Positions 1 to 64,000 of a stretch of 64,000 bases of DNA are shown here, piece by piece. How positions within the stretch are numbered: position 1 is the first letter of the stretch; each line of letters starts with the position of its first letter. The position numbers and the translations under genes were made by a program. The DNA is from Desulfobulbaceae bacterium (GTDB taxonomy: Bacteria > Desulfobacterota > Desulfobulbia > Desulfobulbales > SURF-16), in assembly GCA_020444175.1 (NCBI GenBank), contig JAHLLM010000010.1, positions 1 through 64,000 of the forward strand, in the 5' to 3' direction. The notes under the pieces were generated by a model that saw nothing but the letters and a program-made list of their open reading frames with translations, ran no database searches and was not told the DNA's origin.

Positions 1-126
1 GCCCTACACTAATTTTTCAAGGGGTAGATGTCTCACTTACATTGACACAGAGGGGATGCTGGCCAGATACTTCGAAATGAGGAGTTTGAGCTGTTTAAAG
101 CTGAGTTTGTAAAAAAACTGGATGAA

Positions 127-501
127 ATGTCTGAAAACGCACCTAGCGAACTACTTTCTAATGAGCACTTAGTTTCTTTTTTGTATAGATGGAAGCGCTG
201 GGGAGATGAGAATAAAGTTATAGACTGGTTAAAGTGGCAGACTCAGACTTCTGAAGGATGTTTGACCTTGTTAAAAAGGTTTGTAAGTAAATCTTCATCT
301 CAGGCAATGGGCGATTACGTAGTTAAAATTACTACGTACATAAAGCTTGAGAGCATTGAAAACTTTCTAGAGATAGCACCAATCCAAGAAAAAGTAAGGG
401 ATATTGATGAAGACAAGCTCGATTCTCAAGCGAAAGAAGCATTGAAGGCTTTTCATGATGCACTTGAAAAGAGAGAAAAAGGAATCGAAGAAGATTGGTA
501 A
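127..501 (+). CDS. Hypothetical protein, probable integron-cassette gene or 3' gene fragment
   Basis: I do not recognise this 124-aa protein. It is charged and helical-looking, with an RWKRW patch at residues 21-25 and an acidic tail, and has no signal peptide or membrane segment. The frame is open from base 46 but offers no ATG before 127, and no ribosome binding site precedes 127, so it may be the tail of a longer gene broken by a frameshift near the window edge. The stop codon lies 3 bases before an attC-like site (505-576), the arrangement expected of a cassette-borne gene. Low GC compared with the metabolic genes further on also fits acquired DNA. Confidence 0.45.
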   Translation: MSENAPSELLSNEHLVSFLYRWKRWGDENKVIDWLKWQTQTSEGCLTLLKRFVSKSSSQAMGDYVVKITTYIKLESIENFLEIAPIQEKVRDIDEDKLDSQAKEALKAFHDALEKREKGIEEDW

Positions 502-504
502 TGA

Positions 505-576
505 ATCTAACAAAGAGCTGTTGTCGGATGACTTTTCCGCTGCGTTCCAAAGTTGCCGCAGAGCACGGCGTTATGT
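505..576 (+). mobile_element. attC-like integron recombination site
   Basis: The site starts with ATCTAAC (505-511), matching the RYYYAAC inverse core, and ends with GTTATGT (570-576), close to the GTTRRRY core and of the GTTATG type familiar from chromosomal integrons. Between them lies an imperfect palindrome: CTGTTGTCGGATGACTTT at 518-535 pairs, with extra bases bulged on one side, against AAAGTTGCCGCAG at 549-561. The central loop is about 13 bases. Its 72-bp length, its position just after a stop codon and the single-sided bulges are all attC traits. No integrase gene and no second convincing attC is visible, so this may be the edge or a remnant of an array lying upstream. Confidence 0.6.
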
Positions 577-624
577 TTACTGATCTGGAAGAATAGGAAA
601 TGATAGAAAAACTATTGAACTAAC

Positions 625-858
625 ATGACAAAAGAAGAAGACGATTACAAAATTTGCATCTGGGGAACAACGGTCTCTAAACATGAAGCACACAAAATTT
701 GGATTATGTTGCTAGTTGGTCTCATTGGTGCATTAGTTTCTGCAATGATTTTCGGTAAACAAAATAAATTAATTGTCTTCATCATCTCATTTATACTTGC
801 CGTAATTGGCTATTTTGGCGTCGTCAATAAAGTATTTAAAAAGAAGGATTTGCAGTAA
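625..858 (+). CDS. Small two-helix membrane protein, hypothetical
   Basis: This 77-aa protein has a short charged N-terminus and two hydrophobic helices at about residues 25-44 and 49-67, ending in a Lys-rich tail, so it should sit in the inner membrane. It matches no family I can name. It is the first ORF after the attC-like site and would be the gene of the next cassette, but no second attC closes the unit: the AT-rich sequence after its stop has no GTT core pair. No clear ribosome binding site is present. Confidence 0.5.
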   Translation: MTKEEDDYKICIWGTTVSKHEAHKIWIMLLVGLIGALVSAMIFGKQNKLIVFIISFILAVIGYFGVVNKVFKKKDLQ

Positions 859-963
859 TACTTTGAAATTAAAGTAAAAAATATAACATCTATATGGCCT
901 TCGGTTGTCAAGGAATAAAGTACCCTATTGGGACGGAAAAGAAGCAAAAATAAGTCTCTCATC

Positions 964-1386
964 ATGAAATCAAAGACCAAAAATATATTACTAAGCCTAG
1001 CTTTTATTGTTTCTGTCTCCATATCGCTTTATGGAGGTTGTCGGTACGGGGTTGATATTGCATGGAAATTATACACACCTACCTTCGGTATGGATTCATA
1101 TAACCAAGCTCTATCTGTACAAATAGCTCTCGAACAATTAGATAAAAATAATGTTATTGAAGCTCATAACAAATTAAGTATGTTGCTTAATGCCAACATA
1201 ATAACTTTGGATGACCTCGTTCGACATGAGGATAAAAATTCAGATATGTTTGTAAATATTTTGAAAAGAATCGTGAAACATCGGCAGAAATATCCTGAAA
1301 ATTATTCGATTGCTCAAATTAAAAATTCAGACGAGAAGAAAATTTATTCTGCTATAGATAATGTGCTAGAAAAATACAGTAATTAA
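964..1386 (+). CDS. Small exported or membrane-anchored hypothetical protein
   Basis: The 140-aa product starts with a basic stretch and a hydrophobic segment (about residues 7-24) that could be a signal peptide or anchor, followed by a hydrophilic helical domain rich in Asn, Lys and Glu. A TTG at 928 in the same frame would add 12 basic residues; I prefer the ATG at 964 because it puts the hydrophobic segment at the N-terminus. A Cys follows Gly-Gly just after the segment, but the residues before it do not make a good lipobox. The family is not recognised. The AT-rich composition matches the two preceding accessory genes. Confidence 0.5.
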   Translation: MKSKTKNILLSLAFIVSVSISLYGGCRYGVDIAWKLYTPTFGMDSYNQALSVQIALEQLDKNNVIEAHNKLSMLLNANIITLDDLVRHEDKNSDMFVNILKRIVKHRQKYPENYSIAQIKNSDEKKIYSAIDNVLEKYSN

Positions 1387-1689
1387 AGATAACGAATCCA
1401 AAAGGCATGGGGGCAAGTCTTGAATTATTAGAAAAATGGTCCATAAGCTCTGAAATCAAAAAAAATGGTGGCCTCTCTGGTGGCGGTTTTAATTCTCTCA
1501 GATGCTTTTAACCGTAAATGCCGCATTCCATGCCTTGTAGGATCAAGTATATAAAGGGATAAGAACTATGACTAGCTGCTTCGGGAGCAGGAGAGCACGA
1601 ATCCTGAAAGGAGCATGCTTCGTTTAACCAAGAAATGCACCAGATGAACCGGTTTATTTCACGATACGCAAATTCAGGAGGGTTTGACT
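1387..1689. other. 303-bp gap, no gene seen
   Basis: No ORF with a credible start is seen here. One short open stretch (about 1400-1515, plus strand) has a Gly-rich translation but no start codon and no ribosome binding site. The end of the gap holds the Shine-Dalgarno sequence of the VOC gene, AGGAGG at 1676-1682. Confidence 0.4.
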
Positions 1690-2130
1690 ATGCAATGTTT
1701 GATGGATCACATTGTATTGAATGTGGAAGACGATGAAAAGATGATCACCTTTTACTCTCAAGTGCTTATGCTTGAGACTGAACGTCTGGAAGAATATTCA
1801 GCAGGGAAAATACCTTTTCCATCTGTGCGGCTGAATCCAAATACGATCATAGATCTGTTTCCCAAAAATATGTGGCAGGCTCGTACAGGGACTGGACAGG
1901 GTCGCGTTTATCTGAACCATTTCTGTATTTCTCTCAGCAAAGAGGAGTGGCAGGAGCTAACTGCTCGGCTCAAGGCCAACAACATTGATATTGAGGAAGG
2001 GCCTGTTCAACGTTGGGGTGCGCATGGTACCGGAACTTCCATTTATTTTCGAGACCCGGAAGGAAACCTCATTGAGGCGCGATATTACGAGGGACAGAGT
2101 AGCACAAAGACGTGTATGCTTGGATCATAA
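1690..2130 (+). CDS. VOC-family (glyoxalase/bleomycin-resistance/dioxygenase fold) protein
   Basis: The 146-aa protein is one vicinal-oxygen-chelate unit of two beta-alpha-beta-beta-beta modules. Visible family marks are a His at residue 7 (DHIVLNV), a second-module start NHFCISL, and a C-terminal SIYFRDPEGNLIEARYY with the usual metal-binding Glu. Such proteins bind a divalent metal and act as glyoxalases, dioxygenases or drug-binding proteins, and the sequence does not say which. ATG 1690 is chosen over the in-frame TTG at 1684 because AGGAGG ends 7 bases before it. It stands alone and converges with the minus-strand gene ending at 2277. Confidence 0.8.
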   Translation: MQCLMDHIVLNVEDDEKMITFYSQVLMLETERLEEYSAGKIPFPSVRLNPNTIIDLFPKNMWQARTGTGQGRVYLNHFCISLSKEEWQELTARLKANNIDIEEGPVQRWGAHGTGTSIYFRDPEGNLIEARYYEGQSSTKTCMLGS

Positions 2131-2276
2131 CAACAATTCATAATCCATATCTGTTGCACAGGTTGTCATCATAACAAATAGAGAGGCAAAAAGGAGCCGG
2201 ATAATACCAACTCTTATCAAGCTTGAGGTCTGGAAGCGAGTAAAAGGTAAAATGGGGCGAACCAAAAAAAGATTTA

Positions 2277-4673
2277 TTATTGAGATACGATCCCACGATT
2301 CCCGTCTACCTGTATTTCTTGACCTTGTTTCAGGGTGCGGGTTACACCGGGGATAGCCATTACCGCTGGTATTCCATATTCACGAGCCACAATGGCCGCA
2401 TGGGATGCAAGCCCGCCTGTTTCGGTTACCACCGCTGTTGCCGTGGCAAAGAGCGGCGTCCAGGCCGGATTCGTGTACGGACAGACCAGCACTTCACCAG
2501 ATAAAAGTTTACCAAACTCATGCTCCCCGCGAATGATCCTCACTTTGCCCCGGACAATGCCCGGGCTTGCGGCGATTCCTTTGAGTATTTTTCCCCTGAC
2601 AGTGATTCCGGCCCTTTCTGCCTGCCAGTTTGCATTCACCAGCCGGTAGGTGGCGCGGCGACGCTCCAGCAATTCGTGAACAGTTTCCTTTGCAGGGGGC
2701 TTGTTGCAGAGCCAATCCCGGATTTCTTCGTACGTCAGGTAACCAATATCGTCATCACGTTCAAGAACGCCTCGCTCAAATAATCTGCGTCCCCACTCGG
2801 AGGAAATTTCCTGGAGCGCATCAAGGGGGCGGGTTAAGTCATAGTGGCTTTTTTCCCGAAATGCATTCAAGCGATACAGATGACGCCACAACCAACGAAA
2901 AGCGCTCTGCATGCCCGGAATATGCCGCAACCGTTTCTCCACAAGTGAGAGGGCTGCCTGGTGACGAGAACGTGCATGTTCGGGATTTCCGGTTCGGTTC
3001 TCTGCATCGACTAGGCTTGAGAGGAGTTGCCAGACTTGTTTTTGGTCCTGTCGCCAGGTCGGAGTTGTCAGGTACCAGCAGGATCCTTCACGGTGCCCAT
3101 ATTTATCTATGAAAGATTGAAAGCTTGCAATAAAGTTTTGACCCTCTGGCGTTTCTTGCAAGCGATGCGGAGCTGCATGGCGGACGGAGTCGAGAATTTC
3201 AGGGTTTCGGCGTGCCAGACGGGAAAGCTTCCAGAGATCCTCATTGAGATTGATGGTTGGAGTCTCAATGCCGGCCATGAGATTCGACATGATTTCATCT
3301 CGTTTTTTTAACCCAACAGCCAGAGCCACTAAGAGCCGAAGCAATGATTCCGCATGGATGCCGCCGGCGGCGCTCATTCGTTTGTACAAATGCTTTTCCC
3401 AGACGGCAAGTATTGTCTCTGCCCTGTTAAAAAGCTCCTCATTGTCCATGGAAGAAAGATCCAACGATTCCGAAACGGTTTGCACTTCCTCGCTGGGGCC
3501 ATTTTCCCACCAGCTGAGCCAGTCGGTTTTTAATTGACGGAAGAGAAGGGGAGTGCCACGAAAATACATCAACCATAACCGATGGATAGGTGGCATCCGG
3601 TAAGCCTGTCGCCAAAGCTGGGCCATGACTTCCTCCTCATCATTCTTCCTGATAAATGCTCCGGTCTCCCTGATGGAATAGAGATGCCCGCCAAGCAAAC
3701 GTTTGACAACAAGGTTATCCAGAGGCTTGGGAGCAACCACATAGCGCTCATCGGCAAAGGGTTTGATCATTTTATCAAGGAGTGAAGGCTTGCCAAGAGG
3801 CTCGATAGTGTCCACGGACGTTTTCATCAGTGCTGTCATGGGACGGGATTGCAGGAGATGGATTGTTTCTTGCGTTATGGCAAATTCGATATCCTGGGGG
3901 GCATGGAAGTGCTCCTCAATGCGAAGGGCCATGCTGCACAGTTCCTTCAGCAGTTTTGGGTCGAGGAGTTCCGAGCTGTTTTTTCCCCCGGTTTCTGTGA
4001 GAGATGTCCGGTCAACCCGGTAAACATCTCCGGCAATTTTTCCGGAAACAAGTGCCTCACCAAGGCCGGGCACTATCTCGATCCGGATTTGATTATCGTC
4101 CGGCATCAAAGGGTCTTGGCTGAAAAGCACTCCGGCCGCCTCAGCAGGGATCATTTCTTGGATGATTACGGCCATTTGTGCCGAGAATTGGTCTATGTCC
4201 CGTCGCTGGCGATATACAAGGGATCTGCGGCTCCAAAGTGAAGACCAGCATTTACGAACGGCAAGAAGTAAGGCCTCCGGTCCTTGAATATTAAGATAGC
4301 TTTCGTATTGACCGGCAGAGGATACCCCTTCCTGATCCTCGCAGGTTGCCGAAGAGCGAATCGCCACGACCGGGCTTTTCATTTGGGAATATCGATCCAG
4401 AAGCATGCTGGACATATCCTCATCCAGGGGACAGTGTTCAAAAATCTCGGAAGCAGTTTGCTCCACTGCCGACCAATCCTGTTCCTCAATCAATGGAAAT
4501 ATCTTTTCGTTCAGACCGCAGTGTATTGCCTGCTCCTGATAAGCCGAGGTTGTAAGGACCAGAGCGTTTGGAACATTCATTCCAAGTTGTATCAATTGAA
4601 TAAGGCTTGCACATTTTCCCCCGACCTCGGCATTATCCGAACGCGTACTTTCATTAAGTTGGAGTATTTTCAT
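2277..4673 (-). CDS. Rifampin phosphotransferase-like / PEP-utilising enzyme
   Basis: This 798-aa protein has three parts. An N-terminal PPDK-type ATP-grasp region covers about residues 1-300, with GGKCASLIQLI near the start and VAIRSSATCED further on. A long helical middle covers about 310-690. A C-terminal swivelling phospho-His domain has GGLASHAAIVAREYGIPAV around His758. This is the order found in rifampin phosphotransferase (about 865 aa) and differs from PEP synthase, which ends in a TIM barrel. Rifampin phosphotransferase moves the beta phosphate of ATP onto the drug; the middle domain sets the substrate and is divergent here, so the true substrate is unknown. Its start overlaps the end of the upstream tetR-type gene by 20 bases, so the two are co-transcribed. 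Confidence 0.75.
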   Translation of the reverse strand: MKILQLNESTRSDNAEVGGKCASLIQLIQLGMNVPNALVLTTSAYQEQAIHCGLNEKIFPLIEEQDWSAVEQTASEIFEHCPLDEDMSSMLLDRYSQMKSPVVAIRSSATCEDQEGVSSAGQYESYLNIQGPEALLLAVRKCWSSLWSRRSLVYRQRRDIDQFSAQMAVIIQEMIPAEAAGVLFSQDPLMPDDNQIRIEIVPGLGEALVSGKIAGDVYRVDRTSLTETGGKNSSELLDPKLLKELCSMALRIEEHFHAPQDIEFAITQETIHLLQSRPMTALMKTSVDTIEPLGKPSLLDKMIKPFADERYVVAPKPLDNLVVKRLLGGHLYSIRETGAFIRKNDEEEVMAQLWRQAYRMPPIHRLWLMYFRGTPLLFRQLKTDWLSWWENGPSEEVQTVSESLDLSSMDNEELFNRAETILAVWEKHLYKRMSAAGGIHAESLLRLLVALAVGLKKRDEIMSNLMAGIETPTINLNEDLWKLSRLARRNPEILDSVRHAAPHRLQETPEGQNFIASFQSFIDKYGHREGSCWYLTTPTWRQDQKQVWQLLSSLVDAENRTGNPEHARSRHQAALSLVEKRLRHIPGMQSAFRWLWRHLYRLNAFREKSHYDLTRPLDALQEISSEWGRRLFERGVLERDDDIGYLTYEEIRDWLCNKPPAKETVHELLERRRATYRLVNANWQAERAGITVRGKILKGIAASPGIVRGKVRIIRGEHEFGKLLSGEVLVCPYTNPAWTPLFATATAVVTETGGLASHAAIVAREYGIPAVMAIPGVTRTLKQGQEIQVDGNRGIVSQ

Positions 4674-5259
4674 TGCTCACTCCTTTTAGAATGAACTGCC
4701 AAACGGAATGGAGCAGAGATTCACTGCTGCCGTTATCTGTTACAGTGGCAAGCACCACTCCCTGATAAAGGAAAAAGATGTGCAGGGCCAACTCCCTGGC
4801 TGTGAGGTCCTGGCGGATTTGTTCTTTCTGCTGCGCTTTGGAAACAAGGCCGGTGAGTATTTCAAACAAGCGTTTGCGAGCCGGTGTCGGATTTGACATA
4901 TATTCCGGATCGACCATGCTGTATGTGCAGATGAGGCTTACCTCTTCGATGTTTTCCTCGGCCTCATGTACCATTACGGCAATCATCTGCCGTATCAGTT
5001 CCAAAGGAGGAGTAGACGGATCTGCCCGGTCGAGAAGCTTTTCAACAAGATCCTGAAGTCTTTGTCCATAGAGCCTCAGAACACCTTGTTTGGCTCCGAA
5101 GTGATTGAAAAAGGTGGCACGGCTGTACCCGGCTTTCTCGGTTATTTCATCCACCGAAGTTTCATTAAAACCCTTTTGCCGAAACAGCTTCATGGCAGCA
5201 TCGTAAAGATTCTGCTTTACCTGAGTATTCTTTTTTTGTCGTAATCCTTTCGTGGCCAT
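4654..5259 (-). CDS. TetR-family transcriptional regulator
   Basis: The 201-aa protein has the standard TetR N-terminal helix-turn-helix at about residues 20-65 (KGFNETSVDEITEKAGYS followed by RATFFNHFGAKQGVL) and a helical ligand-binding C-terminal domain with no recognisable specificity. It is the first gene of a two-gene operon with the rifampin-phosphotransferase-like enzyme, which it overlaps by 20 bases, so it probably represses itself and that enzyme in response to a small molecule. Inverted repeats at 5284-5321, just upstream, are the likely operator. Confidence 0.85.
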   Translation of the reverse strand: MATKGLRQKKNTQVKQNLYDAAMKLFRQKGFNETSVDEITEKAGYSRATFFNHFGAKQGVLRLYGQRLQDLVEKLLDRADPSTPPLELIRQMIAVMVHEAEENIEEVSLICTYSMVDPEYMSNPTPARKRLFEILTGLVSKAQQKEQIRQDLTARELALHIFFLYQGVVLATVTDNGSSESLLHSVWQFILKGVSNENTPT

Positions 5260-5283
5260 TTCATCCCCCCCATGTTATTTTTA

Positions 5284-5321
5284 GACTTTGGTGTAAAATT
5301 ATACTTGGGTATAAAAAAGTC
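5284..5321 (-). promoter_or_regulatory. Candidate TetR-type operator overlapping the promoter
   Basis: Two nested inverted repeats lie 25-62 bases before the tetR start: TTATAC-ttgg-GTATAA (5299-5314) inside GACTTT (5284-5289) and AAAGTC (5316-5321). On the minus strand TTGACT and TATAAT boxes are present but only 14 bases apart, a short spacing typical of promoters whose output depends on a regulator. Operator function is inferred from the symmetry and position only. Confidence 0.4.
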
Positions 5322-5559
5322 AACATAAAAAAACAGTTCATTGATTATTGAAGATAAGGAACAGGTTTTTGGCGAAGGAAGGCTTGAAGAGTTAAAAGAA
5401 ATAAATCTGCCGCGTAGCGGCTTACTTGAACCACTCGATAAAAGGGCAGCAAGCTGCTCAAGGGCAGAAAATGTTTTATGCAGCCACTTTTCTTTTTAAA
5501 GCGGGAAAAATAAAAAAGAGAACAAAATGTACTGATTGAGCCTCTAATCCTTCATTCTT

Positions 5560-7857
5560 ATGAAAACCACACACTCTCTTAATATATTCCTGTTTTTTCT
5601 GGTTGGCTTGATTGTGCTGGCCGATTTTATTGTCTCCCCTGTATATGCCGTTCCGGAAGCTCCGGGTCAGCCTCAATCTGAAAAAGTTGCTCTTGACTCT
5701 TCTGGTGTGGCGAAGCTTGAGTCTTGGATTACGGATCTCAAAGAAAAAATAACAGCAGCCCAGGAGGCGGAAAATGAAGGGACTGCAAAGCAGTTCGGGG
5801 TAAGCGTGGCGCAGTTGCAGGAGCAGACCGCTCTTCTGCGCGAGATAGAAGGGAACTATCAACGTCAGATCACGGCATTAAAAAGACAGGAATCCCTGCA
5901 GAAAGAGCAGGAAAATCTAGACAAGGAATTCGCCTCCCAACAGGAGTTGCTGGTCGCCGAGCCTCCACCTTACAGTCTGAGCACCTATGATGGTTTGCTC
6001 GATCAATTAGCCACTGCGGACAAACAGGAACAAACTGCAAACGTTTCCTTAAAAGCAAGCAGGAAAACATTGGAGGAGGCCAAAACAAGACTTGAGGAAG
6101 CAAGTCATAACGTGCGGGAGGCCCATGAGGAATTACAGGCTCACACCAATAAGGACAACGGACTCCTCCTGAACTGGAATCTTGAACAGGAAAGAATCAA
6201 CAAAGAGCTGGCCCGGGCTTCCCTTGATCTGGAGAGGTTGTACGTGGCCAACGCGGAAGATGAGCTGCGGCTGGTCCAGTTAAAAAAACAAATTATCCAG
6301 CGCCATGTTGACTGGGTTCATTCCAGGTTGAGCTATGACAGGATCGATCTCAATAAGAATCTTGAAATGCTTGAAGAGCAGCGGGCGACCCTCATCAGTC
6401 GCATCGATACCCTGCGCCGGGAACAACAGGACGTTGAAAATGCCTGGATTGCAGCCCAACAGGAACTCGAAGCAGCCCAGGCCACAGTAGACGAAAGCGT
6501 GAAGAAAAGAGCAGTAGCTTATCTCAAGGCCCGCGAAGCCTGGCGCGAGACCTACCAGAATGTGCTGGAGCAAACTGAAAACATCCTGCTCCTGTTAAAT
6601 CATGCCGAACAGGTCTGGCAGCGTCGGTATGCCTTGCTTGGTGAAAATTATACCTTTGAGCAGCTCGGCAACTGGCGCCAGGAAACCGATAATCAGATAG
6701 AATCCATCGGCCGGTTGATAGATGTCAAAGAAAATTATCAGCAGAAACTGCAGGCGGAAATAGCCTCCATTCAGAAACAGCTTGCCGAAGAAGAGGACGA
6801 AAAACTCAAAGAACATCTGGAAACACATGTTGCTGCCATGAACAAAATGGCGGAGCGGAACTTTGAATACCAGACCCTGTTGCATAGTGCGCTTACTGTC
6901 GAACAACGCTTCCTGGAAGAGATCGATGCGATCCTGAAAAACGGCGCCCTTAATCAGAAGCTGAAAAGTCTGGGGGCCAAACTTCAGGGCCTGTGGGAAT
7001 TTGAGCTATGGGTGGTCGATGAACGCTCGGTTACCGTGAAAAAGGTCACCATGGCGCTCCTTATCCTTGTTCTCGGCATGCTTTTGGCCAGATTGATCGG
7101 CCGGACAATAATCAGGCGCTCCCTGCGCCGTACGGGCTTTGATGAAAGCGCAACAGCGGCGGTTGAACATCTGCTGTCCTTGCTTGCCCTGCTGGTTCTG
7201 ATGATTTTTGCCCTGCATTCGGTCAACATACCGTTGACTGTCTTTACCTTTCTGGGGGGCGCTATTGCCATCGGTGTCGGTTTTGGAGCCCAGAACCTGC
7301 TTAATAATTTTATCAGTGGCTTTATTTTGCTGGCGGAACGTCCGGTTAAAATAAACGACATGATCGAGGTGGAAAATAATTTCGGCATCATCGAGAAAAT
7401 TGGTATGCGCTGCACCAGGGTGAGAACGCCTGGAAATATCCATATCCTCGTACCAAACAGCAGTTTCCTGGAGAAGAATATAATCAACTGGACCTTGTCA
7501 GATCGGGAAATCCGTGGCAGCGTCGCCATGGGAGTGGGGCATGGTTCCGATACTAGATACGTCACGAAGCTCATGCTGAAAGCGGTGCATGAACATGAAA
7601 AGATACTGGATCATCCTGAACCGGTTGTCTTGTTTGAAGATGTGGGCGAAAGTTCCTTCAGGTTTGTCGTCTATTTCTGGTTCAGCATGAAAAACCTCTA
7701 TCTTCTGGAGCAGAGAATCATTGAAAGCAATATCCGTCATCGGATAATTGAATTGTTCCGGGAAGAAGGTATTGTGACAGCCTACCCGCAATGCGATGTC
7801 CACCTGCATACAGCCAAACCGATGGAGATGAAGATTGATCCATCAAACGTCAAATGA
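5560..7857 (+). CDS. Large MscS-family mechanosensitive channel with periplasmic coiled-coil domain
   Basis: The 765-aa protein has a cleavable signal peptide (about residues 1-30, ending VYA), a long Glu/Gln-rich coiled-coil periplasmic region to about residue 480, then membrane helices and the MscS domain. The pore helix region is GGAIAIGVGFGAQNLLNNFI, followed by the beta domain with ERPVKINDMIEV and RVRTPGNIHILVPNSSF. This is the plan of MscK/KefA or YbdG-like large channels, which open under membrane tension to release solutes on osmotic downshock. The gene stands alone. The 300 bp before it contain small GC-rich hairpins (about 5408-5425 and 5445-5470) but no clear promoter. Confidence 0.85.
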   Translation: MKTTHSLNIFLFFLVGLIVLADFIVSPVYAVPEAPGQPQSEKVALDSSGVAKLESWITDLKEKITAAQEAENEGTAKQFGVSVAQLQEQTALLREIEGNYQRQITALKRQESLQKEQENLDKEFASQQELLVAEPPPYSLSTYDGLLDQLATADKQEQTANVSLKASRKTLEEAKTRLEEASHNVREAHEELQAHTNKDNGLLLNWNLEQERINKELARASLDLERLYVANAEDELRLVQLKKQIIQRHVDWVHSRLSYDRIDLNKNLEMLEEQRATLISRIDTLRREQQDVENAWIAAQQELEAAQATVDESVKKRAVAYLKAREAWRETYQNVLEQTENILLLLNHAEQVWQRRYALLGENYTFEQLGNWRQETDNQIESIGRLIDVKENYQQKLQAEIASIQKQLAEEEDEKLKEHLETHVAAMNKMAERNFEYQTLLHSALTVEQRFLEEIDAILKNGALNQKLKSLGAKLQGLWEFELWVVDERSVTVKKVTMALLILVLGMLLARLIGRTIIRRSLRRTGFDESATAAVEHLLSLLALLVLMIFALHSVNIPLTVFTFLGGAIAIGVGFGAQNLLNNFISGFILLAERPVKINDMIEVENNFGIIEKIGMRCTRVRTPGNIHILVPNSSFLEKNIINWTLSDREIRGSVAMGVGHGSDTRYVTKLMLKAVHEHEKILDHPEPVVLFEDVGESSFRFVVYFWFSMKNLYLLEQRIIESNIRHRIIELFREEGIVTAYPQCDVHLHTAKPMEMKIDPSNVK

Positions 7858-7872
7858 TCAAATGAATCATGA

Positions 7873-8205
7873 ATGTACAAAATGAAGGTCATGAAGAAAT
7901 CTCTAGTATACAAAAAAACATGGGATTACATTTCACAATTTGCGGTGATTGTTACTGCTCCGGGACAAGGTTCTGATTTTGTATCACGGTTTTTCGCACT
8001 CAATGCGGGCATAAATGAAGACCCTGTAACAGGTTCTGCCCATTGTACCTTAATTCCCTATTGGGCAAAACGATTGAACAAAAACAAATTGCACGCCTCT
8101 CAGCTATCAGCTCGAAAAGGAGAGCTCTTTTGTGAGTATTCCGGGGATAACGTCATTATTTCCGGACATGCAACATTGTTTGCTAAAGGGGAAATATACC
8201 TTTAA
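7873..8205 (+). pseudogene. PhzF-family isomerase, 3' remnant
   Basis: The protein from about residue 22 on matches the C-terminal third of PhzF-like epimerase/isomerases: FAVIVTAPGQ, then SDFVSRFFALNAGINEDPVT leading into GSAHCTLIPYWA, and a C-terminal ISGHATLFAKGEIYL. Members of this family are about 260-300 aa with a catalytic Glu in the N-terminal half; here only 110 aa remain and the first 20 residues are unlike the family. The N-terminal domain is absent from the preceding DNA, where the MscS gene ends 15 bp earlier, so this is a deletion remnant. It is probably not translated into a working enzyme. Confidence 0.75.
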
Positions 8206-8329
8206 GACAGAAAAGCCTGATGCTTATATGAGAAAAGGCCTCTTAATACAAATTTTATGCATGCCAGGTTTCCTCAGCCAGGTGCAGCTTGTTGGCTGAA
8301 GTTGAATTGAAAAACTATCCAATGCTCCA

Positions 8330-9193
8330 ATGAACCTGAACAGCTTGATGGCACTTGCCATAGAAGAAGCAAGACAGTCACTCCGTGAAGGCAATAGCGG
8401 CTTTGGCGCCGTGATTGCCAAAAATGGCAGTGTTGTTGCCCGGGCCCACGATACTGATACAACGTCAGGAGATCCCACCGCCCATGCGGAAATGAGTGCG
8501 ATACGGATGGCATGCGCCCAAATCGGCAAGGATCTGGGCAAGTGTGTTCTTGTCTCTACCCATGAACCGTGCCCCATGTGTTCTACTGCAGCCATCTGGG
8601 CCGGTCTGGAAGAAGTTGCCTATGGATTCTCAATAAAGGAAGCCATCGAACAGGGAAGAAGACGGATCGATTTCCCAATGAAGAGGATGTACAGCGAGGC
8701 AGGAAAAAATATTCTGGTCCACGGGGGAGTGCTGCAGGAAGAGTGTTCAATGCTCTACAATAAAGAAGTCCGAGAGCAGATCAGCTTGCTGCGTGGTGCC
8801 AACGAGGAAAAATTGCAGCAGCAGGCAAGTCAATTATGCCGAAAACGAGTTTCGTGGTTTAAACAGAATTACATTTCCCAAAAGCGTACAACAAAAAGCG
8901 TATTGGATGAAGCATACCAATTATTTTTAGACAAGCTCGCAATAACGGCAGAAGAAGCTCCGGTTAAACTGCGTGAGGCCGACAAACTTGTTATTCACTC
9001 ACGGAATTTCTGCCCTACTTTGGAGGCATGCAAAATTCTAGATATGGATACACGGTTTGTCTGCTTGCACCTCACGGAAGGCCCGACCAGGGAATTATTG
9101 CGCCAGATTGATCCAAGGCTGAATTTCAAACGAAATTATGAAAAGCTGCGACCCTACACTGACTATTGTGAGGAAATGATTCTGCTTGAGTAA
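8330..9193 (+). CDS. Nucleoside/guanine deaminase-fold protein with conserved C-terminal extension
   Basis: Residues 1-150 are a zinc-dependent cytidine/deoxycytidylate-type deaminase domain with HAE at 52-54 (catalytic Glu54) and PCPMC at 80-84 (zinc Cys81 and Cys84), closest in look to guanine deaminase or tRNA adenosine deaminase-like enzymes. Residues 150-287 are an added helical region and a compact C-terminal segment with NFCPTLEACKILDMDTRFVC and RPYTDYCEEM, which I cannot assign. It is longer than simple deaminases (about 150-160 aa). The substrate could be a free base, a nucleoside or a modified nucleotide. The ATG at 8330 lacks a good ribosome binding site but begins the domain correctly. 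Confidence 0.75.
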   Translation: MNLNSLMALAIEEARQSLREGNSGFGAVIAKNGSVVARAHDTDTTSGDPTAHAEMSAIRMACAQIGKDLGKCVLVSTHEPCPMCSTAAIWAGLEEVAYGFSIKEAIEQGRRRIDFPMKRMYSEAGKNILVHGGVLQEECSMLYNKEVREQISLLRGANEEKLQQQASQLCRKRVSWFKQNYISQKRTTKSVLDEAYQLFLDKLAITAEEAPVKLREADKLVIHSRNFCPTLEACKILDMDTRFVCLHLTEGPTRELLRQIDPRLNFKRNYEKLRPYTDYCEEMILLE

Positions 9194-9238
9194 ACTGGAG
9201 CCAGACCGGGCACTCCTGAGGGGCAACAGAGCCGGTAA

Positions 9239-9277
9239 TCAATAAAAAATTATCGTTTCGCGATAATTTTTTATTGA
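9239..9277. terminator. 17-bp perfect inverted repeat, bidirectional terminator or operator
   Basis: Bases 9239-9255 and 9261-9277 are perfect reverse complements around a 5-base loop (TTTCG). The outer stem is A/T-rich, with runs of A on the left and T on the right, so either strand reads as a hairpin followed by U. It lies 45 bp after the deaminase gene and 50 bp before the DUF2975 gene, so it may also be a binding site for the small HTH regulator of that pair. Confidence 0.55.
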
Positions 9278-9327
9278 AAAATAGTTACACAATTGGTATC
9301 TTCCTAAAAAAAACAGGAGAAGATGCC

Positions 9328-9870
9328 ATGGATAACTTGTCAAAGATTAAAAAAATAAGTAAAAATTTTCACTTGCTCCTTTCTTTCCTGCTTGGGGTGA
9401 TACCACTCTATTATATCCTGTACTGGATGCTGATTAACCATCTTCCGGAAACACTCATCAACGTAAATACGCATGCTACCCCGTTAATTGACCATTCATT
9501 ACCAATCAAATTGCAGCTACTCGGATTCATCACAAGCTTATTTCCTCTTTCGGCCTTGATTTATGGACTCTTAAGCATTCGAAAACTATTTTCATTTTAT
9601 AAACAGGGCGTGATATTTTCTTTTGAGCATGTCCGCCTCTTTAAAAATACTGCCAAATCTCTTCTTAGCTGGGTTATTTTGTCAATAATCTATGAATCCG
9701 TTAAAAGTGTCTTGTTCACGGCAGGAAATCCTCCGGGCAGCAGGATTCTTCAGGTTGGCTGCAGTTCGGCAGAAGTTGCCACACTTATAATAGGGGGAAT
9801 TCTCCTTGTTATTGCCTGGGTCATGGATGAGGGAAGAATTCTAAGTGAAGAGCACAAACTCACTGTTTAA
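9328..9870 (+). CDS. DUF2975 membrane protein (YoaS-like)
   Basis: The 180-aa protein has four hydrophobic segments at about residues 12-35, 60-85, 108-130 and 145-168, with short loops, as in the DUF2975 family. ATG 9328 is chosen over the upstream in-frame TTG (9274) because AGGAG at 9314-9318 sits 9 bases before it; the longer version would begin inside the inverted repeat at 9239-9277. It is followed 11 bases later by a small XRE-type HTH gene. This DUF2975-HTH pairing is known from the Bacillus yoaS-yozG arrangement, where the membrane protein probably works with its regulator. Its function is unknown. Confidence 0.75.
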   Translation: MDNLSKIKKISKNFHLLLSFLLGVIPLYYILYWMLINHLPETLINVNTHATPLIDHSLPIKLQLLGFITSLFPLSALIYGLLSIRKLFSFYKQGVIFSFEHVRLFKNTAKSLLSWVILSIIYESVKSVLFTAGNPPGSRILQVGCSSAEVATLIIGGILLVIAWVMDEGRILSEEHKLTV

Positions 9871-9881
9871 CTGGAGCCGGG

Positions 9882-10091
9882 ATGCCGATAATTATCAATT
9901 TAGATGTGATGCTGGCAAAACGCAAAATGAAGTCAAACGAACTTGCAAAACTGATTGGCATTACGGAACAGAATTTATCGATTTTAAAGACGGGAAAAGC
10001 CAAAGCTGTTCGCATTTCCACACTGGATGCCATCTGTAAACACCTGGAATGTCAACCCGGCGATATTCTGGAATATACGGATACCGATTGA
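9882..10091 (+). CDS. Small XRE/Cro-type HTH regulator (YozG-like)
   Basis: This 69-aa protein is almost entirely one helix-turn-helix domain: KRKMKSNELAKLIGITEQNL, then SILKTGKAKAVRISTLDAIC and CQPGDILEY. It belongs to the short Cro/CI class that partners DUF2975 membrane proteins, and it lies 11 bases after one here, so the two form an operon. It probably controls its own operon; the perfect inverted repeat at 9239-9277 upstream of the pair is a possible site. Confidence 0.85.
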   Translation: MPIIINLDVMLAKRKMKSNELAKLIGITEQNLSILKTGKAKAVRISTLDAICKHLECQPGDILEYTDTD

Positions 10092-10172
10092 TCATCATCC
10101 CCCTTGCTCAACTCAAGGTGGTCTAATAAAACAGGACCCCAAAGCATGACAATCTCGCAAAAAGTCCTGTAG

Positions 10173-10228
10173 CTGACCATCCGCCAACGCAATATCAACA
10201 AGTTACACACGTTCCGGCGGCGGTTGAG
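10173..10228. repeat. Diverged repeat copy A (partner at 10987-11044)
   Basis: The sequence from CTGACCATCCGCCAAC to GTTCCGGCGGCGGTTGAG resembles 10987-11044 at both ends, with a different middle. Read on the minus strand, both copies translate to PER-x-x at the start and a later LADGQ, so they may be decayed pieces of one coding sequence. They flank the gamma-glutamylcyclotransferase-like gene. The rest of the gap 10092-10461 holds no gene I can support. Confidence 0.35.
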
Positions 10229-10461
10229 AGGGTTTTTACGAAACCGTCAAAGCATGAAGCTTTTAAAACAGTTGTAAAGTTGGTGATAATAACAAGTGGC
10301 AAAGCGAAATGATTGATTTTATGGAATAGAAACAATGAACAATACGTTGCAGAATAAAAAATTATGATAGTCGGCGGCAGTTCCGCCGATTCATCACAGG
10401 TTGAATGCATCATCTTTGCAGTCTGCTTGATTTCCGTCCGTGTTTGCCAGGGAGAGTACCA

Positions 10462-10875
10462 ATGAAAACCCTTTTTGCTTATGGAAGCCTGATGTGTAAG
10501 GATATCATGCAGGAAATATCGGCATGCAGCCTGTCACATGTTGCCGGAACTCTGAAGGGATACAGTCGGCGGTGCGTAAAAGGGGAGCATTATCCTGCTC
10601 TTGTGCCTGATGCTCCAGGGCGGGTTGAGGGAGTTGTATACCGTAACGTGCCTGATTCAGCCTGGAAGCGGCTTGATCGTTTTGAAGGAGAGATGTATGA
10701 GAGGCGGCTCGTGGAGATTGAAATAAATGATGGAACCATAGTACCCGCAGAAACTTATGTGGTGCATCCGGAATTTCTGAACCGTGTCGACAGTGCAGAC
10801 TGGGATTTCGCTGATTTTCTCCGCAGCGGCAAAGCGCTTTTTAAGCAGCAATATAAAGGATACCGTAAATTGTAA
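10462..10875 (+). CDS. Gamma-glutamylcyclotransferase-like (GGCT/AIG2 fold) protein
   Basis: The 137-aa protein begins with the family signature FAYGSLMC (residues 4-11) that lines the active-site cavity, and has the later GRVEGVVYRNVPDSAWKRLD and DRFEGEMYERRLVEIE blocks, including the acidic residue expected to act as general base (Glu in FEGEMY). Such enzymes release 5-oxoproline from gamma-glutamyl amines or peptides, though many members have unknown substrates. The ATG at 10462 follows GGGAGAG at a good distance; the longer ORF start at 10405 has none. It is monocistronic, with its own terminator at 10919-10945. Confidence 0.8.
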   Translation: MKTLFAYGSLMCKDIMQEISACSLSHVAGTLKGYSRRCVKGEHYPALVPDAPGRVEGVVYRNVPDSAWKRLDRFEGEMYERRLVEIEINDGTIVPAETYVVHPEFLNRVDSADWDFADFLRSGKALFKQQYKGYRKL

Positions 10876-10918
10876 AAGAATCATCCGGCACTGAGTGTCA
10901 GCAAAAAACGGATCTGTA

Positions 10919-10945
10919 AGGGCGGGCTTTTCCCGTCCTTTTTTT
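10919..10945 (+). terminator. Rho-independent terminator
   Basis: AGGGCGGG (10919-10926) pairs with CCCGTCCT (10932-10939), with one G-U pair, around a 5-base loop, and is followed by a run of T to 10945. It lies 43 bp after the stop of the gamma-glutamylcyclotransferase-like gene. Confidence 0.8.
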
Positions 10946-11720
10946 ATGCCCTGATTTTTTTGATGAACGCCAGCAAAGTTTTTGATCTGACCATCAGCCA
11001 ACCCAAGTGCAATTGCTTGTGCGCGTCGTTCCGGCAAGGGGTGAGTGATGCAGCAGCGCTTCCCATGGGAACTATGCTTGTTTTTTAAAGGGCCAAAGAA
11101 CGATTATTACTATCATTTTAATGATAACCGTTTGGCAGGATCATGCAGAGTAAGAAGTGCTTGTGGATATTCATTAATTTGTTATCAACTGTGAAAAATT
11201 TAAAAAAAATTTAAAATAAGAACTTGTAAAAAAACTACACAGTGGTATAGGACAAATAAGATGTTTGATAATGTCAACTCTGAAAATTGCTATTATTAAT
11301 CATCTTATTAAGGGGTAACGGGGTATTTCGTGTAAGCAAATCCTGAAATTTTTGAATTTTTCGATCGACTTGAGAAAACCGTTATTCTGAAGATTGTTTT
11401 AAAAAATGAAAGCAAATTGACACTTTATAATATTTATAATTCACAGCAAAAATCAAATTATCTCGCCTCAAATCATCCCCCCTGACATGTAAGAACTTCA
11501 TTTAATGCTTCAGAACACGAGTCGCATTTCCGGCTGAAGCATTGTCATTACATAACAATTTTTTGTTTCGTATATCATTTTCACTATTCATTTTGATTAG
11601 TGAAAATTACTAACTATTCGCATTTAATATGTGACCTGACAATTTTATAGATTGAAAGTCTGTGTTGACAACAGACGTACTTATTGAGGAATGGAGATAA
11701 TTTAGTATTGGGGTTGACTA
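10946..11720. other. Long AT-rich intergenic leader with hairpins, no gene
   Basis: No ORF with a credible start or codon use is visible. Copy B of the diverged repeat is at 10987-11044. TATCATT-TT-AATGATA (about 11112-11127) is a 16-bp palindrome resembling an iron-regulator site. AATGCTTCAG (11504-11513) pairs with CTGAAGCATT (11534-11543). TTTTCACTA (11578-11586) pairs with TAGTGAAAA (11598-11606). The stretch 11180-11460 is very A/T-rich. The region probably carries the promoter and controls of the cytochrome operon that starts at 11975. Confidence 0.4.
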
Positions 11721-11898
11721 ATGCCCTAACAGGCTGTTGAAAAACTACTGCGCTTGCTGATACTGCGTCAAAATTCGGCTCAAAATGCTCATTTACTCCA
11801 TGTAAACTGTGCTTTTTCGCCTCATTTTCACCCTGAAGGGCATAAATCCTTGTCTCCGCTACGCTCGCTACATTTTTCAACAGCCCGCTGAAGGGCAT
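11721..11898. mobile_element. MITE-like element with GGCTGTTGAAAAA ends
   Basis: The ends AGGCTGTTGAAAAACT (11731-11746) and CATTTTTCAACAGCCC (11871-11886) are inverted repeats matching at 14 of 16 positions. Outside them ATGCCCT (11721-11727) and AGGGCAT (11892-11898) extend the symmetry. The element is about 160-180 bp and has no transposase. A related single end is seen at 41627-41650. It is inserted less than 80 bp before the start of the cytochrome gene, so it probably contributes to or separates that gene's promoter. Confidence 0.6.
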
Positions 11899-11974
11899 TG
11901 GATTTTAAATAGTCGCATCCGGAATTTTCCGGGTGGTGATGTAAATGAGAACAATGTAAGGAGGAGTAAAGGGA

Positions 11975-13321
11975 ATGAAGAAAAAATTTACTCTGGCTGC
12001 CATAACCCTTTTGGGTGTTGCAGTCACATTCGGAGCAGGCATGAGTTTTGCCGGGGAAGATGCTGGGTCAAGCAGTTCCTGTATTAAATGCCATACCGAT
12101 CTGGAAGAAATGGACAGTTATGGTGCCGCCTCGGCCAGTGGCGGCGCTGCAATAGCCGGTTGAGGCGTTTCTGCCCCTCAGGTGAGGGGCCGGGATAACT
12201 ATGGTGTGGCCAAGGATTTTGTCGATTCCGTTCATGGCGAAGTCGGCTGTATCAATTGTCACAACGGGCATAACGTTGATGATATGGAAGAGGCCCATGA
12301 AGGCGTAATAAAAGATCCTTCCGAGGAAGGAGGAGGCGGTGTCTGCAGGGACTGTCATGACGACATTACCGATACCTTCAAAGATGCCATGCATTATAAA
12401 TTGAACGGCATCATGGACATTGTCGGCACCATCACCTCTCCACATAAGATGGGCGACACGTTGCTGCCCGAGGCATGGAAACTTGACTGTGCCGACTGTC
12501 ATGCAACCTGTGGCGGTTGCCATGTTGCATGGCCTGAGGTCGCCAAAGGCGGCTTGCTGGATCGCCATCGTTTCAAGAAAACGCCTCCAATGGAGAAAAC
12601 CTGTTACGGATGCCACGGTTCACGCTTTGCCGGTGAATACATGGGCCTTTTAGGCGCGACTGCTGATGTGCATTACGAAAAGGGACAGATGGTCTGTGCC
12701 GACTGTCATACCGGCAACCAGTTGCATAATACCCAGCCCGATGGTGTGAATCGATATTATGCCACGGAAACAGCCAGATGCGAACAGTGTCATCCTGACA
12801 CCAAATCAGGCAGCTCAAAGATCGCCATGCATAACGCACATCCGGAAGGAACCATTGCCTGTGCTGTGTGCCATGCCAATGAGTATTTCAACTGTGCCAA
12901 CTGCCATGTGTCTTTGGATATCAAGCAACCTGGTCAGATTAAGGTTATTTTCCCGTCAGATCCGCTGGTAACCTTTAAGATCGGCAAAAACATAGATCGT
13001 TCGCCGCAAAATCCATATAAATACAATCTGGTTCGTCATACTCCTATGAAGAAGGATTCGCTTGCCTCGCTCCGCTACTTCCAGAAAGTGCTGAAAGGGC
13101 AACCCGGTCCGGAAGACCTTGTAGCAAACTATGACGCCCTGCCAACCTGGAACTCTGCATCTGTTCACAGTATCCAGAGGAAAACCAGGCAGAATCAATC
13201 CTGTAATTCCTGCCACGGACAAAAGGAACTTTTCCTGACCCAGGACGATCTCGTTCCGGAAGATCCGGCAGCCAACAAAGATATTATTGTTAACAGGATT
13301 CCTGCCCCAATTAAGGAATAA
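11975..13321 (+). CDS. Selenocysteine-containing periplasmic undecahaem cytochrome c
   Basis: The gene is read as one 448-aa protein through an in-frame TGA at 12161-12163 (residue 63), taken as selenocysteine. Residues 1-26 are a Sec signal peptide (ending SFA). There are 11 CXXCH haem motifs, one before the TGA (CIKCH) and ten after (CINCH, CRDCH, CADCH, CGGCH, CYGCH, CADCH, CEQCH, CAVCH, CANCH, CNSCH), so the two halves only make sense together. The part after TGA has no start codon or ribosome binding site of its own. A bSECIS-like hairpin follows the TGA. AGGAGG lies upstream of ATG 11975. It is the first gene of an operon with two secreted rhodaneses, suggesting periplasmic electron transfer to a sulfur, selenium or metal substrate. 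Selenocysteine multihaem cytochromes are reported in related bacteria; the residue may ligate a haem or be catalytic. Confidence 0.8.
12161..12190 (+). promoter_or_regulatory. Recoded TGA with bacterial SECIS-like hairpin
   Basis: TGA (12161-12163) is followed by GCCCCTC (12173-12179), loop AGGT (12180-12183) and GAGGGGC (12184-12190): a perfect 7-bp stem with a 4-base loop. The loop starts 17 bases after the TGA and has G at its second position, which meets the usual bSECIS rules (small loop, G among the first two bases, 16-37 bases from the UGA). SelB-tRNA(Sec) recruitment is inferred; no selenocysteine machinery genes are in the window. Confidence 0.75.
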
Positions 13322-13390
13322 TCGGTTTTGGCAGTGCACGCGCAAAACAAATTATCATTGTGCTAACAAGGAAATATAAGGAGTATTTTC

Positions 13391-14344
13391 ATGAAAAAGA
13401 ATCTTTTTCAATCAGCTATATTCATGCTGCTGTTTGCGCTGGGAGGGTTTATCCTTCCGGCAGTAGCTGCAGCTGCAAGCGACCCCTTGGTGTCAACTGA
13501 CTGGCTTTCCAGGAACCTTCAGGCCAAAGGACTCGTTCTTATCGATGTAAGAACCGAAACAAACTATGGAGTTGGACATATCCCAGGTGCGGTCAACATG
13601 GGGTATAACGGCTGGGAACCTTTTAATGATGACAGGGAATGCCAGTTGAGGCCGACTCCTGCTCAGTTTACAGAATTAATGCGCAAGTTGGGTATCAACA
13701 GTTCAAGTCATGTGGTTATCTATGATCACGGTAACACTATCAGTGATGCTACCAAGGGAGCTGCTGCATACTGGGTTCTGAAATCAATGGGTCATCAGAA
13801 TGTTTCCTATCTGAATGGCGGATTTACCAAATGGACTTTTGAAGGCAAAGAAATCGACAACCTTAAACCAACGCCTGCAGCAGGGGATTTCACGGCAAAA
13901 CCTGACATGGATAAAACCGCAGATTTTGATGATGTTAAGACTAAAGTCAACAATAAAAATGTTGTGTTTGTTGACTCCCGTACCCCGGAGCAGCATTTTG
14001 GCGTTGAAAAACGAGGTGATGTTGAGCGTTTTGGTCACATCCCCGGATCCATCAGTCTTCCTGCTCTATATCTGACCAATGCCGGTGCCAACCGTGCTCC
14101 TGCCACTGTTAAAGACAGAAAAATTTTGGCGGAGATCGCTCAGGGTGTCGGCTTGCCGTCCGATAAAAACACGGAGATCATTGTTTATTGTAATACCTGC
14201 CAGTTTGCCGGTATGGGTTATCTCGTTCTCCAGGACGTTTTAGGATACAAAAATGTCAAAGTCTATGACGGTTCCATGCTTGAATATGCTGCCTCGGAAG
14301 AGCTGCCCCTGGCTAAATTCGCATGGGGTCATGTGACCCGCTAA
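13391..14344 (+). CDS. Secreted tandem-domain rhodanese (sulfurtransferase), active-site Cys present
   Basis: The 317-aa protein has a signal peptide (about residues 1-28, ending AVAAA) and two rhodanese domains, like thiosulfate or mercaptopyruvate sulfurtransferases. The N-terminal domain (LIDVRTETNYGVGHIPGAVN) has no Cys at its active loop (YDHGN), as is normal. The C-terminal domain carries IVYCNTCQFAGMGY with Cys267 and Cys270; Cys267 is the expected persulfide-forming residue, and the second Cys makes a CxxC that is unusual for the family. AAGGAG precedes the ATG. It lies 69 bp after the selenocysteine cytochrome and 26 bp before a paralogue. Likely role: handling sulfane sulfur or a related chalcogen oxyanion in the periplasm for the cytochrome. 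Confidence 0.85.
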   Translation: MKKNLFQSAIFMLLFALGGFILPAVAAAASDPLVSTDWLSRNLQAKGLVLIDVRTETNYGVGHIPGAVNMGYNGWEPFNDDRECQLRPTPAQFTELMRKLGINSSSHVVIYDHGNTISDATKGAAAYWVLKSMGHQNVSYLNGGFTKWTFEGKEIDNLKPTPAAGDFTAKPDMDKTADFDDVKTKVNNKNVVFVDSRTPEQHFGVEKRGDVERFGHIPGSISLPALYLTNAGANRAPATVKDRKILAEIAQGVGLPSDKNTEIIVYCNTCQFAGMGYLVLQDVLGYKNVKVYDGSMLEYAASEELPLAKFAWGHVTR

Positions 14345-14370
14345 AATGACAGCAACAATTATGGAGAATA

Positions 14371-15318
14371 ATGATGAATAAAATAAACACGTTGCGTAAG
14401 TTAATTCTGGTCAGCCTTATGGTCATGCTTGCTCTGCCGGGCCTGGCTCTGGCTGATGGTGGTCTTGTCAGTGTTGACTGGCTTTCGAAAAACCTGAACA
14501 AAAAAGACCTCGTCATTCTTGATGTGGGCGCCTTTACTCATTATGAGAAAAATCATATTCCGGGAGCCGTCAAGGCATTTGGTCCCTGGCAGACAATGAA
14601 CGGCGAGTTTGTTGGTTTTATGATGCCGACAATCGATGATACGGAGCAGATGCTCCGTGATTTCGGTGTTAACAATAACTCTTTTGTCGTCGTTTATGAC
14701 GAAGGAGTGACCGATAAAGACACTGCAAAAAGTGCCAGGGCCATATGGACGCTGCATGCTCTGGGGCATACCAACGTTGCCATGCTGGATGGCGGTTTTT
14801 CAGCCTGGGAAGTTGCAGAAAAAGCTGTAACCACCAAAACGACAATCTCTGGGCCCGGTAACTTTCAGGCAAAGTTTAATGCCGCAAAACTGGCAACCCT
14901 TGCTGAAGTAAAAAGTAAAATTGGCAAGCCAAATGTTGTCTTTCTTGATACCAGGATTCCGGAAGAGCATTTCGGACATGAGAAGGTCAGCCACATCAAA
15001 CGGTTCGGTCATCTTGCCGGTTCACGGCTGTGGCCTGCAAAATATATGACCAATGCCGGTGTTGATTTCGCACCTTCTTTTCTGAAGGATGCCAAGGTTC
15101 TTGGACAGATGGCAATGGGCGTGGGTATTCCGGCTGATAAAAATGTTGAGATCATCACCTTCAGCAATCACGGAAAATCGGCAGCCATGGGTTATTTTGT
15201 CCTTCATGACATTCTTGGCTATACAAATGTTCAAATTTACGATGGATCCCTGCTGGAATATGCTCCCCTCAAGGAGCTGGATCTGCAGACAAACGGCTGG
15301 GGATATAAATCCATGTAA
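14371..15318 (+). CDS. Secreted rhodanese-like protein lacking the catalytic Cys
   Basis: The 315-aa protein is a paralogue of the preceding gene: a signal peptide (cleaved after ALA, about residue 27), two rhodanese domains and near-identical landmarks (LVSVDWLSKNL, FLDTRIPEEHFG, YDGSLLEYA). The active loop that reads IVYCNTCQFAG in the first protein is IITFSNHGKSAAMG here, with Ser265 in place of Cys, so it cannot form a persulfide by the normal route. It may bind substrate, form a heterodimer with the active paralogue, or dock to the cytochrome. An ATG at 14374 is an alternative start 3 bases downstream. A strong terminator follows. Confidence 0.85.
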   Translation: MMNKINTLRKLILVSLMVMLALPGLALADGGLVSVDWLSKNLNKKDLVILDVGAFTHYEKNHIPGAVKAFGPWQTMNGEFVGFMMPTIDDTEQMLRDFGVNNNSFVVVYDEGVTDKDTAKSARAIWTLHALGHTNVAMLDGGFSAWEVAEKAVTTKTTISGPGNFQAKFNAAKLATLAEVKSKIGKPNVVFLDTRIPEEHFGHEKVSHIKRFGHLAGSRLWPAKYMTNAGVDFAPSFLKDAKVLGQMAMGVGIPADKNVEIITFSNHGKSAAMGYFVLHDILGYTNVQIYDGSLLEYAPLKELDLQTNGWGYKSM

Positions 15319-15376
15319 GTCTCACTGCAATCATTACTGATGCAGGTCGGGAAACCTCTCCCGCCCTGCTAATAAA

Positions 15377-15416
15377 AATAACGGGGCACGTTTTTGGCGT
15401 GTCCCGTTATTTTTTT
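15377..15416 (+). terminator. Rho-independent terminator of the cytochrome-rhodanese operon
   Basis: AATAACGGGGCACG (15377-15390) pairs with CGTGTCCCGTTATT (15398-15411), with one mismatch, around a short T/G loop, and is followed by T to 15416. A smaller hairpin, GCAGG-t-CGGG with CCCG-c-CCTGC, lies just before it at about 15342-15369. Confidence 0.85.
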
Positions 15417-15690
15417 GTCAACAGGGCAAAAATGATACCCTCCTGAAAAAACCTCGTACCTTGCCAAACTTTTGAGTTTTTTTGAACCGTTTGTCTGTCT
15501 CCGGGCTCTTAACATCATGACAAATGGAGGAGTATGGGATATGACACGCCTTAAGGCGCCGGAGTGCTTTACATAATTTTCTGCCCAGACACGTGTCCCG
15601 CAGGGCAAGGAGTATGTCCACAACCCTTGGGGCTTGCTCTTTAAGAATAGCTCCTGCATAACTTCCACTCCAAAAGCTGAAAAATGAGCA
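15417..15690. other. 274-bp gap before the isoprenoid/ABC locus
   Basis: No gene is supported here. It must hold the promoter of the operon beginning at 15691, but no clear -35/-10 pair or ribosome binding site was found, so the start of the first gene is also uncertain. Confidence 0.35.
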
Positions 15691-16212
15691 ATGCCGATTT
15701 TTCATCCTGAGATTTTAAAATACGAGGTGCAGGATGCCCTCAAATATTGGATTTTTATTCCTGCCTCTGTCATAGGCTCCGGTAAATTCATAGATTATGT
15801 CTTTTCCCTGCCGACAATACCCCATGTTGCGTTGCTGCAAATTGCCGCCTGCATTTTGCTTGTGGCCGGCATGGTGGTAATCCGGCGCGCCATGCATGAT
15901 CTCAGCCTTTATGGCAAAGGGACGCCAAACCCGCACAGGCCTCCCAAGATTCTGGTTCGGCAAGGCGTTTACGGCATGTGCCGTCATCCCATGTTTTTGG
16001 GGTATGACCTGGCAGCTCTTGGCGTTGTTCTGCTCTGTAACTCACCGGCCATGCTTATTGTCAGCTATCCCGTTTTTGTATTTGTTCAGATCCGGTTCTT
16101 GCAGAAGGAAGAGCAATACCTGGCTCGACGATTTCGCAAAGATTTTATAGAATACAAGGACCTTGTGCCTTTTCTCGTCCCATTCAGTCTTTTCAGGAGG
16201 AAACATCAATGA
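15691..16212 (+). CDS. Isoprenylcysteine carboxyl methyltransferase (ICMT)-family membrane protein
   Basis: The 173-aa protein has three to four hydrophobic segments (about residues 20-35, 48-65, 105-135) and the family's C-terminal SAM-binding signature: LVRQGVYGMCRHPMFLGYDL and, later, RFLQKEEQYLARRFRKDFIEY. ICMT/NnrU/PEMT-like membrane methyltransferases methylate carboxyl, amine or thiol groups of lipid-linked substrates. Its stop overlaps the start of the next gene by 4 bases (ATGA). The following gene encodes an isoprenoid-synthase-fold enzyme, which suggests that the methylated product is a prenyl lipid. The N-terminal start is uncertain because no ribosome binding site is visible. Confidence 0.75.
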   Translation: MPIFHPEILKYEVQDALKYWIFIPASVIGSGKFIDYVFSLPTIPHVALLQIAACILLVAGMVVIRRAMHDLSLYGKGTPNPHRPPKILVRQGVYGMCRHPMFLGYDLAALGVVLLCNSPAMLIVSYPVFVFVQIRFLQKEEQYLARRFRKDFIEYKDLVPFLVPFSLFRRKHQ

Positions 16213-17288
16213 TTCAACTTGACGCTCTGCCAAAGTTTTATAGCGCGGTAATGGACCACCGCGATGTGGAAAAAGAAATTAATCGATTACTCAAATGCAA
16301 CCTGGAGAAAAAGTATACTTTCTCAAAAAAGGATAAAACAGGAGTCCTGAAATACGCCCAGAAGAATTTTTTCTCGATTCTGTTTCTGTCCATATACAGA
16401 GCCCTTGATATTTCAAAACAGAGACGGGGCTTTTACGGGCAGATCAACCATTGTCTGCGGGGGCTGGTGACCGGTACCGACAACCTGCTGGACAACGAAT
16501 ACAAGGAAATGCTGCCCCTTGCCTTTCCTGAATCGGCAATTCGATTCAAGAGTGTCATGCACATTCTTTTGTTTGACAGATTCCTTTTCCAGATTGTTGA
16601 ACGTGGAGTGGGAGAGGGATTGATCAGTCGGGATGATGTTGATAAGGTACATAAAGGCCTGTTTGAAGCCCTGGTGCCCATTGGTGCAGAAGAATCCCAG
16701 GAAGAGGGCGGTATCACCGAAATTTTGACACCAAGGGAAATTCTTTCCTCTGTTCACATGTACAAGGGCGGCAAACTCTTATGCCTGTCCTTTGTAGCTC
16801 CAAAGATCCTGGAGCCGGAGAAGGCCGATGCCCTGGAGCGGGCCGAAAAGGGAATTTACAGTATAGGAATGGCATTGCAAATCATCGACGATCTGACCGA
16901 TTTTTATGAGGATATCCGCGACAAGAACCATAATTATCTTGTTTCTTCCATATACCACCAGGGCACTGAAGCGGAAAAAGAGGTTCTTGCCGCTATCCTG
17001 CAGGACAGCACGGACAGAGGGCCAATTGAAACTCTTTTTGAGAATTCCACCCGCCGGGTTATGAAACAGGCAATCGGCGAAGCCCTGCAGGGATTTGATA
17101 TCCTCAATAAGACGGGATACTGGTTGTCGCGGCGCAATGCCTACAAACTTATCCGCTATCTCTTCAAGTTGCGGGGAGTAGAGAATCTGCTGCCTTTCTT
17201 TCCTGAGGAAAATGAACATGATACGGTCCTTGGTGACTATTCCACAAACAGCAGCGGCGCTTTAACAGAACTGATCACCCATGGATAA
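16209..17288 (+). CDS. Class I isoprenoid synthase-fold enzyme (polyprenyl synthetase-like)
   Basis: The 359-aa all-helical protein carries two Asp-rich metal-binding motifs at the right spacing for a trans-isoprenyl diphosphate synthase or class I terpene synthase: DNLLD at 91-95 (in place of the first DDxxD) and DDLTD at 227-231. Between them is YKGGKLL, matching the conserved Lys block. The first motif is reduced and the flanking Arg-rich segment of true chain-elongating synthases is missing, so it may use a preformed prenyl diphosphate, as a terpene cyclase or transferase would. It overlaps both neighbours (4 and 8 bases) in a tightly coupled operon. Confidence 0.75.
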   Translation: MIQLDALPKFYSAVMDHRDVEKEINRLLKCNLEKKYTFSKKDKTGVLKYAQKNFFSILFLSIYRALDISKQRRGFYGQINHCLRGLVTGTDNLLDNEYKEMLPLAFPESAIRFKSVMHILLFDRFLFQIVERGVGEGLISRDDVDKVHKGLFEALVPIGAEESQEEGGITEILTPREILSSVHMYKGGKLLCLSFVAPKILEPEKADALERAEKGIYSIGMALQIIDDLTDFYEDIRDKNHNYLVSSIYHQGTEAEKEVLAAILQDSTDRGPIETLFENSTRRVMKQAIGEALQGFDILNKTGYWLSRRNAYKLIRYLFKLRGVENLLPFFPEENEHDTVLGDYSTNSSGALTELITHG

Positions 17289-17943
17289 CACTGTTCTCAC
17301 ACGCGGTCGGCACTTAAATCATGTTGCCTGGCTGTATGACCCTGTCATGGAGAGGCTGTCTTTTGGCCGAGAACGCAAGTTTCGTGAAAAAACGCTGCAG
17401 CATATGGATTTTGCCTCAAACGACAGGATTCTGGACATTGGCTGCGGCACCGGCAGCCTGACGCTTTTGGTGGCTCGTCAGCTTGAGGAGGCCAGCCTGA
17501 TCACCGGCATTGATGCGGCACCAAAAATGATTGCAATCGCGCGTCGCAAGGCTGCCAAGCTTGGATGTCCCGCGGTTTTTTCAGTGGGTGTTTCAGAGGA
17601 GCTCGATTTTGAGGACGCCTCCTTTGATTTTGTTGTGAATTCCATGTTTACCCATCATATTGACCACGAGTTGAAACAACGATCATTTCAAGAGATGTAT
17701 CGTGTTTTAAAACCGGGCGGCAAAATACTGACTGTGGACATAGATCGACCAACAACATTACTGGGTGCGCTCATGGGCTGGGGGGCGCGTTATCTCCTTA
17801 TCCAGGAGGAGCTGGTTGACAACCTGAAGGGGAACCTTCCTGCCCTTATGGCGGAAGCCGGTTTCGACAGTATCGGAAATCTGGAGCATGTACACGGCCT
17901 TGTTTCTTTTTTCAGCGCCCGTAAGGGTGGGGGCAGCGAATGA
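17281..17943 (+). CDS. Class I SAM-dependent methyltransferase (UbiE/MenG-like)
   Basis: The 220-aa protein has the Rossmann SAM-binding fold: motif I ILDIGCGTGSLTLL at about residues 49-62, the acidic residue in GIDAAPKMI, and a post-motif MYRVLKPGGKILTVDID. Its general look is that of quinone or lipid C-methyltransferases. Together with the ICMT-like enzyme it would give the pathway two methylations. It overlaps the upstream gene by 8 bases and the downstream permease by 4 (ATGA). Confidence 0.8.
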   Translation: MDNTVLTRGRHLNHVAWLYDPVMERLSFGRERKFREKTLQHMDFASNDRILDIGCGTGSLTLLVARQLEEASLITGIDAAPKMIAIARRKAAKLGCPAVFSVGVSEELDFEDASFDFVVNSMFTHHIDHELKQRSFQEMYRVLKPGGKILTVDIDRPTTLLGALMGWGARYLLIQEELVDNLKGNLPALMAEAGFDSIGNLEHVHGLVSFFSARKGGGSE

Positions 17944-19163
17944 AGCTGTTTGTGATGTATTGCAGGATTGCTTTCCGCAATGTGAAACGCAATATGCGGC
18001 GCTCTCTTCTGACGGTATCGGCCATAGCTTTCGGACTGTTCTGCCTCATTATTTTCCAGGCGCTGAAGACCGGACTGCATCGCGAAATGGTGTCCGGCAC
18101 CGTCAATCTGGATATCGGTTCACTGCAGATTCATGCGGCAGGTTATGAGGCAAATCTTGCTTCCCTGCGGCCCATTGAAAATATCAAAGATGTCATTGAT
18201 CATGTTCAAAAATACGAAGGAGTCACCTATTCTGCCAGGGTTAAAGCCCCGGGGCTTGTCCTTTCGGGAAAAAACAGCGCAACCGTTATCCTTGCCGGCA
18301 TAAATCCATCGCTTGAGTCCACGGTGACCTTCATTCATGATAAGGTTGTTGCCGGTGCATATCTGATTGATAAGAAAAGTGTTCTCATCGGCAAAGAGCT
18401 TGCCGACAGTCTTGGCAACAAGGTTGGCGATAAAATTACTCTCATGACCCAGGATATATACGGCAAAGCGGTGGCAAGGAAGTTTACTGTCGGCGGGCTT
18501 TACCGTACAGGACGCAGCTCGTTTAACAGGACGCATGTTTATATCAATCAGGAGGATGCGCAAAACTTTCTGGGCCTTGAAAAAGAATGGACGGAGATAG
18601 CTTTACAGACAGACCCCATGAAGGCCGAAAACGTGGCAGTCTCACTGCAGAGTATGCTCCCGGACAAGATATATCAAATTCGAACCTGGGAAGCGGTCGC
18701 CCCAGATCTCAGGCAATTGATTGATCTCAATGATGCGACCATGACGCTTTTGATTCTTATTGTTTTTGCCATTGTTGCCATGGGAGTCACCAACACCATG
18801 ACCACCGTGATTTACGAGCGTTTCCATGAAATAGGCGTTCTGACAACCATCGGCACAACACCGAGCGGCATTGTCGGCATGATTGTTCTTGAGTCTTTGT
18901 TCCTGGGGCTTGCCGCTTCTCTGGTGGGCAGCGTAGCCGCAGGGCTGGCCTGCCTGCATCTTTCACAGACCGGCATTGATCTGACCCAGTTTACAAGCAA
19001 CAATCAATATTTTACAGGGAGCCATATACTGAAAACCTACCTGACGTCCACTGATATTGTCATGGCCAATGGAGTGACACTGCTGACTGCATTGCTTGCC
19101 GGGATTTATCCCGCCTTGAAGGCCTCGAGAATTGAACCGTTGAAAGCGATTCATCACATTTAG
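17940..19163 (+). CDS. ABC transporter permease, MacB/LolC-type (FtsX domain)
   Basis: The 407-aa protein has one N-terminal membrane helix (about residues 20-42), a large periplasmic MacB-type domain (to about residue 265) and three C-terminal helices forming the FtsX domain, ending with the PALKASRIEPLKAIHHI motif typical of the family. These permeases do not move substrate through the inner membrane; they use ATP to act on lipoproteins, lipids or peptides in the periplasm. The gene overlaps the methyltransferase by 4 bases, which ties export to the upstream biosynthetic genes. Its ATPase partner is 180 bp downstream, separated by an inserted repeat. Confidence 0.85.
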   Translation: MKLFVMYCRIAFRNVKRNMRRSLLTVSAIAFGLFCLIIFQALKTGLHREMVSGTVNLDIGSLQIHAAGYEANLASLRPIENIKDVIDHVQKYEGVTYSARVKAPGLVLSGKNSATVILAGINPSLESTVTFIHDKVVAGAYLIDKKSVLIGKELADSLGNKVGDKITLMTQDIYGKAVARKFTVGGLYRTGRSSFNRTHVYINQEDAQNFLGLEKEWTEIALQTDPMKAENVAVSLQSMLPDKIYQIRTWEAVAPDLRQLIDLNDATMTLLILIVFAIVAMGVTNTMTTVIYERFHEIGVLTTIGTTPSGIVGMIVLESLFLGLAASLVGSVAAGLACLHLSQTGIDLTQFTSNNQYFTGSHILKTYLTSTDIVMANGVTLLTALLAGIYPALKASRIEPLKAIHHI

Positions 19164-19184
19164 GATAGCCTCTTTTTGAATATT

Positions 19185-19327
19185 CTCGTGTCATGTCAAA
19201 TATCTTTTGACGCTTATCGTAGGTCGGGAGATAGCGAACAAGGAGAGACTTCGACCCCTTCCCGACGCTGAAGAGTCGCCATGGGTATGACGACCTACAC
19301 GACAATTGGAGCTTGACATGACACGAG
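19185..19327. mobile_element. 143-bp MITE-like element inserted between permease and ATPase genes
   Basis: CTCGTGTCATGTCAA (19185-19199) and TTGACATGACACGAG (19313-19327) are perfect 15-bp inverted terminal repeats. A second, inner pair, GTAGGTCG (about 19219-19226) and CGACCTAC (19291-19298), makes a nested hairpin. No coding capacity is present. The element ends 17 bp before the start of the ATPase gene and would explain why two otherwise coupled genes are separated. Confidence 0.7.
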
Positions 19328-19344
19328 GGACGAAGGAAAAAAGC

Positions 19345-20028
19345 ATGATTGAACTTAACGGCGTCAGCAGGGTCTATCAGGAAGGAAAAAACGCGGTCAC
19401 TGCACTGCAGCCGACAACACTCAAAATAGACAAAGGTGAATTTGTCTGTGTGGCCGGACCTTCCGGGTCGGGTAAAACAACCCTGCTCAATCTCATGGCG
19501 GGCATTGATACCCCGAGCACAGGCAGCGTAGTTATTAACAACCAGCAGATAAATGGCCTTTCTCCGACACACTCAGCCCTGATGCGGCGTCAAACAATCG
19601 GCTTTGTTTTTCAGACATTCAACCTCATCCCGGTGCTCAGTGCCTTTGAAAATGTTGAGTATGTTCTTCTTCTGAGAAGGGTGCCTTCACCGAAACGGGC
19701 CGCCCTGGTGGAAAAGGCGCTTAAAAGCGTCGGCCTTGGAGGATATGAAGGCAAACGGCCGTTTGAATTAAGCGGCGGACAGCAGCAGCGAGTGGCTGTG
19801 GCCCGGGCCATTGTCGGCGAGCCATCCCTTGTGCTGGCAGATGAACCGACAGGGAACCTTGATTCGCAAACCGGCAGCGATCTTATGGCGCTGCTGCAAA
19901 AAATCAACCACCAGCAGCAAACAACATTTGTCTTTTCCTCCCACGATCCACGCGTTATTGAAAGCGCCAGGCGAATTATTTATCTCCGGGATGGCCTCAT
20001 CTCCGACCAATCTCACAATCAAAAGTAA
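19345..20028 (+). CDS. ABC transporter ATP-binding protein, LolD/MacB type
   Basis: The 227-aa ATPase has Walker A AGPSGSGKTTLLNL, signature LSGGQQQRVAVARA, Walker B LVLADEPTGNLD and the switch His in FSSHDPRV. It is the expected partner of the FtsX-type permease upstream. The start is set at ATG 19345, preceded by AAGGA; earlier in-frame starts at 19306 and 19318 lie inside the terminal repeat of the inserted element and are unlikely to be native. The C-terminus ends soon after the core, as in LolD. Confidence 0.85.
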   Translation: MIELNGVSRVYQEGKNAVTALQPTTLKIDKGEFVCVAGPSGSGKTTLLNLMAGIDTPSTGSVVINNQQINGLSPTHSALMRRQTIGFVFQTFNLIPVLSAFENVEYVLLLRRVPSPKRAALVEKALKSVGLGGYEGKRPFELSGGQQQRVAVARAIVGEPSLVLADEPTGNLDSQTGSDLMALLQKINHQQQTTFVFSSHDPRVIESARRIIYLRDGLISDQSHNQK

Positions 20029-20234
20029 CGACAAACATCTCTTCTGAATTTTCTGGAGTACGAATTTGTTCGATATAACCTTTGCTTGCCGCCGGGATAA
20101 AATTTTAATATGATAATTACTTACATGACTGCAATGTGAAGTCATTTTTTTATGTGATTACCACTGAAACTCAGCCAGTCTTGCAGCAGGTACTGTAATG
20201 CATTAATAATTCAAAAAATACTGTCTACACAAGA

Positions 20235-20306
20235 GTCATTCCCGCGAAGGCGGGAATCCAGGGTAGCTGGCTCGTCCGCCTAGATTCCCGCCTTCGCGGG
20301 AATGAC
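20235..20306. repeat. REP-like inverted pair (GTCATTCCCGC...)
   Basis: GTCATTCCCGCGAAGGCGGG running on to AATC (20235-20258) and its exact reverse complement (20283-20306) are separated by 24 bases, and each arm is itself a hairpin (CCCGC-gaag-GCGGG). This belongs to a widespread family of GC-rich palindromic repeats. A diverged pair is found at 52191-52253. It lies in the gap between the ABC ATPase and radical SAM genes and could act as a transcript stabiliser or partial terminator. Confidence 0.75.
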
Positions 20307-20361
20307 GTATAAAAAAGGCTGAAAATGAGTGGTAATCATATTTTTTTAAGAGAGGACCCCA

Positions 20362-21654
20362 ATGGTGTCGGCAAAAGAGCTCCAAGCGCAAACAGGTATT
20401 ATCCATCCACGATTCGGCGATCTCGCAAGTCCCATGGCGGTTTCCCTTGGCCGTTTCTGCGGCGACGAGCTTCAAAACTTTCGTGAACAGAGCCATGCCT
20501 ACATCCATCTTTCCGTAACCGGGCGATGTAATGCCCGTTGTAAAGGTTGTATCAATGCAGCCAGTGCCAAAGACTTTGCAGCAAACCGCAGTCTGGCCTC
20601 TACCATTAATGAAACAGTTCCTTCCCGTGATGCGGCCTGTATTCTCCACCTGCTGGAAGAAACAGATAAGGAGGATGCCGTTATCTGTTTTTATGGCGGG
20701 GAACCCCTGCTGGCCATGGATAAAATACTGCAGGTTAAGGAAATTATTAACAGTGCCACCTGTTCAGTTCCTGTCCGCTATATGCTCTATACCAACGGCA
20801 CCCTGCTCAGTAGTGCCGCACGCAATCACCCTGATCTGTTAAAGGATCTGTGGCTTACCTCCATCTCTATTGACGGTCGCCGGGAGCAGCATGAAGCAGT
20901 GCGGCCCGGCACAAAGCTGAGCATGATACATAAAGGACTTTCGGAATTTCGTAAGATATCCAAAGGCAAGGCTCTTATGTGGTCCACCCTGCGTGAGAGT
21001 CAGTCTTTAGCCGATTGCTTTAACGAGTTTCTTGATCTCTATGATCAGAATCTTATGGATCTTTTTTTCTGGCACTGGGTAGAGATAGAAGAGCCCTATG
21101 AAAATTTCACGGACTACTGCAGCCGGTATGAAGCTGATCTGGAGACGGTAATGGTTCATTACATTGCCGGTTTGCGCAATGGCCATATTCTGCCTGTCAT
21201 TCATGTAAACGAACTCATCGTTTTTGCACTCACCGGTCATGAACGCCAATCTTCAGGCTGCGGAGTTGAGCTTGCCGAGAATTTTGATCTTATTGACGGA
21301 AAAATTCATTCCTGTGCCGATTTGCCGCCGGAAATGGCCATAGGTCATATCGACAGCCAGGGGCGTCCCCATATTCAGAATCACGATCTTATGCCCCTTG
21401 TTACCTATAAAAAAGCACTTGGTTGTTACCAGTGCGGCGTGCATGCCTATTGCGGTGGTCGCTGCCCGGTTCAGGCCAACATGAGCAGCAATGAGCGACT
21501 GCTTCAGTATTGCCGGCTTATGCGACTTCATGTGGGCGTGGTGCTGTCAAGGCTTGATGAAATCAGAAATACAATGGCTGAGCAGGGAGTAACTGTCCAG
21601 CAGCTTTACGACAATGCGGCATTCTATGCCCAGTTTACAGATGTGACCCCATGA
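20362..21654 (+). CDS. Radical SAM protein with SPASM-type C-terminal domain
   Basis: The 430-aa enzyme has the radical SAM cluster motif CNARCKGC (Cys56, Cys60, Cys63) in HLSVTGRCNARCKGC, followed by the GGEPLL motif. The C-terminal part is Cys-rich, with CGVELAENF, HSCADL and LGCYQCGVHAYCGGRCPVQA, resembling a SPASM domain that binds auxiliary 4Fe-4S clusters. Such enzymes modify peptides or small molecules through a 5'-deoxyadenosyl radical. No precursor peptide ORF was found in the 330 bp before it. GAGAGG precedes the ATG. It overlaps the next gene by 4 bases, so the two enzymes probably act on the same molecule. It shares orientation with the isoprenoid/ABC genes. Confidence 0.85.
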   Translation: MVSAKELQAQTGIIHPRFGDLASPMAVSLGRFCGDELQNFREQSHAYIHLSVTGRCNARCKGCINAASAKDFAANRSLASTINETVPSRDAACILHLLEETDKEDAVICFYGGEPLLAMDKILQVKEIINSATCSVPVRYMLYTNGTLLSSAARNHPDLLKDLWLTSISIDGRREQHEAVRPGTKLSMIHKGLSEFRKISKGKALMWSTLRESQSLADCFNEFLDLYDQNLMDLFFWHWVEIEEPYENFTDYCSRYEADLETVMVHYIAGLRNGHILPVIHVNELIVFALTGHERQSSGCGVELAENFDLIDGKIHSCADLPPEMAIGHIDSQGRPHIQNHDLMPLVTYKKALGCYQCGVHAYCGGRCPVQANMSSNERLLQYCRLMRLHVGVVLSRLDEIRNTMAEQGVTVQQLYDNAAFYAQFTDVTP

Positions 21655-22838
21655 GTATGCATGGCAACACCCGAAACTTTGATACACTTATTGTGGCAGG
21701 AGTGGGCACTATCGGCGGCAGCATGATTGAGCTTGGCGGAGGAAGCGTTCTGCCGTTATTCAAAAAGGTAATCCTGGTTGACCTGGATTTGAGTCGTCTT
21801 TCCGGATATATGAGCAGTGGTTTTACCTGTCTGCATGGTTCATTGGAAGATGCTTTTTTGATACAAAGGATCATCCAAGAGATGGAAGGAAAGGGGCTGA
21901 TTGTCAACCTCTGTGCTGATACCGATAATGTACGGATTCGACAGATGATCGCTCCCTTTGACCTGGCTTATGTTGATTCCTGCGCAGGTTCGGTTCCGGA
22001 TATGGAAGATTGCTGTTTCAGCACTCTGATGGATTATACCCTGACGTCTGTGCCGAGCCGCTGTCCGCAATGGCTCTGTTGGGGAATAAATCCGGGTATG
22101 GTCGAGATTATTGCCCGAAAGATCATTCGGGATCGCTCCTGGAATAAAGGCAAACTGAGTGTTACTGTTTTTGAAAATGACCAGCTTGAGGCGAAATTGT
22201 TTAACGGCAAGATTGCTTTGGGCTGGTGCCCGTCTGCCTTTATTGAAGAACTGATGCTTTTCCCGACCATGGAGGTCATCAATGGAAAGCCCCGGGAAGA
22301 CTCTTGTGCTGGAGCACGAGGGGCTATTGCTTACTGGGCTGGAAAGCCGGTTCCTTCCCGTATCGTCGCCCACGAGGATATCTGGAATATGTCCATGATA
22401 GAAGGAGTTGAAGAGGCCCGTTTCCTGTATGGATTGCACCCCAAAGTCATGCACATTCTTGACAGTACACCGCAGGCGGCTGAGCGTGTTTTACAGGTGC
22501 CGCCTGAAAATATCCCTGTCGGTGGTCTGGAGCAGGTTGCTGTCAGGGTAAACGCCGCCGCGAAAGGCCATAGTCAAACTCTGCTCTGGAAAACTGATCA
22601 TCAGCAAACCTGGGAAACACATGGCCTCAATGCTGTACAATTTCAAACAGCCACGTCCATGCTGCTGGCTGTCATGCTTCTCCAGCAGACCGGATACGGA
22701 ATATTGCCGGGCAATTTCTGTGCTGCCAATCTGCCTATTCTTTCAAAAGACTGGCAGCAGATTGAACGCTTCATGTCATTGCTCGGCATGGAATGGGAGG
22801 ATGGTGATCACCTGAACCTCTCTTTCCAGCGGCTGTGA
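21651..22838 (+). CDS. Saccharopine dehydrogenase-like NAD(P)-binding protein
   Basis: The 395-aa protein begins with a Rossmann dinucleotide fold (LIVAGVGTIGGSM, about residues 13-25), followed by acidic VDLDLSRL, and continues with a catalytic-type domain resembling saccharopine dehydrogenase or homospermidine synthase (YVDSCAGSVPDMEDC; CWGINPGMVEIIARK). These enzymes make or break secondary amines, coupling an amine to a carbonyl with NAD(P)H. The gene is translationally coupled to the radical SAM enzyme, so a reductive amination or alkyl transfer step on the product of that enzyme is a reasonable guess. The exact substrate cannot be told. Confidence 0.7.
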   Translation: MSMHGNTRNFDTLIVAGVGTIGGSMIELGGGSVLPLFKKVILVDLDLSRLSGYMSSGFTCLHGSLEDAFLIQRIIQEMEGKGLIVNLCADTDNVRIRQMIAPFDLAYVDSCAGSVPDMEDCCFSTLMDYTLTSVPSRCPQWLCWGINPGMVEIIARKIIRDRSWNKGKLSVTVFENDQLEAKLFNGKIALGWCPSAFIEELMLFPTMEVINGKPREDSCAGARGAIAYWAGKPVPSRIVAHEDIWNMSMIEGVEEARFLYGLHPKVMHILDSTPQAAERVLQVPPENIPVGGLEQVAVRVNAAAKGHSQTLLWKTDHQQTWETHGLNAVQFQTATSMLLAVMLLQQTGYGILPGNFCAANLPILSKDWQQIERFMSLLGMEWEDGDHLNLSFQRL

Positions 22839-22843
22839 GGCGG

Positions 22844-23389
22844 TTAGTAGCCGAATGTGCCGTGTTTTTCTCCAAGCGCCCGAACCCACTCTTTTTTATC
22901 CAGGTCAAAAAGAGAATTGGCTCTCTTGCGCATAATTTCGGAAAAAGCATACTCTTTAATGAATGTTTCCACCTCTACACCACCAATTATCAATGCCAGC
23001 TTGAGATCTTCTTCAGCCTCTTTTTCCTTTCCCTGAGCCTTCAGGATAAGGCTGCGGGCCACATAGGCTGCACCATGCTTGACATTGAGAATGAGCGTTT
23101 CCGTCAAATCGTCAAGCGCTTTGCTGAGATCATTGGCATTCAAAAAGGCGATACCCCGCAGAAACAGTGCCTGTTCGCTTGATTTATCTTTTTCAAGAAC
23201 GTGGCTGAAATCGTTCACTGCGGCTTTAAAATCTCCATGGTGCAAAGAGGCAAGCCCGCGAGCCAGGTGAGCTTCAGCAGGTTCGTATCCATGGTCAAGT
23301 GCCCTTGAAAAAGCCTCGACGCTTTTAGAAAACTCTCCCTGGAGATAGTATTTCTGGCCTTTGCGAAAATCAATATTTGCTGTTTTCAT
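22844..23389 (-). CDS. TPR-repeat protein
   Basis: The 181-aa protein consists of about four tetratricopeptide repeats (AEAHLARGLASLHHGDFKAA, then EQALFLRGIAFLNANDLSKA, then AAYVARSLILKAQGKEKEA) and a short C-terminal helical tail. It has no signal peptide, so it should be a cytoplasmic scaffold. It converges with the saccharopine-dehydrogenase-like gene, 5 bp apart, so it is not part of that operon. Its partner is unknown. Confidence 0.8.
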   Translation of the reverse strand: MKTANIDFRKGQKYYLQGEFSKSVEAFSRALDHGYEPAEAHLARGLASLHHGDFKAAVNDFSHVLEKDKSSEQALFLRGIAFLNANDLSKALDDLTETLILNVKHGAAYVARSLILKAQGKEKEAEEDLKLALIIGGVEVETFIKEYAFSEIMRKRANSLFDLDKKEWVRALGEKHGTFGY

Positions 23390-23555
23390 ATGTCACCTCG
23401 CTTCTTAGAGAGAACATTGGGCATTACTCTGAAAAATTTCATTTTTTTTATAATAATTACTATTTTCTATAAGTAAATGATAAGCATTAGCACAGTTGAA
23501 TCAAGTTGATTGAAGCCATTGCCTCAGGTGCAGATATTCTCCCGTTAAAAGAGGT

Positions 23556-23683
23556 AACAGCTCACAGGGTGACGAATCTGCTGCGTTATCGCCTTGCTCG
23601 CATACCGCTTTATAGTTTACAGGACGATGCCTCGAAGATTTCGCAAGCTCACTATCTGCATCTCCGGCACCCCGTGAGCTGTT
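23556..23683. mobile_element. 128-bp MITE-like element with AACAGCTCAC ends
   Basis: AACAGCTCACAGGGTG (23556-23571) and CACCCCGTGAGCTGTT (23668-23683) are inverted terminal repeats matching at 15 of 16 positions. A further diverged end, ACAGGGTGAGCAGTTACT, lies about 40 bp to the right. The interior has no coding capacity. It fills most of the gap between the divergent TPR and GNAT genes. The sequence left of it includes AATGATAAGCATTA (about 23477-23490), a weak iron-regulator-like palindrome. Confidence 0.6.
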
Positions 23684-23921
23684 GCAACGCTGGTGGTTGC
23701 TGAAAGAAAGGTGGCTACAGGGTGAGCAGTTACTAAAAGAAAATTTTTCTTTCCATATCTCGTCAAACAATAGTTGACACATAACTATCAAGTATTTATA
23801 ACAAAAAAAAGATTGCATACCACGATGTGTCATGGCGCGTGGTGGGCAGTTTGTTTTTGTGTGCATGATGTGCAATGAGTATGACATTCTTGTTGCCTCA
23901 CAGCTCCCGGAGAGAAAACCA

Positions 23922-24431
23922 ATGCAACTAGCGACATCCAATATGAATTCCCAAAATCGGAATTTGACAATACGGCAGGCGGAAAACTCGGATCTCGAAG
24001 AGCTGCTGGCAGTTCAGCTTCAGGCATATGATGTCCATACCTCTTGGCTTTCCCGGGAGCAGATTCCACCCTTGAATGAAACCTTGGACGGGGTGCGAAA
24101 AGATTTTCATAACAAAAGCATTCTCGTGGCATTCATTGATGGCAAAATCGTGGGCTCGGTGCGCTACGCAATAAAATCAGGAGTCTGCATGCTTGAAAGG
24201 TTGTTTGTTGATCCCGAATATCAAAAAATGGGAATTGGCAAGGAACTGGTGTTGGAGGTGGAAAAGCAGGTGCGTTTCAGAGCCCATAAAATATATCTGG
24301 AAACAGGGTTGCTTGCCGATGAACTCCTGAAATTTTATTCACGGCTTGGTTATTCCGGTGAAGCCATCCTGAGGAACCATTACGGCAATTTTGACTGGAT
24401 AGCTTTTTCTAAATTTGTGGAGCCTGCATAA
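23922..24431 (+). CDS. GNAT-family N-acetyltransferase
   Basis: The 169-aa protein has the GNAT fold with motif A MLERLFVDPEYQKMGIGKEL (the QxxGIG acetyl-CoA pyrophosphate loop) and a motif B-like C-terminus, LKFYSRLGYSGEAILR. The substrate is unknown; simple members acetylate amines of metabolites or proteins. The start at 23922 is taken because GGAGAG lies 7-12 bases before it; an in-frame ATG at 23832 would add 30 Cys/Met-rich residues that do not belong to the domain. It appears monocistronic. Confidence 0.8.
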   Translation: MQLATSNMNSQNRNLTIRQAENSDLEELLAVQLQAYDVHTSWLSREQIPPLNETLDGVRKDFHNKSILVAFIDGKIVGSVRYAIKSGVCMLERLFVDPEYQKMGIGKELVLEVEKQVRFRAHKIYLETGLLADELLKFYSRLGYSGEAILRNHYGNFDWIAFSKFVEPA

Positions 24432-24552
24432 CAGCTTGATTTATTGCAAACAGGTTGCCAGGTAACACTTTCGAAAATAAAAATACGCAATTGGTGATTT
24501 GTAAAGGACCGGGGACCTGAGGAAGAGGGTCAATCCTGACAGGAAACATTTG

Positions 24553-24582
24553 TTGACAAGAAATAGTCGAGCGGTCTATAAC
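24553..24582 (+). promoter_or_regulatory. Candidate sigma-70 promoter
   Basis: TTGACA (24553-24558) and TATAAC (24577-24582) are separated by 18 bases. This would give a leader of about 310 bases before the hybrid kinase at 24902. A small ORF at 24602-24808 lies in that leader but has no ribosome binding site and an unconvincing composition, so I do not call it a gene. Confidence 0.45.
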
Positions 24583-24901
24583 AAAGAATAGATGTTGGGA
24601 CATGAGGGCGAGTCAATGTTTTTGCCAAAAGAGTGGTTTTGCTGCAGAGCTGTCAATCATCCTGCTCTCTAATAAAAACAGATATTTTTTAGCGCGAATC
24701 CGCAAATACCACGAAATACAAAATGAAAAAAATGGATTCTGCGTGATTTGTAATTTTTCTTCGTGCCCCATGAGTTTTTGTCTTGCGTATTCAAAATACA
24801 CCGGATGAACCGCTACTTGTGCCGGTTTGTTTGAGGATAAAGAGAGATATGCTATCTGAAGAACGGATCGGGAGGATATTCGGCACGGTGAGGGATGGGT
24901 C

Positions 24902-26683
24902 ATGAAATTGCGTCTCTCGGATTTATGGGCAAGCTACTTTGAAAATACGGCATTCAAAGTAGCCTTTCTTTATGCCTGCTTCTCTTCACTCTGGATACTC
25001 TTTTCAGATCAGATTGTATTTTTCTTTATCAAGGATGCCCAAATGCTGACAAGCATCCAGATGTTAAAAGGATGGCTCTTTGTCTTTGTAACGGCAATCA
25101 TAATTTTTTTACTTCTTGATAAAGATATTTCGAAATTAAAGCAGACAGAGAATATTCTGTGGGCAACGCTCCATTCCACTGCTGATGGAATTCTGGTTGT
25201 TGACAATAATGGGAAAATTATGGCTGTGAACAGTCGTTTTGCCCATATGTGGTCACTTCCGCCGGAAATCATTGCTCAAGAGACAGATGATAAAAATTTG
25301 CTTCAACATGTTCTCAATCAGGTTGAAGATCCTGAAAGTTTTCTGCAAAGAGTTGACAAATTGTACCAGAGTTCGGCTGATGCCATTGATGAGATACGTC
25401 TCACGGATGGACGGTTGTTTGAGCGTTACTCAACGCCATTGGTCCAACACGGCAGCAAGGTGGGAAGGGTATGGAACTTTCATGATTTTACTGAACGCAA
25501 GCAGGCCATGGATGAAAAAATCACCCTTGAAGAGAGACTGCAGCAGTCCCAGAAAATGGAGGCTATCGGCACTCTGGCAGGTGGTATTGCCCATGATTTT
25601 AACAATATTTTGTCGGCTATTTTCGGCTATGCGGAACTTGCCAAGGATGATGCCAGGGAGAATGAGGAATTACAGCAAAATCTTGATGAAATACTTCACG
25701 GAGCAAGGCGGGCAAAAGAGTTGGTCAAACAGATTCTGACATTCAGTCGACGGGACGACCAGGAATTGAAACCTCTGAGAATGCAGTTGGTTGTTAAAGA
25801 GGCTCTCAAACTCCTGCGCTCATCAATACCAACGACTATTGCTATTCAGTCAGACATAAAGAATGACTGCCCACCGGTTCTGGCTGATCCCACCCAGGTG
25901 CATCAGGTCGTAATGAACATCTGTACGAACGCTTACCATGCTATGCGGGATAGCGGCGGCAATCTCCGTGTTTCTTTGCACCCGGTTGAATTGACCGAGA
26001 AAGACGTAGTTGACAAAATAGCACTCTCTCCCGGCTCCTATATAAAATTGTCGATATCCGATACGGGAATCGGCATGACACACGATATGCTGGATAGAAT
26101 ATTTGAACCTTACTACACATCAAAGGCCAAGGGAGAAGGCACAGGACTGGGACTGGCAGTTGTACACGGCATAGTCAGAAGTTATAACGGGGATGTCACC
26201 GTTTCCAGTGAACTCGGTAAGGGGACAACTTTTCATGTCTATTTTCCAAGGGCCACAACATTAAAGGAAGAAGTTTTTCAAGAGGATATCGCATCAACAC
26301 TGCCCACAGGCAATGAGCGTATTCTCCTGGTTGATGATGACGAAGGTATTGTCAAAATGCATAAAATGATGCTTGAGCGCCTTGGTTACAATGTTACTGC
26401 TTTGACAGGCAGTATTGCCACTCTGGAAAGGTTTCAGCACACCCCGGATGATTTTGATCTTGTTATAACGGACATGACCATGCCGGGTATGACAGGAGCG
26501 GATCTTGCCGGAAGAATTCTTGCCATCAGGCCGGATATGCCAATCATCTTATGTACAGGATACAGTGAACATATCGATGCGGACAAGGCGCAAGCCATTG
26601 GTATTCGCGACTATGTCATGAAGCCTGTTGTTAAAAGGGATTTTGCCGCAGTCGTGCGCAGGGTTCTGAACGCATCAGCATGA
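24902..26683 (+). CDS. Membrane hybrid histidine kinase (PAS-HisKA-HATPase-REC)
   Basis: The 593-aa protein has two membrane helices (about residues 17-43 and 57-73), one PAS domain (about 85-200), a HisKA domain with phospho-acceptor His231 in GGIAHDFNNIL, an ATPase domain with DTGIGMTHDMLDRIFEPYY and GTGLGLAVVHGI, and a C-terminal receiver with Asp524 in VITDMTMPGMTG. The periplasmic loop between the helices is only about 15 residues, so the signal is probably read in the membrane or by PAS. The C-terminal receiver implies a phosphorelay to a partner elsewhere. It is monocistronic and closely resembles the C-terminal half of the kinase at 54075-56834. Confidence 0.9.
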   Translation: MKLRLSDLWASYFENTAFKVAFLYACFSSLWILFSDQIVFFFIKDAQMLTSIQMLKGWLFVFVTAIIIFLLLDKDISKLKQTENILWATLHSTADGILVVDNNGKIMAVNSRFAHMWSLPPEIIAQETDDKNLLQHVLNQVEDPESFLQRVDKLYQSSADAIDEIRLTDGRLFERYSTPLVQHGSKVGRVWNFHDFTERKQAMDEKITLEERLQQSQKMEAIGTLAGGIAHDFNNILSAIFGYAELAKDDARENEELQQNLDEILHGARRAKELVKQILTFSRRDDQELKPLRMQLVVKEALKLLRSSIPTTIAIQSDIKNDCPPVLADPTQVHQVVMNICTNAYHAMRDSGGNLRVSLHPVELTEKDVVDKIALSPGSYIKLSISDTGIGMTHDMLDRIFEPYYTSKAKGEGTGLGLAVVHGIVRSYNGDVTVSSELGKGTTFHVYFPRATTLKEEVFQEDIASTLPTGNERILLVDDDEGIVKMHKMMLERLGYNVTALTGSIATLERFQHTPDDFDLVITDMTMPGMTGADLAGRILAIRPDMPIILCTGYSEHIDADKAQAIGIRDYVMKPVVKRDFAAVVRRVLNASA

Positions 26684-26719
26684 TTTCATGTTATTTCGTT
26701 GGGTGGGAAGTGCAGTGAG

Positions 26720-27457
26720 CTATTTGACGGAAAAAGTAATATCCCCATACCAGGCGGTGGCCTTTTCTCCGGTATTGTCGGAGTCGGTCATAATGGCGAT
26801 TCCGGAAATCATCGGAGGTTCCTCCCCAAAGGCTTTGCGGTAGTCTTCTGCAATATTTCTTTTTTCCTGTATCCACTGGTTGGACTTTTCCGGGCCACTT
26901 TCCAGAACAATCATTTTAACGCGGTCTGTGTAGGGATTTGGTGTAATCAGGTCGCGTGGCGCTTTACTCGCCCAGATGTAGTTTATGGCGTTAATCGGCG
27001 GATACTCACCATAAAATATCTTGATAGTATTAAATTTCACCTTTTCCCAGAATCCGACTTTTTTCGGGTCATAGGCAAAGGTGATATAAATTCTGGCTGG
27101 ATAATCATCACCTTCCTTGCGGGTCACATCACCTTTCTCATAAACATTCGCCACCTTCCAGCGCCAGGAAAGAACAGGGTAATCAAGAGGATTCAACGAA
27201 AATTTTCTGGTAAGACCGGAAGATGAGGCGTTGCTTGTTGCCCGGACCACGGAAATACCGTCATCCTTGACAAGACTGTACTCCGTATGGGCATCAATAT
27301 CCTTAAAAACAAGGGGCGTCCAGTCTTCCGGCAGTTTGGATAAATCCGTTGATTCGGAAAAATTGCCGACAACAAGGAAGTGGGGAATATCTGCCGCCTT
27401 TAAAGTTGCAGGGAGCAGGCAAAGACAGATAAGCAGGGAAGAGAAGAAGGTAATCAT
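26720..27457 (-). CDS. DUF3047 exported protein
   Basis: The 245-aa protein has an N-terminal signal peptide (about residues 1-21, ending LKA) and a single beta-rich domain with the DUF3047 landmarks LSWRWKV, RIYITFAYDP and YIWASKAP, ending in AWYGDITF. DUF3047 proteins are periplasmic, jelly-roll-like and of unknown function. Its start overlaps the end of the upstream kinase gene by 4 bases, so it is expressed with it. Confidence 0.8.
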   Translation of the reverse strand: MITFFSSLLICLCLLPATLKAADIPHFLVVGNFSESTDLSKLPEDWTPLVFKDIDAHTEYSLVKDDGISVVRATSNASSSGLTRKFSLNPLDYPVLSWRWKVANVYEKGDVTRKEGDDYPARIYITFAYDPKKVGFWEKVKFNTIKIFYGEYPPINAINYIWASKAPRDLITPNPYTDRVKMIVLESGPEKSNQWIQEKRNIAEDYRKAFGEEPPMISGIAIMTDSDNTGEKATAWYGDITFSVK

Positions 27458-29796
27458 CTTTTCTGAGTCAGGTTGCGCAGCCTTTCAGATATGATGGCTG
27501 CCAGGTTCCGGTATAATTTAAGACAGAGTTTGGGTTGCAGATGCCTCAGCACTGTCTCGTTAATGGAAAGGGCCTGGGTCGTTTCTCTGGCTATAACGGA
27601 GGCTGAGCGCGGCATACGGTCGATAATGGCCATCTCCCCCACGCAACTGCCGGAGGGAAGGGTGCTGACTTCTATTTTCTGGCCATCCACGTCTTTGACA
27701 ACCGCCATGGAGCCCCTGATAATGATGTAAATTTTAGTGCCGTTTGTCCCTTCTCGAATAACATATTCGCCTTTTTTAAATTTTTCCTGGCTGGCGAGTT
27801 TGAATATGGTGAGAAGTTCGTCAATGGTGAAGTTGGAAAAAAAGACGTATTTTTTCTGCAAAGTTTTTAACATTTCCTTCTGATCGTAGGAAAAGAGAGA
27901 CTTTTTTCCTGACAGGCCGGAAGTCCTGGTTTTCTTGTCGATGTAGAGTTCGAGCGCGTCTGAAAAATCCTCGATATTCTGAAAACGCTTTTTGGGACTT
28001 TTCTCCATGGCAAGGTTGATAATTTTTTCAAGCTCCCTGTCAGCCTCGCTGATGTCGGATAGCGGTGCCGGTGTTTTCTTGAGCACTGCTTTGAGAACTT
28101 CGGTAACATTAGCGCCTTTGAAAGGGATTTCATTGCTGATCCAATGATAGGCAAGTACACCGAGGGAAAAAATGTCGGTCCGGTTGTCCAGTTTTTTGCC
28201 CATTATCTGTTCAGGGGACATATAACGCGGAGTACCAAAGAAGCCCCCGTCAGGAACCAGTTTTTTAAGATGGGGCAGGGCCTTTGCCTCCATGACCCGC
28301 GCAATACCGAAATCAGTAATTTTCGGCAGCCTGTTTTTGAGAATCATTATATTGGTTGGCTTAATGTCTCGATGAATAATGCCTCTCTGGTGGGCATAGC
28401 TGAGGGCGCGGGCCACCATGGAGATAATGCTGATTTTTTCAGGAAGTGAAAAGTTCAGCCGCTTATCCATGTGTTCCTGCAGATTTTCTCCTTCAATGTA
28501 TTCCATGATGAAATAAGGAGATCCTTTATCGATTCCGATATCGTAAACGGTTGTAATATGACCGTGATTCAGGTTGCCGGTGACTCTTGCCTCCTGCAGG
28601 AAATAATTTCTGGCAAGTTTTTTTTCATCATCGGAATGCAGGCGGTCAAGGCGCAGCATTTTAATTGCCACCTTTCGTGTCAGGTTGTTGTCATAGGCCA
28701 GGTAGACATAGCCCATCGAACCTTTGCCGAGCAGTTTTTCTATGCAATAGCGGTCAAAGAGGGTGGTGCCTTTGGCCAGAAGACCGGATTCCTTTTTACC
28801 AGCGGCTTTGCACGAGATTTTTTTATCTGCGTTTAGGACCTGCTGCTGCAAGGAATCGCTCGCTTCAACCGGAACATCATCGAGAATACGGCCAATAACA
28901 TTGTGAGCCTGCACCATGAGCTGGGTCATATCCGCTTCGTCGGAGGGACTGCTTATCAGGCTGTTGGCGATTTCCTGGAACTGGATGAAATTCTTCTGCA
29001 GAATGGTGTCGATTTCGTCAGGTTGCAGGCCGAAAATTTTCAGCGCCTGGGTAAAGATGGGCTGGTAAGCATCCGGCTGCTGGAAAATAAGCCAGGTGAG
29101 TTCCATGGCAAGGCAGGACACCCTGGCAAGTTCCGACGTGCTTTCTTTTATGTTTTCCAGGCAGGAGAGCTGCTGGCATTCAATGGTGTCGTCAGGGAAA
29201 TTCCATTGCCGGAGCAATTCCTTGCCGATTTGCCTGTGGTCGATCCCATATTTGTCGTATTGCCAGTTAAGCAGGGAGTAAAGGCTCTTTCCTGTCAGAT
29301 CAACATCTTTCTCCTTGTCCCTGATAAAGAGGTCAAAAAAGACCAGCAGTCCGAGTTCAAGGGTTAAGCCGGCTGTAAAGGCATCATCCTGGTCACATGT
29401 CTTCAGGTGACGTGCCAGTGAGCTGGTCAACAGCGCACGGCAGATGGATGTTTGCCAGAATCTTTCATAATCCATTGAACCGACTTTTCCCATGGGAAAA
29501 GAGTCCCGCAATGATAATGATAATGCCATCATGCGCAGTCGTTGAAAGCCGACCCGGTTGACTGCCTGGGGAAGCGACGAAATAGAAACTTTAGTGCGGA
29601 AAAAAGCGCTGTTTGCCAGTCTGATAAGGCGGGCCGAGAGAGCAGGGTCTTCTTTGATCAGGTTTACGAGGGTTTCAACACATGTTGCGTCATCTGCTGC
29701 CATCCTTACAAGCTTTAAGGCAATAATGGAAAGAGACGGCAGGCAGTAACCTTCCTGTATTTTCTCCTGGAGCAGGGCATGGGGATCATTTTTCAT
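27454..29796 (-). CDS. HDOD - Ser/Thr protein kinase - cyclic-nucleotide-binding fusion protein
   Basis: The 780-aa protein joins three signalling modules. Residues 15-215 are an HDOD domain (LIKEDPALSARLIRLANSAF), an output domain related to HD phosphohydrolases. Residues 350-625 are a complete eukaryote-like kinase with glycine loop GKGSMGYVY, Lys379 in VAIKM, HRDIKPTN (475-482), DFG at 495-497 and APE-like PRYMSPEQI. Residues 650-770 are a cNMP-binding domain (FKKGEYVIREGTNGTKIYII; SGSCVGEMAIIDRMPRSASV). It has no membrane segment. A second messenger may therefore gate a protein kinase coupled to an HDOD partner. It is the first gene of a two-gene operon with DUF3047. Confidence 0.9.
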   Translation of the reverse strand: MKNDPHALLQEKIQEGYCLPSLSIIALKLVRMAADDATCVETLVNLIKEDPALSARLIRLANSAFFRTKVSISSLPQAVNRVGFQRLRMMALSLSLRDSFPMGKVGSMDYERFWQTSICRALLTSSLARHLKTCDQDDAFTAGLTLELGLLVFFDLFIRDKEKDVDLTGKSLYSLLNWQYDKYGIDHRQIGKELLRQWNFPDDTIECQQLSCLENIKESTSELARVSCLAMELTWLIFQQPDAYQPIFTQALKIFGLQPDEIDTILQKNFIQFQEIANSLISSPSDEADMTQLMVQAHNVIGRILDDVPVEASDSLQQQVLNADKKISCKAAGKKESGLLAKGTTLFDRYCIEKLLGKGSMGYVYLAYDNNLTRKVAIKMLRLDRLHSDDEKKLARNYFLQEARVTGNLNHGHITTVYDIGIDKGSPYFIMEYIEGENLQEHMDKRLNFSLPEKISIISMVARALSYAHQRGIIHRDIKPTNIMILKNRLPKITDFGIARVMEAKALPHLKKLVPDGGFFGTPRYMSPEQIMGKKLDNRTDIFSLGVLAYHWISNEIPFKGANVTEVLKAVLKKTPAPLSDISEADRELEKIINLAMEKSPKKRFQNIEDFSDALELYIDKKTRTSGLSGKKSLFSYDQKEMLKTLQKKYVFFSNFTIDELLTIFKLASQEKFKKGEYVIREGTNGTKIYIIIRGSMAVVKDVDGQKIEVSTLPSGSCVGEMAIIDRMPRSASVIARETTQALSINETVLRHLQPKLCLKLYRNLAAIISERLRNLTQKR

Positions 29797-29934
29797 TTGC
29801 AGATTTTGAACCTGGGATTTTTATAAGGATATTGAGGCGTTCACAATGCATAATCGGCAAAATGGAAAGATGAAAATGAGCCTTTACCTGTCGCCTGCGG
29901 ATTGCAGGCGAACCCATCTGAAGCCTTATCTTTT

Positions 29935-29982
29935 ACTCTATAGGATTTTCGTTTAGGTTTCAAACAGGTAATCTGAAAGTTG
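29935..29982. repeat. 48-bp dispersed repeat, copy 1, upstream of the HDOD-kinase gene
   Basis: The block from ACTCTATAGGATTTTCGTTT to TGAAAGTTG, with GGTTTCAAACAGG in the middle, recurs at 39968-40015 with only about four differences. Both copies lie 139-150 bp upstream of a minus-strand regulatory gene. Next to this copy is a perfect 8-bp hairpin (TCGCCTGC-ggatt-GCAGGCGA, 29891-29911). It could be a shared operator, a leader RNA element or a small dispersed repeat. Confidence 0.6.
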
Positions 29983-30097
29983 ATAAAATCGTATCGTAAA
30001 AAAAATAAATTTCTTTTGCGACTATTTTTGCTACTCTCAGTTTAAGAGAGTGTCTTTGAAAGGCTCACATTTTTCAAGAGAGATAAGGAGGCTGTCC

Positions 30098-30868
30098 ATG
30101 GCGGGTGCAATGAAAAAAGCAACGAAGAATATCCTTGTTGTGGTCAATTTTGTTCTTTTTTTCACTGTGTATTTGTGTTCGGCAACAACCGTAGAATGCA
30201 GCTGGTGGGAAAAAGGGGTCGACGCCCTGCAGTCATTGAGCTCGAAAAAGTCCCCAACTGATCTGACGGTGGGTGAGATTGCCGGAGCTTTTAAAGATGC
30301 CCTGCAGATAGGCTCCGACAAGGTCGTGGGGCAACTGGGCCGTTTTGACGGATTTAATAATGACAAATCCGTGCGCATTGCTTTGCCTGGTGAGTTGCAG
30401 AACGTTAAAACCATGTTCAGCAAAGTAGGCATGTCACACCTGTTTGATGATCTTGAGGTTCGATTGAACCGTGCTGCTGAAAATGCTGTGCCAAAGGCAA
30501 AAGCCCTTTTTCTTCAATCTATCCGCGATATGAGATTTGAGGATGTCAAAGCTATTTATGAGGGTCCTGAAGACGCTGCCACGCACTATTTTCAGAAAAA
30601 AATGTCACCCGCGCTCCTGCAGGAAATGTCCCCGATTATTGATCAGAGCCTCTCACAGGTGGGCGCAATAGCAGCTTATGATAAAATTATGGGGCAGTAT
30701 AAGGCATTGCCTTTTGTGCCGGACGTCAAAGCGGACCTGACAAATCATGTGGCAAACAAGGCCATGGATGGCATGTTTCATTATATCGCCTTGGAGGAAG
30801 CGGCTATTCGTCGCAATCCTGCCCTGCAGACCACTGAACTCCTCAAACGCGTTTTTGGAAGGAAATAA
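30098..30868 (+). CDS. DUF4197 exported protein
   Basis: The 256-aa protein has a signal peptide or anchor (about residues 5-32) and then a helical domain with the DUF4197 features: GEIAGAFKDALQIGSDKVVG, ALPGELQNVKTMFSKVGMSH, and repeated helices ending in LLKRVFGRK. The start at ATG 30098 follows AAGGAG with 7-base spacing; an upstream in-frame start at 30050 has none. DUF4197 proteins are periplasmic and of unknown role. It lies 3 bases before an ABC ATPase gene and so is the first gene of a three-gene operon with an FtsX-type exporter. Confidence 0.8.
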   Translation: MAGAMKKATKNILVVVNFVLFFTVYLCSATTVECSWWEKGVDALQSLSSKKSPTDLTVGEIAGAFKDALQIGSDKVVGQLGRFDGFNNDKSVRIALPGELQNVKTMFSKVGMSHLFDDLEVRLNRAAENAVPKAKALFLQSIRDMRFEDVKAIYEGPEDAATHYFQKKMSPALLQEMSPIIDQSLSQVGAIAAYDKIMGQYKALPFVPDVKADLTNHVANKAMDGMFHYIALEEAAIRRNPALQTTELLKRVFGRK

Positions 30869-30871
30869 CAA

Positions 30872-31567
30872 GTGAGCGAAGAAAAATGTCTGGAAGCTGT
30901 TGGGCTCTGCAAATCCTATACAATAGACAGCAGGAGTATCACGGTACTTGACAATATCAGTTTTACGGTCCGAAAGGGGGAGTTCCTGGTTGTTGAAGGA
31001 AAAAGCGGCAGCGGCAAGTCTACTTTGCTCAGCCTGCTTTCCGGTCTGGATAAGCCTGATTCCGGAAAAATTTTTGTAAATGGCCGCGATATAACGTATT
31101 TGAGCGAAGACGAGCTGGCCCCTTTCCGCAATCAGGCCATTGGTTTCGTGTTTCAGTCATTTCATCTGGTTCCTTCCCTGACGGCATTGGAAAATATTAT
31201 GTTCCCGGCTGAACTCAGTCACGACCCCGAAGCCGAAAGCAAGGCGGAAGACCTGTTGAACCGTGTCGGTCTTGTGCAGCGGGAAAATAATTTTCCCCAT
31301 CAACTGTCTGGAGGAGAAAAACAAAGAGTTGCTCTCTGTCGTGCCTTGATAAACCGTCCTGCCATCGTTTTTGCCGATGAGCCCACGGGCAACCTCGATT
31401 CCTCCCATGGCGAAATCATCCTGAAGCTCCTCATGGAACTGCGCCTGGAACAGCAGACGACACTGGTGCTGTCAACCCACAGCCGGGAAATAAGCCGCAT
31501 GGCGGATCGGGTAGTGACACTCGTTGACGGCAGGCTCGGGACACAAGGCAATGAAACCGGTGTGTGA
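30872..31567 (+). CDS. ABC transporter ATP-binding protein (YbbA/LolD type)
   Basis: The 231-aa ATPase starts at GTG, preceded by AAGGA. It has Walker A EGKSGSGKSTLLSLL, signature LSGGEKQRVALCRAL, Walker B IVFADEPTGNLD and the switch His in LSTHSRE. It partners the 835-aa permease that begins directly after its stop codon. Together with the DUF4197 protein they form an exporter-like complex acting from the inner membrane on a periplasmic or membrane substrate. Confidence 0.9.
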   Translation: MSEEKCLEAVGLCKSYTIDSRSITVLDNISFTVRKGEFLVVEGKSGSGKSTLLSLLSGLDKPDSGKIFVNGRDITYLSEDELAPFRNQAIGFVFQSFHLVPSLTALENIMFPAELSHDPEAESKAEDLLNRVGLVQRENNFPHQLSGGEKQRVALCRALINRPAIVFADEPTGNLDSSHGEIILKLLMELRLEQQTTLVLSTHSREISRMADRVVTLVDGRLGTQGNETGV

Positions 31568-34075
31568 ATGCTCACATTACGTTTTGTCATCAGGCAGATA
31601 AGAGGTTCCGGTAAGCAGGCATTTATTTTTGTGCTCTGTGTTGCCTTGTCACTGCTCGTTCTCGTTTCCCTTGGAAGTTTCAGCAGCAGCGTGCGCAGCT
31701 CCATGTTGAAAGACGCCAGAAGCCTCCATGCATCCGACATCAAAATTCATTCCCATTATCCTTTTTCAGGCGCAATTCGGCAAAGCATCAAAAAAATTGT
31801 AGAGGAGGGCAAGGGCAGGGGGGCGCAATTTACTGAATTCTACAGTATGGCCAGAAACGGTGAACAGGAGAAATCCGTTCTGAGTCATTTAAAAGTCGTT
31901 GAAAGAGGATATCCTTTTTACGGCTCGGTCAGATTGTCATCAGGTCGTGATTTTACAGAAACGCTCAGACCTGGGACCATTATCGTTGAACAGGCCCTGC
32001 TTGATCGACTGCATTCCGCTTTGGGGGATTTTATTCAAATCGGGTCCGCTGCATTGCGGATTGTGGATGTTGTCACTGCTGAGCCGGATCGACCGGTCTC
32101 CTTCTTTTCCTTCGGGCCCAGAATTTTTATTGCGGCTGCCGACCTTGATAAACTCGATTTAGTTAAAAAGGGCAGCAGGATTCAATATAACTATTTGTTA
32201 CAAATTTATGATCCCGACATGGTGGACCGCTATGCCGGAAAATTGGCAACAAGAGCCGTAAAGGGACAGGAACGCGTCAAAACCTTTAAAACGGCGGAAT
32301 CAAGGGTGAAGAGGTTCTTTGAAAATTTTCTTTTCTTTTTGAATCTTGTCGGCATCTTCACCCTGTTGCTGGCTGGAATCGGCATCCAGACCGCACTTTA
32401 TGCCCTGCTGCGGGAAAGCGATTACACCATTGCCGTCATGAAATCCGTTGGGGCGACAAGTTTTGCCATAATCAGCCAATTTCTCATTATGATCATGATC
32501 CTTGGATGCGCTGGAACCATACTTGGCCTTGCCCTGAGTTTCCTGATCCAACTGGCATTTCCCTCCCTGTTTGCCGGTATACTGCCGGCAAATATAAGCC
32601 TTGAGATTGCCTGGCTGAACGTGCTTGAAGGTATTGTCCTCGGCTTTATTGTTGTCGGGCTTTTTTCCTTCCTGCCTCTGCAGGGACTGAAAAATATCAA
32701 ACCCGCTCTCATGTTTCGAAAAGAGGTTGAGCCTGCTCCCAAAGGCCTGCTTCAAGCAGGTGCCATAGCGGTTATTATTTGTTTTCTTGCCGTCCTGGCA
32801 ATCTGGCAGCTGGAAGACGTAAAGGTTGGTATTATTTTTGTACTGGCACTGTTGTCCCTGATCGGCATAACGGCGATATGCGGCTCTTTGCTCCTTGCTT
32901 TACTGAAAAGGAAACCGCCTCATTCCCTTGTTCTTCGCCAGGCACTTAAGGGCTTGTTCCGTCCCCGTAATTCCACCCGGGCCATTATTATCACACTCAG
33001 CTCATCGCTTTCGGTTATTTTTGCCATCTATCTTCTTGAACAGAACCTGCGGATGACTTTCATAGATACCTATCCGCCTGATCTTCCAAACGCATACTTT
33101 CTTGATATTCAACCTTCCCAGAAAAAAGGCGTTGCCGACATTCTTGGCATGGAGAGCCGGTTTTATCCTGTTGTCAGGGCTCGACTTGTTTCCATTAATG
33201 ACACTGCCGTCAAACGCCGGGAGAAGAAGAGACAAAGGGGTGACAGCCTGACCCGTGAATTTAATCTGACCTACAGGGAGTCTCTTCTTGATGATGAACG
33301 TTTTTTGCGGGGAAACAGACTTTTTGCCGGCATGGAGGAGGGGGAAAGTCAGAATAACGAAGTGCCGGTTTCGGTTCTTGATACAGTGGCTGAAATGGGG
33401 GATATTCAACTTGGAGATTTACTTGTCTTCAGGATCCAGGGCATTGACCTTCAGGCCCGGGTAACGAGCATGCGAACGAGAACGGCATCACGGGTCAGGC
33501 CATTTTTTTATTTTGTTTTTCCCGAAAAGGTGCTGCAGGATTTCCCGCAGACAATTTTCAGCGCTGTCAGGCTTGAAGGAAAAGAGCTTGCCGGGGTACA
33601 AGACAGGTTGACTGCAGAGTATCCTAATATCAGTGTCATCGATATTGCTTCAACCGTTGAGGTGCTGTCGAAAATAATGCATAAATTATCAACAATAATT
33701 CAGTTTTTCACTTTGTTTTCCATTGCCGCCGGACTGTTGATCATCATGAGTTCAATTTATGCCACACGTCTGGCTCGTGTGCGCGAGGCAGTCTATTTCA
33801 AGATTCTTGGTGCCGGGTCTTCATTTGTTTTGCAGGTTTTTTCCTGTGAAAGTTTTATAATCGGCCTTATCTGTTCCTTTTTAGCGGCAATCATCTCACA
33901 TGTGGCAAGCTGGATGATCTGCCGCCATTACTTTGCTATTGGATACTCTGTCTTGTCAGGTGCTACTTGTGTTATGATTATCCTGACCGTTTTTTTGGTT
34001 ATGGTTGTCGGCCTGGGCGCATCCTGGTCCATTCTCAAGGAAAAACCGGCTGTATTTCTGCGTGATGAAAGTTAG
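31568..34075 (+). CDS. Large FtsX-type ABC permease (YbbP-like)
   Basis: The 835-aa protein has an N-terminal helix, two periplasmic regions and two FtsX helix bundles (about residues 255-375 and 700-830) with further helices between them (about 390-450), which is the 10-helix plan of YbbP (about 800 aa) rather than the 4-helix MacB/LolC plan. The first FtsX bundle contains the typical LLRESDYTIAVMKSVGAT, the cytoplasmic coupling segment. YbbA-YbbP-type systems are linked to lipid-like or hydrophobic substrates but are poorly defined. The gene starts at the base after the ATPase stop codon. Confidence 0.85.
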   Translation: MLTLRFVIRQIRGSGKQAFIFVLCVALSLLVLVSLGSFSSSVRSSMLKDARSLHASDIKIHSHYPFSGAIRQSIKKIVEEGKGRGAQFTEFYSMARNGEQEKSVLSHLKVVERGYPFYGSVRLSSGRDFTETLRPGTIIVEQALLDRLHSALGDFIQIGSAALRIVDVVTAEPDRPVSFFSFGPRIFIAAADLDKLDLVKKGSRIQYNYLLQIYDPDMVDRYAGKLATRAVKGQERVKTFKTAESRVKRFFENFLFFLNLVGIFTLLLAGIGIQTALYALLRESDYTIAVMKSVGATSFAIISQFLIMIMILGCAGTILGLALSFLIQLAFPSLFAGILPANISLEIAWLNVLEGIVLGFIVVGLFSFLPLQGLKNIKPALMFRKEVEPAPKGLLQAGAIAVIICFLAVLAIWQLEDVKVGIIFVLALLSLIGITAICGSLLLALLKRKPPHSLVLRQALKGLFRPRNSTRAIIITLSSSLSVIFAIYLLEQNLRMTFIDTYPPDLPNAYFLDIQPSQKKGVADILGMESRFYPVVRARLVSINDTAVKRREKKRQRGDSLTREFNLTYRESLLDDERFLRGNRLFAGMEEGESQNNEVPVSVLDTVAEMGDIQLGDLLVFRIQGIDLQARVTSMRTRTASRVRPFFYFVFPEKVLQDFPQTIFSAVRLEGKELAGVQDRLTAEYPNISVIDIASTVEVLSKIMHKLSTIIQFFTLFSIAAGLLIIMSSIYATRLARVREAVYFKILGAGSSFVLQVFSCESFIIGLICSFLAAIISHVASWMICRHYFAIGYSVLSGATCVMIILTVFLVMVVGLGASWSILKEKPAVFLRDES

Positions 34076-34156
34076 AAAGCTTGTCCCCGGAATTTTCATC
34101 TGATAAGAATATGAACCAAGCGACATCATAAGAGAACCAGTCGAAGCGCTTACACG

Positions 34157-34744
34157 CTACGCTCCATCAGGAACAGTTTCAACAACCGCTTCCGGAGGCT
34201 GTCCCATTTCCTGTGTATTTCCCAGCCGGATGTGCTCCATGACGGTTTCGCCATCTGCAGACAGTATTTTGTCAATATCAAGAAGAATGAGGAATTTTTC
34301 GCCTTTCCTGCCCATGCCCATGATGAATTCCGTATTCAAATTGCTGCCCATGTCCGGGGTTGGCTCAATCTCGTCCTTGGTAAGGTGGATAACTTCTTCG
34401 ACTGCATCTGTCACGACTCCCATCTGTATCTTATCTGCTTCACCTTCCTCCTTGACCTCTACGATCATAATGCAGGAATTGACGGTATGCATAACCGGTT
34501 CCATACCAAGTTTAAGCCCAAGGTCGATAACCGGCACAACTTTTCCTCTGAGGTTAATGACGCCGCACATATAATCCGGCATGCGGGGAATACGGGTCAG
34601 TGTTGTCACATCCAAAACTTCACGAACCTTGAAAATTTCAATAGCAAAGTGTTCTTCGCGTAAGGAAAATGAGAGAAACTGTGTCCCCAGGATTTCGTTT
34701 TTTATCTCCATTAAATTTCCTCCTCTCTTACTTTCTGCAAACAA
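34157..34744 (-). CDS. CheW-type chemotaxis coupling protein
   Basis: The 195-aa protein is a single CheW domain: FSLREEHFAIEIFKVREVLD, IPRMPDYMCGVINLRGKVVP and FLILLDIDKIL. It couples receptors to CheA and lacks any receiver domain. It is longer than E. coli CheW by a short N-terminal lead and an acidic tail. It follows an MCP gene by 88 bp in the same operon, but no CheA, CheY or CheR gene is in the window, so the receptor cluster must feed a core set encoded elsewhere. AGGAGG lies upstream of the start. Confidence 0.9.
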   Translation of the reverse strand: MFAESKRGGNLMEIKNEILGTQFLSFSLREEHFAIEIFKVREVLDVTTLTRIPRMPDYMCGVINLRGKVVPVIDLGLKLGMEPVMHTVNSCIMIVEVKEEGEADKIQMGVVTDAVEEVIHLTKDEIEPTPDMGSNLNTEFIMGMGRKGEKFLILLDIDKILSADGETVMEHIRLGNTQEMGQPPEAVVETVPDGA

Positions 34745-34788
34745 CAGGGGCAGCAGAGAATGTCAAATTTGCTGATAATGACACTCTG

Positions 34789-34812
34789 CCGTCAGCCCCA
34801 GGGGGCTGACGG
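34789..34812. terminator. GC-rich hairpin between mcp and cheW
   Basis: CCGTCAGCCCC (34789-34799) and GGGGCTGACGG (34802-34812) are perfect reverse complements with almost no loop. On the minus strand there is no T tract after it, so it is better seen as an attenuator or RNA-stability element that lowers cheW expression relative to mcp than as a full terminator. Confidence 0.5.
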
Positions 34813-34832
34813 TACTTGTCCGGCCATGCTGG

Positions 34833-36644
34833 TTAGTAATTTTTAAATTCTTCAAATTCACCATCTTCCAGATCAAGCCTGTACCCATTGCCCTGTTTGG
34901 TTTTTCGTAAGTCTTCCAAGGCCTTTTGTTGTGGGCTAAGAAAGGCTGGTTGCGAGTCAGTCTCATTGTTTTGCCTCGGAGTAGATTCCCGTTCTGATTC
35001 CCGGAGTTTGAAATAGGAAATTGAGGTAAGGAGCTGGGCTGCCTGGCTTGAAAGCTCTTCGCTTGTTGAAGACATTTCTTCTGATGCGGAACTGTTTTGT
35101 TGAACAACCTGGCTGAGCTGATCAGCACCCCGTGCATTTTCCTGGATTCCTTTTGCCTGTTCACTGCTGGCAGCGTCGATTTCCTCGACAAGTTCCGCTG
35201 TTTTCTTGATCTGCGGCACAATTTCACTGATGAGCCGACCGGCATTGTTTGCCACTTCAACACTGTTGCTGGCAACGCCCTTGATCTCCTGGGCCGCATT
35301 CTGGCTCCGTTCAGCCAACCGGCGCACTTCTGCTGCCACAACTGCAAAACCCTTACCATGTTCACCAGCCCTGGCCGCTTCAATTGCAGCATTTAACGCT
35401 AAGAGATTTGTTTGGCGGGCAATTTCTTCAACAATGGCAATTTTCTCAGCAATCGACTGCATGGCAATTTCTGTTTCAGCCACTGCTTTTCCACCTGCTT
35501 CCGTGTCCACAGCAGTCTTTGAAGCAATTGAGGCTGTCTGCCTGGCGTTATCGGCACTTTGCGATACAGTAGCTGCCATCTCTTCCATTGAAGATGAGAT
35601 CTCTTCAACAGTAGCAGCCTGTTCGTTGGCACCTTGGGAAACTTCTTGGGCCGTGGAGGCGAGCATCTCGGAACCGGAGGCTACCTGTTCCGTTGCAGCG
35701 CGGACATCGGCCATGACTTCCCGCAACTTTCCTATCATTTTCTCCAGGGCCTTGCCGAGTACATCCTTGTCGGAAAGAATATTGATATCCTCGGTAATAT
35801 CCCCGGAGGCAATGGTCTGAATGACTTTAGCCCGTTCTTTGAGGGATTTTGTCATTTTTTGCATATCCGCATAAAGCCCCATTGCCTCTTTGCTGTTTTT
35901 TTGTTCAAAATTAATTGACAGATCCCCCTGGGAAATTTTGTTGGCAATACTCGCCATTTCGTGTGGTTCTCCGCCAAGAGGACGTGTAACGCTTCTGGTA
36001 ATAAAGATCATTAAGGCGATACCGGCCAAAACGCCAAACAGAGAAAAGCCGAGCAGGATTTTGTTGGAGACTGCGTAGCCATTATTTGCATTTTTTTCAG
36101 CATTTGCAGCCTGTTCCAGTATTATTCCCTGCAATTTATCCAATGAATCACGCATGACCTCAAATTTTTCTTGAGCGTCTCCCTGAGAAAGATCCAAGGC
36201 TAAACGCCGGCCTTCTCTTGTATCGGCTTTTCGCCCTTCCACTATTTTCTGCGATACTTTCTGCCATTCCTGTCTTGCCTTCTCATATTGACTGATTAAT
36301 TCCTTCTCCTGATCTGTACGTGCCAGTGCTATGTATTTATTAACGCGGGTTTCCGCCTGCGTGAGATTATTATTATATTCTTCCAGGAGATTGGTAAAAT
36401 CATCGCTTTGAACATTGGTGAATATCATTGATTTCTCAGCAACAAGCAATTGCTGAAGGTCACGATCTGCCTGAACAAGTGCATTGATACTCGGAAGGCT
36501 GTTTGAAAAAATTTCTTTCAGATTATTCTGGATATGGCGTCCTGCATTGAAACCGACAAAGCTGTTAATGCCCAAAAGCACTATCATCAAACTGAAGGCC
36601 ACACTCAGTTTGACTCCAACTTTCATGTTTTGTATTGAGACCAT
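34833..36644 (-). CDS. Methyl-accepting chemotaxis protein
   Basis: The 603-aa receptor has two membrane helices (about residues 12-32 and 190-212), a four-helix-bundle periplasmic domain between them, HAMP-type signal helices (two units, about 213-330) and a cytoplasmic signalling domain with the hairpin tip [20 protein letters not shown]. The C-terminus is hydrophilic with no CheR-tethering pentapeptide visible. The start follows AAGGAGG. It lies 32 bp downstream of a secreted Cache-domain protein gene and 88 bp upstream of cheW. Its own periplasmic domain is small, which raises the possibility that the secreted Cache protein is its ligand-bearing partner. Confidence 0.9.
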
Positions 36645-36676
36645 GCTGATCCTCCTTGCATTGCGTACGTTGCAGT

Positions 36677-37234
36677 TTACTCGACCCGGTCGACATCTAT
36701 ACCAAAGGAGATAGCGCCGATGGTCTTCCCGCCATCCTGGACAGGCACGGAAACCTGCACCAGATAGGCTTGTGAACTGTCATCAAATTCGACCTCATCA
36801 ACAAATATCTTGCCGCTGCCATTGGCATAAGAGTTTTTAAATTTCGCTTCATCACCCTGCCAGTAGTCGGAAGTTTTGTCTGTCTGGCAGACATTTGCTC
36901 CCTGGTTATCCATAACAAAGATTTCGGCATAGTATGGGGTTGAATTTTGGATGACCCGCAGATGTTTAGCACAATCATTTTCCAGGAAAACGTTCATGAA
37001 GTCGGAAATTCCAGGGGTGTTTTTCCATTTATCGTCCAGTTCCTGAATCTGTTTTAAGCTCTTGCCCTTGGCATTTTCAGCCTTTACGGCCTTAACGATA
37101 ACAGGATCGCTACCCATGCCGCTCAGGGTCGTGTTGGCAAGGTCCACAATTTTTTGTGGTGCTTGTTCCGCTGCGGCGATGTTAAATGAAAAAACTGCTG
37201 TTACTACAATCGATGAAATAAGTGACTTTTTCAT
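36677..37234 (-). CDS. Secreted stand-alone Cache (PDC)-type sensor protein
   Basis: The 185-aa protein has a signal peptide (about residues 1-22, ending AAA) and one alpha-beta domain resembling the single Cache fold of chemoreceptors: a long N-terminal helix, then [30 protein letters not shown] and [20 protein letters not shown]. Normally this domain is built into a receptor or kinase; here it is a free periplasmic protein encoded directly before an MCP gene, in the same operon. It would bind a small ligand and present it to the receptor. Confidence 0.75.
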
Positions 37235-37250
37235 AGGACCCCCTTCGTAA

Positions 37251-37739
37251 TTATGGTTGAAGTTGCCGTGTCTTACTCGACGGAATATACGTGTTCTTTT
37301 TTAAAAAAAGGTGTTTAAGAATCTGGCTAAGCTCTTTTTGAGCAAAGGGTTTTATAAGGTGATAAAGGACTCTGAATTCCCTGACCTGTTCTTCGAGTTC
37401 CCGGGGGTTGTTATCAGTCATTGTGATAATGTCTGTTTCCGGATGATTTTCCTGCAGCCAGGGGATGAACTTCAAGGCATTGCAGTTCTTCAAAACAATA
37501 CTGAGTAACACCAGGTTGTGATCATCTGCAGCAATGCTCTTTTGAGCCTGGCTGATGCTTGAGACGATTTTTACTGAATATCCCTCAGCCTTTATGGAAA
37601 TTGAAAGCATTTTTGCCAGTATGGGTTCATCTTCAACAACCAGAATGGAAAAACTCTCTTCCCGCTTTTTTTTGTTTTTCTGCCTTGATTCACTCGTGTT
37701 CAAACTATTTTTGATTCCACAATCATTTGTCTTCCGCAT
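37251..37739 (-). CDS. Pseudo-receiver protein lacking the phospho-acceptor Asp
   Basis: The 162-aa protein has a 30-residue basic N-terminal extension and then a receiver fold: acidic pocket VVEDEP (35-40), Lys in HLIKPF near the end, but the phosphorylation site reads LVLLSIVLKN with Ser80 where Asp is expected. It therefore should not be phosphorylated in the normal way and may act by protein contacts only. It is the first gene of the four-gene Cache-MCP-CheW operon, 16 bp ahead of the Cache gene, and is preceded by a sigma-54-like promoter. Confidence 0.75.
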   Translation of the reverse strand: MRKTNDCGIKNSLNTSESRQKNKKKREESFSILVVEDEPILAKMLSISIKAEGYSVKIVSSISQAQKSIAADDHNLVLLSIVLKNCNALKFIPWLQENHPETDIITMTDNNPRELEEQVREFRVLYHLIKPFAQKELSQILKHLFLKKNTYIPSSKTRQLQP

Positions 37740-37790
37740 AAGGGACTCTCTTTCTGGAAAAAGTGAAATGGCTTTACTGTCTACTCTAGA

Positions 37791-37805
37791 TCAATATCCG
37801 TGCCA
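37791..37805 (-). promoter_or_regulatory. Candidate sigma-54 promoter of the pseudo-receiver/MCP operon
   Basis: On the minus strand TGGCACGGATATTGA matches the -24/-12 consensus TGGCAC-N5-TTGC except for the final C of the -12 element. It lies about 52 bases before the start at 37739. The gene immediately upstream encodes a sigma-54 activator, which supports the reading. Confidence 0.35.
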
Positions 37806-37971
37806 GTATGGAGAAGTTGTCTAACTGCCTGAAAATGTATGTGATTTTTTTGTGTGTGGTGATGTGCTCAAGGAAAGATATATCAGGCACATATGGGCAG
37901 ATATTATGGCTTTATCCTGTAACTATCTGTTATCGTGAGCTAAATTTCTTGTGGGCAAAGGAGCCCGAATG

Positions 37972-37989
37972 TCGGGCATTTGTGCCCGA
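37972..37989. terminator. Hairpin downstream of the sigma-54 activator gene
   Basis: TCGGGCA (37972-37978) and TGCCCGA (37983-37989) form a perfect 7-bp stem, and another CCCGA just to the left can compete for pairing. It lies 66-83 bp after the stop of the activator gene on the minus strand, without a clear T tract. Confidence 0.4.
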
Positions 37990-38054
37990 AAAGGAGAGGG
38001 GGGAGTTAGGATTCCGTCCTGCTGACGGCAGACAGAAGAAAGGCTGGCTGAGGG

Positions 38055-39818
38055 TCAGTCACCCTGCAGATCATGCTGTTTCATCTTTCGATACAGGGTT
38101 TTGGGGTCAATCTTAAGAAAGCTGGCAGTGTTCCCTTTATGCCACTGATTTTTCTGCAGGGCATTAAAAAGAATCTTTTTCTCGATATCCTCCAGTATAG
38201 TGGCCAGAGGTTTTTCTCCCGTTGCGAGGTCGGTTTTTTCGAAAAGACTCTCTTCTTCAGCGTCATCGTCAAGCTCTAATCCCACAAAATCAAGTTTTTT
38301 CAGAGTGACAAAGCGGTTTATCGTATTTTGCAACTCACGGATATTTCCCGGCCAGTCATAGGAATGCAGAGCTTTGCGCATTTTTCCCGTAAATGGTGGT
38401 ATCCGGTCCCTGTCATATTGCTCAAGAAAATGTTCAACCAAAAGGCGAATATCCTCCTTTCGTTCGCGAAGAGGGGGGAGATAGACAGGTATAATGTGAA
38501 TTCTATAGAGAAAATCGCGCCGCATCTTTCCCTGCCTGACCAGTTCCTTTAGATTGCGATTTGTGGCGGCAATAATCCGTACATCCGGTTTTTTTACCTC
38601 TGTACTCCCTAGTGGTGAAAAACCTCCTCCTTCAATGGCCCGCAGGAGTTTCACCTGCATATTCAGAGGAATTTCTCCAACCTCGTCAAGAAAAAGAGTG
38701 CCACCACCGGCAATATCAAGAAGGCCGTATTTGTCCTTGATTGCACCGGAAAAAGCACCTTTCTTATAACCAAAAAATTCACTCTCAATGAGATTTTCAG
38801 GAATGGCGCCGCAGTTTACATAAACGAGTTTTTGGTCGTGGCGGTCGCTATGCTGGTGGATCGCCTTGGCGACAAGTTCCTTGCCTGTCCCGGACTCGCC
38901 ATAAATAATAACGCTTGAATCCGAACAGGCTGCATTGATTATTGTCTCGTATACCTCCTGCATTGGCTGGCTTTTGCCGATAATCTCGCCAAATTTATAG
39001 TGTCCTGTCAGTGTGGCGCGTAATTTGAGATTCTCCCGGCGAAGAGATTCTTCCCGTTCCGTCAGATCAAGCACCTGCTGTTTCGTCTCCGTGATATCCA
39101 GGAGAATGATCTGGCGTTGTTCTATCTGTCCGTTCCTGTCCACTATACTGTTGCAGATCACATCATACCAGCGACCATCTTTTGGGCTTTGAAACTGATA
39201 CCTTTCCGGCTGTCCGGCAATGGCGACTTGACTTGTGCACCATGGGCAATGGTCGGCTGAGTCAAAGAGTATTTCATGACAGCTCTCGCCTGTAATATCC
39301 CGTCCTGCAAAATTTGTCATTGCCGGGTTGGTGTAGGTAATAGAGCACTGATTATCACAGGTGAAGATGAAACCGTCGAAATTTTCGATAATGGTTTGCA
39401 GTTTGGTTTCAAGTCCCTTTTGATATGCCTTGTTCTCTTTTTTCAGCCTTGATTTTTCAAGGGCCTGTTCAACGGCATGCTGGATAATGGCCAGGTTCTC
39501 CACGGGCTTGGTGTGGTAGTTCCAGGCACCCATGCGTAAGGCCTGGATTACGTCACCCATTTTTCCTTCACCTGAAACAACAATGACAGGAGTGTCCGGT
39601 GAATCTTGAGTAATTTGTCGAAGGACTTCGAAGCCATCAATTTTGGGCATGTTGAGATCGACTAAAACAATATCAGGGTTACGGTCTTGGAATATCTCAA
39701 AACCCTGTTCTCCGTTCTCAGCGGAAAAGACCTGGTAGCCTTGGCGCGTGAAAAATTTTTCAACCATGCCAAGCAAAGTTATGTCGTCGTCCATGTATAG
39801 AAGTTTGGTCTGTGTCAT
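38055..39818 (-). CDS. Sigma-54-dependent response regulator (REC-PAS-AAA+-HTH)
   Basis: The 587-aa protein has a receiver (residues 1-120, Asp in IVLVDLNMPKIDG), a PAS domain (about 150-265) with Cys residues in ADHCPWCTS, a sigma-54 activator AAA+ domain (Walker A GESGTGKELVAKAI, GAFSGA loop that contacts sigma-54) and a Fis-type C-terminal helix-turn-helix. The start is the MTQTK Met; the longer frame to 39908 lacks a ribosome binding site. A PAS between REC and AAA+ is unusual for NtrC-type proteins and suggests a second input, possibly redox given the CxxC. A likely target is the chemoreceptor operon directly downstream, which has a sigma-54-like promoter. Confidence 0.9.
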   Translation of the reverse strand: MTQTKLLYMDDDITLLGMVEKFFTRQGYQVFSAENGEQGFEIFQDRNPDIVLVDLNMPKIDGFEVLRQITQDSPDTPVIVVSGEGKMGDVIQALRMGAWNYHTKPVENLAIIQHAVEQALEKSRLKKENKAYQKGLETKLQTIIENFDGFIFTCDNQCSITYTNPAMTNFAGRDITGESCHEILFDSADHCPWCTSQVAIAGQPERYQFQSPKDGRWYDVICNSIVDRNGQIEQRQIILLDITETKQQVLDLTEREESLRRENLKLRATLTGHYKFGEIIGKSQPMQEVYETIINAACSDSSVIIYGESGTGKELVAKAIHQHSDRHDQKLVYVNCGAIPENLIESEFFGYKKGAFSGAIKDKYGLLDIAGGGTLFLDEVGEIPLNMQVKLLRAIEGGGFSPLGSTEVKKPDVRIIAATNRNLKELVRQGKMRRDFLYRIHIIPVYLPPLRERKEDIRLLVEHFLEQYDRDRIPPFTGKMRKALHSYDWPGNIRELQNTINRFVTLKKLDFVGLELDDDAEEESLFEKTDLATGEKPLATILEDIEKKILFNALQKNQWHKGNTASFLKIDPKTLYRKMKQHDLQGD

Positions 39819-39967
39819 TATATTAAATTTACCCCAAAATGGCCTCTCCAAAGAGGCAATCGATAAATGGATCTGAAAGCCGGCTTTAACAGGAGCAACG
39901 CATGGCAAAAATTTTTCACGTGAAGATCATGAACCGAAGTGATTGTATAGCTGATACCTTTTATTTA

Positions 39968-40015
39968 ACTCTATAGGATTTTCGTTTCGGTTTCAAACAG
40001 GGAATATGAAAGTTG
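39968..40015. repeat. 48-bp dispersed repeat, copy 2, upstream of the sigma-54 activator gene
   Basis: Almost identical to 29935-29982 (ACTCTATAGGATTTTCGTTT, then GGTTTCAAACAGG and TGAAAGTTG). It sits 150 bp upstream of the start at 39818 on the minus strand, much as copy 1 is placed relative to 29796. An ORF at 40006-40227 on the plus strand overlaps it but has no ribosome binding site and runs into the adjacent inverted-repeat element, so it is not called. Confidence 0.6.
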
Positions 40016-40195
40016 TTGGAGTTGCAAAGTCTCTGAACGAAGCGGAGCGCCACGGCACATCTGAACAGTTACGGCCTGGAGTTGAGGCCCATTTCGAGCC
40101 CTCGCTGAATGGATACAAAACGTCAAGCAATAAGAAAGAATATTTGGAATTTCAATCAAAATTGCATTTCAGCCAGATTCATCATACTCTATGTA

Positions 40196-40411
40196 ACTCA
40201 ACTTTCCGACTTCATGTATTGCCTTAATTTATGGTGTTATTTGTAGGTTGGGTTAATTTCCAATAACCTCTGTTCTTGTTGGGTTATAGGTCTTTCAACT
40301 TTTTTACTTATTGCTTGCTACCGAAAACCCAACAATTCTGGTAGCATGAAACGAATTTAACCCAACCTACAATGTAATAACAACGAGTTATGTCAAGTCG
40401 GAAAGTTGAGT
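40196..40411. mobile_element. Nested inverted-repeat elements (MITE within MITE)
   Basis: The outer arms ACTCAACTTTCCGACTT (40196-40212) and AAGTCGGAAAGTTGAGT (40395-40411) are perfect 17-bp inverted repeats. Inside them TTGTAGGTTGGGTTAA (40241-40256) and TTAACCCAACCTACAA (40357-40372) are perfect 16-bp inverted repeats, and inside those TTGTTGGGTT and AACCCAACAA form a third pair. None has coding capacity. The inner unit (132 bp) belongs to a widespread GTAGGTTGGGTTA repeat type and seems to have inserted into the outer one. Confidence 0.7.
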
Positions 40412-40518
40412 ATGTAATATTCTATCCATTTTTTTGAGGTTATGATTGTCGGCCTTGCTTCCTCCGTATCCTTATTAAAGTGAAAACCTGTAGGATTTTT
40501 GCGTAATGAAGGTCAGAT

Positions 40519-41220
40519 ATGAAAAATAAAACCGGTTGGGTGCAATATTTTTCTTTTTTCCACTATCCGCTTGCCTTTCTCTTCCTTCTTTCTGTTATTA
40601 TGATGGGATGTGACGGTCAGGATGAAAAATATGAACCAGTAAGGCATGAGAAAATAACATATGATGGAACCATTATCGCTGCAGGGGACAGCCTGACTGC
40701 CGGGTATGGAGTAATGGAGTATGAGGCCTATCCGATCCTGCTGGAAAAGAAACTGCAGAAAAACGGTTACAACTGGCAGGTCATTAATGCCGGAGTAAGC
40801 GGAGAAACGAGCAGTGGAATGCTGTCAAGAATACAATGGATCATAGGCAGGCACCCTGATATAGTGATACTTGAAACCGGGGCCAATGACGGACTGCGCG
40901 GCATTCCGATATCCGTCATTTCTGCAAATATCAAAAAGGCGGTTGAGCAGCTGCAGCAGGCGGAAATTGTCGTTGTGCTGGCCGGCATGCAGGTTGTTCA
41001 GAATCTCGGTGAAGATTATAATCATGATTTTGCGTCGCTTTATCCTGCTATTGCTAAAAAATATGAAACAATTTTCATCCCATTTTTTCTTAAAGAAGTA
41101 GGGGGGGAGCCATCTTTGAACCAGGCGGATACCATCCATCCCACGGCAGAGGGTTACAAAATAATAACAGATGTGCTTTATCCCTATGTTGTGGAGGCCA
41201 TTGCTGCAGCAAAAAGATAA
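40519..41220 (+). CDS. SGNH/GDSL-family lipoprotein esterase (TesA-like)
   Basis: The 233-aa protein has a lipoprotein-type signal ending at MMGC (Cys31), block I GDSLTAGYG with nucleophile Ser58, block II Gly in NAGVSGETS, block III GAND (Asn123) and block V DTIHP with Asp204 and His207. All catalytic SGNH residues are present. It resembles E. coli TesA arylesterase/lysophospholipase but is lipid-anchored here. It probably hydrolyses acyl esters in the periplasm or outer membrane. The next gene starts 39 bp downstream in the same direction. Confidence 0.9.
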   Translation: MKNKTGWVQYFSFFHYPLAFLFLLSVIMMGCDGQDEKYEPVRHEKITYDGTIIAAGDSLTAGYGVMEYEAYPILLEKKLQKNGYNWQVINAGVSGETSSGMLSRIQWIIGRHPDIVILETGANDGLRGIPISVISANIKKAVEQLQQAEIVVVLAGMQVVQNLGEDYNHDFASLYPAIAKKYETIFIPFFLKEVGGEPSLNQADTIHPTAEGYKIITDVLYPYVVEAIAAAKR

Positions 41221-41259
41221 GACTGCATAATTAAATAATAAAATACTCTTTCAAAAATT

Positions 41260-41568
41260 ATGAAAAAGCTGAATTGCTGGGAATTCAAAAAATGCGGAAG
41301 AGAGCCGGGCGCTGAAAAAGTTTCCGAACAGGGTGTTTGTCCGGCGGCCCTCGAAACCAGGGCTGACGGGGTAAACGAAGGGAAAAATGCCGGTCGGGCA
41401 TGCTGGGCTGTTGCCGGAACATTATGCCGCGGGGTAGTGGACGGCAAATTTACTGCAAAAGTGAATACCTGCATGCTTTGCGATTTTTATAAAAAGGTTT
41501 GCCGGGAACAGGGAGAAAACTTTCAGGGCGCCGCATTTATCCTGGACAAATTAAAAGAAAAATCCTGA
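41260..41568 (+). CDS. Small Cys-rich two-CW domain protein
   Basis: The 102-aa protein has nine Cys, in two CW-type motifs: NCWEFKKCGREPG near the start and ACWAVAGTLCRG in the middle, followed by FTAKVNTCMLCDFYKKVC. There is no signal peptide. The same pattern, C-W-x-x-A-G-T-x-C with a later F-x-A-K and C-x-x-C, appears inside the histidine kinase at 52335-54053. This marks it as a stand-alone version of a sensory module that may bind metal or haem or sense redox state. It follows the SGNH gene by 39 bp and precedes the HD-GYP regulator. Confidence 0.75.
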   Translation: MKKLNCWEFKKCGREPGAEKVSEQGVCPAALETRADGVNEGKNAGRACWAVAGTLCRGVVDGKFTAKVNTCMLCDFYKKVCREQGENFQGAAFILDKLKEKS

Positions 41569-41763
41569 TTGTTCAGGCTCGCGGGGTGAAACGAAGACTC
41601 CGAAGGTGGGGGATGACTTCATCTACAGACCGTTGAAAAATTACTGCACTCGAAATCTAACTTTGTTCACTCTCTACCTATAGTGTGACAAAATTTCCTT
41701 CTGCCGTTTTTCGTGGAAAATAGCTTAGCAAAAACGAACTTACTGTCTGGTCAGCTGTATAGT

Positions 41764-41908
41764 TAGTGCCTGTCCATAAATGGCCCTTTTGACCGATATC
41801 TGCGTCATGCTTAAAAAATTATCCTCGGAATATCGTATATATGCCTCCGGTAATTTTTTGCGCAATCCTTGATCTCGAACAAAATGACCTATTTCTGGAC
41901 AGACACTA
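41764..41908. mobile_element. 145-bp MITE-like element flanked by TA
   Basis: The ends AGTGCCTGTCCATAAATGG (from 41765) and CCTATTTCTGGACAGACACT (to 41907) are inverted repeats with about 16 of 20 matches, bounded on both sides by TA, as expected for elements mobilised by an IS630/Tc1-type transposase. It contains no transposase. Just before it, at 41627-41650, is a single end related to the element at 11731 (20 of 24 bases alike). Together these fill the 41569-41959 gap upstream of the HD-GYP gene. Confidence 0.6.
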
Positions 41909-41959
41909 GTTGCGTGATGAAAACCCCGAAGTATCATGTCGAACTCAAAGAGGTATTTT

Positions 41960-43012
41960 ATGGAAAACAGAAACCTTCTGCTGGTCGATGATGAAGAGAA
42001 TATCCTGAAGAGCCTGAAAAGGGAAATCAAGTCTGAAGGGTACACAATTCATTGCTGTCAGTCTGGCGAAGAGGGCCTCGAAATATTAAAGCAACACGAC
42101 ATCGGCGTTGTTTTGTCGGACATGAGAATGCCGAATATGGACGGCATCGTTTTTCTGGAAGAAGCGGCGCGGATTTCAACAGACACGGTGCGTGTTCTGC
42201 TGACCGCCTACGGCAGCCATGAAAGCGCCATTGCCGCGATTAACCGCTCCCGTATTTTTGCCTACCTGACTAAACCATGGTCTCGCGAGAACCTTCCGGC
42301 AACGCTTGCCAAGGCATTCGAACACGCCAATCTCATCAGGGAGAACAAACGCCTCCAGCAGATTACCCATGACCAGAACGAGAAACTGCGGTTTGTGAAT
42401 GAAAATCTGGAAAAAATTGTGCAAAAACGCACCAGCCAACTTGAAGAGGCGGTAAGTGAAGGTATTGAAATGCTTGCCCTGGCGGCTGAGGCCAAAGATG
42501 ACGTCACTGGAGAGCATATTTTTCGCATTAGAAAACTGACACATTCCATTTGCCTTTCCCTGGGCATGGAAACGCAAAAGGCGGAACAGATCTCTTTTTT
42601 CAGCATTATCCATGATATTGGTAAAATTCACATCCCGGACAGTATCTTGAAAAAAGAAGGTCCCCTGACAGAGGACGAATGGAAGATTATCCAGAGGCAT
42701 ACCATTACGGGCGAAAAAATCCTCGGGCGTAAGTCATTTTATCATACAGCCCGCTCAATCGCTCGCAGTCATCATGAAAAATGGGACGGAACAGGATACC
42801 CGGATGGGTTGATGGGGGAGAACATCCCTTTACCGGCCCGCATTGTGGCCGTTGCAGATGTCTTTGACTCACTGACCAATGAGAGGCCCTATAAAAAGGC
42901 ATGGCCTGTAAAAGAAACTCTGGACCACATGGAAAGTCTCAAGGGCATTCATTTTGATCCGGTCATTCTCGACCTGTTTCTTGCTGAAAAAAGAAATGCT
43001 TTAAAGCTCTAA
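41960..43012 (+). CDS. HD-GYP response regulator (RpfG-like, cyclic-di-GMP phosphodiesterase)
   Basis: The 350-aa protein has an N-terminal receiver (LLVDDEENILKSL, phospho-acceptor Asp in VLSDMRMPNMDG), a coiled-coil linker and an HD-GYP domain with the HD pair in IIHDIGKIHIPD, HHEKWDGTGYPDGLMGENIP and a following VADVFDSLTNERPY. All metal and GYP residues are present, so it should hydrolyse cyclic-di-GMP when phosphorylated. ATG 41960 is preceded by AGAGG; an ATG at 41936 in frame is the alternative. Its receiver is close to those of the regulators at 47122 and 48214, so the same kinases may control it. Confidence 0.9.
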   Translation: MENRNLLLVDDEENILKSLKREIKSEGYTIHCCQSGEEGLEILKQHDIGVVLSDMRMPNMDGIVFLEEAARISTDTVRVLLTAYGSHESAIAAINRSRIFAYLTKPWSRENLPATLAKAFEHANLIRENKRLQQITHDQNEKLRFVNENLEKIVQKRTSQLEEAVSEGIEMLALAAEAKDDVTGEHIFRIRKLTHSICLSLGMETQKAEQISFFSIIHDIGKIHIPDSILKKEGPLTEDEWKIIQRHTITGEKILGRKSFYHTARSIARSHHEKWDGTGYPDGLMGENIPLPARIVAVADVFDSLTNERPYKKAWPVKETLDHMESLKGIHFDPVILDLFLAEKRNALKL

Positions 43013-43122
43013 ATCAACAAATTACACGCCTGCCGAAGGCGATCAAACGGTTCTTTCTTTCAAAGTTCAATTTTGCACATATTTGAGACAGCAATGCCTG
43101 TTCTACATAGAATCCCTTTGGC

Positions 43123-44916
43123 TTATTTGGGGATTTTTATTGTAAACTTCGCGCCTTGGCCTGCTTTACTCTGAACGAAAATTTCTCCTTTGTGACTTTT
43201 AGTGACAATATCGTAGACAATACTGAGTCCAAGTCCTGTTCCCTTGCCGACATCCTTTGTCGTGAAAAAAGGCTCGAAAATATGGGGAAGGCTTTCTTCT
43301 GAAATGCCATGACCGGTATCCGTAATGGAAACACAGACAAAATTTTCTTCTTCCCAGCTTTTGATAATAATTTGTCCTTTCTCGTCAATGGACTGCGAGG
43401 CATTCAAAAGAAGATTTGTAAAAGCCTGATTCAGTTGTTGCGGATAACAATTCACAGGTGGTATCTCTGCCAGATCTTTTTTTACTTCACATTTGTATTG
43501 CAACTCGTTGTTTATGACTTTTAACGTGTTCTCTATACAGATATTCAAATTCTCGCGAGTCAACCCTGCTTTATCCACCCGTGAAAAAGACTTCAGATTC
43601 TGCACGATTTCCTTGATCCGTTGTGCTCCATCCAGGGATTCGTGAAGGAGATCAACACTGTCCTCAAGTACATAATCCACTTTCATTTTGCGGCGAATTT
43701 CTGATATCTTTTCGAAGAGTTCCCCATCTTTTTTTTCCTGGAGAATTTTTTCCTGGGAGGAAATATAGGAGGAAATTTTATCGTAATACCTTTCCAAGGT
43801 ATTCAGGTTGCTGATAACAAACCCCATGGGGTTGTTTATTTCATGGGCCATACCTGCTGCAAGATGTCCAATGGAAGCCATTTTCTCCTGCTGGAGCATA
43901 TGGGACTGCGTTTTTTGCAGTGTTGCATATGCCTCATTCAGTTCCAGGTTTTTGCCATGCAACTCTTTAAAGCTAGTTTCTAATTCTTTTGTGAGATTCC
44001 GGGATTTGGTGAGTGCATCGACGAGGCTTCTTTCCATAGCCTTTCTTTCGCTGATATCATGAAATGTTTCTATGATGCCAATAAGTTCCCCTTTGGCGTT
44101 GATATAAGGAATAGCCGTAATAACAAAGGTAATCACCGTTCCATCTTGAGTCTTTTTTTCAACTTCCCTTTCAACCCTCTTTTTTCCATTCAGGATGGAG
44201 TTCAAGGGGCAATCAGCCGTCTGGCATGTAAAACCGGAAAAAATGTCAAAACATTTTTTGCCAATTATTTTGTCTTCCGACAGGTTGGTCAGTCTTTCAA
44301 AGGTTTTGTTAACTCTTATTATCCTGAAGTTATTATCAATGACCCTGAGCCCATCAGTAACTGTATTTAATATCTGGTCAAGCTCAGCATGCGACTCTGC
44401 TATATCATTTTCCGCTCTCTTCCTGACTTCAACCTCAACCTCCATTTTTGTCAGGGCTTCCTGGAGTTCCGCAGTTTTTTCTTTTACCTGAAAATCCAGG
44501 CCCTCATTGGCTTTCTGTAAGGCGATTTCAGCCTGCTTCCTGGCTGAAATTTCGTCATCAAGATTCTTATTTTTTGAAAGCAATATTTCATTGAATTGGG
44601 CAATTTCATTCGCATTGTCATTTATCGTCTCAATGGTTTGCCTGGACAGTCCCATGACCAGGAAGACGAAAAAGCCTCCAGCCAGAAAAATAAGGCTGAC
44701 AAATAATTTTACAAAGACAATATCAAAAAGCTCAACACCTATAAAACCGAGATAGCCGATCAAAAAAAAGGCCATCAGGGTTGTCATGACCTTCCATTTA
44801 ATTTTATGGGCTTCAGGTACGTTTTTGTGTGTCCTGACGCTTCTTGTGATGGAGAAAAACATGAAAAGAGCGCCGATGACGACAAAGACTATGGAAAATA
44901 TTTTTTGTGAATCCAT
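43123..44916 (-). CDS. Membrane histidine kinase with PAS domain (last gene of seven-gene operon)
   Basis: The 597-aa kinase has three N-terminal membrane helices (about residues 5-23, 44-65, 68-90), a long coiled coil, a PAS domain (about 180-295) with Cys residues in [13 protein letters not shown], a second coiled coil, a HisKA-type region with [14 protein letters not shown] and an ATPase domain with [19 protein letters not shown] and [12 protein letters not shown]. There is no receiver. Its C-terminal half is nearly the same as in the kinases at 50125 and 52335, marking recent paralogues. It begins 6 bp after the FapA-like gene. Confidence 0.9.
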
Positions 44917-44922
44917 TGGTTC

Positions 44923-47091
44923 CTACTCGCAGACAATCACATCACCGTCAAGTCGAAAAACGGAAGTTCCCATGTCAGTGCGCGCCATGAATTTTTTGTC
45001 ACCAATTTCAACTTTATTGCCCATGTAAAATTGGTTTAGGATTCTGATCCTGGCCTTTTTCAAAAACAGGTCAATCTTTTCTTTTATTCCGTTCTTCTGC
45101 TCTTTCAACACATTCTGGTGTTTTATAAGTGCATTGAGATTTGACAAAATTTTTACAAATGCTTCCCTTTTGTTCTGGGGAAGCTGAGACAGTAGTTCCC
45201 GTATTTTCTCCGGATCGGTATCCGGCAGGTTAAGCGTTCGCATTATTTTTACAATCTGTTCGGAACATTCTGCCAGCTGTTCCTCAAGCAGGGAAACTTT
45301 ATTCTTTATTTCCAGGGCGACTTGAATGGAAATCACGGTGTTCTGATTCGAAGAAGAACCGACAGTTGAGACTTGTATCCCTTTTGCCGCACAGACGGTC
45401 CCTCCGATCACCTTGCCGCCTTTACTGCCAGGGGATTTTAATACCTCAACACTGCCCCCGGAACACAAACGGCAGTTAAAAAGATAACTCTTAATCTTGA
45501 CATCACCTTTGACCATAATCTCGGCATCCTGAATAAAGTCCGCTTGCAAATTGCCAAGCACAATTGCCTTTGTCGACTCGCCGATTATGCCGTTTTCCAC
45601 GAGAAGATCGCCATTGGCGAAAAGGGAAACACTAGACTCGACGGTGCCATGGATAATTACATTCCCTTCGGCTCGAACCGAGAATCCCGGTTTTATGGAG
45701 CCTCCGATTTCAAGATCACTGTTCACATCTATGTTTCCGGTGGAATAATCAACATCACCTTTGACGCTAAAAACGTTGGCCACTGACAGCACATAATCTT
45801 TGATGGAAATATTGCCGTCACACTTGGCGTAATACAGCGTTTTCCCGACGTTATCTTTGGAGATGACGCCTTTTTCCGCTTTAATTTTAATATCGCTTCC
45901 ATGTCGTGCCTTGATGTTTTCGCCAAAGAGGGTGAGGCCGGACACACCTTGTTCGGCATGTATCTTTTCAGCCAGTAATTGTCCTTTCCTTACTCTTTGG
46001 ACGATATTTCGTTCACGCAGGTCAATGGTGTCATCGTTTCTGATCTGTCCTGCTTTCATTTCAGCATCAATAAATAAGCGAAATTCCGCATCAGCACCTT
46101 GCTTTGGTTTAAATCCTGAAGCAACCCTTACATGGAGGGGTAAATTCTTGCCACTTGCAAGTCTCCGGGAAAGTTGCTCCAGGATTTCTCTATGAATGAC
46201 GTTTTTATTGATACCGGCAAGAGTGAGAATTGTTGTCAGATTCTTAGCGGAAGGATATGTGGGTTCGTCTATTTGAGGCAGGTTGATATAGTAGGCCGAC
46301 ATTTTGTCAGGGGAAATCCATAGAGGAGGAATTATGGAAATTTTATTGTCCTCAATACAGAGATACCCATAAGTCATTGACTGATAGATATTTTTTTCAT
46401 GGTTGTAATGAACATTTTCTCCTGGCTGTAGATAAAGGTCATGGTGGGCAGCTTCAGTCCCGAAAACATCTTTTCCTGTTTCAGTGCTTAATTTTCCATC
46501 AAATTCGGCTATGGTTTGACCGGAGGAAACCGCCTTCACCAGCAGAATTTCAGGAGCAAGACTGCTGATGCTGTCGCTGTTGAAAAAATACCTCACCTCG
46601 GCAAAGGGAAGTTCGACTCCTTTAACAAGCCATTTATAATTGCCGTTGGTTTTTTCAACATGAGTGAGAAAAGGATAGGAGATGGAGGGCGGCTCTGGAG
46701 GTTCCGTGCCGCGGGCAACAATCAAATCTCCCGGCCAGCCCCCAGTCTTTCCAAGGAGAAGCTCGGCCTTGGCAACAGCTTCTTTGTCAATACCGTAAAC
46801 AACACCTTTCTCTATAATTTGTCGTAAAATCTGTTCTGATGTGAATGCAGGGCATTTATTCGCCTGCAGAGAGACATTCATTCTGTCAGGTGATATGGTG
46901 ACATGAAGCCGACCTGTATGCTGTCCCGTCTCCTGTGGGGGCAGCATGTCGTTTGTTCCATCTTCAGACAAAATCGCCCGGATATCATCTGGTATATCCA
47001 ACGGCTCGGGTTCCGTTTTCTTCTTCAGCGCGGCAAGATATGACTCTTCCAGGGAGAAGTCTTCTTTTTTCTTTTTGTCTTTTCTTTTCAC
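44923..47091 (-). CDS. FapA/DUF342 family protein
   Basis: The 722-aa cytoplasmic protein has a Lys-rich N-terminus, the DUF342 (flagellar assembly protein A) domain at about residues 150-480 and a beta-helix-like stretch (SVKGDVDYSTGNIDVNSDLE, then VRAEGNVIIHGTV) with bactofilin-like repeats, then a coiled coil (about 590-680). Family members are linked to motility, polar assembly and two-component loci but have no proven enzyme activity. It is flanked in the operon by a response regulator (30 bp upstream) and a kinase (6 bp downstream), so it may act as a scaffold for these signalling proteins. Confidence 0.8.
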   Translation of the reverse strand: MKRKDKKKKEDFSLEESYLAALKKKTEPEPLDIPDDIRAILSEDGTNDMLPPQETGQHTGRLHVTISPDRMNVSLQANKCPAFTSEQILRQIIEKGVVYGIDKEAVAKAELLLGKTGGWPGDLIVARGTEPPEPPSISYPFLTHVEKTNGNYKWLVKGVELPFAEVRYFFNSDSISSLAPEILLVKAVSSGQTIAEFDGKLSTETGKDVFGTEAAHHDLYLQPGENVHYNHEKNIYQSMTYGYLCIEDNKISIIPPLWISPDKMSAYYINLPQIDEPTYPSAKNLTTILTLAGINKNVIHREILEQLSRRLASGKNLPLHVRVASGFKPKQGADAEFRLFIDAEMKAGQIRNDDTIDLRERNIVQRVRKGQLLAEKIHAEQGVSGLTLFGENIKARHGSDIKIKAEKGVISKDNVGKTLYYAKCDGNISIKDYVLSVANVFSVKGDVDYSTGNIDVNSDLEIGGSIKPGFSVRAEGNVIIHGTVESSVSLFANGDLLVENGIIGESTKAIVLGNLQADFIQDAEIMVKGDVKIKSYLFNCRLCSGGSVEVLKSPGSKGGKVIGGTVCAAKGIQVSTVGSSSNQNTVISIQVALEIKNKVSLLEEQLAECSEQIVKIMRTLNLPDTDPEKIRELLSQLPQNKREAFVKILSNLNALIKHQNVLKEQKNGIKEKIDLFLKKARIRILNQFYMGNKVEIGDKKFMARTDMGTSVFRLDGDVIVCE

Positions 47092-47121
47092 AGCAGTAAA
47101 TTTGTCTTTTTTTTTATCGAT

Positions 47122-48144
47122 TTATTTAACCTGGAAATTTGCCAATACATCATCAAGCGAGGTCTCCAGATCGGGAATTGTCTCGCTCATTTTGCTGTCG
47201 TTTACTGCCGTGGCAGCCTGCATGGCAAAACTTGTCATTGTCGCAAGCTCGCTCTCCATAAACCCGTCCGCGGGTTTTATCCTCCCGGCAACAAGGCCAC
47301 CGAAAAGCGTATTGCCTTTATGGATAGGGACAAATGCAAAAATCAGATTCTGCCCTGCAGCCTCATCATTTTCAAGGGTGATAGCTCCTTCTGCCATAAG
47401 GGATTCCTTGATTTTTTCTGCAAGAATCCGTTCCTTTTCAAGGGAATGAAAGTCGAGACCTTTTCCCTCAGTGCAACGGAAAGATGACAATGAAAAGGAG
47501 TTTTGACTTTCATCCTTCAGGTAGACGGCAACACCGTCCAGATCAAGGACACCGTCAATTGTTTCAAGTATCAGGGGCAGTGTTTCATGTAAGGGGTGGA
47601 TTGTCATCAAATGACGTTGAATCCGGTCTCTTGCCTGTAATTCTTTAACTTTATTTTTAAGCTCTTTTGTTCTTTCGAGTACCTTCTGCTCAAGTGTCGT
47701 ATTCAGATCTTCAAGCGCCCTGTTTTTTTCCTTGAGTTCAGCCGTCAGATCACGATTTTTCTGAACAAGCTCATACCGTGCAATTGCTTCACGAACCGCA
47801 AGTTTCAGATCTCCATCATTCCAGGGCTTCATGATATAGCGATAAATTCCACCCCGGTTGATCGCATCCATGGCAGCGTTGATATCTGCATAGCCGGTGA
47901 GAATCATGCGAATACTGTCCGGCAACTTTTCTTTGGCTTGAGATAGAAACTCCACTCCATTCATAACCGGCATCTGCTGGTCGGATACGATGACAACAGG
48001 TCTGGCCCCATTGTCAATCATGTCAAGGGCTTCTTTGCCGCTTTGGGCAAGGAGGATTTCATAATCGTCATCAAAAAAAAGACGGCTGAGTGATTTGAGA
48101 ATATTCTTCTCGTCATCCACAAATAAAAGAGTATGTGCACACAT
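47122..48144 (-). CDS. Response regulator with GAF-like output domain
   Basis: The 340-aa protein has an RpfG-type receiver (LLFVDDEKNILKSLSRLF, Asp in VVIVSDQQMPVMNG, Lys in YIMKPW), a coiled coil (about residues 120-190) and a C-terminal GAF-like domain (about 195-330; IHPLHETLPLILETIDGVLD and AEGAITLENDEAAGQN). It has no DNA-binding or phosphodiesterase domain, so its output is probably protein binding. The start with GGAG 9 bases upstream is used; an in-frame ATG at 48195 would add 17 residues. Confidence 0.8.
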   Translation of the reverse strand: MCAHTLLFVDDEKNILKSLSRLFFDDDYEILLAQSGKEALDMIDNGARPVVIVSDQQMPVMNGVEFLSQAKEKLPDSIRMILTGYADINAAMDAINRGGIYRYIMKPWNDGDLKLAVREAIARYELVQKNRDLTAELKEKNRALEDLNTTLEQKVLERTKELKNKVKELQARDRIQRHLMTIHPLHETLPLILETIDGVLDLDGVAVYLKDESQNSFSLSSFRCTEGKGLDFHSLEKERILAEKIKESLMAEGAITLENDEAAGQNLIFAFVPIHKGNTLFGGLVAGRIKPADGFMESELATMTSFAMQAATAVNDSKMSETIPDLETSLDDVLANFQVK

Positions 48145-48213
48145 GTATTCTTTCTCCAGAGGAACCACCTGTATTCCCTGTATTTTTGTGTTCATGATAT
48201 TGCTGACAGTTCG

Positions 48214-49035
48214 TTATTCCCTGGTAAGAGTCAGGATTGTTCCCTTCTGTCCATTCGTTGTTTCCAGCTTTACTCCTTGAACAATGTAGCGGGAGTCGGC
48301 GACAGTCATTTTCTTGCTCAAGATTTCAGAGGCAACAATCTGATTAATAAAATGTATGAGAAAATCCGGTAGAATGTCTTTGGCCAATCGGCTGATGATG
48401 GTCATGTCGTTTTCACCAAACAACGCATCAGCCCTCATGTTGCTTTGCACAATAAGCCCCTCTTCATCAAGGCCGAGAACTGCCACCGGTAAGGCGTTTA
48501 AAACAGTGTGGGCAAAGGTCAGAGCTTTGTTCTGAAAAACCAGGCGAGATGTTCTTTCTTCAACAAGATTTTCAAGACCTTCATTGATTAATTTAAGTTC
48601 TTCATTCGATGCCATCAGCTCGTTGGCAAGATTTTCATTCTGCTTACGGAGGAAATAAACTTCCAGAGCCTTGGCGATGGTTATCCGCAACTCGTCATCA
48701 TTCCAGGGCTTAGGAATAAATTTATATATCTCCCCTTCATTAATTGCAGAAACAATTGTGGCGGTGTCGGCATAGCCTGACAGGACGATACGAAGCGTTT
48801 CCGGCCATCTTTCCCGAACCTGCTTTAAAAAGGTAACGCCGTCCATACCCGGCATTCGGTAGTCGGAAATAACAAGATTAATATCTTCTTCCTCCTGGAG
48901 GACTGTTAATCCCTCCTCGCCGGATGAGGCTGAAAAAATTTCATAGTCGTCGTCAAGAAACAGCCGGCCAAGGGCGCGCAAAACATTTCTTTCGTCATCA
49001 ACGCAGAGAATTTTTACCTGTTCAATCCCTTTCAT
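48214..49035 (-). CDS. Response regulator with PAS-like output domain
   Basis: The 273-aa protein has an RpfG-type receiver (KILCVDDERNVLRALGRLFL, Asp in LVISDYRMPGMDG, Lys in FIPKPW), a coiled coil and a C-terminal PAS-like domain (about residues 175-270; LNALPVAVLGLDEEGLIVQS). Like its neighbour it has no DNA-binding domain. It is 12 bp after the HDOD gene and 18 bp or more before the next regulator gene. The two receivers are close relatives, so they may compete for the same kinase. Confidence 0.85.
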   Translation of the reverse strand: MKGIEQVKILCVDDERNVLRALGRLFLDDDYEIFSASSGEEGLTVLQEEEDINLVISDYRMPGMDGVTFLKQVRERWPETLRIVLSGYADTATIVSAINEGEIYKFIPKPWNDDELRITIAKALEVYFLRKQNENLANELMASNEELKLINEGLENLVEERTSRLVFQNKALTFAHTVLNALPVAVLGLDEEGLIVQSNMRADALFGENDMTIISRLAKDILPDFLIHFINQIVASEILSKKMTVADSRYIVQGVKLETTNGQKGTILTLTRE

Positions 49036-49047
49036 GCTTTTAAACCA

Positions 49048-49923
49048 TTACTGTTGTTTGATAAGACCTTCTCTTTTCCAGGACTCGGTCAGCAGGTCAT
49101 ATTGATTTTTTATCTTATCCCGGAGAAGGGGAAGCTGTTCCCGTTTTATCTTAAGCCGACTCCAAACTTCTTCAGGAATATTGACTCGTTCCATATCGGT
49201 GCTCAATCCCAGGCCTAAAATTTTGGCGATCTGGTTGCCGATAAACAGTGAATGAATGAGTAAAGGAATATGTTCATCCATATTTTTTTCATTAAATTCG
49301 ATTTTATGATGGAATTTGACTGTTTGCACAATTGTTGGCGGGAAATTCCAGTTTTGGAGAAGAAGAGAGCCGACCCGGTCATGGGAAAAACCGAAGATCT
49401 CAAGCTCTGCCTGGCGCTGGTTCATCTCTTTATTAGTCATGAGGTCAATAACCTTCTTCATGTCATCCGGGAGTTTACTAATAAGAACAACTTTGCCGAT
49501 ATCATGGAGAATTCCCATCAGAAAGGCATCGTCACCAAGCTGCTTGCTGCCTACCTCCACAATGTTTTTTGCCGAAACGCCGCAACCAATGCTGTGCAGC
49601 CAGAGTCCGCTGACATCGACAAAAGAATCCCCTTCCTTTTCAAACAATGAAAAGATTGAAATGGAGAGAGCAATATTCTTGACAGCGTCAAAGCCGATCA
49701 CCATGACCGCTTTGTCGAGAGAGGTAACCTCTCTGGGCAGGCCGTAAAAGGCTGAATTGGCAACCCGTAATACCTTGGCGCTCAGTGATGTGTCGGTTGA
49801 TATTATCTTGCCAAGGGATTTTGCGGTAAGGGAATTTTTCTGCATTTCCAGATTAATCTGGTTGGCAATGGTAGGCAGGGTCGGCAAATCACCTACTTTA
49901 TCGAGAAGATCTTGTATTTTCAA
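49048..49923 (-). CDS. HDOD domain protein
   Basis: The 291-aa protein is one HDOD domain: LPTIANQINLEMQKNSLTAK, SAKVLRVANSAFYGLPREV and LMGILHDIGKVVLISKLPDD. It keeps an HD pair in LHDIGK, although HDOD proteins as a class usually lack hydrolase activity and work as signalling adaptors. It sits between a 52-aa gene (29 bp upstream) and a response regulator (12 bp downstream) in the seven-gene operon. Confidence 0.9.
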   Translation of the reverse strand: MKIQDLLDKVGDLPTLPTIANQINLEMQKNSLTAKSLGKIISTDTSLSAKVLRVANSAFYGLPREVTSLDKAVMVIGFDAVKNIALSISIFSLFEKEGDSFVDVSGLWLHSIGCGVSAKNIVEVGSKQLGDDAFLMGILHDIGKVVLISKLPDDMKKVIDLMTNKEMNQRQAELEIFGFSHDRVGSLLLQNWNFPPTIVQTVKFHHKIEFNEKNMDEHIPLLIHSLFIGNQIAKILGLGLSTDMERVNIPEEVWSRLKIKREQLPLLRDKIKNQYDLLTESWKREGLIKQQ

Positions 49924-49952
49924 ATAGTTGCCTTTTTTGTGCGATTTAATGT

Positions 49953-50111
49953 TTAAGGTTTGCAGTTAAAGTCCAGGTACGGCCCAAAGAGATATCGTAT
50001 TTCATTCAGGGCATCCTTGATAACATAGCTGTTTTCGTCAATAGCAATATCAAAAAATTCCTCCCGTCCTTTATCGAGGATGAAATGATATGTTATGTCG
50101 CGGGTCGCCAT
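49953..50111 (-). CDS. Conserved-position 52-aa small protein of the signalling operon
   Basis: A 52-aa ORF starts with ATG 13 bp after the stop of the REC-PAS-kinase gene and ends 29 bp before the HDOD gene, filling the only gap in the operon. The product has the hydrophobic-alternating start TRDITYHFILDKGREEFFDI and continues with AIDENSYVIKDALNEIRYLF, then an aromatic tail ending NCKP. Beta strand followed by an amphipathic helix is likely. It has no signal peptide or membrane helix. The family is unknown; by position it could be a small modulator of the kinase or the HDOD protein. Confidence 0.6.
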   Translation of the reverse strand: MATRDITYHFILDKGREEFFDIAIDENSYVIKDALNEIRYLFGPYLDFNCKP

Positions 50112-50124
50112 GGCTGATTCTTTT

Positions 50125-51762
50125 TTAGTCAATGACCGGCAGTATGACGGTGAATGTCGTGCCTTTGCCTTCTTTGCTTTCCACTCTTATTTCACCATTG
50201 TGTTTTTTGATAATATCCAGAGAAATACTCATTCCAAGTCCGGTTCCTTTTCCTGATTCCTTGGTTGTAAAAAAAGGTTCAAAGATCTTCCCAAGATTTT
50301 TCTGAGGTATTCCGCAACCGGTATCGCTGATACGAACATGTACTTTGCCATCCCTCATTTCTGTTTTAATCCGTATAATTCCTTTTTCTTCCATCGAATG
50401 GGAGGCATTAACCAGAATGTTCATAAACACCTGATTTAATTGCTGCGGCAAACATTTGACAAGGGACAGCCTGCCATATTCCTTTTGTATTTCCGCTTTA
50501 TATTTCAATTCATTCCAGACAATTTTCAACGTTGTTTCCAGGCAGTCGTTTATGTTGTATTCCGTTTCTTCGTTGTCACTTATCCTGGAAAAACTCTTGA
50601 GATTGGTGACAATATCCCTGACGCGGTCGGTGCCCTCAAGACATTCCTGTATCAATTCAGGTAAATCCGTGAGTACGTAGTCTAATTTGAGATCTTTTCT
50701 TAATTTGCTGAGATGCTGTAAACTCTGGTCGTCAGCCAATGCCTGCAGGGGGTCTTCCTGGGCTTTTGTATAGATTACAATTTTTTCTATGTAGTTTTTT
50801 AGGGTAGACAGATTGCTTGCGATAAAGCCGACCGGATTATTAATCTCATGGGCTACCCCGGCGGCAAGTTGCCCGATGGTTGCCATTTTTTCCTGTTGAA
50901 TGATGTGGGACTGGGTTTTCTTTAACTCGGTGAAAGCCTGATTGATTTTTTCATGTTCACTTTCGAAATTCCGGCGCTGCCGGATAAGAGAGAGTTCCGT
51001 TTCTTTTCTCTCGGTGATGTCTCGGGTAAAGTAAACAACCTGACGAATTTTCTCGTCACTCTCTGTAATTGGCGAGGTCGAGATTTCCACATACGTCGCT
51101 TTCCCATTTTTGTCACGATGCGAATGTATGGTGGAAACGTGCCCGCCGGTCCGCATTACCTCGGGTAAAGGGCAGCAGCAATCACTCATGGAGCAAGGTT
51201 TTTGGTTTTGATGGGTTACCTGGTAACAGGTTTTGCCGATGACCTCTTCCTCGATAAGCCCCCTCTCTTCTAAGAAGTGCTTATTGACGCTGGTAATTTT
51301 ATAATCATCTAATTGGATTATGGCGATTGATTCGTTGATGCTGTTAAGAATAGTACGTGGCAATTCATTAAGTTTAGAGATTTCCCGCTGCATCTTCTTT
51401 TTTTCCAGGATCTCGTCAAGCCGGTGCAGTACCTCCTTAAAAAAAAGCGGTTTGGTAAAATAACCGTCCGCCCCCTTGTGAATGGCGTCAATCGATGAGT
51501 CCAGCGACCCCTCCCCGGTTATGATTATACAAATCATGCCCGGAGAAACTTCTTTTATCTTTTTGAGCAGGTCAAGGCCGTTTATGTCCGGTAAGCCGAT
51601 ATCGATAATGGCAATATCGAAAGTCGATTTCCGTATATTTTCAAGAGCTGAATGTCCTGTTTCAAATGCGGCCACTTCATAGCCGTACAGGTGAAAAAAC
51701 TCTTTCAAAGTTTCTCGAACATCAGGTTCATCATCAATAATGATAATTTTAGATTCAGCCAA
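50125..51762 (-). CDS. Soluble REC-PAS histidine kinase (first gene of seven-gene operon)
   Basis: The 545-aa protein has an N-terminal receiver (IIIIDDEPDVRETLKEFF, Asp in IAIIDIGLPDING), a PAS domain (about residues 135-260) with a dense Cys cluster, KPCSMSDCCCPLPE, a coiled coil, the HisKA-type AAGVAHEINNPVGFI and an ATPase domain (DTGCGIPQKNLGKIFEPFF, GTGLGMSISLDI). It has no membrane helix, so it is a cytoplasmic relay kinase. The Cys cluster in PAS suggests a metal, cluster or thiol sensor. It heads an operon with spacings of 13, 29, 12, about 18-70, 30 and 6 bp. Confidence 0.9.
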   Translation of the reverse strand: MAESKIIIIDDEPDVRETLKEFFHLYGYEVAAFETGHSALENIRKSTFDIAIIDIGLPDINGLDLLKKIKEVSPGMICIIITGEGSLDSSIDAIHKGADGYFTKPLFFKEVLHRLDEILEKKKMQREISKLNELPRTILNSINESIAIIQLDDYKITSVNKHFLEERGLIEEEVIGKTCYQVTHQNQKPCSMSDCCCPLPEVMRTGGHVSTIHSHRDKNGKATYVEISTSPITESDEKIRQVVYFTRDITERKETELSLIRQRRNFESEHEKINQAFTELKKTQSHIIQQEKMATIGQLAAGVAHEINNPVGFIASNLSTLKNYIEKIVIYTKAQEDPLQALADDQSLQHLSKLRKDLKLDYVLTDLPELIQECLEGTDRVRDIVTNLKSFSRISDNEETEYNINDCLETTLKIVWNELKYKAEIQKEYGRLSLVKCLPQQLNQVFMNILVNASHSMEEKGIIRIKTEMRDGKVHVRISDTGCGIPQKNLGKIFEPFFTTKESGKGTGLGMSISLDIIKKHNGEIRVESKEGKGTTFTVILPVID

Positions 51763-52334
51763 AATAGGTGACCTTTACCAAGCAATTTGACATTGACTCA
51801 ATATTTCCATACATGACTTTTTATAAAGCTGGGATCCGCCGGCAAAGCAGGTGGTGTTATTCCAAAATTACATATGCAAATTCCTACAGATAATTATTTG
51901 AAACCCACACTGATTATGTTGCCTGATAGTGTAAGGAATTGTCAAGTTAGGAATCGTTGGCATGGTATATTATCCCGGGATTTAAGCCGAATGGGAACAA
52001 AAATGGAGTTTTTCTGCGATTTTGAAGAAAGGCATTAAGAGGCGGGTGTATCAGTTTCGCCGGGAGGGGAAAAATAGAATTTATCCTCACTCCTAACCTG
52101 GTAAAGGTTTTCCGCATAATTACACAATATGCTTATAAACAATTCTCAGTTAAAAATTGCCACATTCTTGTCGCCAAGTTTCCAATACTGGATTCCCGCC
52201 TCCGCGGGAATGACATAACAAAGCCCGCCGTCACTCCCGCAGAGGCGGGAGTCTAGAGGTTGACTACTGAGAATTGTATAGAGGCAAATTACACAATATC
52301 AAGAAATAATTGTTATTGTGACATGTTTCTCCGG
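51763..52334. other. 572-bp gap with nested repeats
   Basis: No gene is seen. The right two thirds hold the nested repeat structure at 52118-52299. The left part (51763-52117) should carry the promoter of the seven-gene operon; TTGAC-like and AT-rich stretches near 51790-51830 are present, but no convincing pair was found. Confidence 0.4.
52118..52299. mobile_element. Nested repeat: REP-like pair inside a larger inverted and direct repeat
   Basis: Direct repeats AATTACACAATAT lie at 52118-52130 and 52287-52299. Inside them ACAATTCTCAGT (52139-52150) and ACTGAGAATTGT (52266-52277) are perfect inverted repeats. Inside those is a GC-rich REP-like pair, GATTCCCGCCTCCGCGGGAA continuing to TGAC (52191-52214), and the diverged inverted copy GTCACTCCCGCAGAGGCGGG continuing to AGTC (52230-52253), of the family seen at 20235-20306. 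The layers look like successive insertions. Confidence 0.65.
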
Positions 52335-54053
52335 TCAGGACACAACAGGGATACACACCGTGAAAGTCGTCCCTTTGCCCAGTACACTGTCAACGGTGAT
52401 TTCTCCATTGTGTTTTCTGATAATTTCGTAAGAGATGGAGAGCCCGAGACCGGTTCCTTTTCCAACTTCTTTGGTTGTGAAAAATGCATCAAATATTTTG
52501 GATAAATTTTCTTTTGCTATGCCGCATCCGTTGTCTGTGATGGAGACAAAAATCGACTTGTCCTCACTCCATGAGCGAATATCTATTTCGCCCTTTTCTT
52601 CAATAGAGTGTGAAGCGTTCATCAGCAGATTCATGAATACCTGATTGAGCTGTTGGGGAAAGCATCGGGTCATGGGCAGGTCGTTCATCTCTTTTTTAAG
52701 TGTTGTCTTGTATTTGAGTTCGTTCCAGATGATATTAAGGGTCTGTTCTATGGTATCGTTGATTTGCACCACCTGGGGCTCAAGTGTATCTGTCCGAGAG
52801 AAGCTCTTCAGGTCTGCGACAATGGTCCGTATCCTTTCGCAGCCGTCCAGAGATTCCTTGGTCAGGTCCGCCAGGTCTTCAAGAACCACATCAATTTTCA
52901 TTTTCTTTTTCAGTTCTTGAAATTTATCCGCATACGGATTTTTTTCGGCAGAAACTTCAGCCGCCAGTTGCTGCAAGAAAACCCGCATTTTGTCGGAATA
53001 TTTTGAAAGCGTACTGAGGTTGCTTGTGATATAGCCCACCGGGTTATTGATTTCATGGGCAACACCTGCCGCCAGCTGACCAATGGAGGCCATTTTTTCC
53101 TGTTGAATAATCTGCGACTGGGAGAGTTTTAATTTTTCAAAGGCCAGTTGCAGCTCCCTGTTTTTGGTTTCCAGGATAAACATCATATTGTTAAAGTATT
53201 CGCTGATCTTCGTGGTGGGGGTAGGTGTTGCTTTAATAAAAGCAGGGCATTTTTCACAGTCTCGGTATTTTGCGGCAAAAGATCCTTTAACGTTGTTTGA
53301 GCAGACGGTTCCCGCTTCCTGCCAACATCTGCCCGCTCCCTGGTCGAAGAGTGGACATTCCGTGTTGGTACAATTAAGGAGAGTATAACATTCCTGCAGA
53401 TGCGGATTGTCGAATCTGACTGAAAAATTTTCATCCTCGATAACCTTTTTGATGAGAACCGACACCTGTTGCAGGGCCTCCTGGATTTCATCCCTTGTCT
53501 TTTCAATTTCCTGTGTCAGTATTTGGGATTCCTTGAGAGACTTCTGCAGGGAGTCCTGAATCTTTTGTCGCTCTGCTGTTTCCGAAAGCAATTCTCTATT
53601 CTTCTTCTCAAGTTCTTGTGTTCTTTCTTTGACAAGACTTTCCAGGTTTTCTTTGTAAGCCTGATTCTCGAGCTTCAGTTTTCTATGGTGAAGGGCATTG
53701 TAAACATTGATAATAACATCCCTATTGTTAAAGGGTTTGACGATATAGCCATATGCTCCATAATCGAAAACAGCCTCAATCGTATTTCTGTCATCCAGGG
53801 CGGTGATCATGAGGACGGCAAGATCAGGATCCTGCTTTCTTGCCCGGCGCAGCACTCTGATGCCGGAAAGCTCCGGCATCAGAATGTCAAGGAGCATCAG
53901 GTCAAAATGCTCTTTACTCAGCATGTCAAGAGCAGATTCGCCCTTATCCGCAATGCGGCATTCGTATCCTTCAGCCTCCAAAAGCCGCTGGAGAATCTGC
54001 CGGACCGCTAGTTCATCATCAACAATAAGAATTTTTGTTTTTGTATGATTCAT
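52335..54053 (-). CDS. REC - two-CW-like Cys module - histidine kinase
   Basis: The 572-aa protein has an N-terminal receiver (KILIVDDELAVRQILQRLL, Asp in LMLLDILMPELSG), a long coiled coil, a Cys-rich module (about residues 210-285: CTNTECPLFDQGAGRCWQEA, GTVCSNNVKGSFAAK and CEKCPAF), a second coiled coil, then AAGVAHEINNPVGYI and the ATPase domain ([27 protein letters not shown]). There is no membrane helix. The Cys module matches the stand-alone protein at 41260-41568. An ATG at 54065, four codons upstream, is the alternative start. It is the third gene of an operon with the Cache kinase and a substrate-binding lipoprotein. Confidence 0.85.
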   Translation of the reverse strand: MNHTKTKILIVDDELAVRQILQRLLEAEGYECRIADKGESALDMLSKEHFDLMLLDILMPELSGIRVLRRARKQDPDLAVLMITALDDRNTIEAVFDYGAYGYIVKPFNNRDVIINVYNALHHRKLKLENQAYKENLESLVKERTQELEKKNRELLSETAERQKIQDSLQKSLKESQILTQEIEKTRDEIQEALQQVSVLIKKVIEDENFSVRFDNPHLQECYTLLNCTNTECPLFDQGAGRCWQEAGTVCSNNVKGSFAAKYRDCEKCPAFIKATPTPTTKISEYFNNMMFILETKNRELQLAFEKLKLSQSQIIQQEKMASIGQLAAGVAHEINNPVGYITSNLSTLSKYSDKMRVFLQQLAAEVSAEKNPYADKFQELKKKMKIDVVLEDLADLTKESLDGCERIRTIVADLKSFSRTDTLEPQVVQINDTIEQTLNIIWNELKYKTTLKKEMNDLPMTRCFPQQLNQVFMNLLMNASHSIEEKGEIDIRSWSEDKSIFVSITDNGCGIAKENLSKIFDAFFTTKEVGKGTGLGLSISYEIIRKHNGEITVDSVLGKGTTFTVCIPVVS

Positions 54054-54074
54054 TAAACATTCCATAAGTGATTG

Positions 54075-56834
54075 TTACGCATCTCCCAAAACTGAACGAA
54101 TAGCATGGGCCATCTCCTCTTTAACAACAGGTTTAAGCAGAAATGCCTTGATGCCGATTTTCCTGGCCTTGTTTTCATCAATGACACTGCTGAAACCGGT
54201 GCACATAATGATTGGAACATTGTCTCTTATCCGAAGCATTTCAATCGCCATCCTGTCGCCGGTCATATTCGGCATGGTCTGGTCGGTGATGATCAGGTCA
54301 AATGCCTCAGGCTTGTGCCGAAAGAGTTCGAGAGCCTCAATACTGCTCGTTCTGACCGTTATAGTGTAGCCGAGCTTGGCCAGTCGCCGTTTCATGCTCT
54401 CTGCAATCACCTCTTCGTCGTCAACGATGAGAATATGTTCCTTGCCGGTCGGGCATATCCGGACCTCGTCTTGAGGTAAAGGAATTTTTGAAGTTCTTTT
54501 CGAGTATGTGGGCAGAAAAACGTGAAAAGCAGTACCCTTGTCCGGCTCACTCTCCACCTGAATCCGACCGCGGTAGTCCCGGACGATTCCATGGATTACG
54601 GCAAGGCCCAAGCCGGTTCCGCCCTCTTTTTCCTTGGTGGTGAAATAAGGCTCAAAAATTCGCTCCTGTGTCAGCCTGTCCATTCCTTTTCCTGTATCCC
54701 GCACAATCAGCTCAATGTATGATTCATAGGGCAGCAAGAGATCGGTTGGTAAGTCGGATGTTGTTTTCGGTAAAAGTGATATTGCAAGCGTGCCACCATT
54801 TTCCCGCATGGCATGGTAGGCGTTGGTGCACAAATTCATGACCACCTGGTGCACCTGCACGGCGTCTGCCAGCACGGAGACGGGCTCATCCGAGATATTT
54901 AATTGTATTGCAATATTGCTCGGCAGGGAAGAGGAAAGAAGTTTCACTGATTCCTTAATAATAGGGGCGATCAACAGCGGTTCAAGCCCCTGTTCCCGTT
55001 CTCTGCTGAAATGGAGTATCTGTTTCACCAGGTCCCTGGCCCGTTTTGCTGCAGTGAGAATTTCTTCCAGGTCCTCATGTTTCTGTGATCCTTGCGGCTC
55101 TCCAGCTAAAAGTATCTCTGCCAAGGAGATTATCGGCACGAGAATGTTGTTAAAATCATGGGCAATACCACCTGCCAGGGTGCCGATGGCCTCCATTTTC
55201 TGGAGTTGACGGAGCTGGGTCTCCATCCTGGTTTTTTCCGTATCCGCATCTTTTTTGGCCGTAATGTTATCAAGCACAGCAATATGGGCGGGAGAATTGG
55301 GGCTTGCAGCCCACATTGAGGAGACGGTAAGTTGAATCCACAGAATGGACCCGTTGCTGTCCAGAAATCGGCATTCTATGGAAAATTCTTTTTCTTTTCC
55401 AGTCAGCAGGTCCTCCATGTTTTCTGCAATCAGGGCATGGTCATCGGTATGAATAATTTGCATCAAGGATAAACTGTTCATTTCATCGCTTGTATACCCG
55501 GTGATTGTGCAGAATTTGCGGTTGGTTCCGATGCATCTGTTTGTGTTCTTTTCAAGCAGAGCGACACCCACTGCAGCCTGTTCAAAGACCGCCTTGAATT
55601 TTTCAATATTTTCCAAAAGATCAAGGGTTCTTTCCTCTACTTTTTTCTCCAGGGTCTGACTGTATTCTTCCAGCGACCGCCTCTTGTCTTTTAATTGTTC
55701 CATCATAGTAGCAAATGACTGAGCAAGAGAGCCTATTTCATCCTTGCGGTCAACACCAAAGACAATGGAATAATCGCCGTCCGCAACCCTGCGAGTCAGG
55801 TCCTCCAGGCGCAAAAGCGCCCGGGTAATTCCCCTGGAGAAGAGGAATGCGGCAGTGAGAACGGCAAGAATCAGCAGCACGGAGAAAAGGATTATCCTTT
55901 TTTCCATTGTTACAAGCGGAGCAAATGCCTCTGATTCGTCAATTTTTGCGACAAAGCCCCAGTCCATGAAAGGAATGTAACGGTATGCTGCCAGAACAGG
56001 CTCACCTCGGTAGTCGAGAGCACGCATGATTCCCTCGTCGCCATCCGTCGCGAAAATAGCGGGTTTAGCAAGGGGGGAGGTCGTTGGAATAGAGAATGGA
56101 TTTTCATTTTCCTTTCCGTGCCTGAGGTTGTTTAAAAAAATAATGCGGTCTTTTTCGCGGCGCACCAATAAAGTCTCTCCCGTTGTTTCTATGCCGGGCC
56201 AAGTTCCTATAATCTCTTGAAGATTGGCAGTGTCCTCCTCAATTGAAATAACGCCCCCGATGGTATAGCTTCTCTCCAGATCAGGATTAAAAAGAAAAAC
56301 AGGGGCGCTGAAACGCATGAGCCGCTCATGGTCGATTCTATTGTAGAAGTCGTCAATAACAAATGATTTTGTGCTAAGGATACGCTGGACAATTTTCGTA
56401 TCAATGGTTCCCACCTGTGACGCGTTTGAAGATGCGATCGTCCTGCCTGTCACATCAAGCAGATTGATGGCTTTTGAAGAATGTGCTTCATTGACAACGG
56501 AAAGTTGCTTCTGCAACAAGATGAGAATTTTTGCCTGAACCGCATCCTGGTTCTGGTATTTAACGGGTGAGTTAAAAACAAATGCCACATCTTTATCGGC
56601 TGCCAAATGGCGCAGAACGTTAAGCCTGTTGTCAAGCCAGTCTTCTATTTGTTTCTCTTTTATGTCGGCTATGGAAATCATGTGGGCCATAACTTTCTTT
56701 TCAATGGTCTCGTGTACGAATAGATACAAATAGAAAATTCCCAGAAGAATGGGAAGGATGCCGAATGCAACCAAACCGGCAGCAATTTTTTGCTGGATTC
56801 CGAATCTGTATTTTTTGCCATATTCCTGTTGCAT
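54075..56834 (-). CDS. Membrane hybrid histidine kinase (Cache-HAMP-PAS-HisKA-HATPase-REC)
   Basis: The 919-aa kinase has two membrane helices (about residues 17-42 and 308-330) around a large double-Cache-type periplasmic domain, a HAMP domain (about 333-385), a PAS domain (about 425-545), HisKA with GGIAHDFNNILVPI, an ATPase domain (DTGKGMDRLTQERIFEPYF) and a C-terminal receiver (LIITDQTMPNMTG). The frame extends to 56915, but that start would overlap the preceding gene and add 27 residues ahead of the first helix; MQQEYGKK at 56834 is preferred. The gene follows a substrate-binding lipoprotein by 16 bp, so the two may sense ligand together. Confidence 0.9.
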   Translation of the reverse strand: MQQEYGKKYRFGIQQKIAAGLVAFGILPILLGIFYLYLFVHETIEKKVMAHMISIADIKEKQIEDWLDNRLNVLRHLAADKDVAFVFNSPVKYQNQDAVQAKILILLQKQLSVVNEAHSSKAINLLDVTGRTIASSNASQVGTIDTKIVQRILSTKSFVIDDFYNRIDHERLMRFSAPVFLFNPDLERSYTIGGVISIEEDTANLQEIIGTWPGIETTGETLLVRREKDRIIFLNNLRHGKENENPFSIPTTSPLAKPAIFATDGDEGIMRALDYRGEPVLAAYRYIPFMDWGFVAKIDESEAFAPLVTMEKRIILFSVLLILAVLTAAFLFSRGITRALLRLEDLTRRVADGDYSIVFGVDRKDEIGSLAQSFATMMEQLKDKRRSLEEYSQTLEKKVEERTLDLLENIEKFKAVFEQAAVGVALLEKNTNRCIGTNRKFCTITGYTSDEMNSLSLMQIIHTDDHALIAENMEDLLTGKEKEFSIECRFLDSNGSILWIQLTVSSMWAASPNSPAHIAVLDNITAKKDADTEKTRMETQLRQLQKMEAIGTLAGGIAHDFNNILVPIISLAEILLAGEPQGSQKHEDLEEILTAAKRARDLVKQILHFSREREQGLEPLLIAPIIKESVKLLSSSLPSNIAIQLNISDEPVSVLADAVQVHQVVMNLCTNAYHAMRENGGTLAISLLPKTTSDLPTDLLLPYESYIELIVRDTGKGMDRLTQERIFEPYFTTKEKEGGTGLGLAVIHGIVRDYRGRIQVESEPDKGTAFHVFLPTYSKRTSKIPLPQDEVRICPTGKEHILIVDDEEVIAESMKRRLAKLGYTITVRTSSIEALELFRHKPEAFDLIITDQTMPNMTGDRMAIEMLRIRDNVPIIMCTGFSSVIDENKARKIGIKAFLLKPVVKEEMAHAIRSVLGDA

Positions 56835-56850
56835 GATTCGTTTCGCCTGC

Positions 56851-58002
56851 CTATTCCGACATATCAATGGGGAGATAAGTGTGGTATTTTTCAGGTTCGC
56901 TGATAACGGCGTCAATAAGCTGATTGTTAAACTTGAACCGGATATTGCTCCATTCTGTTTGTTTTGGGATGAATCCGAGTTTCTTAAGTATATCGAATTC
57001 CATTTTCAGTTTGCCGTTTTGTTCGATTAGATTCAGGGGAACACGCGGGTATTCTCTTATTCGTATGCCGGGCAGGTCCTGCTTGGCAATGGTTGTTAAC
57101 ATTGTCAGTGGCAGTGTTTCTCTTGCGGGCGCAAAAGTTTCTCTGGAACCAGTTGCCCATTGACAGGTTATGGTCAGATTTTGTTTGTTTTGCCGCATCC
57201 AGTGTAATGCCCTGATCTCCGAAGCCAGCAGCTGTTTAATTATTTCCGGATTACGTGAAGCCAGCCTGGAGCTGCCATAAAGAAATCCGAAAGATTTGCC
57301 GCGATGAATAACGGCAAGGTCCGGATTGTTTCTGACGGCAATGGATGGGGTCGGTTCCCAGGCAGCAAAAAAGTCAATACAGCCCTGATTGATTGCCGCC
57401 GTCATTTCAGTAACTTCCATGGGAACCAGGTGCACCTCTGAGTCGGAGATCTCTAATTTGCGCAGAGTGTTCAATAGGTAAAAAAAGGCATTTGATCCTG
57501 GTGCATAGCCGATTTTACTCGTTTTCAGGGAAGAAAAATCACCTACAGCATCTTTATGGGCAACCATGGCAACACTGCCTTCCTGAAAAAGCGAGAAGAC
57601 CTGAAGGTCATCATGAGCAAGGCCAACCAAGGCCGGCATATCGCCGCCTATGCCCAGCTCAAGATCGCCGCTATGCAGGAAAAAATTGACATCATCCCCC
57701 TTGAGAAAATCATGAAAAACCAGGCGCACCCCAAGGGTATCCAGGGACTGCTTGAGGAGTGGGTCACGCTTGATGAATTCAACGATGTTTGCCACGGGAA
57801 GCCATAGAGGCTGAGTGCCAATGTCAACGACAGCGGCTTCTGAAGAAAAGGAGTATTGTTTGTATATCGGATGGTTTTTTAGATCGGTTTCAGTCGCAGT
57901 TTTACGAGACCTGTAGCTGAGACAGTTTTCTTGGTCAGTGCACCCCTGAAAAGAAAGGAGTAGAGAAATAGACACCAGCAGATAGACAAGGCTCTTTTGC
58001 AT
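56851..58002 (-). CDS. Substrate-binding lipoprotein (NMT1/SsuA-like periplasmic-binding fold)
   Basis: The 383-aa protein has a lipoprotein-type signal (Cys21 after SFQG) and a type II periplasmic-binding fold like the nitrate/sulfonate/thiamine-precursor class: LELGIGGDMPALVGLAHDD, KIGYAPGSNAFFYLL, INQGCIDFFAAWEPTPSIAV and RNPEIIKQLLASEIRALHWM. No ABC permease or ATPase gene accompanies it. It is first in an operon with a Cache-domain hybrid kinase and a second kinase, so its likely task is to present a ligand to the sensor and not to a transporter. Confidence 0.8.
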   Translation of the reverse strand: MQKSLVYLLVSISLLLSFQGCTDQENCLSYRSRKTATETDLKNHPIYKQYSFSSEAAVVDIGTQPLWLPVANIVEFIKRDPLLKQSLDTLGVRLVFHDFLKGDDVNFFLHSGDLELGIGGDMPALVGLAHDDLQVFSLFQEGSVAMVAHKDAVGDFSSLKTSKIGYAPGSNAFFYLLNTLRKLEISDSEVHLVPMEVTEMTAAINQGCIDFFAAWEPTPSIAVRNNPDLAVIHRGKSFGFLYGSSRLASRNPEIIKQLLASEIRALHWMRQNKQNLTITCQWATGSRETFAPARETLPLTMLTTIAKQDLPGIRIREYPRVPLNLIEQNGKLKMEFDILKKLGFIPKQTEWSNIRFKFNNQLIDAVISEPEKYHTYLPIDMSE

Positions 58003-58545
58003 ATATTCTGGAAAGAGATGTATAGTTGCCGTGTATTGAAAGTATACCCGGCATAAAAAAATTATCGAACAGTAGCAGACAATGGAATCATATCATAAAA
58101 AGGCAGCATGTTGTAAGTACTGAATAAGAAAAAATATGAATTCCTTTATGCTAAGGGGGAGCAGGGAGGGGCATTCCTGGTGTTCATGAAGCGTTACGAA
58201 TAAATTTTATGTTGGATGCTTATAGAGTTTTTCAGTTTTATATCATGTTCTTGCCAGGGATTTTTCATATTCGCTGTGAAAAATATGTATAATTGAGGCT
58301 GGGTATCGCGGCGAGGTATGATTTCCAGTGGATTGAAATTGTTTTTTTTGTTACTCTTTTTATATATGCTGTTGTTTGGCCTTAAGCAGCGTAGCTGCTC
58401 GGGAAAATTTGAGGAAGCAGCAAACCTGCAACGTTCATAGTTATTTTGTATAAAGGTAAATCATCTCAGGCAGATAAACGGAAAATATTTTCCTGGCAGT
58501 CTGCATCTTAAATAAACGAAACAATCTCAGCAGTCAGGCGTTTCC
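58003..58545. other. 543-bp divergent intergenic region
   Basis: No gene is supported. The region separates two divergent operons and should hold both promoters. A short GC hairpin, AGCAGCgtaGCTGCT, lies at about 58386-58400; similar CAGC/GCTG hairpins occur at about 5445-5460. No known riboswitch signature was recognised. Confidence 0.4.
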
Positions 58546-60102
58546 ATGAAAAGTGAGTCCGTGTCATCAATACAGACCCCCAAAAAAATTGCAGTCCTCA
58601 TAGCAATCATTATTTTTGCTCTGTTTGCGAAAGGATACGCCAATGCCCAGGCAGACCACTACGATCTGGCCTATATCTGGGACACTGACCTTGAAAGCGT
58701 ACTCGACTACAAGGAAGAGATTGAATCGCTTCTCGGGCCCGAGGTGAGTAAAAATCTTAAAGTAGTTATCCGCGGCAAAGAGTATGGCGTTATCTACGAT
58801 CGCAACGGTTCAGCGCTTTCTTCCTCCCAGCTTATTGTCCATCACAGTGAGATTCTTCGCAAGGCAGATCTGAATGAGGCTTGCGCCATTCCCGACCGTG
58901 CCTATCAACTCCTGTATAATGTCAGTTATGGACATGGGCCGAATCTTGATGCCCTTAAAAGAAATTATACGAAAATTTACAGCTATCTTGGCCAGGACGT
59001 TGGTAAAAATCTCTTTATCGAACAGACTGATTCCGGCAACTATACCCTGATTTACCGACGGCGGGGTGATAAGAAATCCACACTTCGAATAGCCGGAAAA
59101 CATGCAAAACTTCTGCGCAGAATAAAAGTTGCCACCTCTATAACTCCTGAAAACAGCAATCAGGTTATATACGGCGAATCAAGCCACCTTGATGATAGTG
59201 ATGAGCCCGAGATCATAACCGAGCCAAAGAAAGTGTCGGCAAAGTCAAAAGCTCATTTACGAAAAGCGCCGCAGGTTATCAGCCAGCCGGAGGTGAAAGT
59301 TTCATATGGCAGGGAACAGCCGGACAGCGATTTTGAAGATCATATTGAGTCCTTTATCAAGGAGTTGCGCAAAAAAGGAAAGCTGACTCCGGATGAAATG
59401 ACGGGATGGATGGTCTATGATTTTACCCAAGACAAAAGCATTGTTGACATTAACGCCAACCAGGAATTCCAGGCGGCAAGCATGATCAAACCCTTTGTTG
59501 CTCTGGCTTTTTTTCACAGGGCAAAGGAAGGAAAACTCATTTATGGCCCGAAAAGCCGCAGAAAGATGGAAGCGATGATCCAGAGGAGCAATAATGCTGC
59601 CACCAACTGGGTTATGAGGCAGGTTGGCGGTCCATTCCGGTGTGAGAATATACTCAGAAAGGAATACGGAAACATTTTCAAGAAAACGGAAATCAAGGAA
59701 TATATTCCCTCAAATGGACGCACTTACAAGAATAGCGCCTTGCCGGCGGATTATGTCCGTTTCCTGAGAGCTCTCTGGAACGATGAATTGCCCTATGGTA
59801 AGGAAATGCGTCGTCTTATGGCCCTTCCCGGCCGGGACAGGATTTATTACGGCACTCCGATTCCCAGAGGAACACGGGTCTATAATAAAACAGGCTCAAC
59901 TGCCCATCTGTGCGGCGACATGGGAATTCTTGCCCCGCGTGCGGAAAATGGCCGGCGTTATCCTTACGCCATTGTCTGTATTATTGAACGACGCTCCCGT
60001 CCCAAAAATTACGGAAGCTGGACTTCGGCCCGCAGCAACGTTATTCGCCAGGTTTCCACCCTGGTTTATGAAGAAATGAAGAAACAGTATAAGCTGTTAT
60101 AG
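58546..60102 (+). CDS. Exported serine beta-lactamase-fold protein with duplicated N-terminal domain
   Basis: The 518-aa protein has a signal peptide or anchor (about residues 13-35, ANAQ), two tandem copies of a 75-residue domain (about 42-117 and 125-200; compare GPEVSKNLKVVIRGKEYGVI with GQDVGKNLFIEQTDSGNYTL), a linker, and a class A beta-lactamase-type domain from about 265. The catalytic motifs are SMIK (Ser312, Lys315), SNN (348-350, for SDN) and KTG (448-450). The omega-loop Glu typical of true beta-lactamases is not evident. A role as a cell-wall peptidase or penicillin-binding enzyme is more likely than antibiotic resistance. It is monocistronic. Confidence 0.8.
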   Translation: MKSESVSSIQTPKKIAVLIAIIIFALFAKGYANAQADHYDLAYIWDTDLESVLDYKEEIESLLGPEVSKNLKVVIRGKEYGVIYDRNGSALSSSQLIVHHSEILRKADLNEACAIPDRAYQLLYNVSYGHGPNLDALKRNYTKIYSYLGQDVGKNLFIEQTDSGNYTLIYRRRGDKKSTLRIAGKHAKLLRRIKVATSITPENSNQVIYGESSHLDDSDEPEIITEPKKVSAKSKAHLRKAPQVISQPEVKVSYGREQPDSDFEDHIESFIKELRKKGKLTPDEMTGWMVYDFTQDKSIVDINANQEFQAASMIKPFVALAFFHRAKEGKLIYGPKSRRKMEAMIQRSNNAATNWVMRQVGGPFRCENILRKEYGNIFKKTEIKEYIPSNGRTYKNSALPADYVRFLRALWNDELPYGKEMRRLMALPGRDRIYYGTPIPRGTRVYNKTGSTAHLCGDMGILAPRAENGRRYPYAIVCIIERRSRPKNYGSWTSARSNVIRQVSTLVYEEMKKQYKLL

Positions 60103-60253
60103 CCATATTTTCAGCGAGTCACCTTTTTTACCCCTTCAGTATCGTATTTCGGCGTCCTTGCGCCTTTTGGGTCGTGCCCGCACAAGTTTGCAGCCCGGCA
60201 GAATGGCCTGTTTACTCTTTTTTTACCCATAGATCATAAAAAAAATCACCCTC

Positions 60254-60267
60254 TTGATCTAAGTCAA
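60254..60267 (+). promoter_or_regulatory. FNR/CRP-type site upstream of hcp
   Basis: TTGAT-CTAA-GTCAA matches the FNR consensus TTGAT-N4-ATCAA at 9 of 10 positions and lies 86 bp before the hcp start. In related bacteria hcp is controlled by FNR-like or HcpR (nitrosative-stress, CRP-family) regulators. Which of these acts here cannot be told from the site alone. Confidence 0.6.
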
Positions 60268-60352
60268 GGTGTTTCCATCTTCCTGCTGCTACATTGGTAC
60301 CAGAATACACCAATGACGTTTATCAATATTCATCTTAATAAGGAGGATCAAA

Positions 60353-61990
60353 ATGTTTTGTAATCAATGTGAACAAACAGCAAAGGGTGTTGCCTGTACC
60401 AAAATCGGCGTGTGTGGAAAAAAAGACGAAGTCGCCGGTCTTGAAGATCTGTTGACCCATGCCGTACAGGGGCTTTCTATTGTCGCTCAAGCCGGTCGCA
60501 AGGTGGGTGTTGTTGATAATGCGGTTGATCGGTTTACATGTGAAGCCATATTTTCCTGTCTGACCAATGTAGATTTTGATCCAGCCCGTTTTGAAACCCT
60601 GATTCAAAAAACAGTCAAGCTGCGTGACGAACTGAAAACCAAGGTAGAAGCCGCCGGCGGCATGATCGACACTGCCGCGGCTGCAGTATCTTTTGCTCCT
60701 GCCGGGAGCCTTGCAGGGCTTGAAGAGCAGGGCAAGGCCCTGAACTTCATGCCGAATCTAGATGCCAATGAAGACCTTCGTTCGTTGAAGCAGATCATCA
60801 TGTACGGCGTACGCGGACTTGCCGCTTATACAGATCATGCAGCCATTCTTGGCCAGGAGGACGATGCTGTTTATGCTTTTGTCCATGAGGCAATGGCCGC
60901 CATTACAGGACCCATGGAGCTCAATGATCTGGTTGGCATGGCTTTAAAAACTGGCGAGGTGAATATCCGGGCCATGGAACTTCTTGATGCCGGCAACACC
61001 GGTACCTACGGTCATCCCGTCCCCACCGAGGTTCCCCTTGGTCATGTCCCTGGTAATTGTATTCTTGTTACCGGTCATGATCTGAAAGATCTTGATATGC
61101 TGCTGCAGCAGACTGAAGGCAAGGGAATTAACATCTATACCCACGGTGAGATGCTGCCCTGCCACGGTTATCCTGAACTCAAAAAATACAGCCATTTTTA
61201 CGGTCATTTCGGCACAGCCTGGCAGAATCAGCAGAAAGAAATGCCTGAGTTCCCGGGTGCCATTCTCTTTACCACCAACTGCATTCAAAAACCTGCCGAG
61301 TCTTACAAGGGCAATGTTTTTACAACCGGCCTGGTTGGCTGGCCCGATGTTGCCCATGTCGAGGGCGGCAACGGAACCAAGGACTTCAGCCAAGTTATTG
61401 AAAAGGCCATGGCCATGGACGGCTTTACCGATGAGGTTGATACCGGCAAGGTAATGGTCGGTTTTGCCAGAAATACGGTCCTTGGTGTGGCTGATAAGGT
61501 TATTGGGGCCGTAAAATCAAAGGCAATCAGGCACTTCTTTCTGGTGGGCGGCTGTGACGGCGCAAAACCGGGTCGCAACTATTATACTGAAATGGCGGAA
61601 AAAATTCCCACTGACTGTATGATTCTTACCCTGGCCTGCGGCAAGTTCCGTTTCTTTGATAAGCAGCTTGGCGATATCGGTGGCATTCCGCGTCTGCTTG
61701 ATGTCGGACAGTGCAATGATGCCTATTCAGCGGTGAAAATTGCCATGGCCCTGGCAGGCGCCTTTGAGTGCGGAGTCAATGATCTTCCTCTGTCTCTGGT
61801 TCTTTCATGGTACGAGCAGAAAGCTGTGGTTATCCTGCTTTCCCTCTTTTCTCTGGGCATCAAGGATATCCGCCTCGGACCCAGTCTGCCGGCCTTTGTT
61901 ACTCCCAATGTCCTTAATGTGTTGGTTGAGAATTTTAATATCATGCCCATTACCACTCCTGATGAGGATTTGAAAGCTATACTCGGTTAA
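60353..61990 (+). CDS. hcp: Hybrid cluster protein (hydroxylamine reductase)
   Basis: The 545-aa enzyme starts with MFCNQCEQTAKGVACTKIGV with ligands Cys3, Cys6, Cys15 and Cys21 (C-x2-C-x8-C-x5-C), the spacing of the strict-anaerobe class of Hcp. Later hybrid-cluster ligands appear in VTGHD, TTNCIQKP, GGCDGAKPGRNYY and ILTLACGKFRF. Hcp carries a cubane and a hybrid Fe-S-O cluster and works in nitrosative stress as an NO reductase and possibly S-nitrosylase; hydroxylamine reduction is its in vitro activity. AAGGAGG precedes the start. A ferredoxin gene follows after 112 bp, forming the usual hcp operon of sulfate reducers and relatives. Confidence 0.95.
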   Translation: MFCNQCEQTAKGVACTKIGVCGKKDEVAGLEDLLTHAVQGLSIVAQAGRKVGVVDNAVDRFTCEAIFSCLTNVDFDPARFETLIQKTVKLRDELKTKVEAAGGMIDTAAAAVSFAPAGSLAGLEEQGKALNFMPNLDANEDLRSLKQIIMYGVRGLAAYTDHAAILGQEDDAVYAFVHEAMAAITGPMELNDLVGMALKTGEVNIRAMELLDAGNTGTYGHPVPTEVPLGHVPGNCILVTGHDLKDLDMLLQQTEGKGINIYTHGEMLPCHGYPELKKYSHFYGHFGTAWQNQQKEMPEFPGAILFTTNCIQKPAESYKGNVFTTGLVGWPDVAHVEGGNGTKDFSQVIEKAMAMDGFTDEVDTGKVMVGFARNTVLGVADKVIGAVKSKAIRHFFLVGGCDGAKPGRNYYTEMAEKIPTDCMILTLACGKFRFFDKQLGDIGGIPRLLDVGQCNDAYSAVKIAMALAGAFECGVNDLPLSLVLSWYEQKAVVILLSLFSLGIKDIRLGPSLPAFVTPNVLNVLVENFNIMPITTPDEDLKAILG

Positions 61991-62102
61991 AGAGGTAAAA
62001 GATGCAAGCGGGCAGGAAGGCCGGTTTGAAAGACGGCCTTCCATGCCGGGGCTGTAGCCGATTTGGTTCTGACGCGGGTTGATGTTTTAGCGAGGTATTA
62101 TC

Positions 62103-62837
62103 ATGAAAGTAAAACGTAAAATTATAGAAATTAATGAAGAGCTTTGCAATGGCTGTGGTCAATGTATTGTTGATTGTGCTGAATCTGCTCTTGAAATTGT
62201 CGATGGCAAGGCCAAAATAGTTGCGGAGAAATATTGCGACGGCTTAGGCGCCTGTATGGGCGGCTGCCCCACCGGAGCACTCAGTCTGGTGGAACGGGAA
62301 TGTGAAGATTTTGACGAAGAGGCAGTGGAAGAGCTTTTAAAGAGCAAAAAGGAGGTGGAGACAAAACAAACACCATGCGGTTGTCCATCCAGTGCGTTAC
62401 AGACTTTTGCTGCTCCTCCCCAGAGCCCGTGTCAGGCTGCAAACAAACCGAAATCCATGGCTACCGGACAGTCCGCTTTGACCCACTGGCCTGTGCAGAT
62501 TCGTCTTGTCCCAGCTTCAGCCCCGTTTTTAAAGGGCGCGGACCTGCTCATCGCCGCGGACTGTACCCCCATTGCCCGGGCAAGTTTTCATGAGGATTTC
62601 ATGGCCGGCAAGGTGGTTCTGATGGGCTGCCCGAAATTTGATGACAGGGAGAGCTATGTTCAGAAATTTGCCGAGATATTTGCATCCGCGGATATCAAGT
62701 CGATCACCAGCGTTATCATGGAGGTGCCCTGCTGCGGTTCAATGCGCGGCATTATTGACCAGGCCATGAAACAGGCAGGAAAGAATATTCCCGCAAAAGA
62801 GGTGGTGTTATCCACCCAGGGGCAAATACTGAGCTGA
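62103..62837 (+). CDS. Dicluster 4Fe-4S ferredoxin, Hcp partner
   Basis: The 244-aa protein has an N-terminal two-cluster ferredoxin domain, CNGCGQCIVDC (Cys15, 18, 21, 25) and CDGLGACMGGCPTGAL, a Cys-rich linker (TPCGCPSSA), and a C-terminal domain with LLIAADCTPIAR, VLMGCPKFDD and EVPCCGSMRGI that may hold a further cluster. This two-domain ferredoxin is found beside hcp in many anaerobes and is the probable electron donor to it. The gene lies 112 bp after hcp in the same direction, with no terminator seen between them. Confidence 0.9.
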   Translation: MKVKRKIIEINEELCNGCGQCIVDCAESALEIVDGKAKIVAEKYCDGLGACMGGCPTGALSLVERECEDFDEEAVEELLKSKKEVETKQTPCGCPSSALQTFAAPPQSPCQAANKPKSMATGQSALTHWPVQIRLVPASAPFLKGADLLIAADCTPIARASFHEDFMAGKVVLMGCPKFDDRESYVQKFAEIFASADIKSITSVIMEVPCCGSMRGIIDQAMKQAGKNIPAKEVVLSTQGQILS

Positions 62838-62857
62838 GAAAATAATTTCTGATTTTT

Positions 62858-62896
62858 AAATGAACCACCCGGTATTTGATCCGGTGTGGTTCATTT
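62858..62896. terminator. Bidirectional terminator between ferredoxin and pyruvate kinase genes
   Basis: AAATGAACCAC-CCGG (62858-62872) pairs with CCGGTGTGGTTCATTT (62881-62896), with one bulged base, around a short AT loop. A and T runs on the outside suit termination on both strands, and the two genes converge here. Confidence 0.75.
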
Positions 62897-62918
62897 AATT
62901 TGATGTGGTAAAGAAGTA

Positions 62919-64000
62919 TCAAATGATACGAACCTGAACGGTCTCAATATAATGTCCCTCAACCAGGATATCGGACAAGACAATGATCCGGTCACCGGCT
63001 GAGATGGTTTTTTTTCGTTTTAACTGCTCAATGGCGCGCTGGATGGTTATTTCCGGGTCTTTGGAAAATTTAATCAGATGGGCGTGGATGCCCCAGTGGA
63101 TGCCAAGCCGCCGGCGCACATGGGTGGTGTTGGTGAAGGCTAAGATTGGCGAAATAGGGCGGCATTTGGAGAGCAATGCTGCGATGAGACCGCGCCTGGT
63201 TATCACTAAGGTCCCTACGGCCTTGAGATTGTTGTTGAGGATGGCAGCGCTTCGGGCAATCTCTTCCTTGGAATTATCTGAAACCGCAACCCTTACCGTT
63301 GTATCCGACTTCATCTTCCTTTCAATCCTTCCGGCCACAGTATCCATGGTTTCCAGGGCCTTAAGGGGATGCTTGCCGGTAGCTGTTTCGCCGGACAGCA
63401 TGATGGCGTCAGCCCCCTGCAGGACGGCATGAGTTATGTCGGTTACCTCAGCCCGGGTTGGCGTAGGGTTGATGATCATTGATTCCAGCATATGGGTGGC
63501 AACCACAACGGGTTTGCCGGCTTTCCGGCATTTCCGAATAATTTCGTCCTGAAGCAACGGTACCTCTTCATAGGGTAACTCAGCCCCAAGGTCGCCTCGG
63601 GCGATCATGATGCCGTCGGTCACGGAGATAATTTCGTCCAGTTGAGGGATGGCCTCTGCACTTTCAATCTTGGCCAGGATATCAATGGGGGCTTTTTTCT
63701 CCTCAAGGTAGTTTTGCAGGGTGGTAACGGAAGAGGCTCCCCGCACAAAGGAAAGGGCAATGAAGTCAATTTTGTTTTCAATGCCGAAGTTGATGTCCTG
63801 CCAGTCCTTGTCGGTGATCGAAGGCAGATCTGCACTCTTGCCCCTGATATTGATATGACGCCGGGAGGTAAGTATCCCGTCGTCCAGGCTTTCGCAGAGG
63901 ACGTCTTTTCCCTTAATATCTCTGACCTTGAGGCTCAGCATGCCGCCGTCAATAAGGACTGTGTCATCAACTTCCACTTCCTTGACAAAACCGTCGTAAC
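62919..64000 (-). CDS. pyk: Pyruvate kinase, C-terminal part (5' end beyond the window)
   Basis: About 360 residues of the glycolytic enzyme that makes ATP and pyruvate from PEP are present; the frame is open to the window edge, so the N-terminus lies outside. Visible motifs are the catalytic Lys and metal-binding block ILAKIESAEAI, then MIARGDLGAELPYEEVPLLQ, the signature VVATHMLESMIINPTPTRAE and SGETATGKHPLKALETM, followed by the allosteric C-terminal domain. The C-terminus ends soon after ILVEGHYIETVQVRII, with no extra phospho-His domain. It converges with the hcp-ferredoxin operon. Confidence 0.95.
   Translation of the reverse strand, partial: YDGFVKEVEVDDTVLIDGGMLSLKVRDIKGKDVLCESLDDGILTSRRHINIRGKSADLPSITDKDWQDINFGIENKIDFIALSFVRGASSVTTLQNYLEEKKAPIDILAKIESAEAIPQLDEIISVTDGIMIARGDLGAELPYEEVPLLQDEIIRKCRKAGKPVVVATHMLESMIINPTPTRAEVTDITHAVLQGADAIMLSGETATGKHPLKALETMDTVAGRIERKMKSDTTVRVAVSDNSKEEIARSAAILNNNLKAVGTLVITRRGLIAALLSKCRPISPILAFTNTTHVRRRLGIHWGIHAHLIKFSKDPEITIQRAIEQLKRKKTISAGDRIIVLSDILVEGHYIETVQVRII

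Follow-up and report, generated by a model that had tools for sequence, protein, structure and literature searches.

One gene in the window (the whole stretch of 64,000 nucleotides of Desulfobulbaceae DNA analysed here) encodes what is almost certainly a selenoprotein: an exported, periplasmic, electron-carrying cytochrome with eleven c-type haems, in which an in-frame UGA at codon 63 is read as selenocysteine (‘Sec63’). That conclusion rests on comparative evidence only, and no protein or 75Se evidence stands behind it. The protein represents a separate, widespread and apparently uncatalogued family of selenocysteine-containing cytochromes, whose genes are nearly always found beside, or fused to, a gene for a rhodanese. 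From that gene association and from distant homology it is inferred, with the balance tipping modestly in favour, that the cytochrome acts together with the rhodanese as a periplasmic sulfane-sulfur oxidoreductase.

The frame of the cytochrome gene is open throughout except for its single TGA, with one CXXCH haem-binding motif (at residue 36) encoded before that codon and ten after it; annotation pipelines would split the gene at this point. In an AlphaFold model of the cytochrome (pLDDT 74, pTM 0.71), Sec63, which sits in the motif AGUGVSAPQ, lies between haems 1 and 2 on a Gly-rich loop with pLDDT below 50. The features of the gene and its surroundings are collected in the following table.

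Features of the selenocytochrome operon and its flanks (positions are those of the window)
Feature	Position	Strand	Details and evidence
11-haem c-type selenocytochrome gene	11975..13321	+	448 aa, almost certainly with Sec at residue 63 (TGA=U translation; family alignment)
Signal peptide	11975..12052	+	26 aa, predicted by eye; MKKKFTLAAITLLGVAVTFGAGMSFA
UGA selenocysteine codon (Sec63)	12161..12163	+	TGA in the same column in 87/92 relatives
bSECIS apical hairpin	12173..12190	+	7-bp stem 12173-12179 / 12184-12190, loop AGGT 12180-12183 (fold, recoding control, covariation)
Lower 5-bp stem below a 1x1 internal loop	12167-12171 / 12192-12196	+	Fold
Secreted tandem rhodanese 1	13391..14344	+	PF00581, two domains; catalytic-loop Cys267, codon 14189-14191 (YCNTCQ)
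Secreted tandem rhodanese 2	14371..15318	+	PF00581, two domains; Ser for catalytic Cys, codon 15163-15165 (FSNHG)
Probable intrinsic terminator of the three-gene operon	15380..15416	+	11-bp stem, loop TTTTTGG, T tail; read directly from the sequence
MITE-like element with inverted repeats, just upstream of the operon	11725..11893	.	Context, outside the mechanism

The evidence for selenocysteine includes the conservation of the codon itself. The read-through alignment behind the count in the table combines 80 loci from named genomes with 12 from relatives (some are duplicated between the two collections, and 87 distinct sequences remain in the tree). The scan that found the 80 named-genome loci used two C-terminal haem motifs as its seeds and was hence blind to the Sec site; 78 of these loci carry TGA in the column. 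Neither TAA nor TAG occurs there in any of the 92 rows, and the five non-Sec residues are Cys (L012), Tyr (L013 and L024), Phe (L076) and Met (L122). Full-length matches in 58 related genomes numbered nine with one TGA and three without, while a phylum-wide sample of 297 genomes yielded 42 matches in 38 genomes, 41 of which contain one TGA (the remaining match is a fragment that starts after the Sec column). The window’s own genome encodes a paralogue (G000:C37:163565), 38% identical, with one in-frame TGA in the same place. The family extends across Desulfobacterota, Desulfuromonadia, Chloroflexota (Anaerolineae) and Calditrichota; many loci come from metagenome bins, so that host names are approximate, and cultured carriers include Malonomonas rubra DSM 5091 (L089) and Dethiosulfatarculus sandiegensis SPR (L128). 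The tree requires three changes between Sec and non-Sec, and the simplest interpretation is therefore that Sec is ancestral and has been lost three times. One more clade within the family (L156-L165) displays the motif GEGUAGAPPxVxAE and a GC-rich hairpin that is differently placed.

Two residues in the CHGSR motif that follows haem 6 vary together with the Sec site. Arg217 (codon 12623-12625) occurs in all 87 Sec proteins but has been lost from four of the five non-Sec homologues, and Gly215, which likewise accompanies Sec63, is also missing from four of those five. The Arg217 pattern is a hint that this residue and Sec63 are functionally coupled, although three of the four losses belong to a single clade.

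A bacterial selenocysteine insertion element is, as a rule, a hairpin just 3' of the UGA, with its loop some 16-37 nt away and a G in the first two loop bases. The window hairpin satisfies that rule: nine bases separate the TGA from the stem, base 17 beyond the TGA is the first of the loop, a G occupies loop position 2, and the hairpin with its extended lower stem folds at -20.5 kcal/mol. The hairpin was then evaluated across the family, by comparing structures that meet bSECIS-like rules with those formed by 300 synonymous recodings of each peptide, drawn from the gene’s own codon usage. The Sec genes (n=87) average -11.2 kcal/mol versus -1.7 for their recodings (mean z -4.9), with 82 of the 87 reaching p 0.05 or better; none of the five non-Sec homologues has a hairpin beyond this control. 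In 55 distinct sequences of the UGG/UAG type, from the sister clade, 94.3% of the cells of an 8-bp stem are paired, double-change cells number 29 versus 3.4 when shuffled, and the covariation score is 0.343, as compared to 0.160 shuffled and no more than 0.136 in slid registers. The loop is GTT in every sequence of this type. The stem sequence varies, while the loop position, the G and the stem itself are kept. A search of Rfam returned no match within the operon.

The machinery for selenocysteine insertion is also present. The window’s genome (G000) contains a tRNA-Sec (RF01852, 67.2 bits, above cut-off) and encodes SelB (9e-110), SelA (8e-187) and SelD (3e-113). The SelD gene of this genome (G000:C79:89271-90194, L167) itself harbors an in-frame TGA, and its product is probably a selenoprotein in its own right.

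An earlier, sequence-only reading had described a cytochrome split by an in-frame TGA, with a signal peptide and one haem motif before it and ten after, and a 7-bp hairpin whose loop (AGGT), spacing and G at loop position 2 fitted a selenocysteine signal. Both descriptions held, and its claim of selenocysteine is now strongly supported by comparison. The checks that could have refuted that claim (on the residue at position 63 in homologues, and on the selenocysteine genes of the host) were passed: the TGA is found at residue 63 in close and distant homologues alike, Cys takes its place in L012, and selA, selB, selD and tRNA-Sec are in the genome. Its statement that no restart site follows the TGA requires a small correction, in that an in-frame GTG at 12182 could in principle serve as one; no Shine-Dalgarno sequence is visible before it.

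The association with rhodaneses has likewise been shown by comparison. Among 77 loci with enough sequence to judge the partner, BLAST identified a rhodanese next downstream in 37 and fused to the C-terminus of the cytochrome in 19; 10 of the remaining 21, read by eye, have a rhodanese-like protein directly downstream, so that a partner (adjacent downstream or C-terminally fused) is found in at least 66 of 77. Searches of PDB sequences and folds identified the fused C-terminal part as a tandem rhodanese. The paralogue in the window’s own genome is one of these fusions, whereas the window’s rhodaneses are separate proteins, and three of the five non-Sec homologues still carry a fused rhodanese. 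The catalytic-loop Cys is kept in the fused proteins and in every rhodanese 1 compared within the window’s clade. Rhodanese 2 has Ser at that position in all compared copies of the same clade, and is probably a conserved ‘pseudo-rhodanese’, a non-catalytic partner beside a rhodanese 1 that looks active. In some relatives, namely L063 (7682), L064 (9361) and L065 (9396), both rhodaneses are followed by a third secreted protein, likewise conserved, of about 300 aa and unknown function.

One Chloroflexota clade (L103, L115, L120 and L126) departs from this association: its neighboring genes were read, and no rhodanese adjoins the cytochrome, although Sec is present. As a separate observation, the next gene encodes another multihaem protein in three of these four loci, and L120 is also followed by a cytochrome b-like membrane protein.

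The probable terminator downstream of the operon was not among the results of a terminator scan; a probable reason is that its stem, extended by A/T pairs, reaches into the T tail. The MITE-like element upstream has arms GGCTGTTGAAAAA and TTTTTCAACAGCC at 11732-11744 and 11873-11885, and recurs in the genome as 48 BLAST pieces, or about 40 copies; another copy (C37:166018) follows the fused paralogue at a distance of no more than about 0.5 kb.

The mechanism proposed for these proteins is inferred, in the absence of any Sec-haem or Sec-rhodanese Cys distances. Sulfane sulfur, whether that of thiosulfate, of polysulfide or of a persulfide, would be bound by the tandem rhodanese in the form of a Cys persulfide; Sec63 would accept the sulfur from the rhodanese as an Se-S intermediate; and a haem core resembling that of octahaem tetrathionate reductase (OTR) would either feed electrons in, with release of sulfide, or draw electrons out, the direction not being known. 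Because the family alignment contains no other conserved Cys outside the haem motifs, the partner thiol for Sec63 would be the rhodanese Cys. Mobile arms that carry selenocysteine are familiar from other enzymes, such as thioredoxin reductase, and the flexible, Gly-rich Sec63 loop resembles them. Several observations stand against the model: some homologues have Tyr, Phe or Met in place of Sec, three of the five non-Sec ones retain a fused rhodanese, and the Chloroflexota clade keeps Sec without an adjoining rhodanese.

Two rival explanations can still be entertained, both of which are considered unlikely. The first assigns to Sec63 the role of a haem axial ligand, or of a structural or redox-sensing residue, rather than that of a catalytic nucleophile, and takes the protein to be an electron relay. 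In its favor, the family alignment has only about 10 conserved His outside the CXXCH motifs for eleven haems, and therefore at least one haem may be without a conserved His ligand; moreover, Cys, Met and Tyr are each able to ligate haem. However, L076 has Phe at the Sec position, the loop that carries Sec63 is rich in Gly and is predicted to be disordered, and the rhodanese fusion speaks for sulfur chemistry. The cost of selenocysteine is, in addition, usually justified by nucleophilic catalysis.

The second rival holds that the protein is a selenite or tellurite reduction cytochrome like that of the Geobacter ExtHIJKL system, and that the rhodanese takes the part of ExtH. ExtKL is also a Sec-containing multihaem cytochrome that adjoins a rhodanese-like protein (PMC5877670, PMC6148476), and the window’s rhodaneses weakly match ExtH (far below cut-off, at E 1e-12 and 5e-17). 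However, the window cytochrome belongs to another family, with eleven haems rather than five and a different Sec site: the ExtKL model (NF040886, curated cut-off 250 bits) gives no match to it at E up to 1, and alignment of ExtKL with the family by hhalign covers only 23 columns, at 33%. Furthermore, no ExtI-type porin was seen beside the operon, and no ExtKL above cut-off was found in G000. The least tenable alternative, that the TGA is a nonsense mutation, a sequencing error or the mark of a pseudogene, can draw on the fact that standard gene callers would split the gene there, but is all but excluded by the same-column TGA of relatives in several phyla, by the ten conserved haem motifs downstream, by a site that holds TGA and never another stop codon, and by a hairpin that covaries.

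The remaining claims of the sequence-only reading can be judged in this light. The two secreted rhodaneses downstream were confirmed, and the link to them is strengthened by the many same-chain fusions. Its comparison with the Geobacter ext loci failed as far as the cytochrome is concerned, which is not ExtKL. Of the chemistries that it raised, that of sulfane sulfur is the best reading, although an inferred one, while that of selenite or tellurite remains possible without specific support here; its idea of an unusual haem ligand has neither held nor failed on sequence evidence.

A bolder reading, judged somewhat less likely than not, is that this uncatalogued and widely distributed family is a respiratory one, in which Sec would join the persulfide chemistry of a rhodanese directly to a haem ‘wire’. 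If true, it would amount to a sulfane-sulfur reductase or oxidase that depends on selenium and belongs to Anaerolineae and to bacteria that reduce sulfate or disproportionate sulfur. The natural fusion to a rhodanese offers a direct clue to substrate chemistry, and thereby makes a role for selenium in periplasmic sulfur redox reactions testable.

Few families of Sec-containing multihaem cytochromes have been predicted so far (ExtKL and some octahaem cytochromes), and the present one is a further, separate addition. An inventory from 2026 that covers 119 families of prokaryotic selenoproteins (PMC13188914) lists ExtKL, the Sec-containing octahaem cytochromes of TIGR04315 and the GSU2204 family, with no entry that fits these 11-haem proteins. 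No NCBIfam model was reached by the window cytochrome or by eight other members, and the open-access literature that was searched (without subscription journals or preprints) holds no description of the family, although a prior description is not excluded.

The cytochrome is probably a distant relative of OTR, as judged from a profile match and from its closest PDB fold. Haems 3-10 of the family align by hhalign with the OTR profile (TIGR04315) at 98.3% probability and E 1.4e-14, with the caveat that CXXCH spacing accounts for part of the match between multihaem profiles. Foldseek returned no significant match for the cytochrome alone; upon re-alignment, the closest PDB chain was 1sp3, a Shewanella octahaem cytochrome (Z 8.4 over 281 residues, rmsd 4.5; next row 4.1), at a Z that models of this kind often reach by chance and at which such matches only start to be meaningful, but in agreement with the independent profile result. 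The curated cut-off for TIGR04315 (375 bits) is not met: the window protein is unlisted at E up to 1, and L002 and L122 score 23.6 and 26.7 bits. OTR contains eight haems versus the eleven found here, which include two extra N-terminal haems. Many OTR members also exchange a conserved Cys for Sec, as is common in the phylum sample (L173, L176, L177, L181, L183, L185, L189 and L190). That Cys or Sec resides in an NNF[C/U] motif before haem 2, which is absent from the present family, where the equivalent stretch is without Cys. An equivalence between Sec63 and the OTR site was considered and rejected: haem 1 of OTR aligns with haem 3 here, so that sequence homology between the two sites is lacking. 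By this alignment Sec63 instead precedes the OTR-like core, within an N-terminal extension absent from OTR. Lys191 was also rejected as an OTR-like haem ligand, as it is not conserved.

Other known systems are more remote. The DmsE/MtrA-type decahaem cytochromes (TIGR03508; 42 bits versus a cut-off of 192) and the GSU2203 family (NF041028; 27 bits versus 325) share a weak, partial similarity in haem array, and neither contains Sec. ExtKL, found in Geobacter and relatives, has in common with the present family a periplasmic location, multiple c-type haems, a UGA-encoded Sec and a rhodanese-like protein nearby, but places its Sec in a C-terminal HxIPDGUPTPNR motif (HTIPDGUPTPNR in the five-haem ExtKL proteins of related genomes), and its operon differs in containing the porin ExtI and other genes. 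Finally, both downstream proteins of the window, and the fused C-termini of its homologues, match the tandem rhodanese type of PF00581 (the 3-mercaptopyruvate and thiosulfate sulfurtransferases); unlike the usual members of that group, they are secreted, are associated with an 11-haem cytochrome or form one chain with it, and, in the case of rhodanese 2, bear Ser at the catalytic position.
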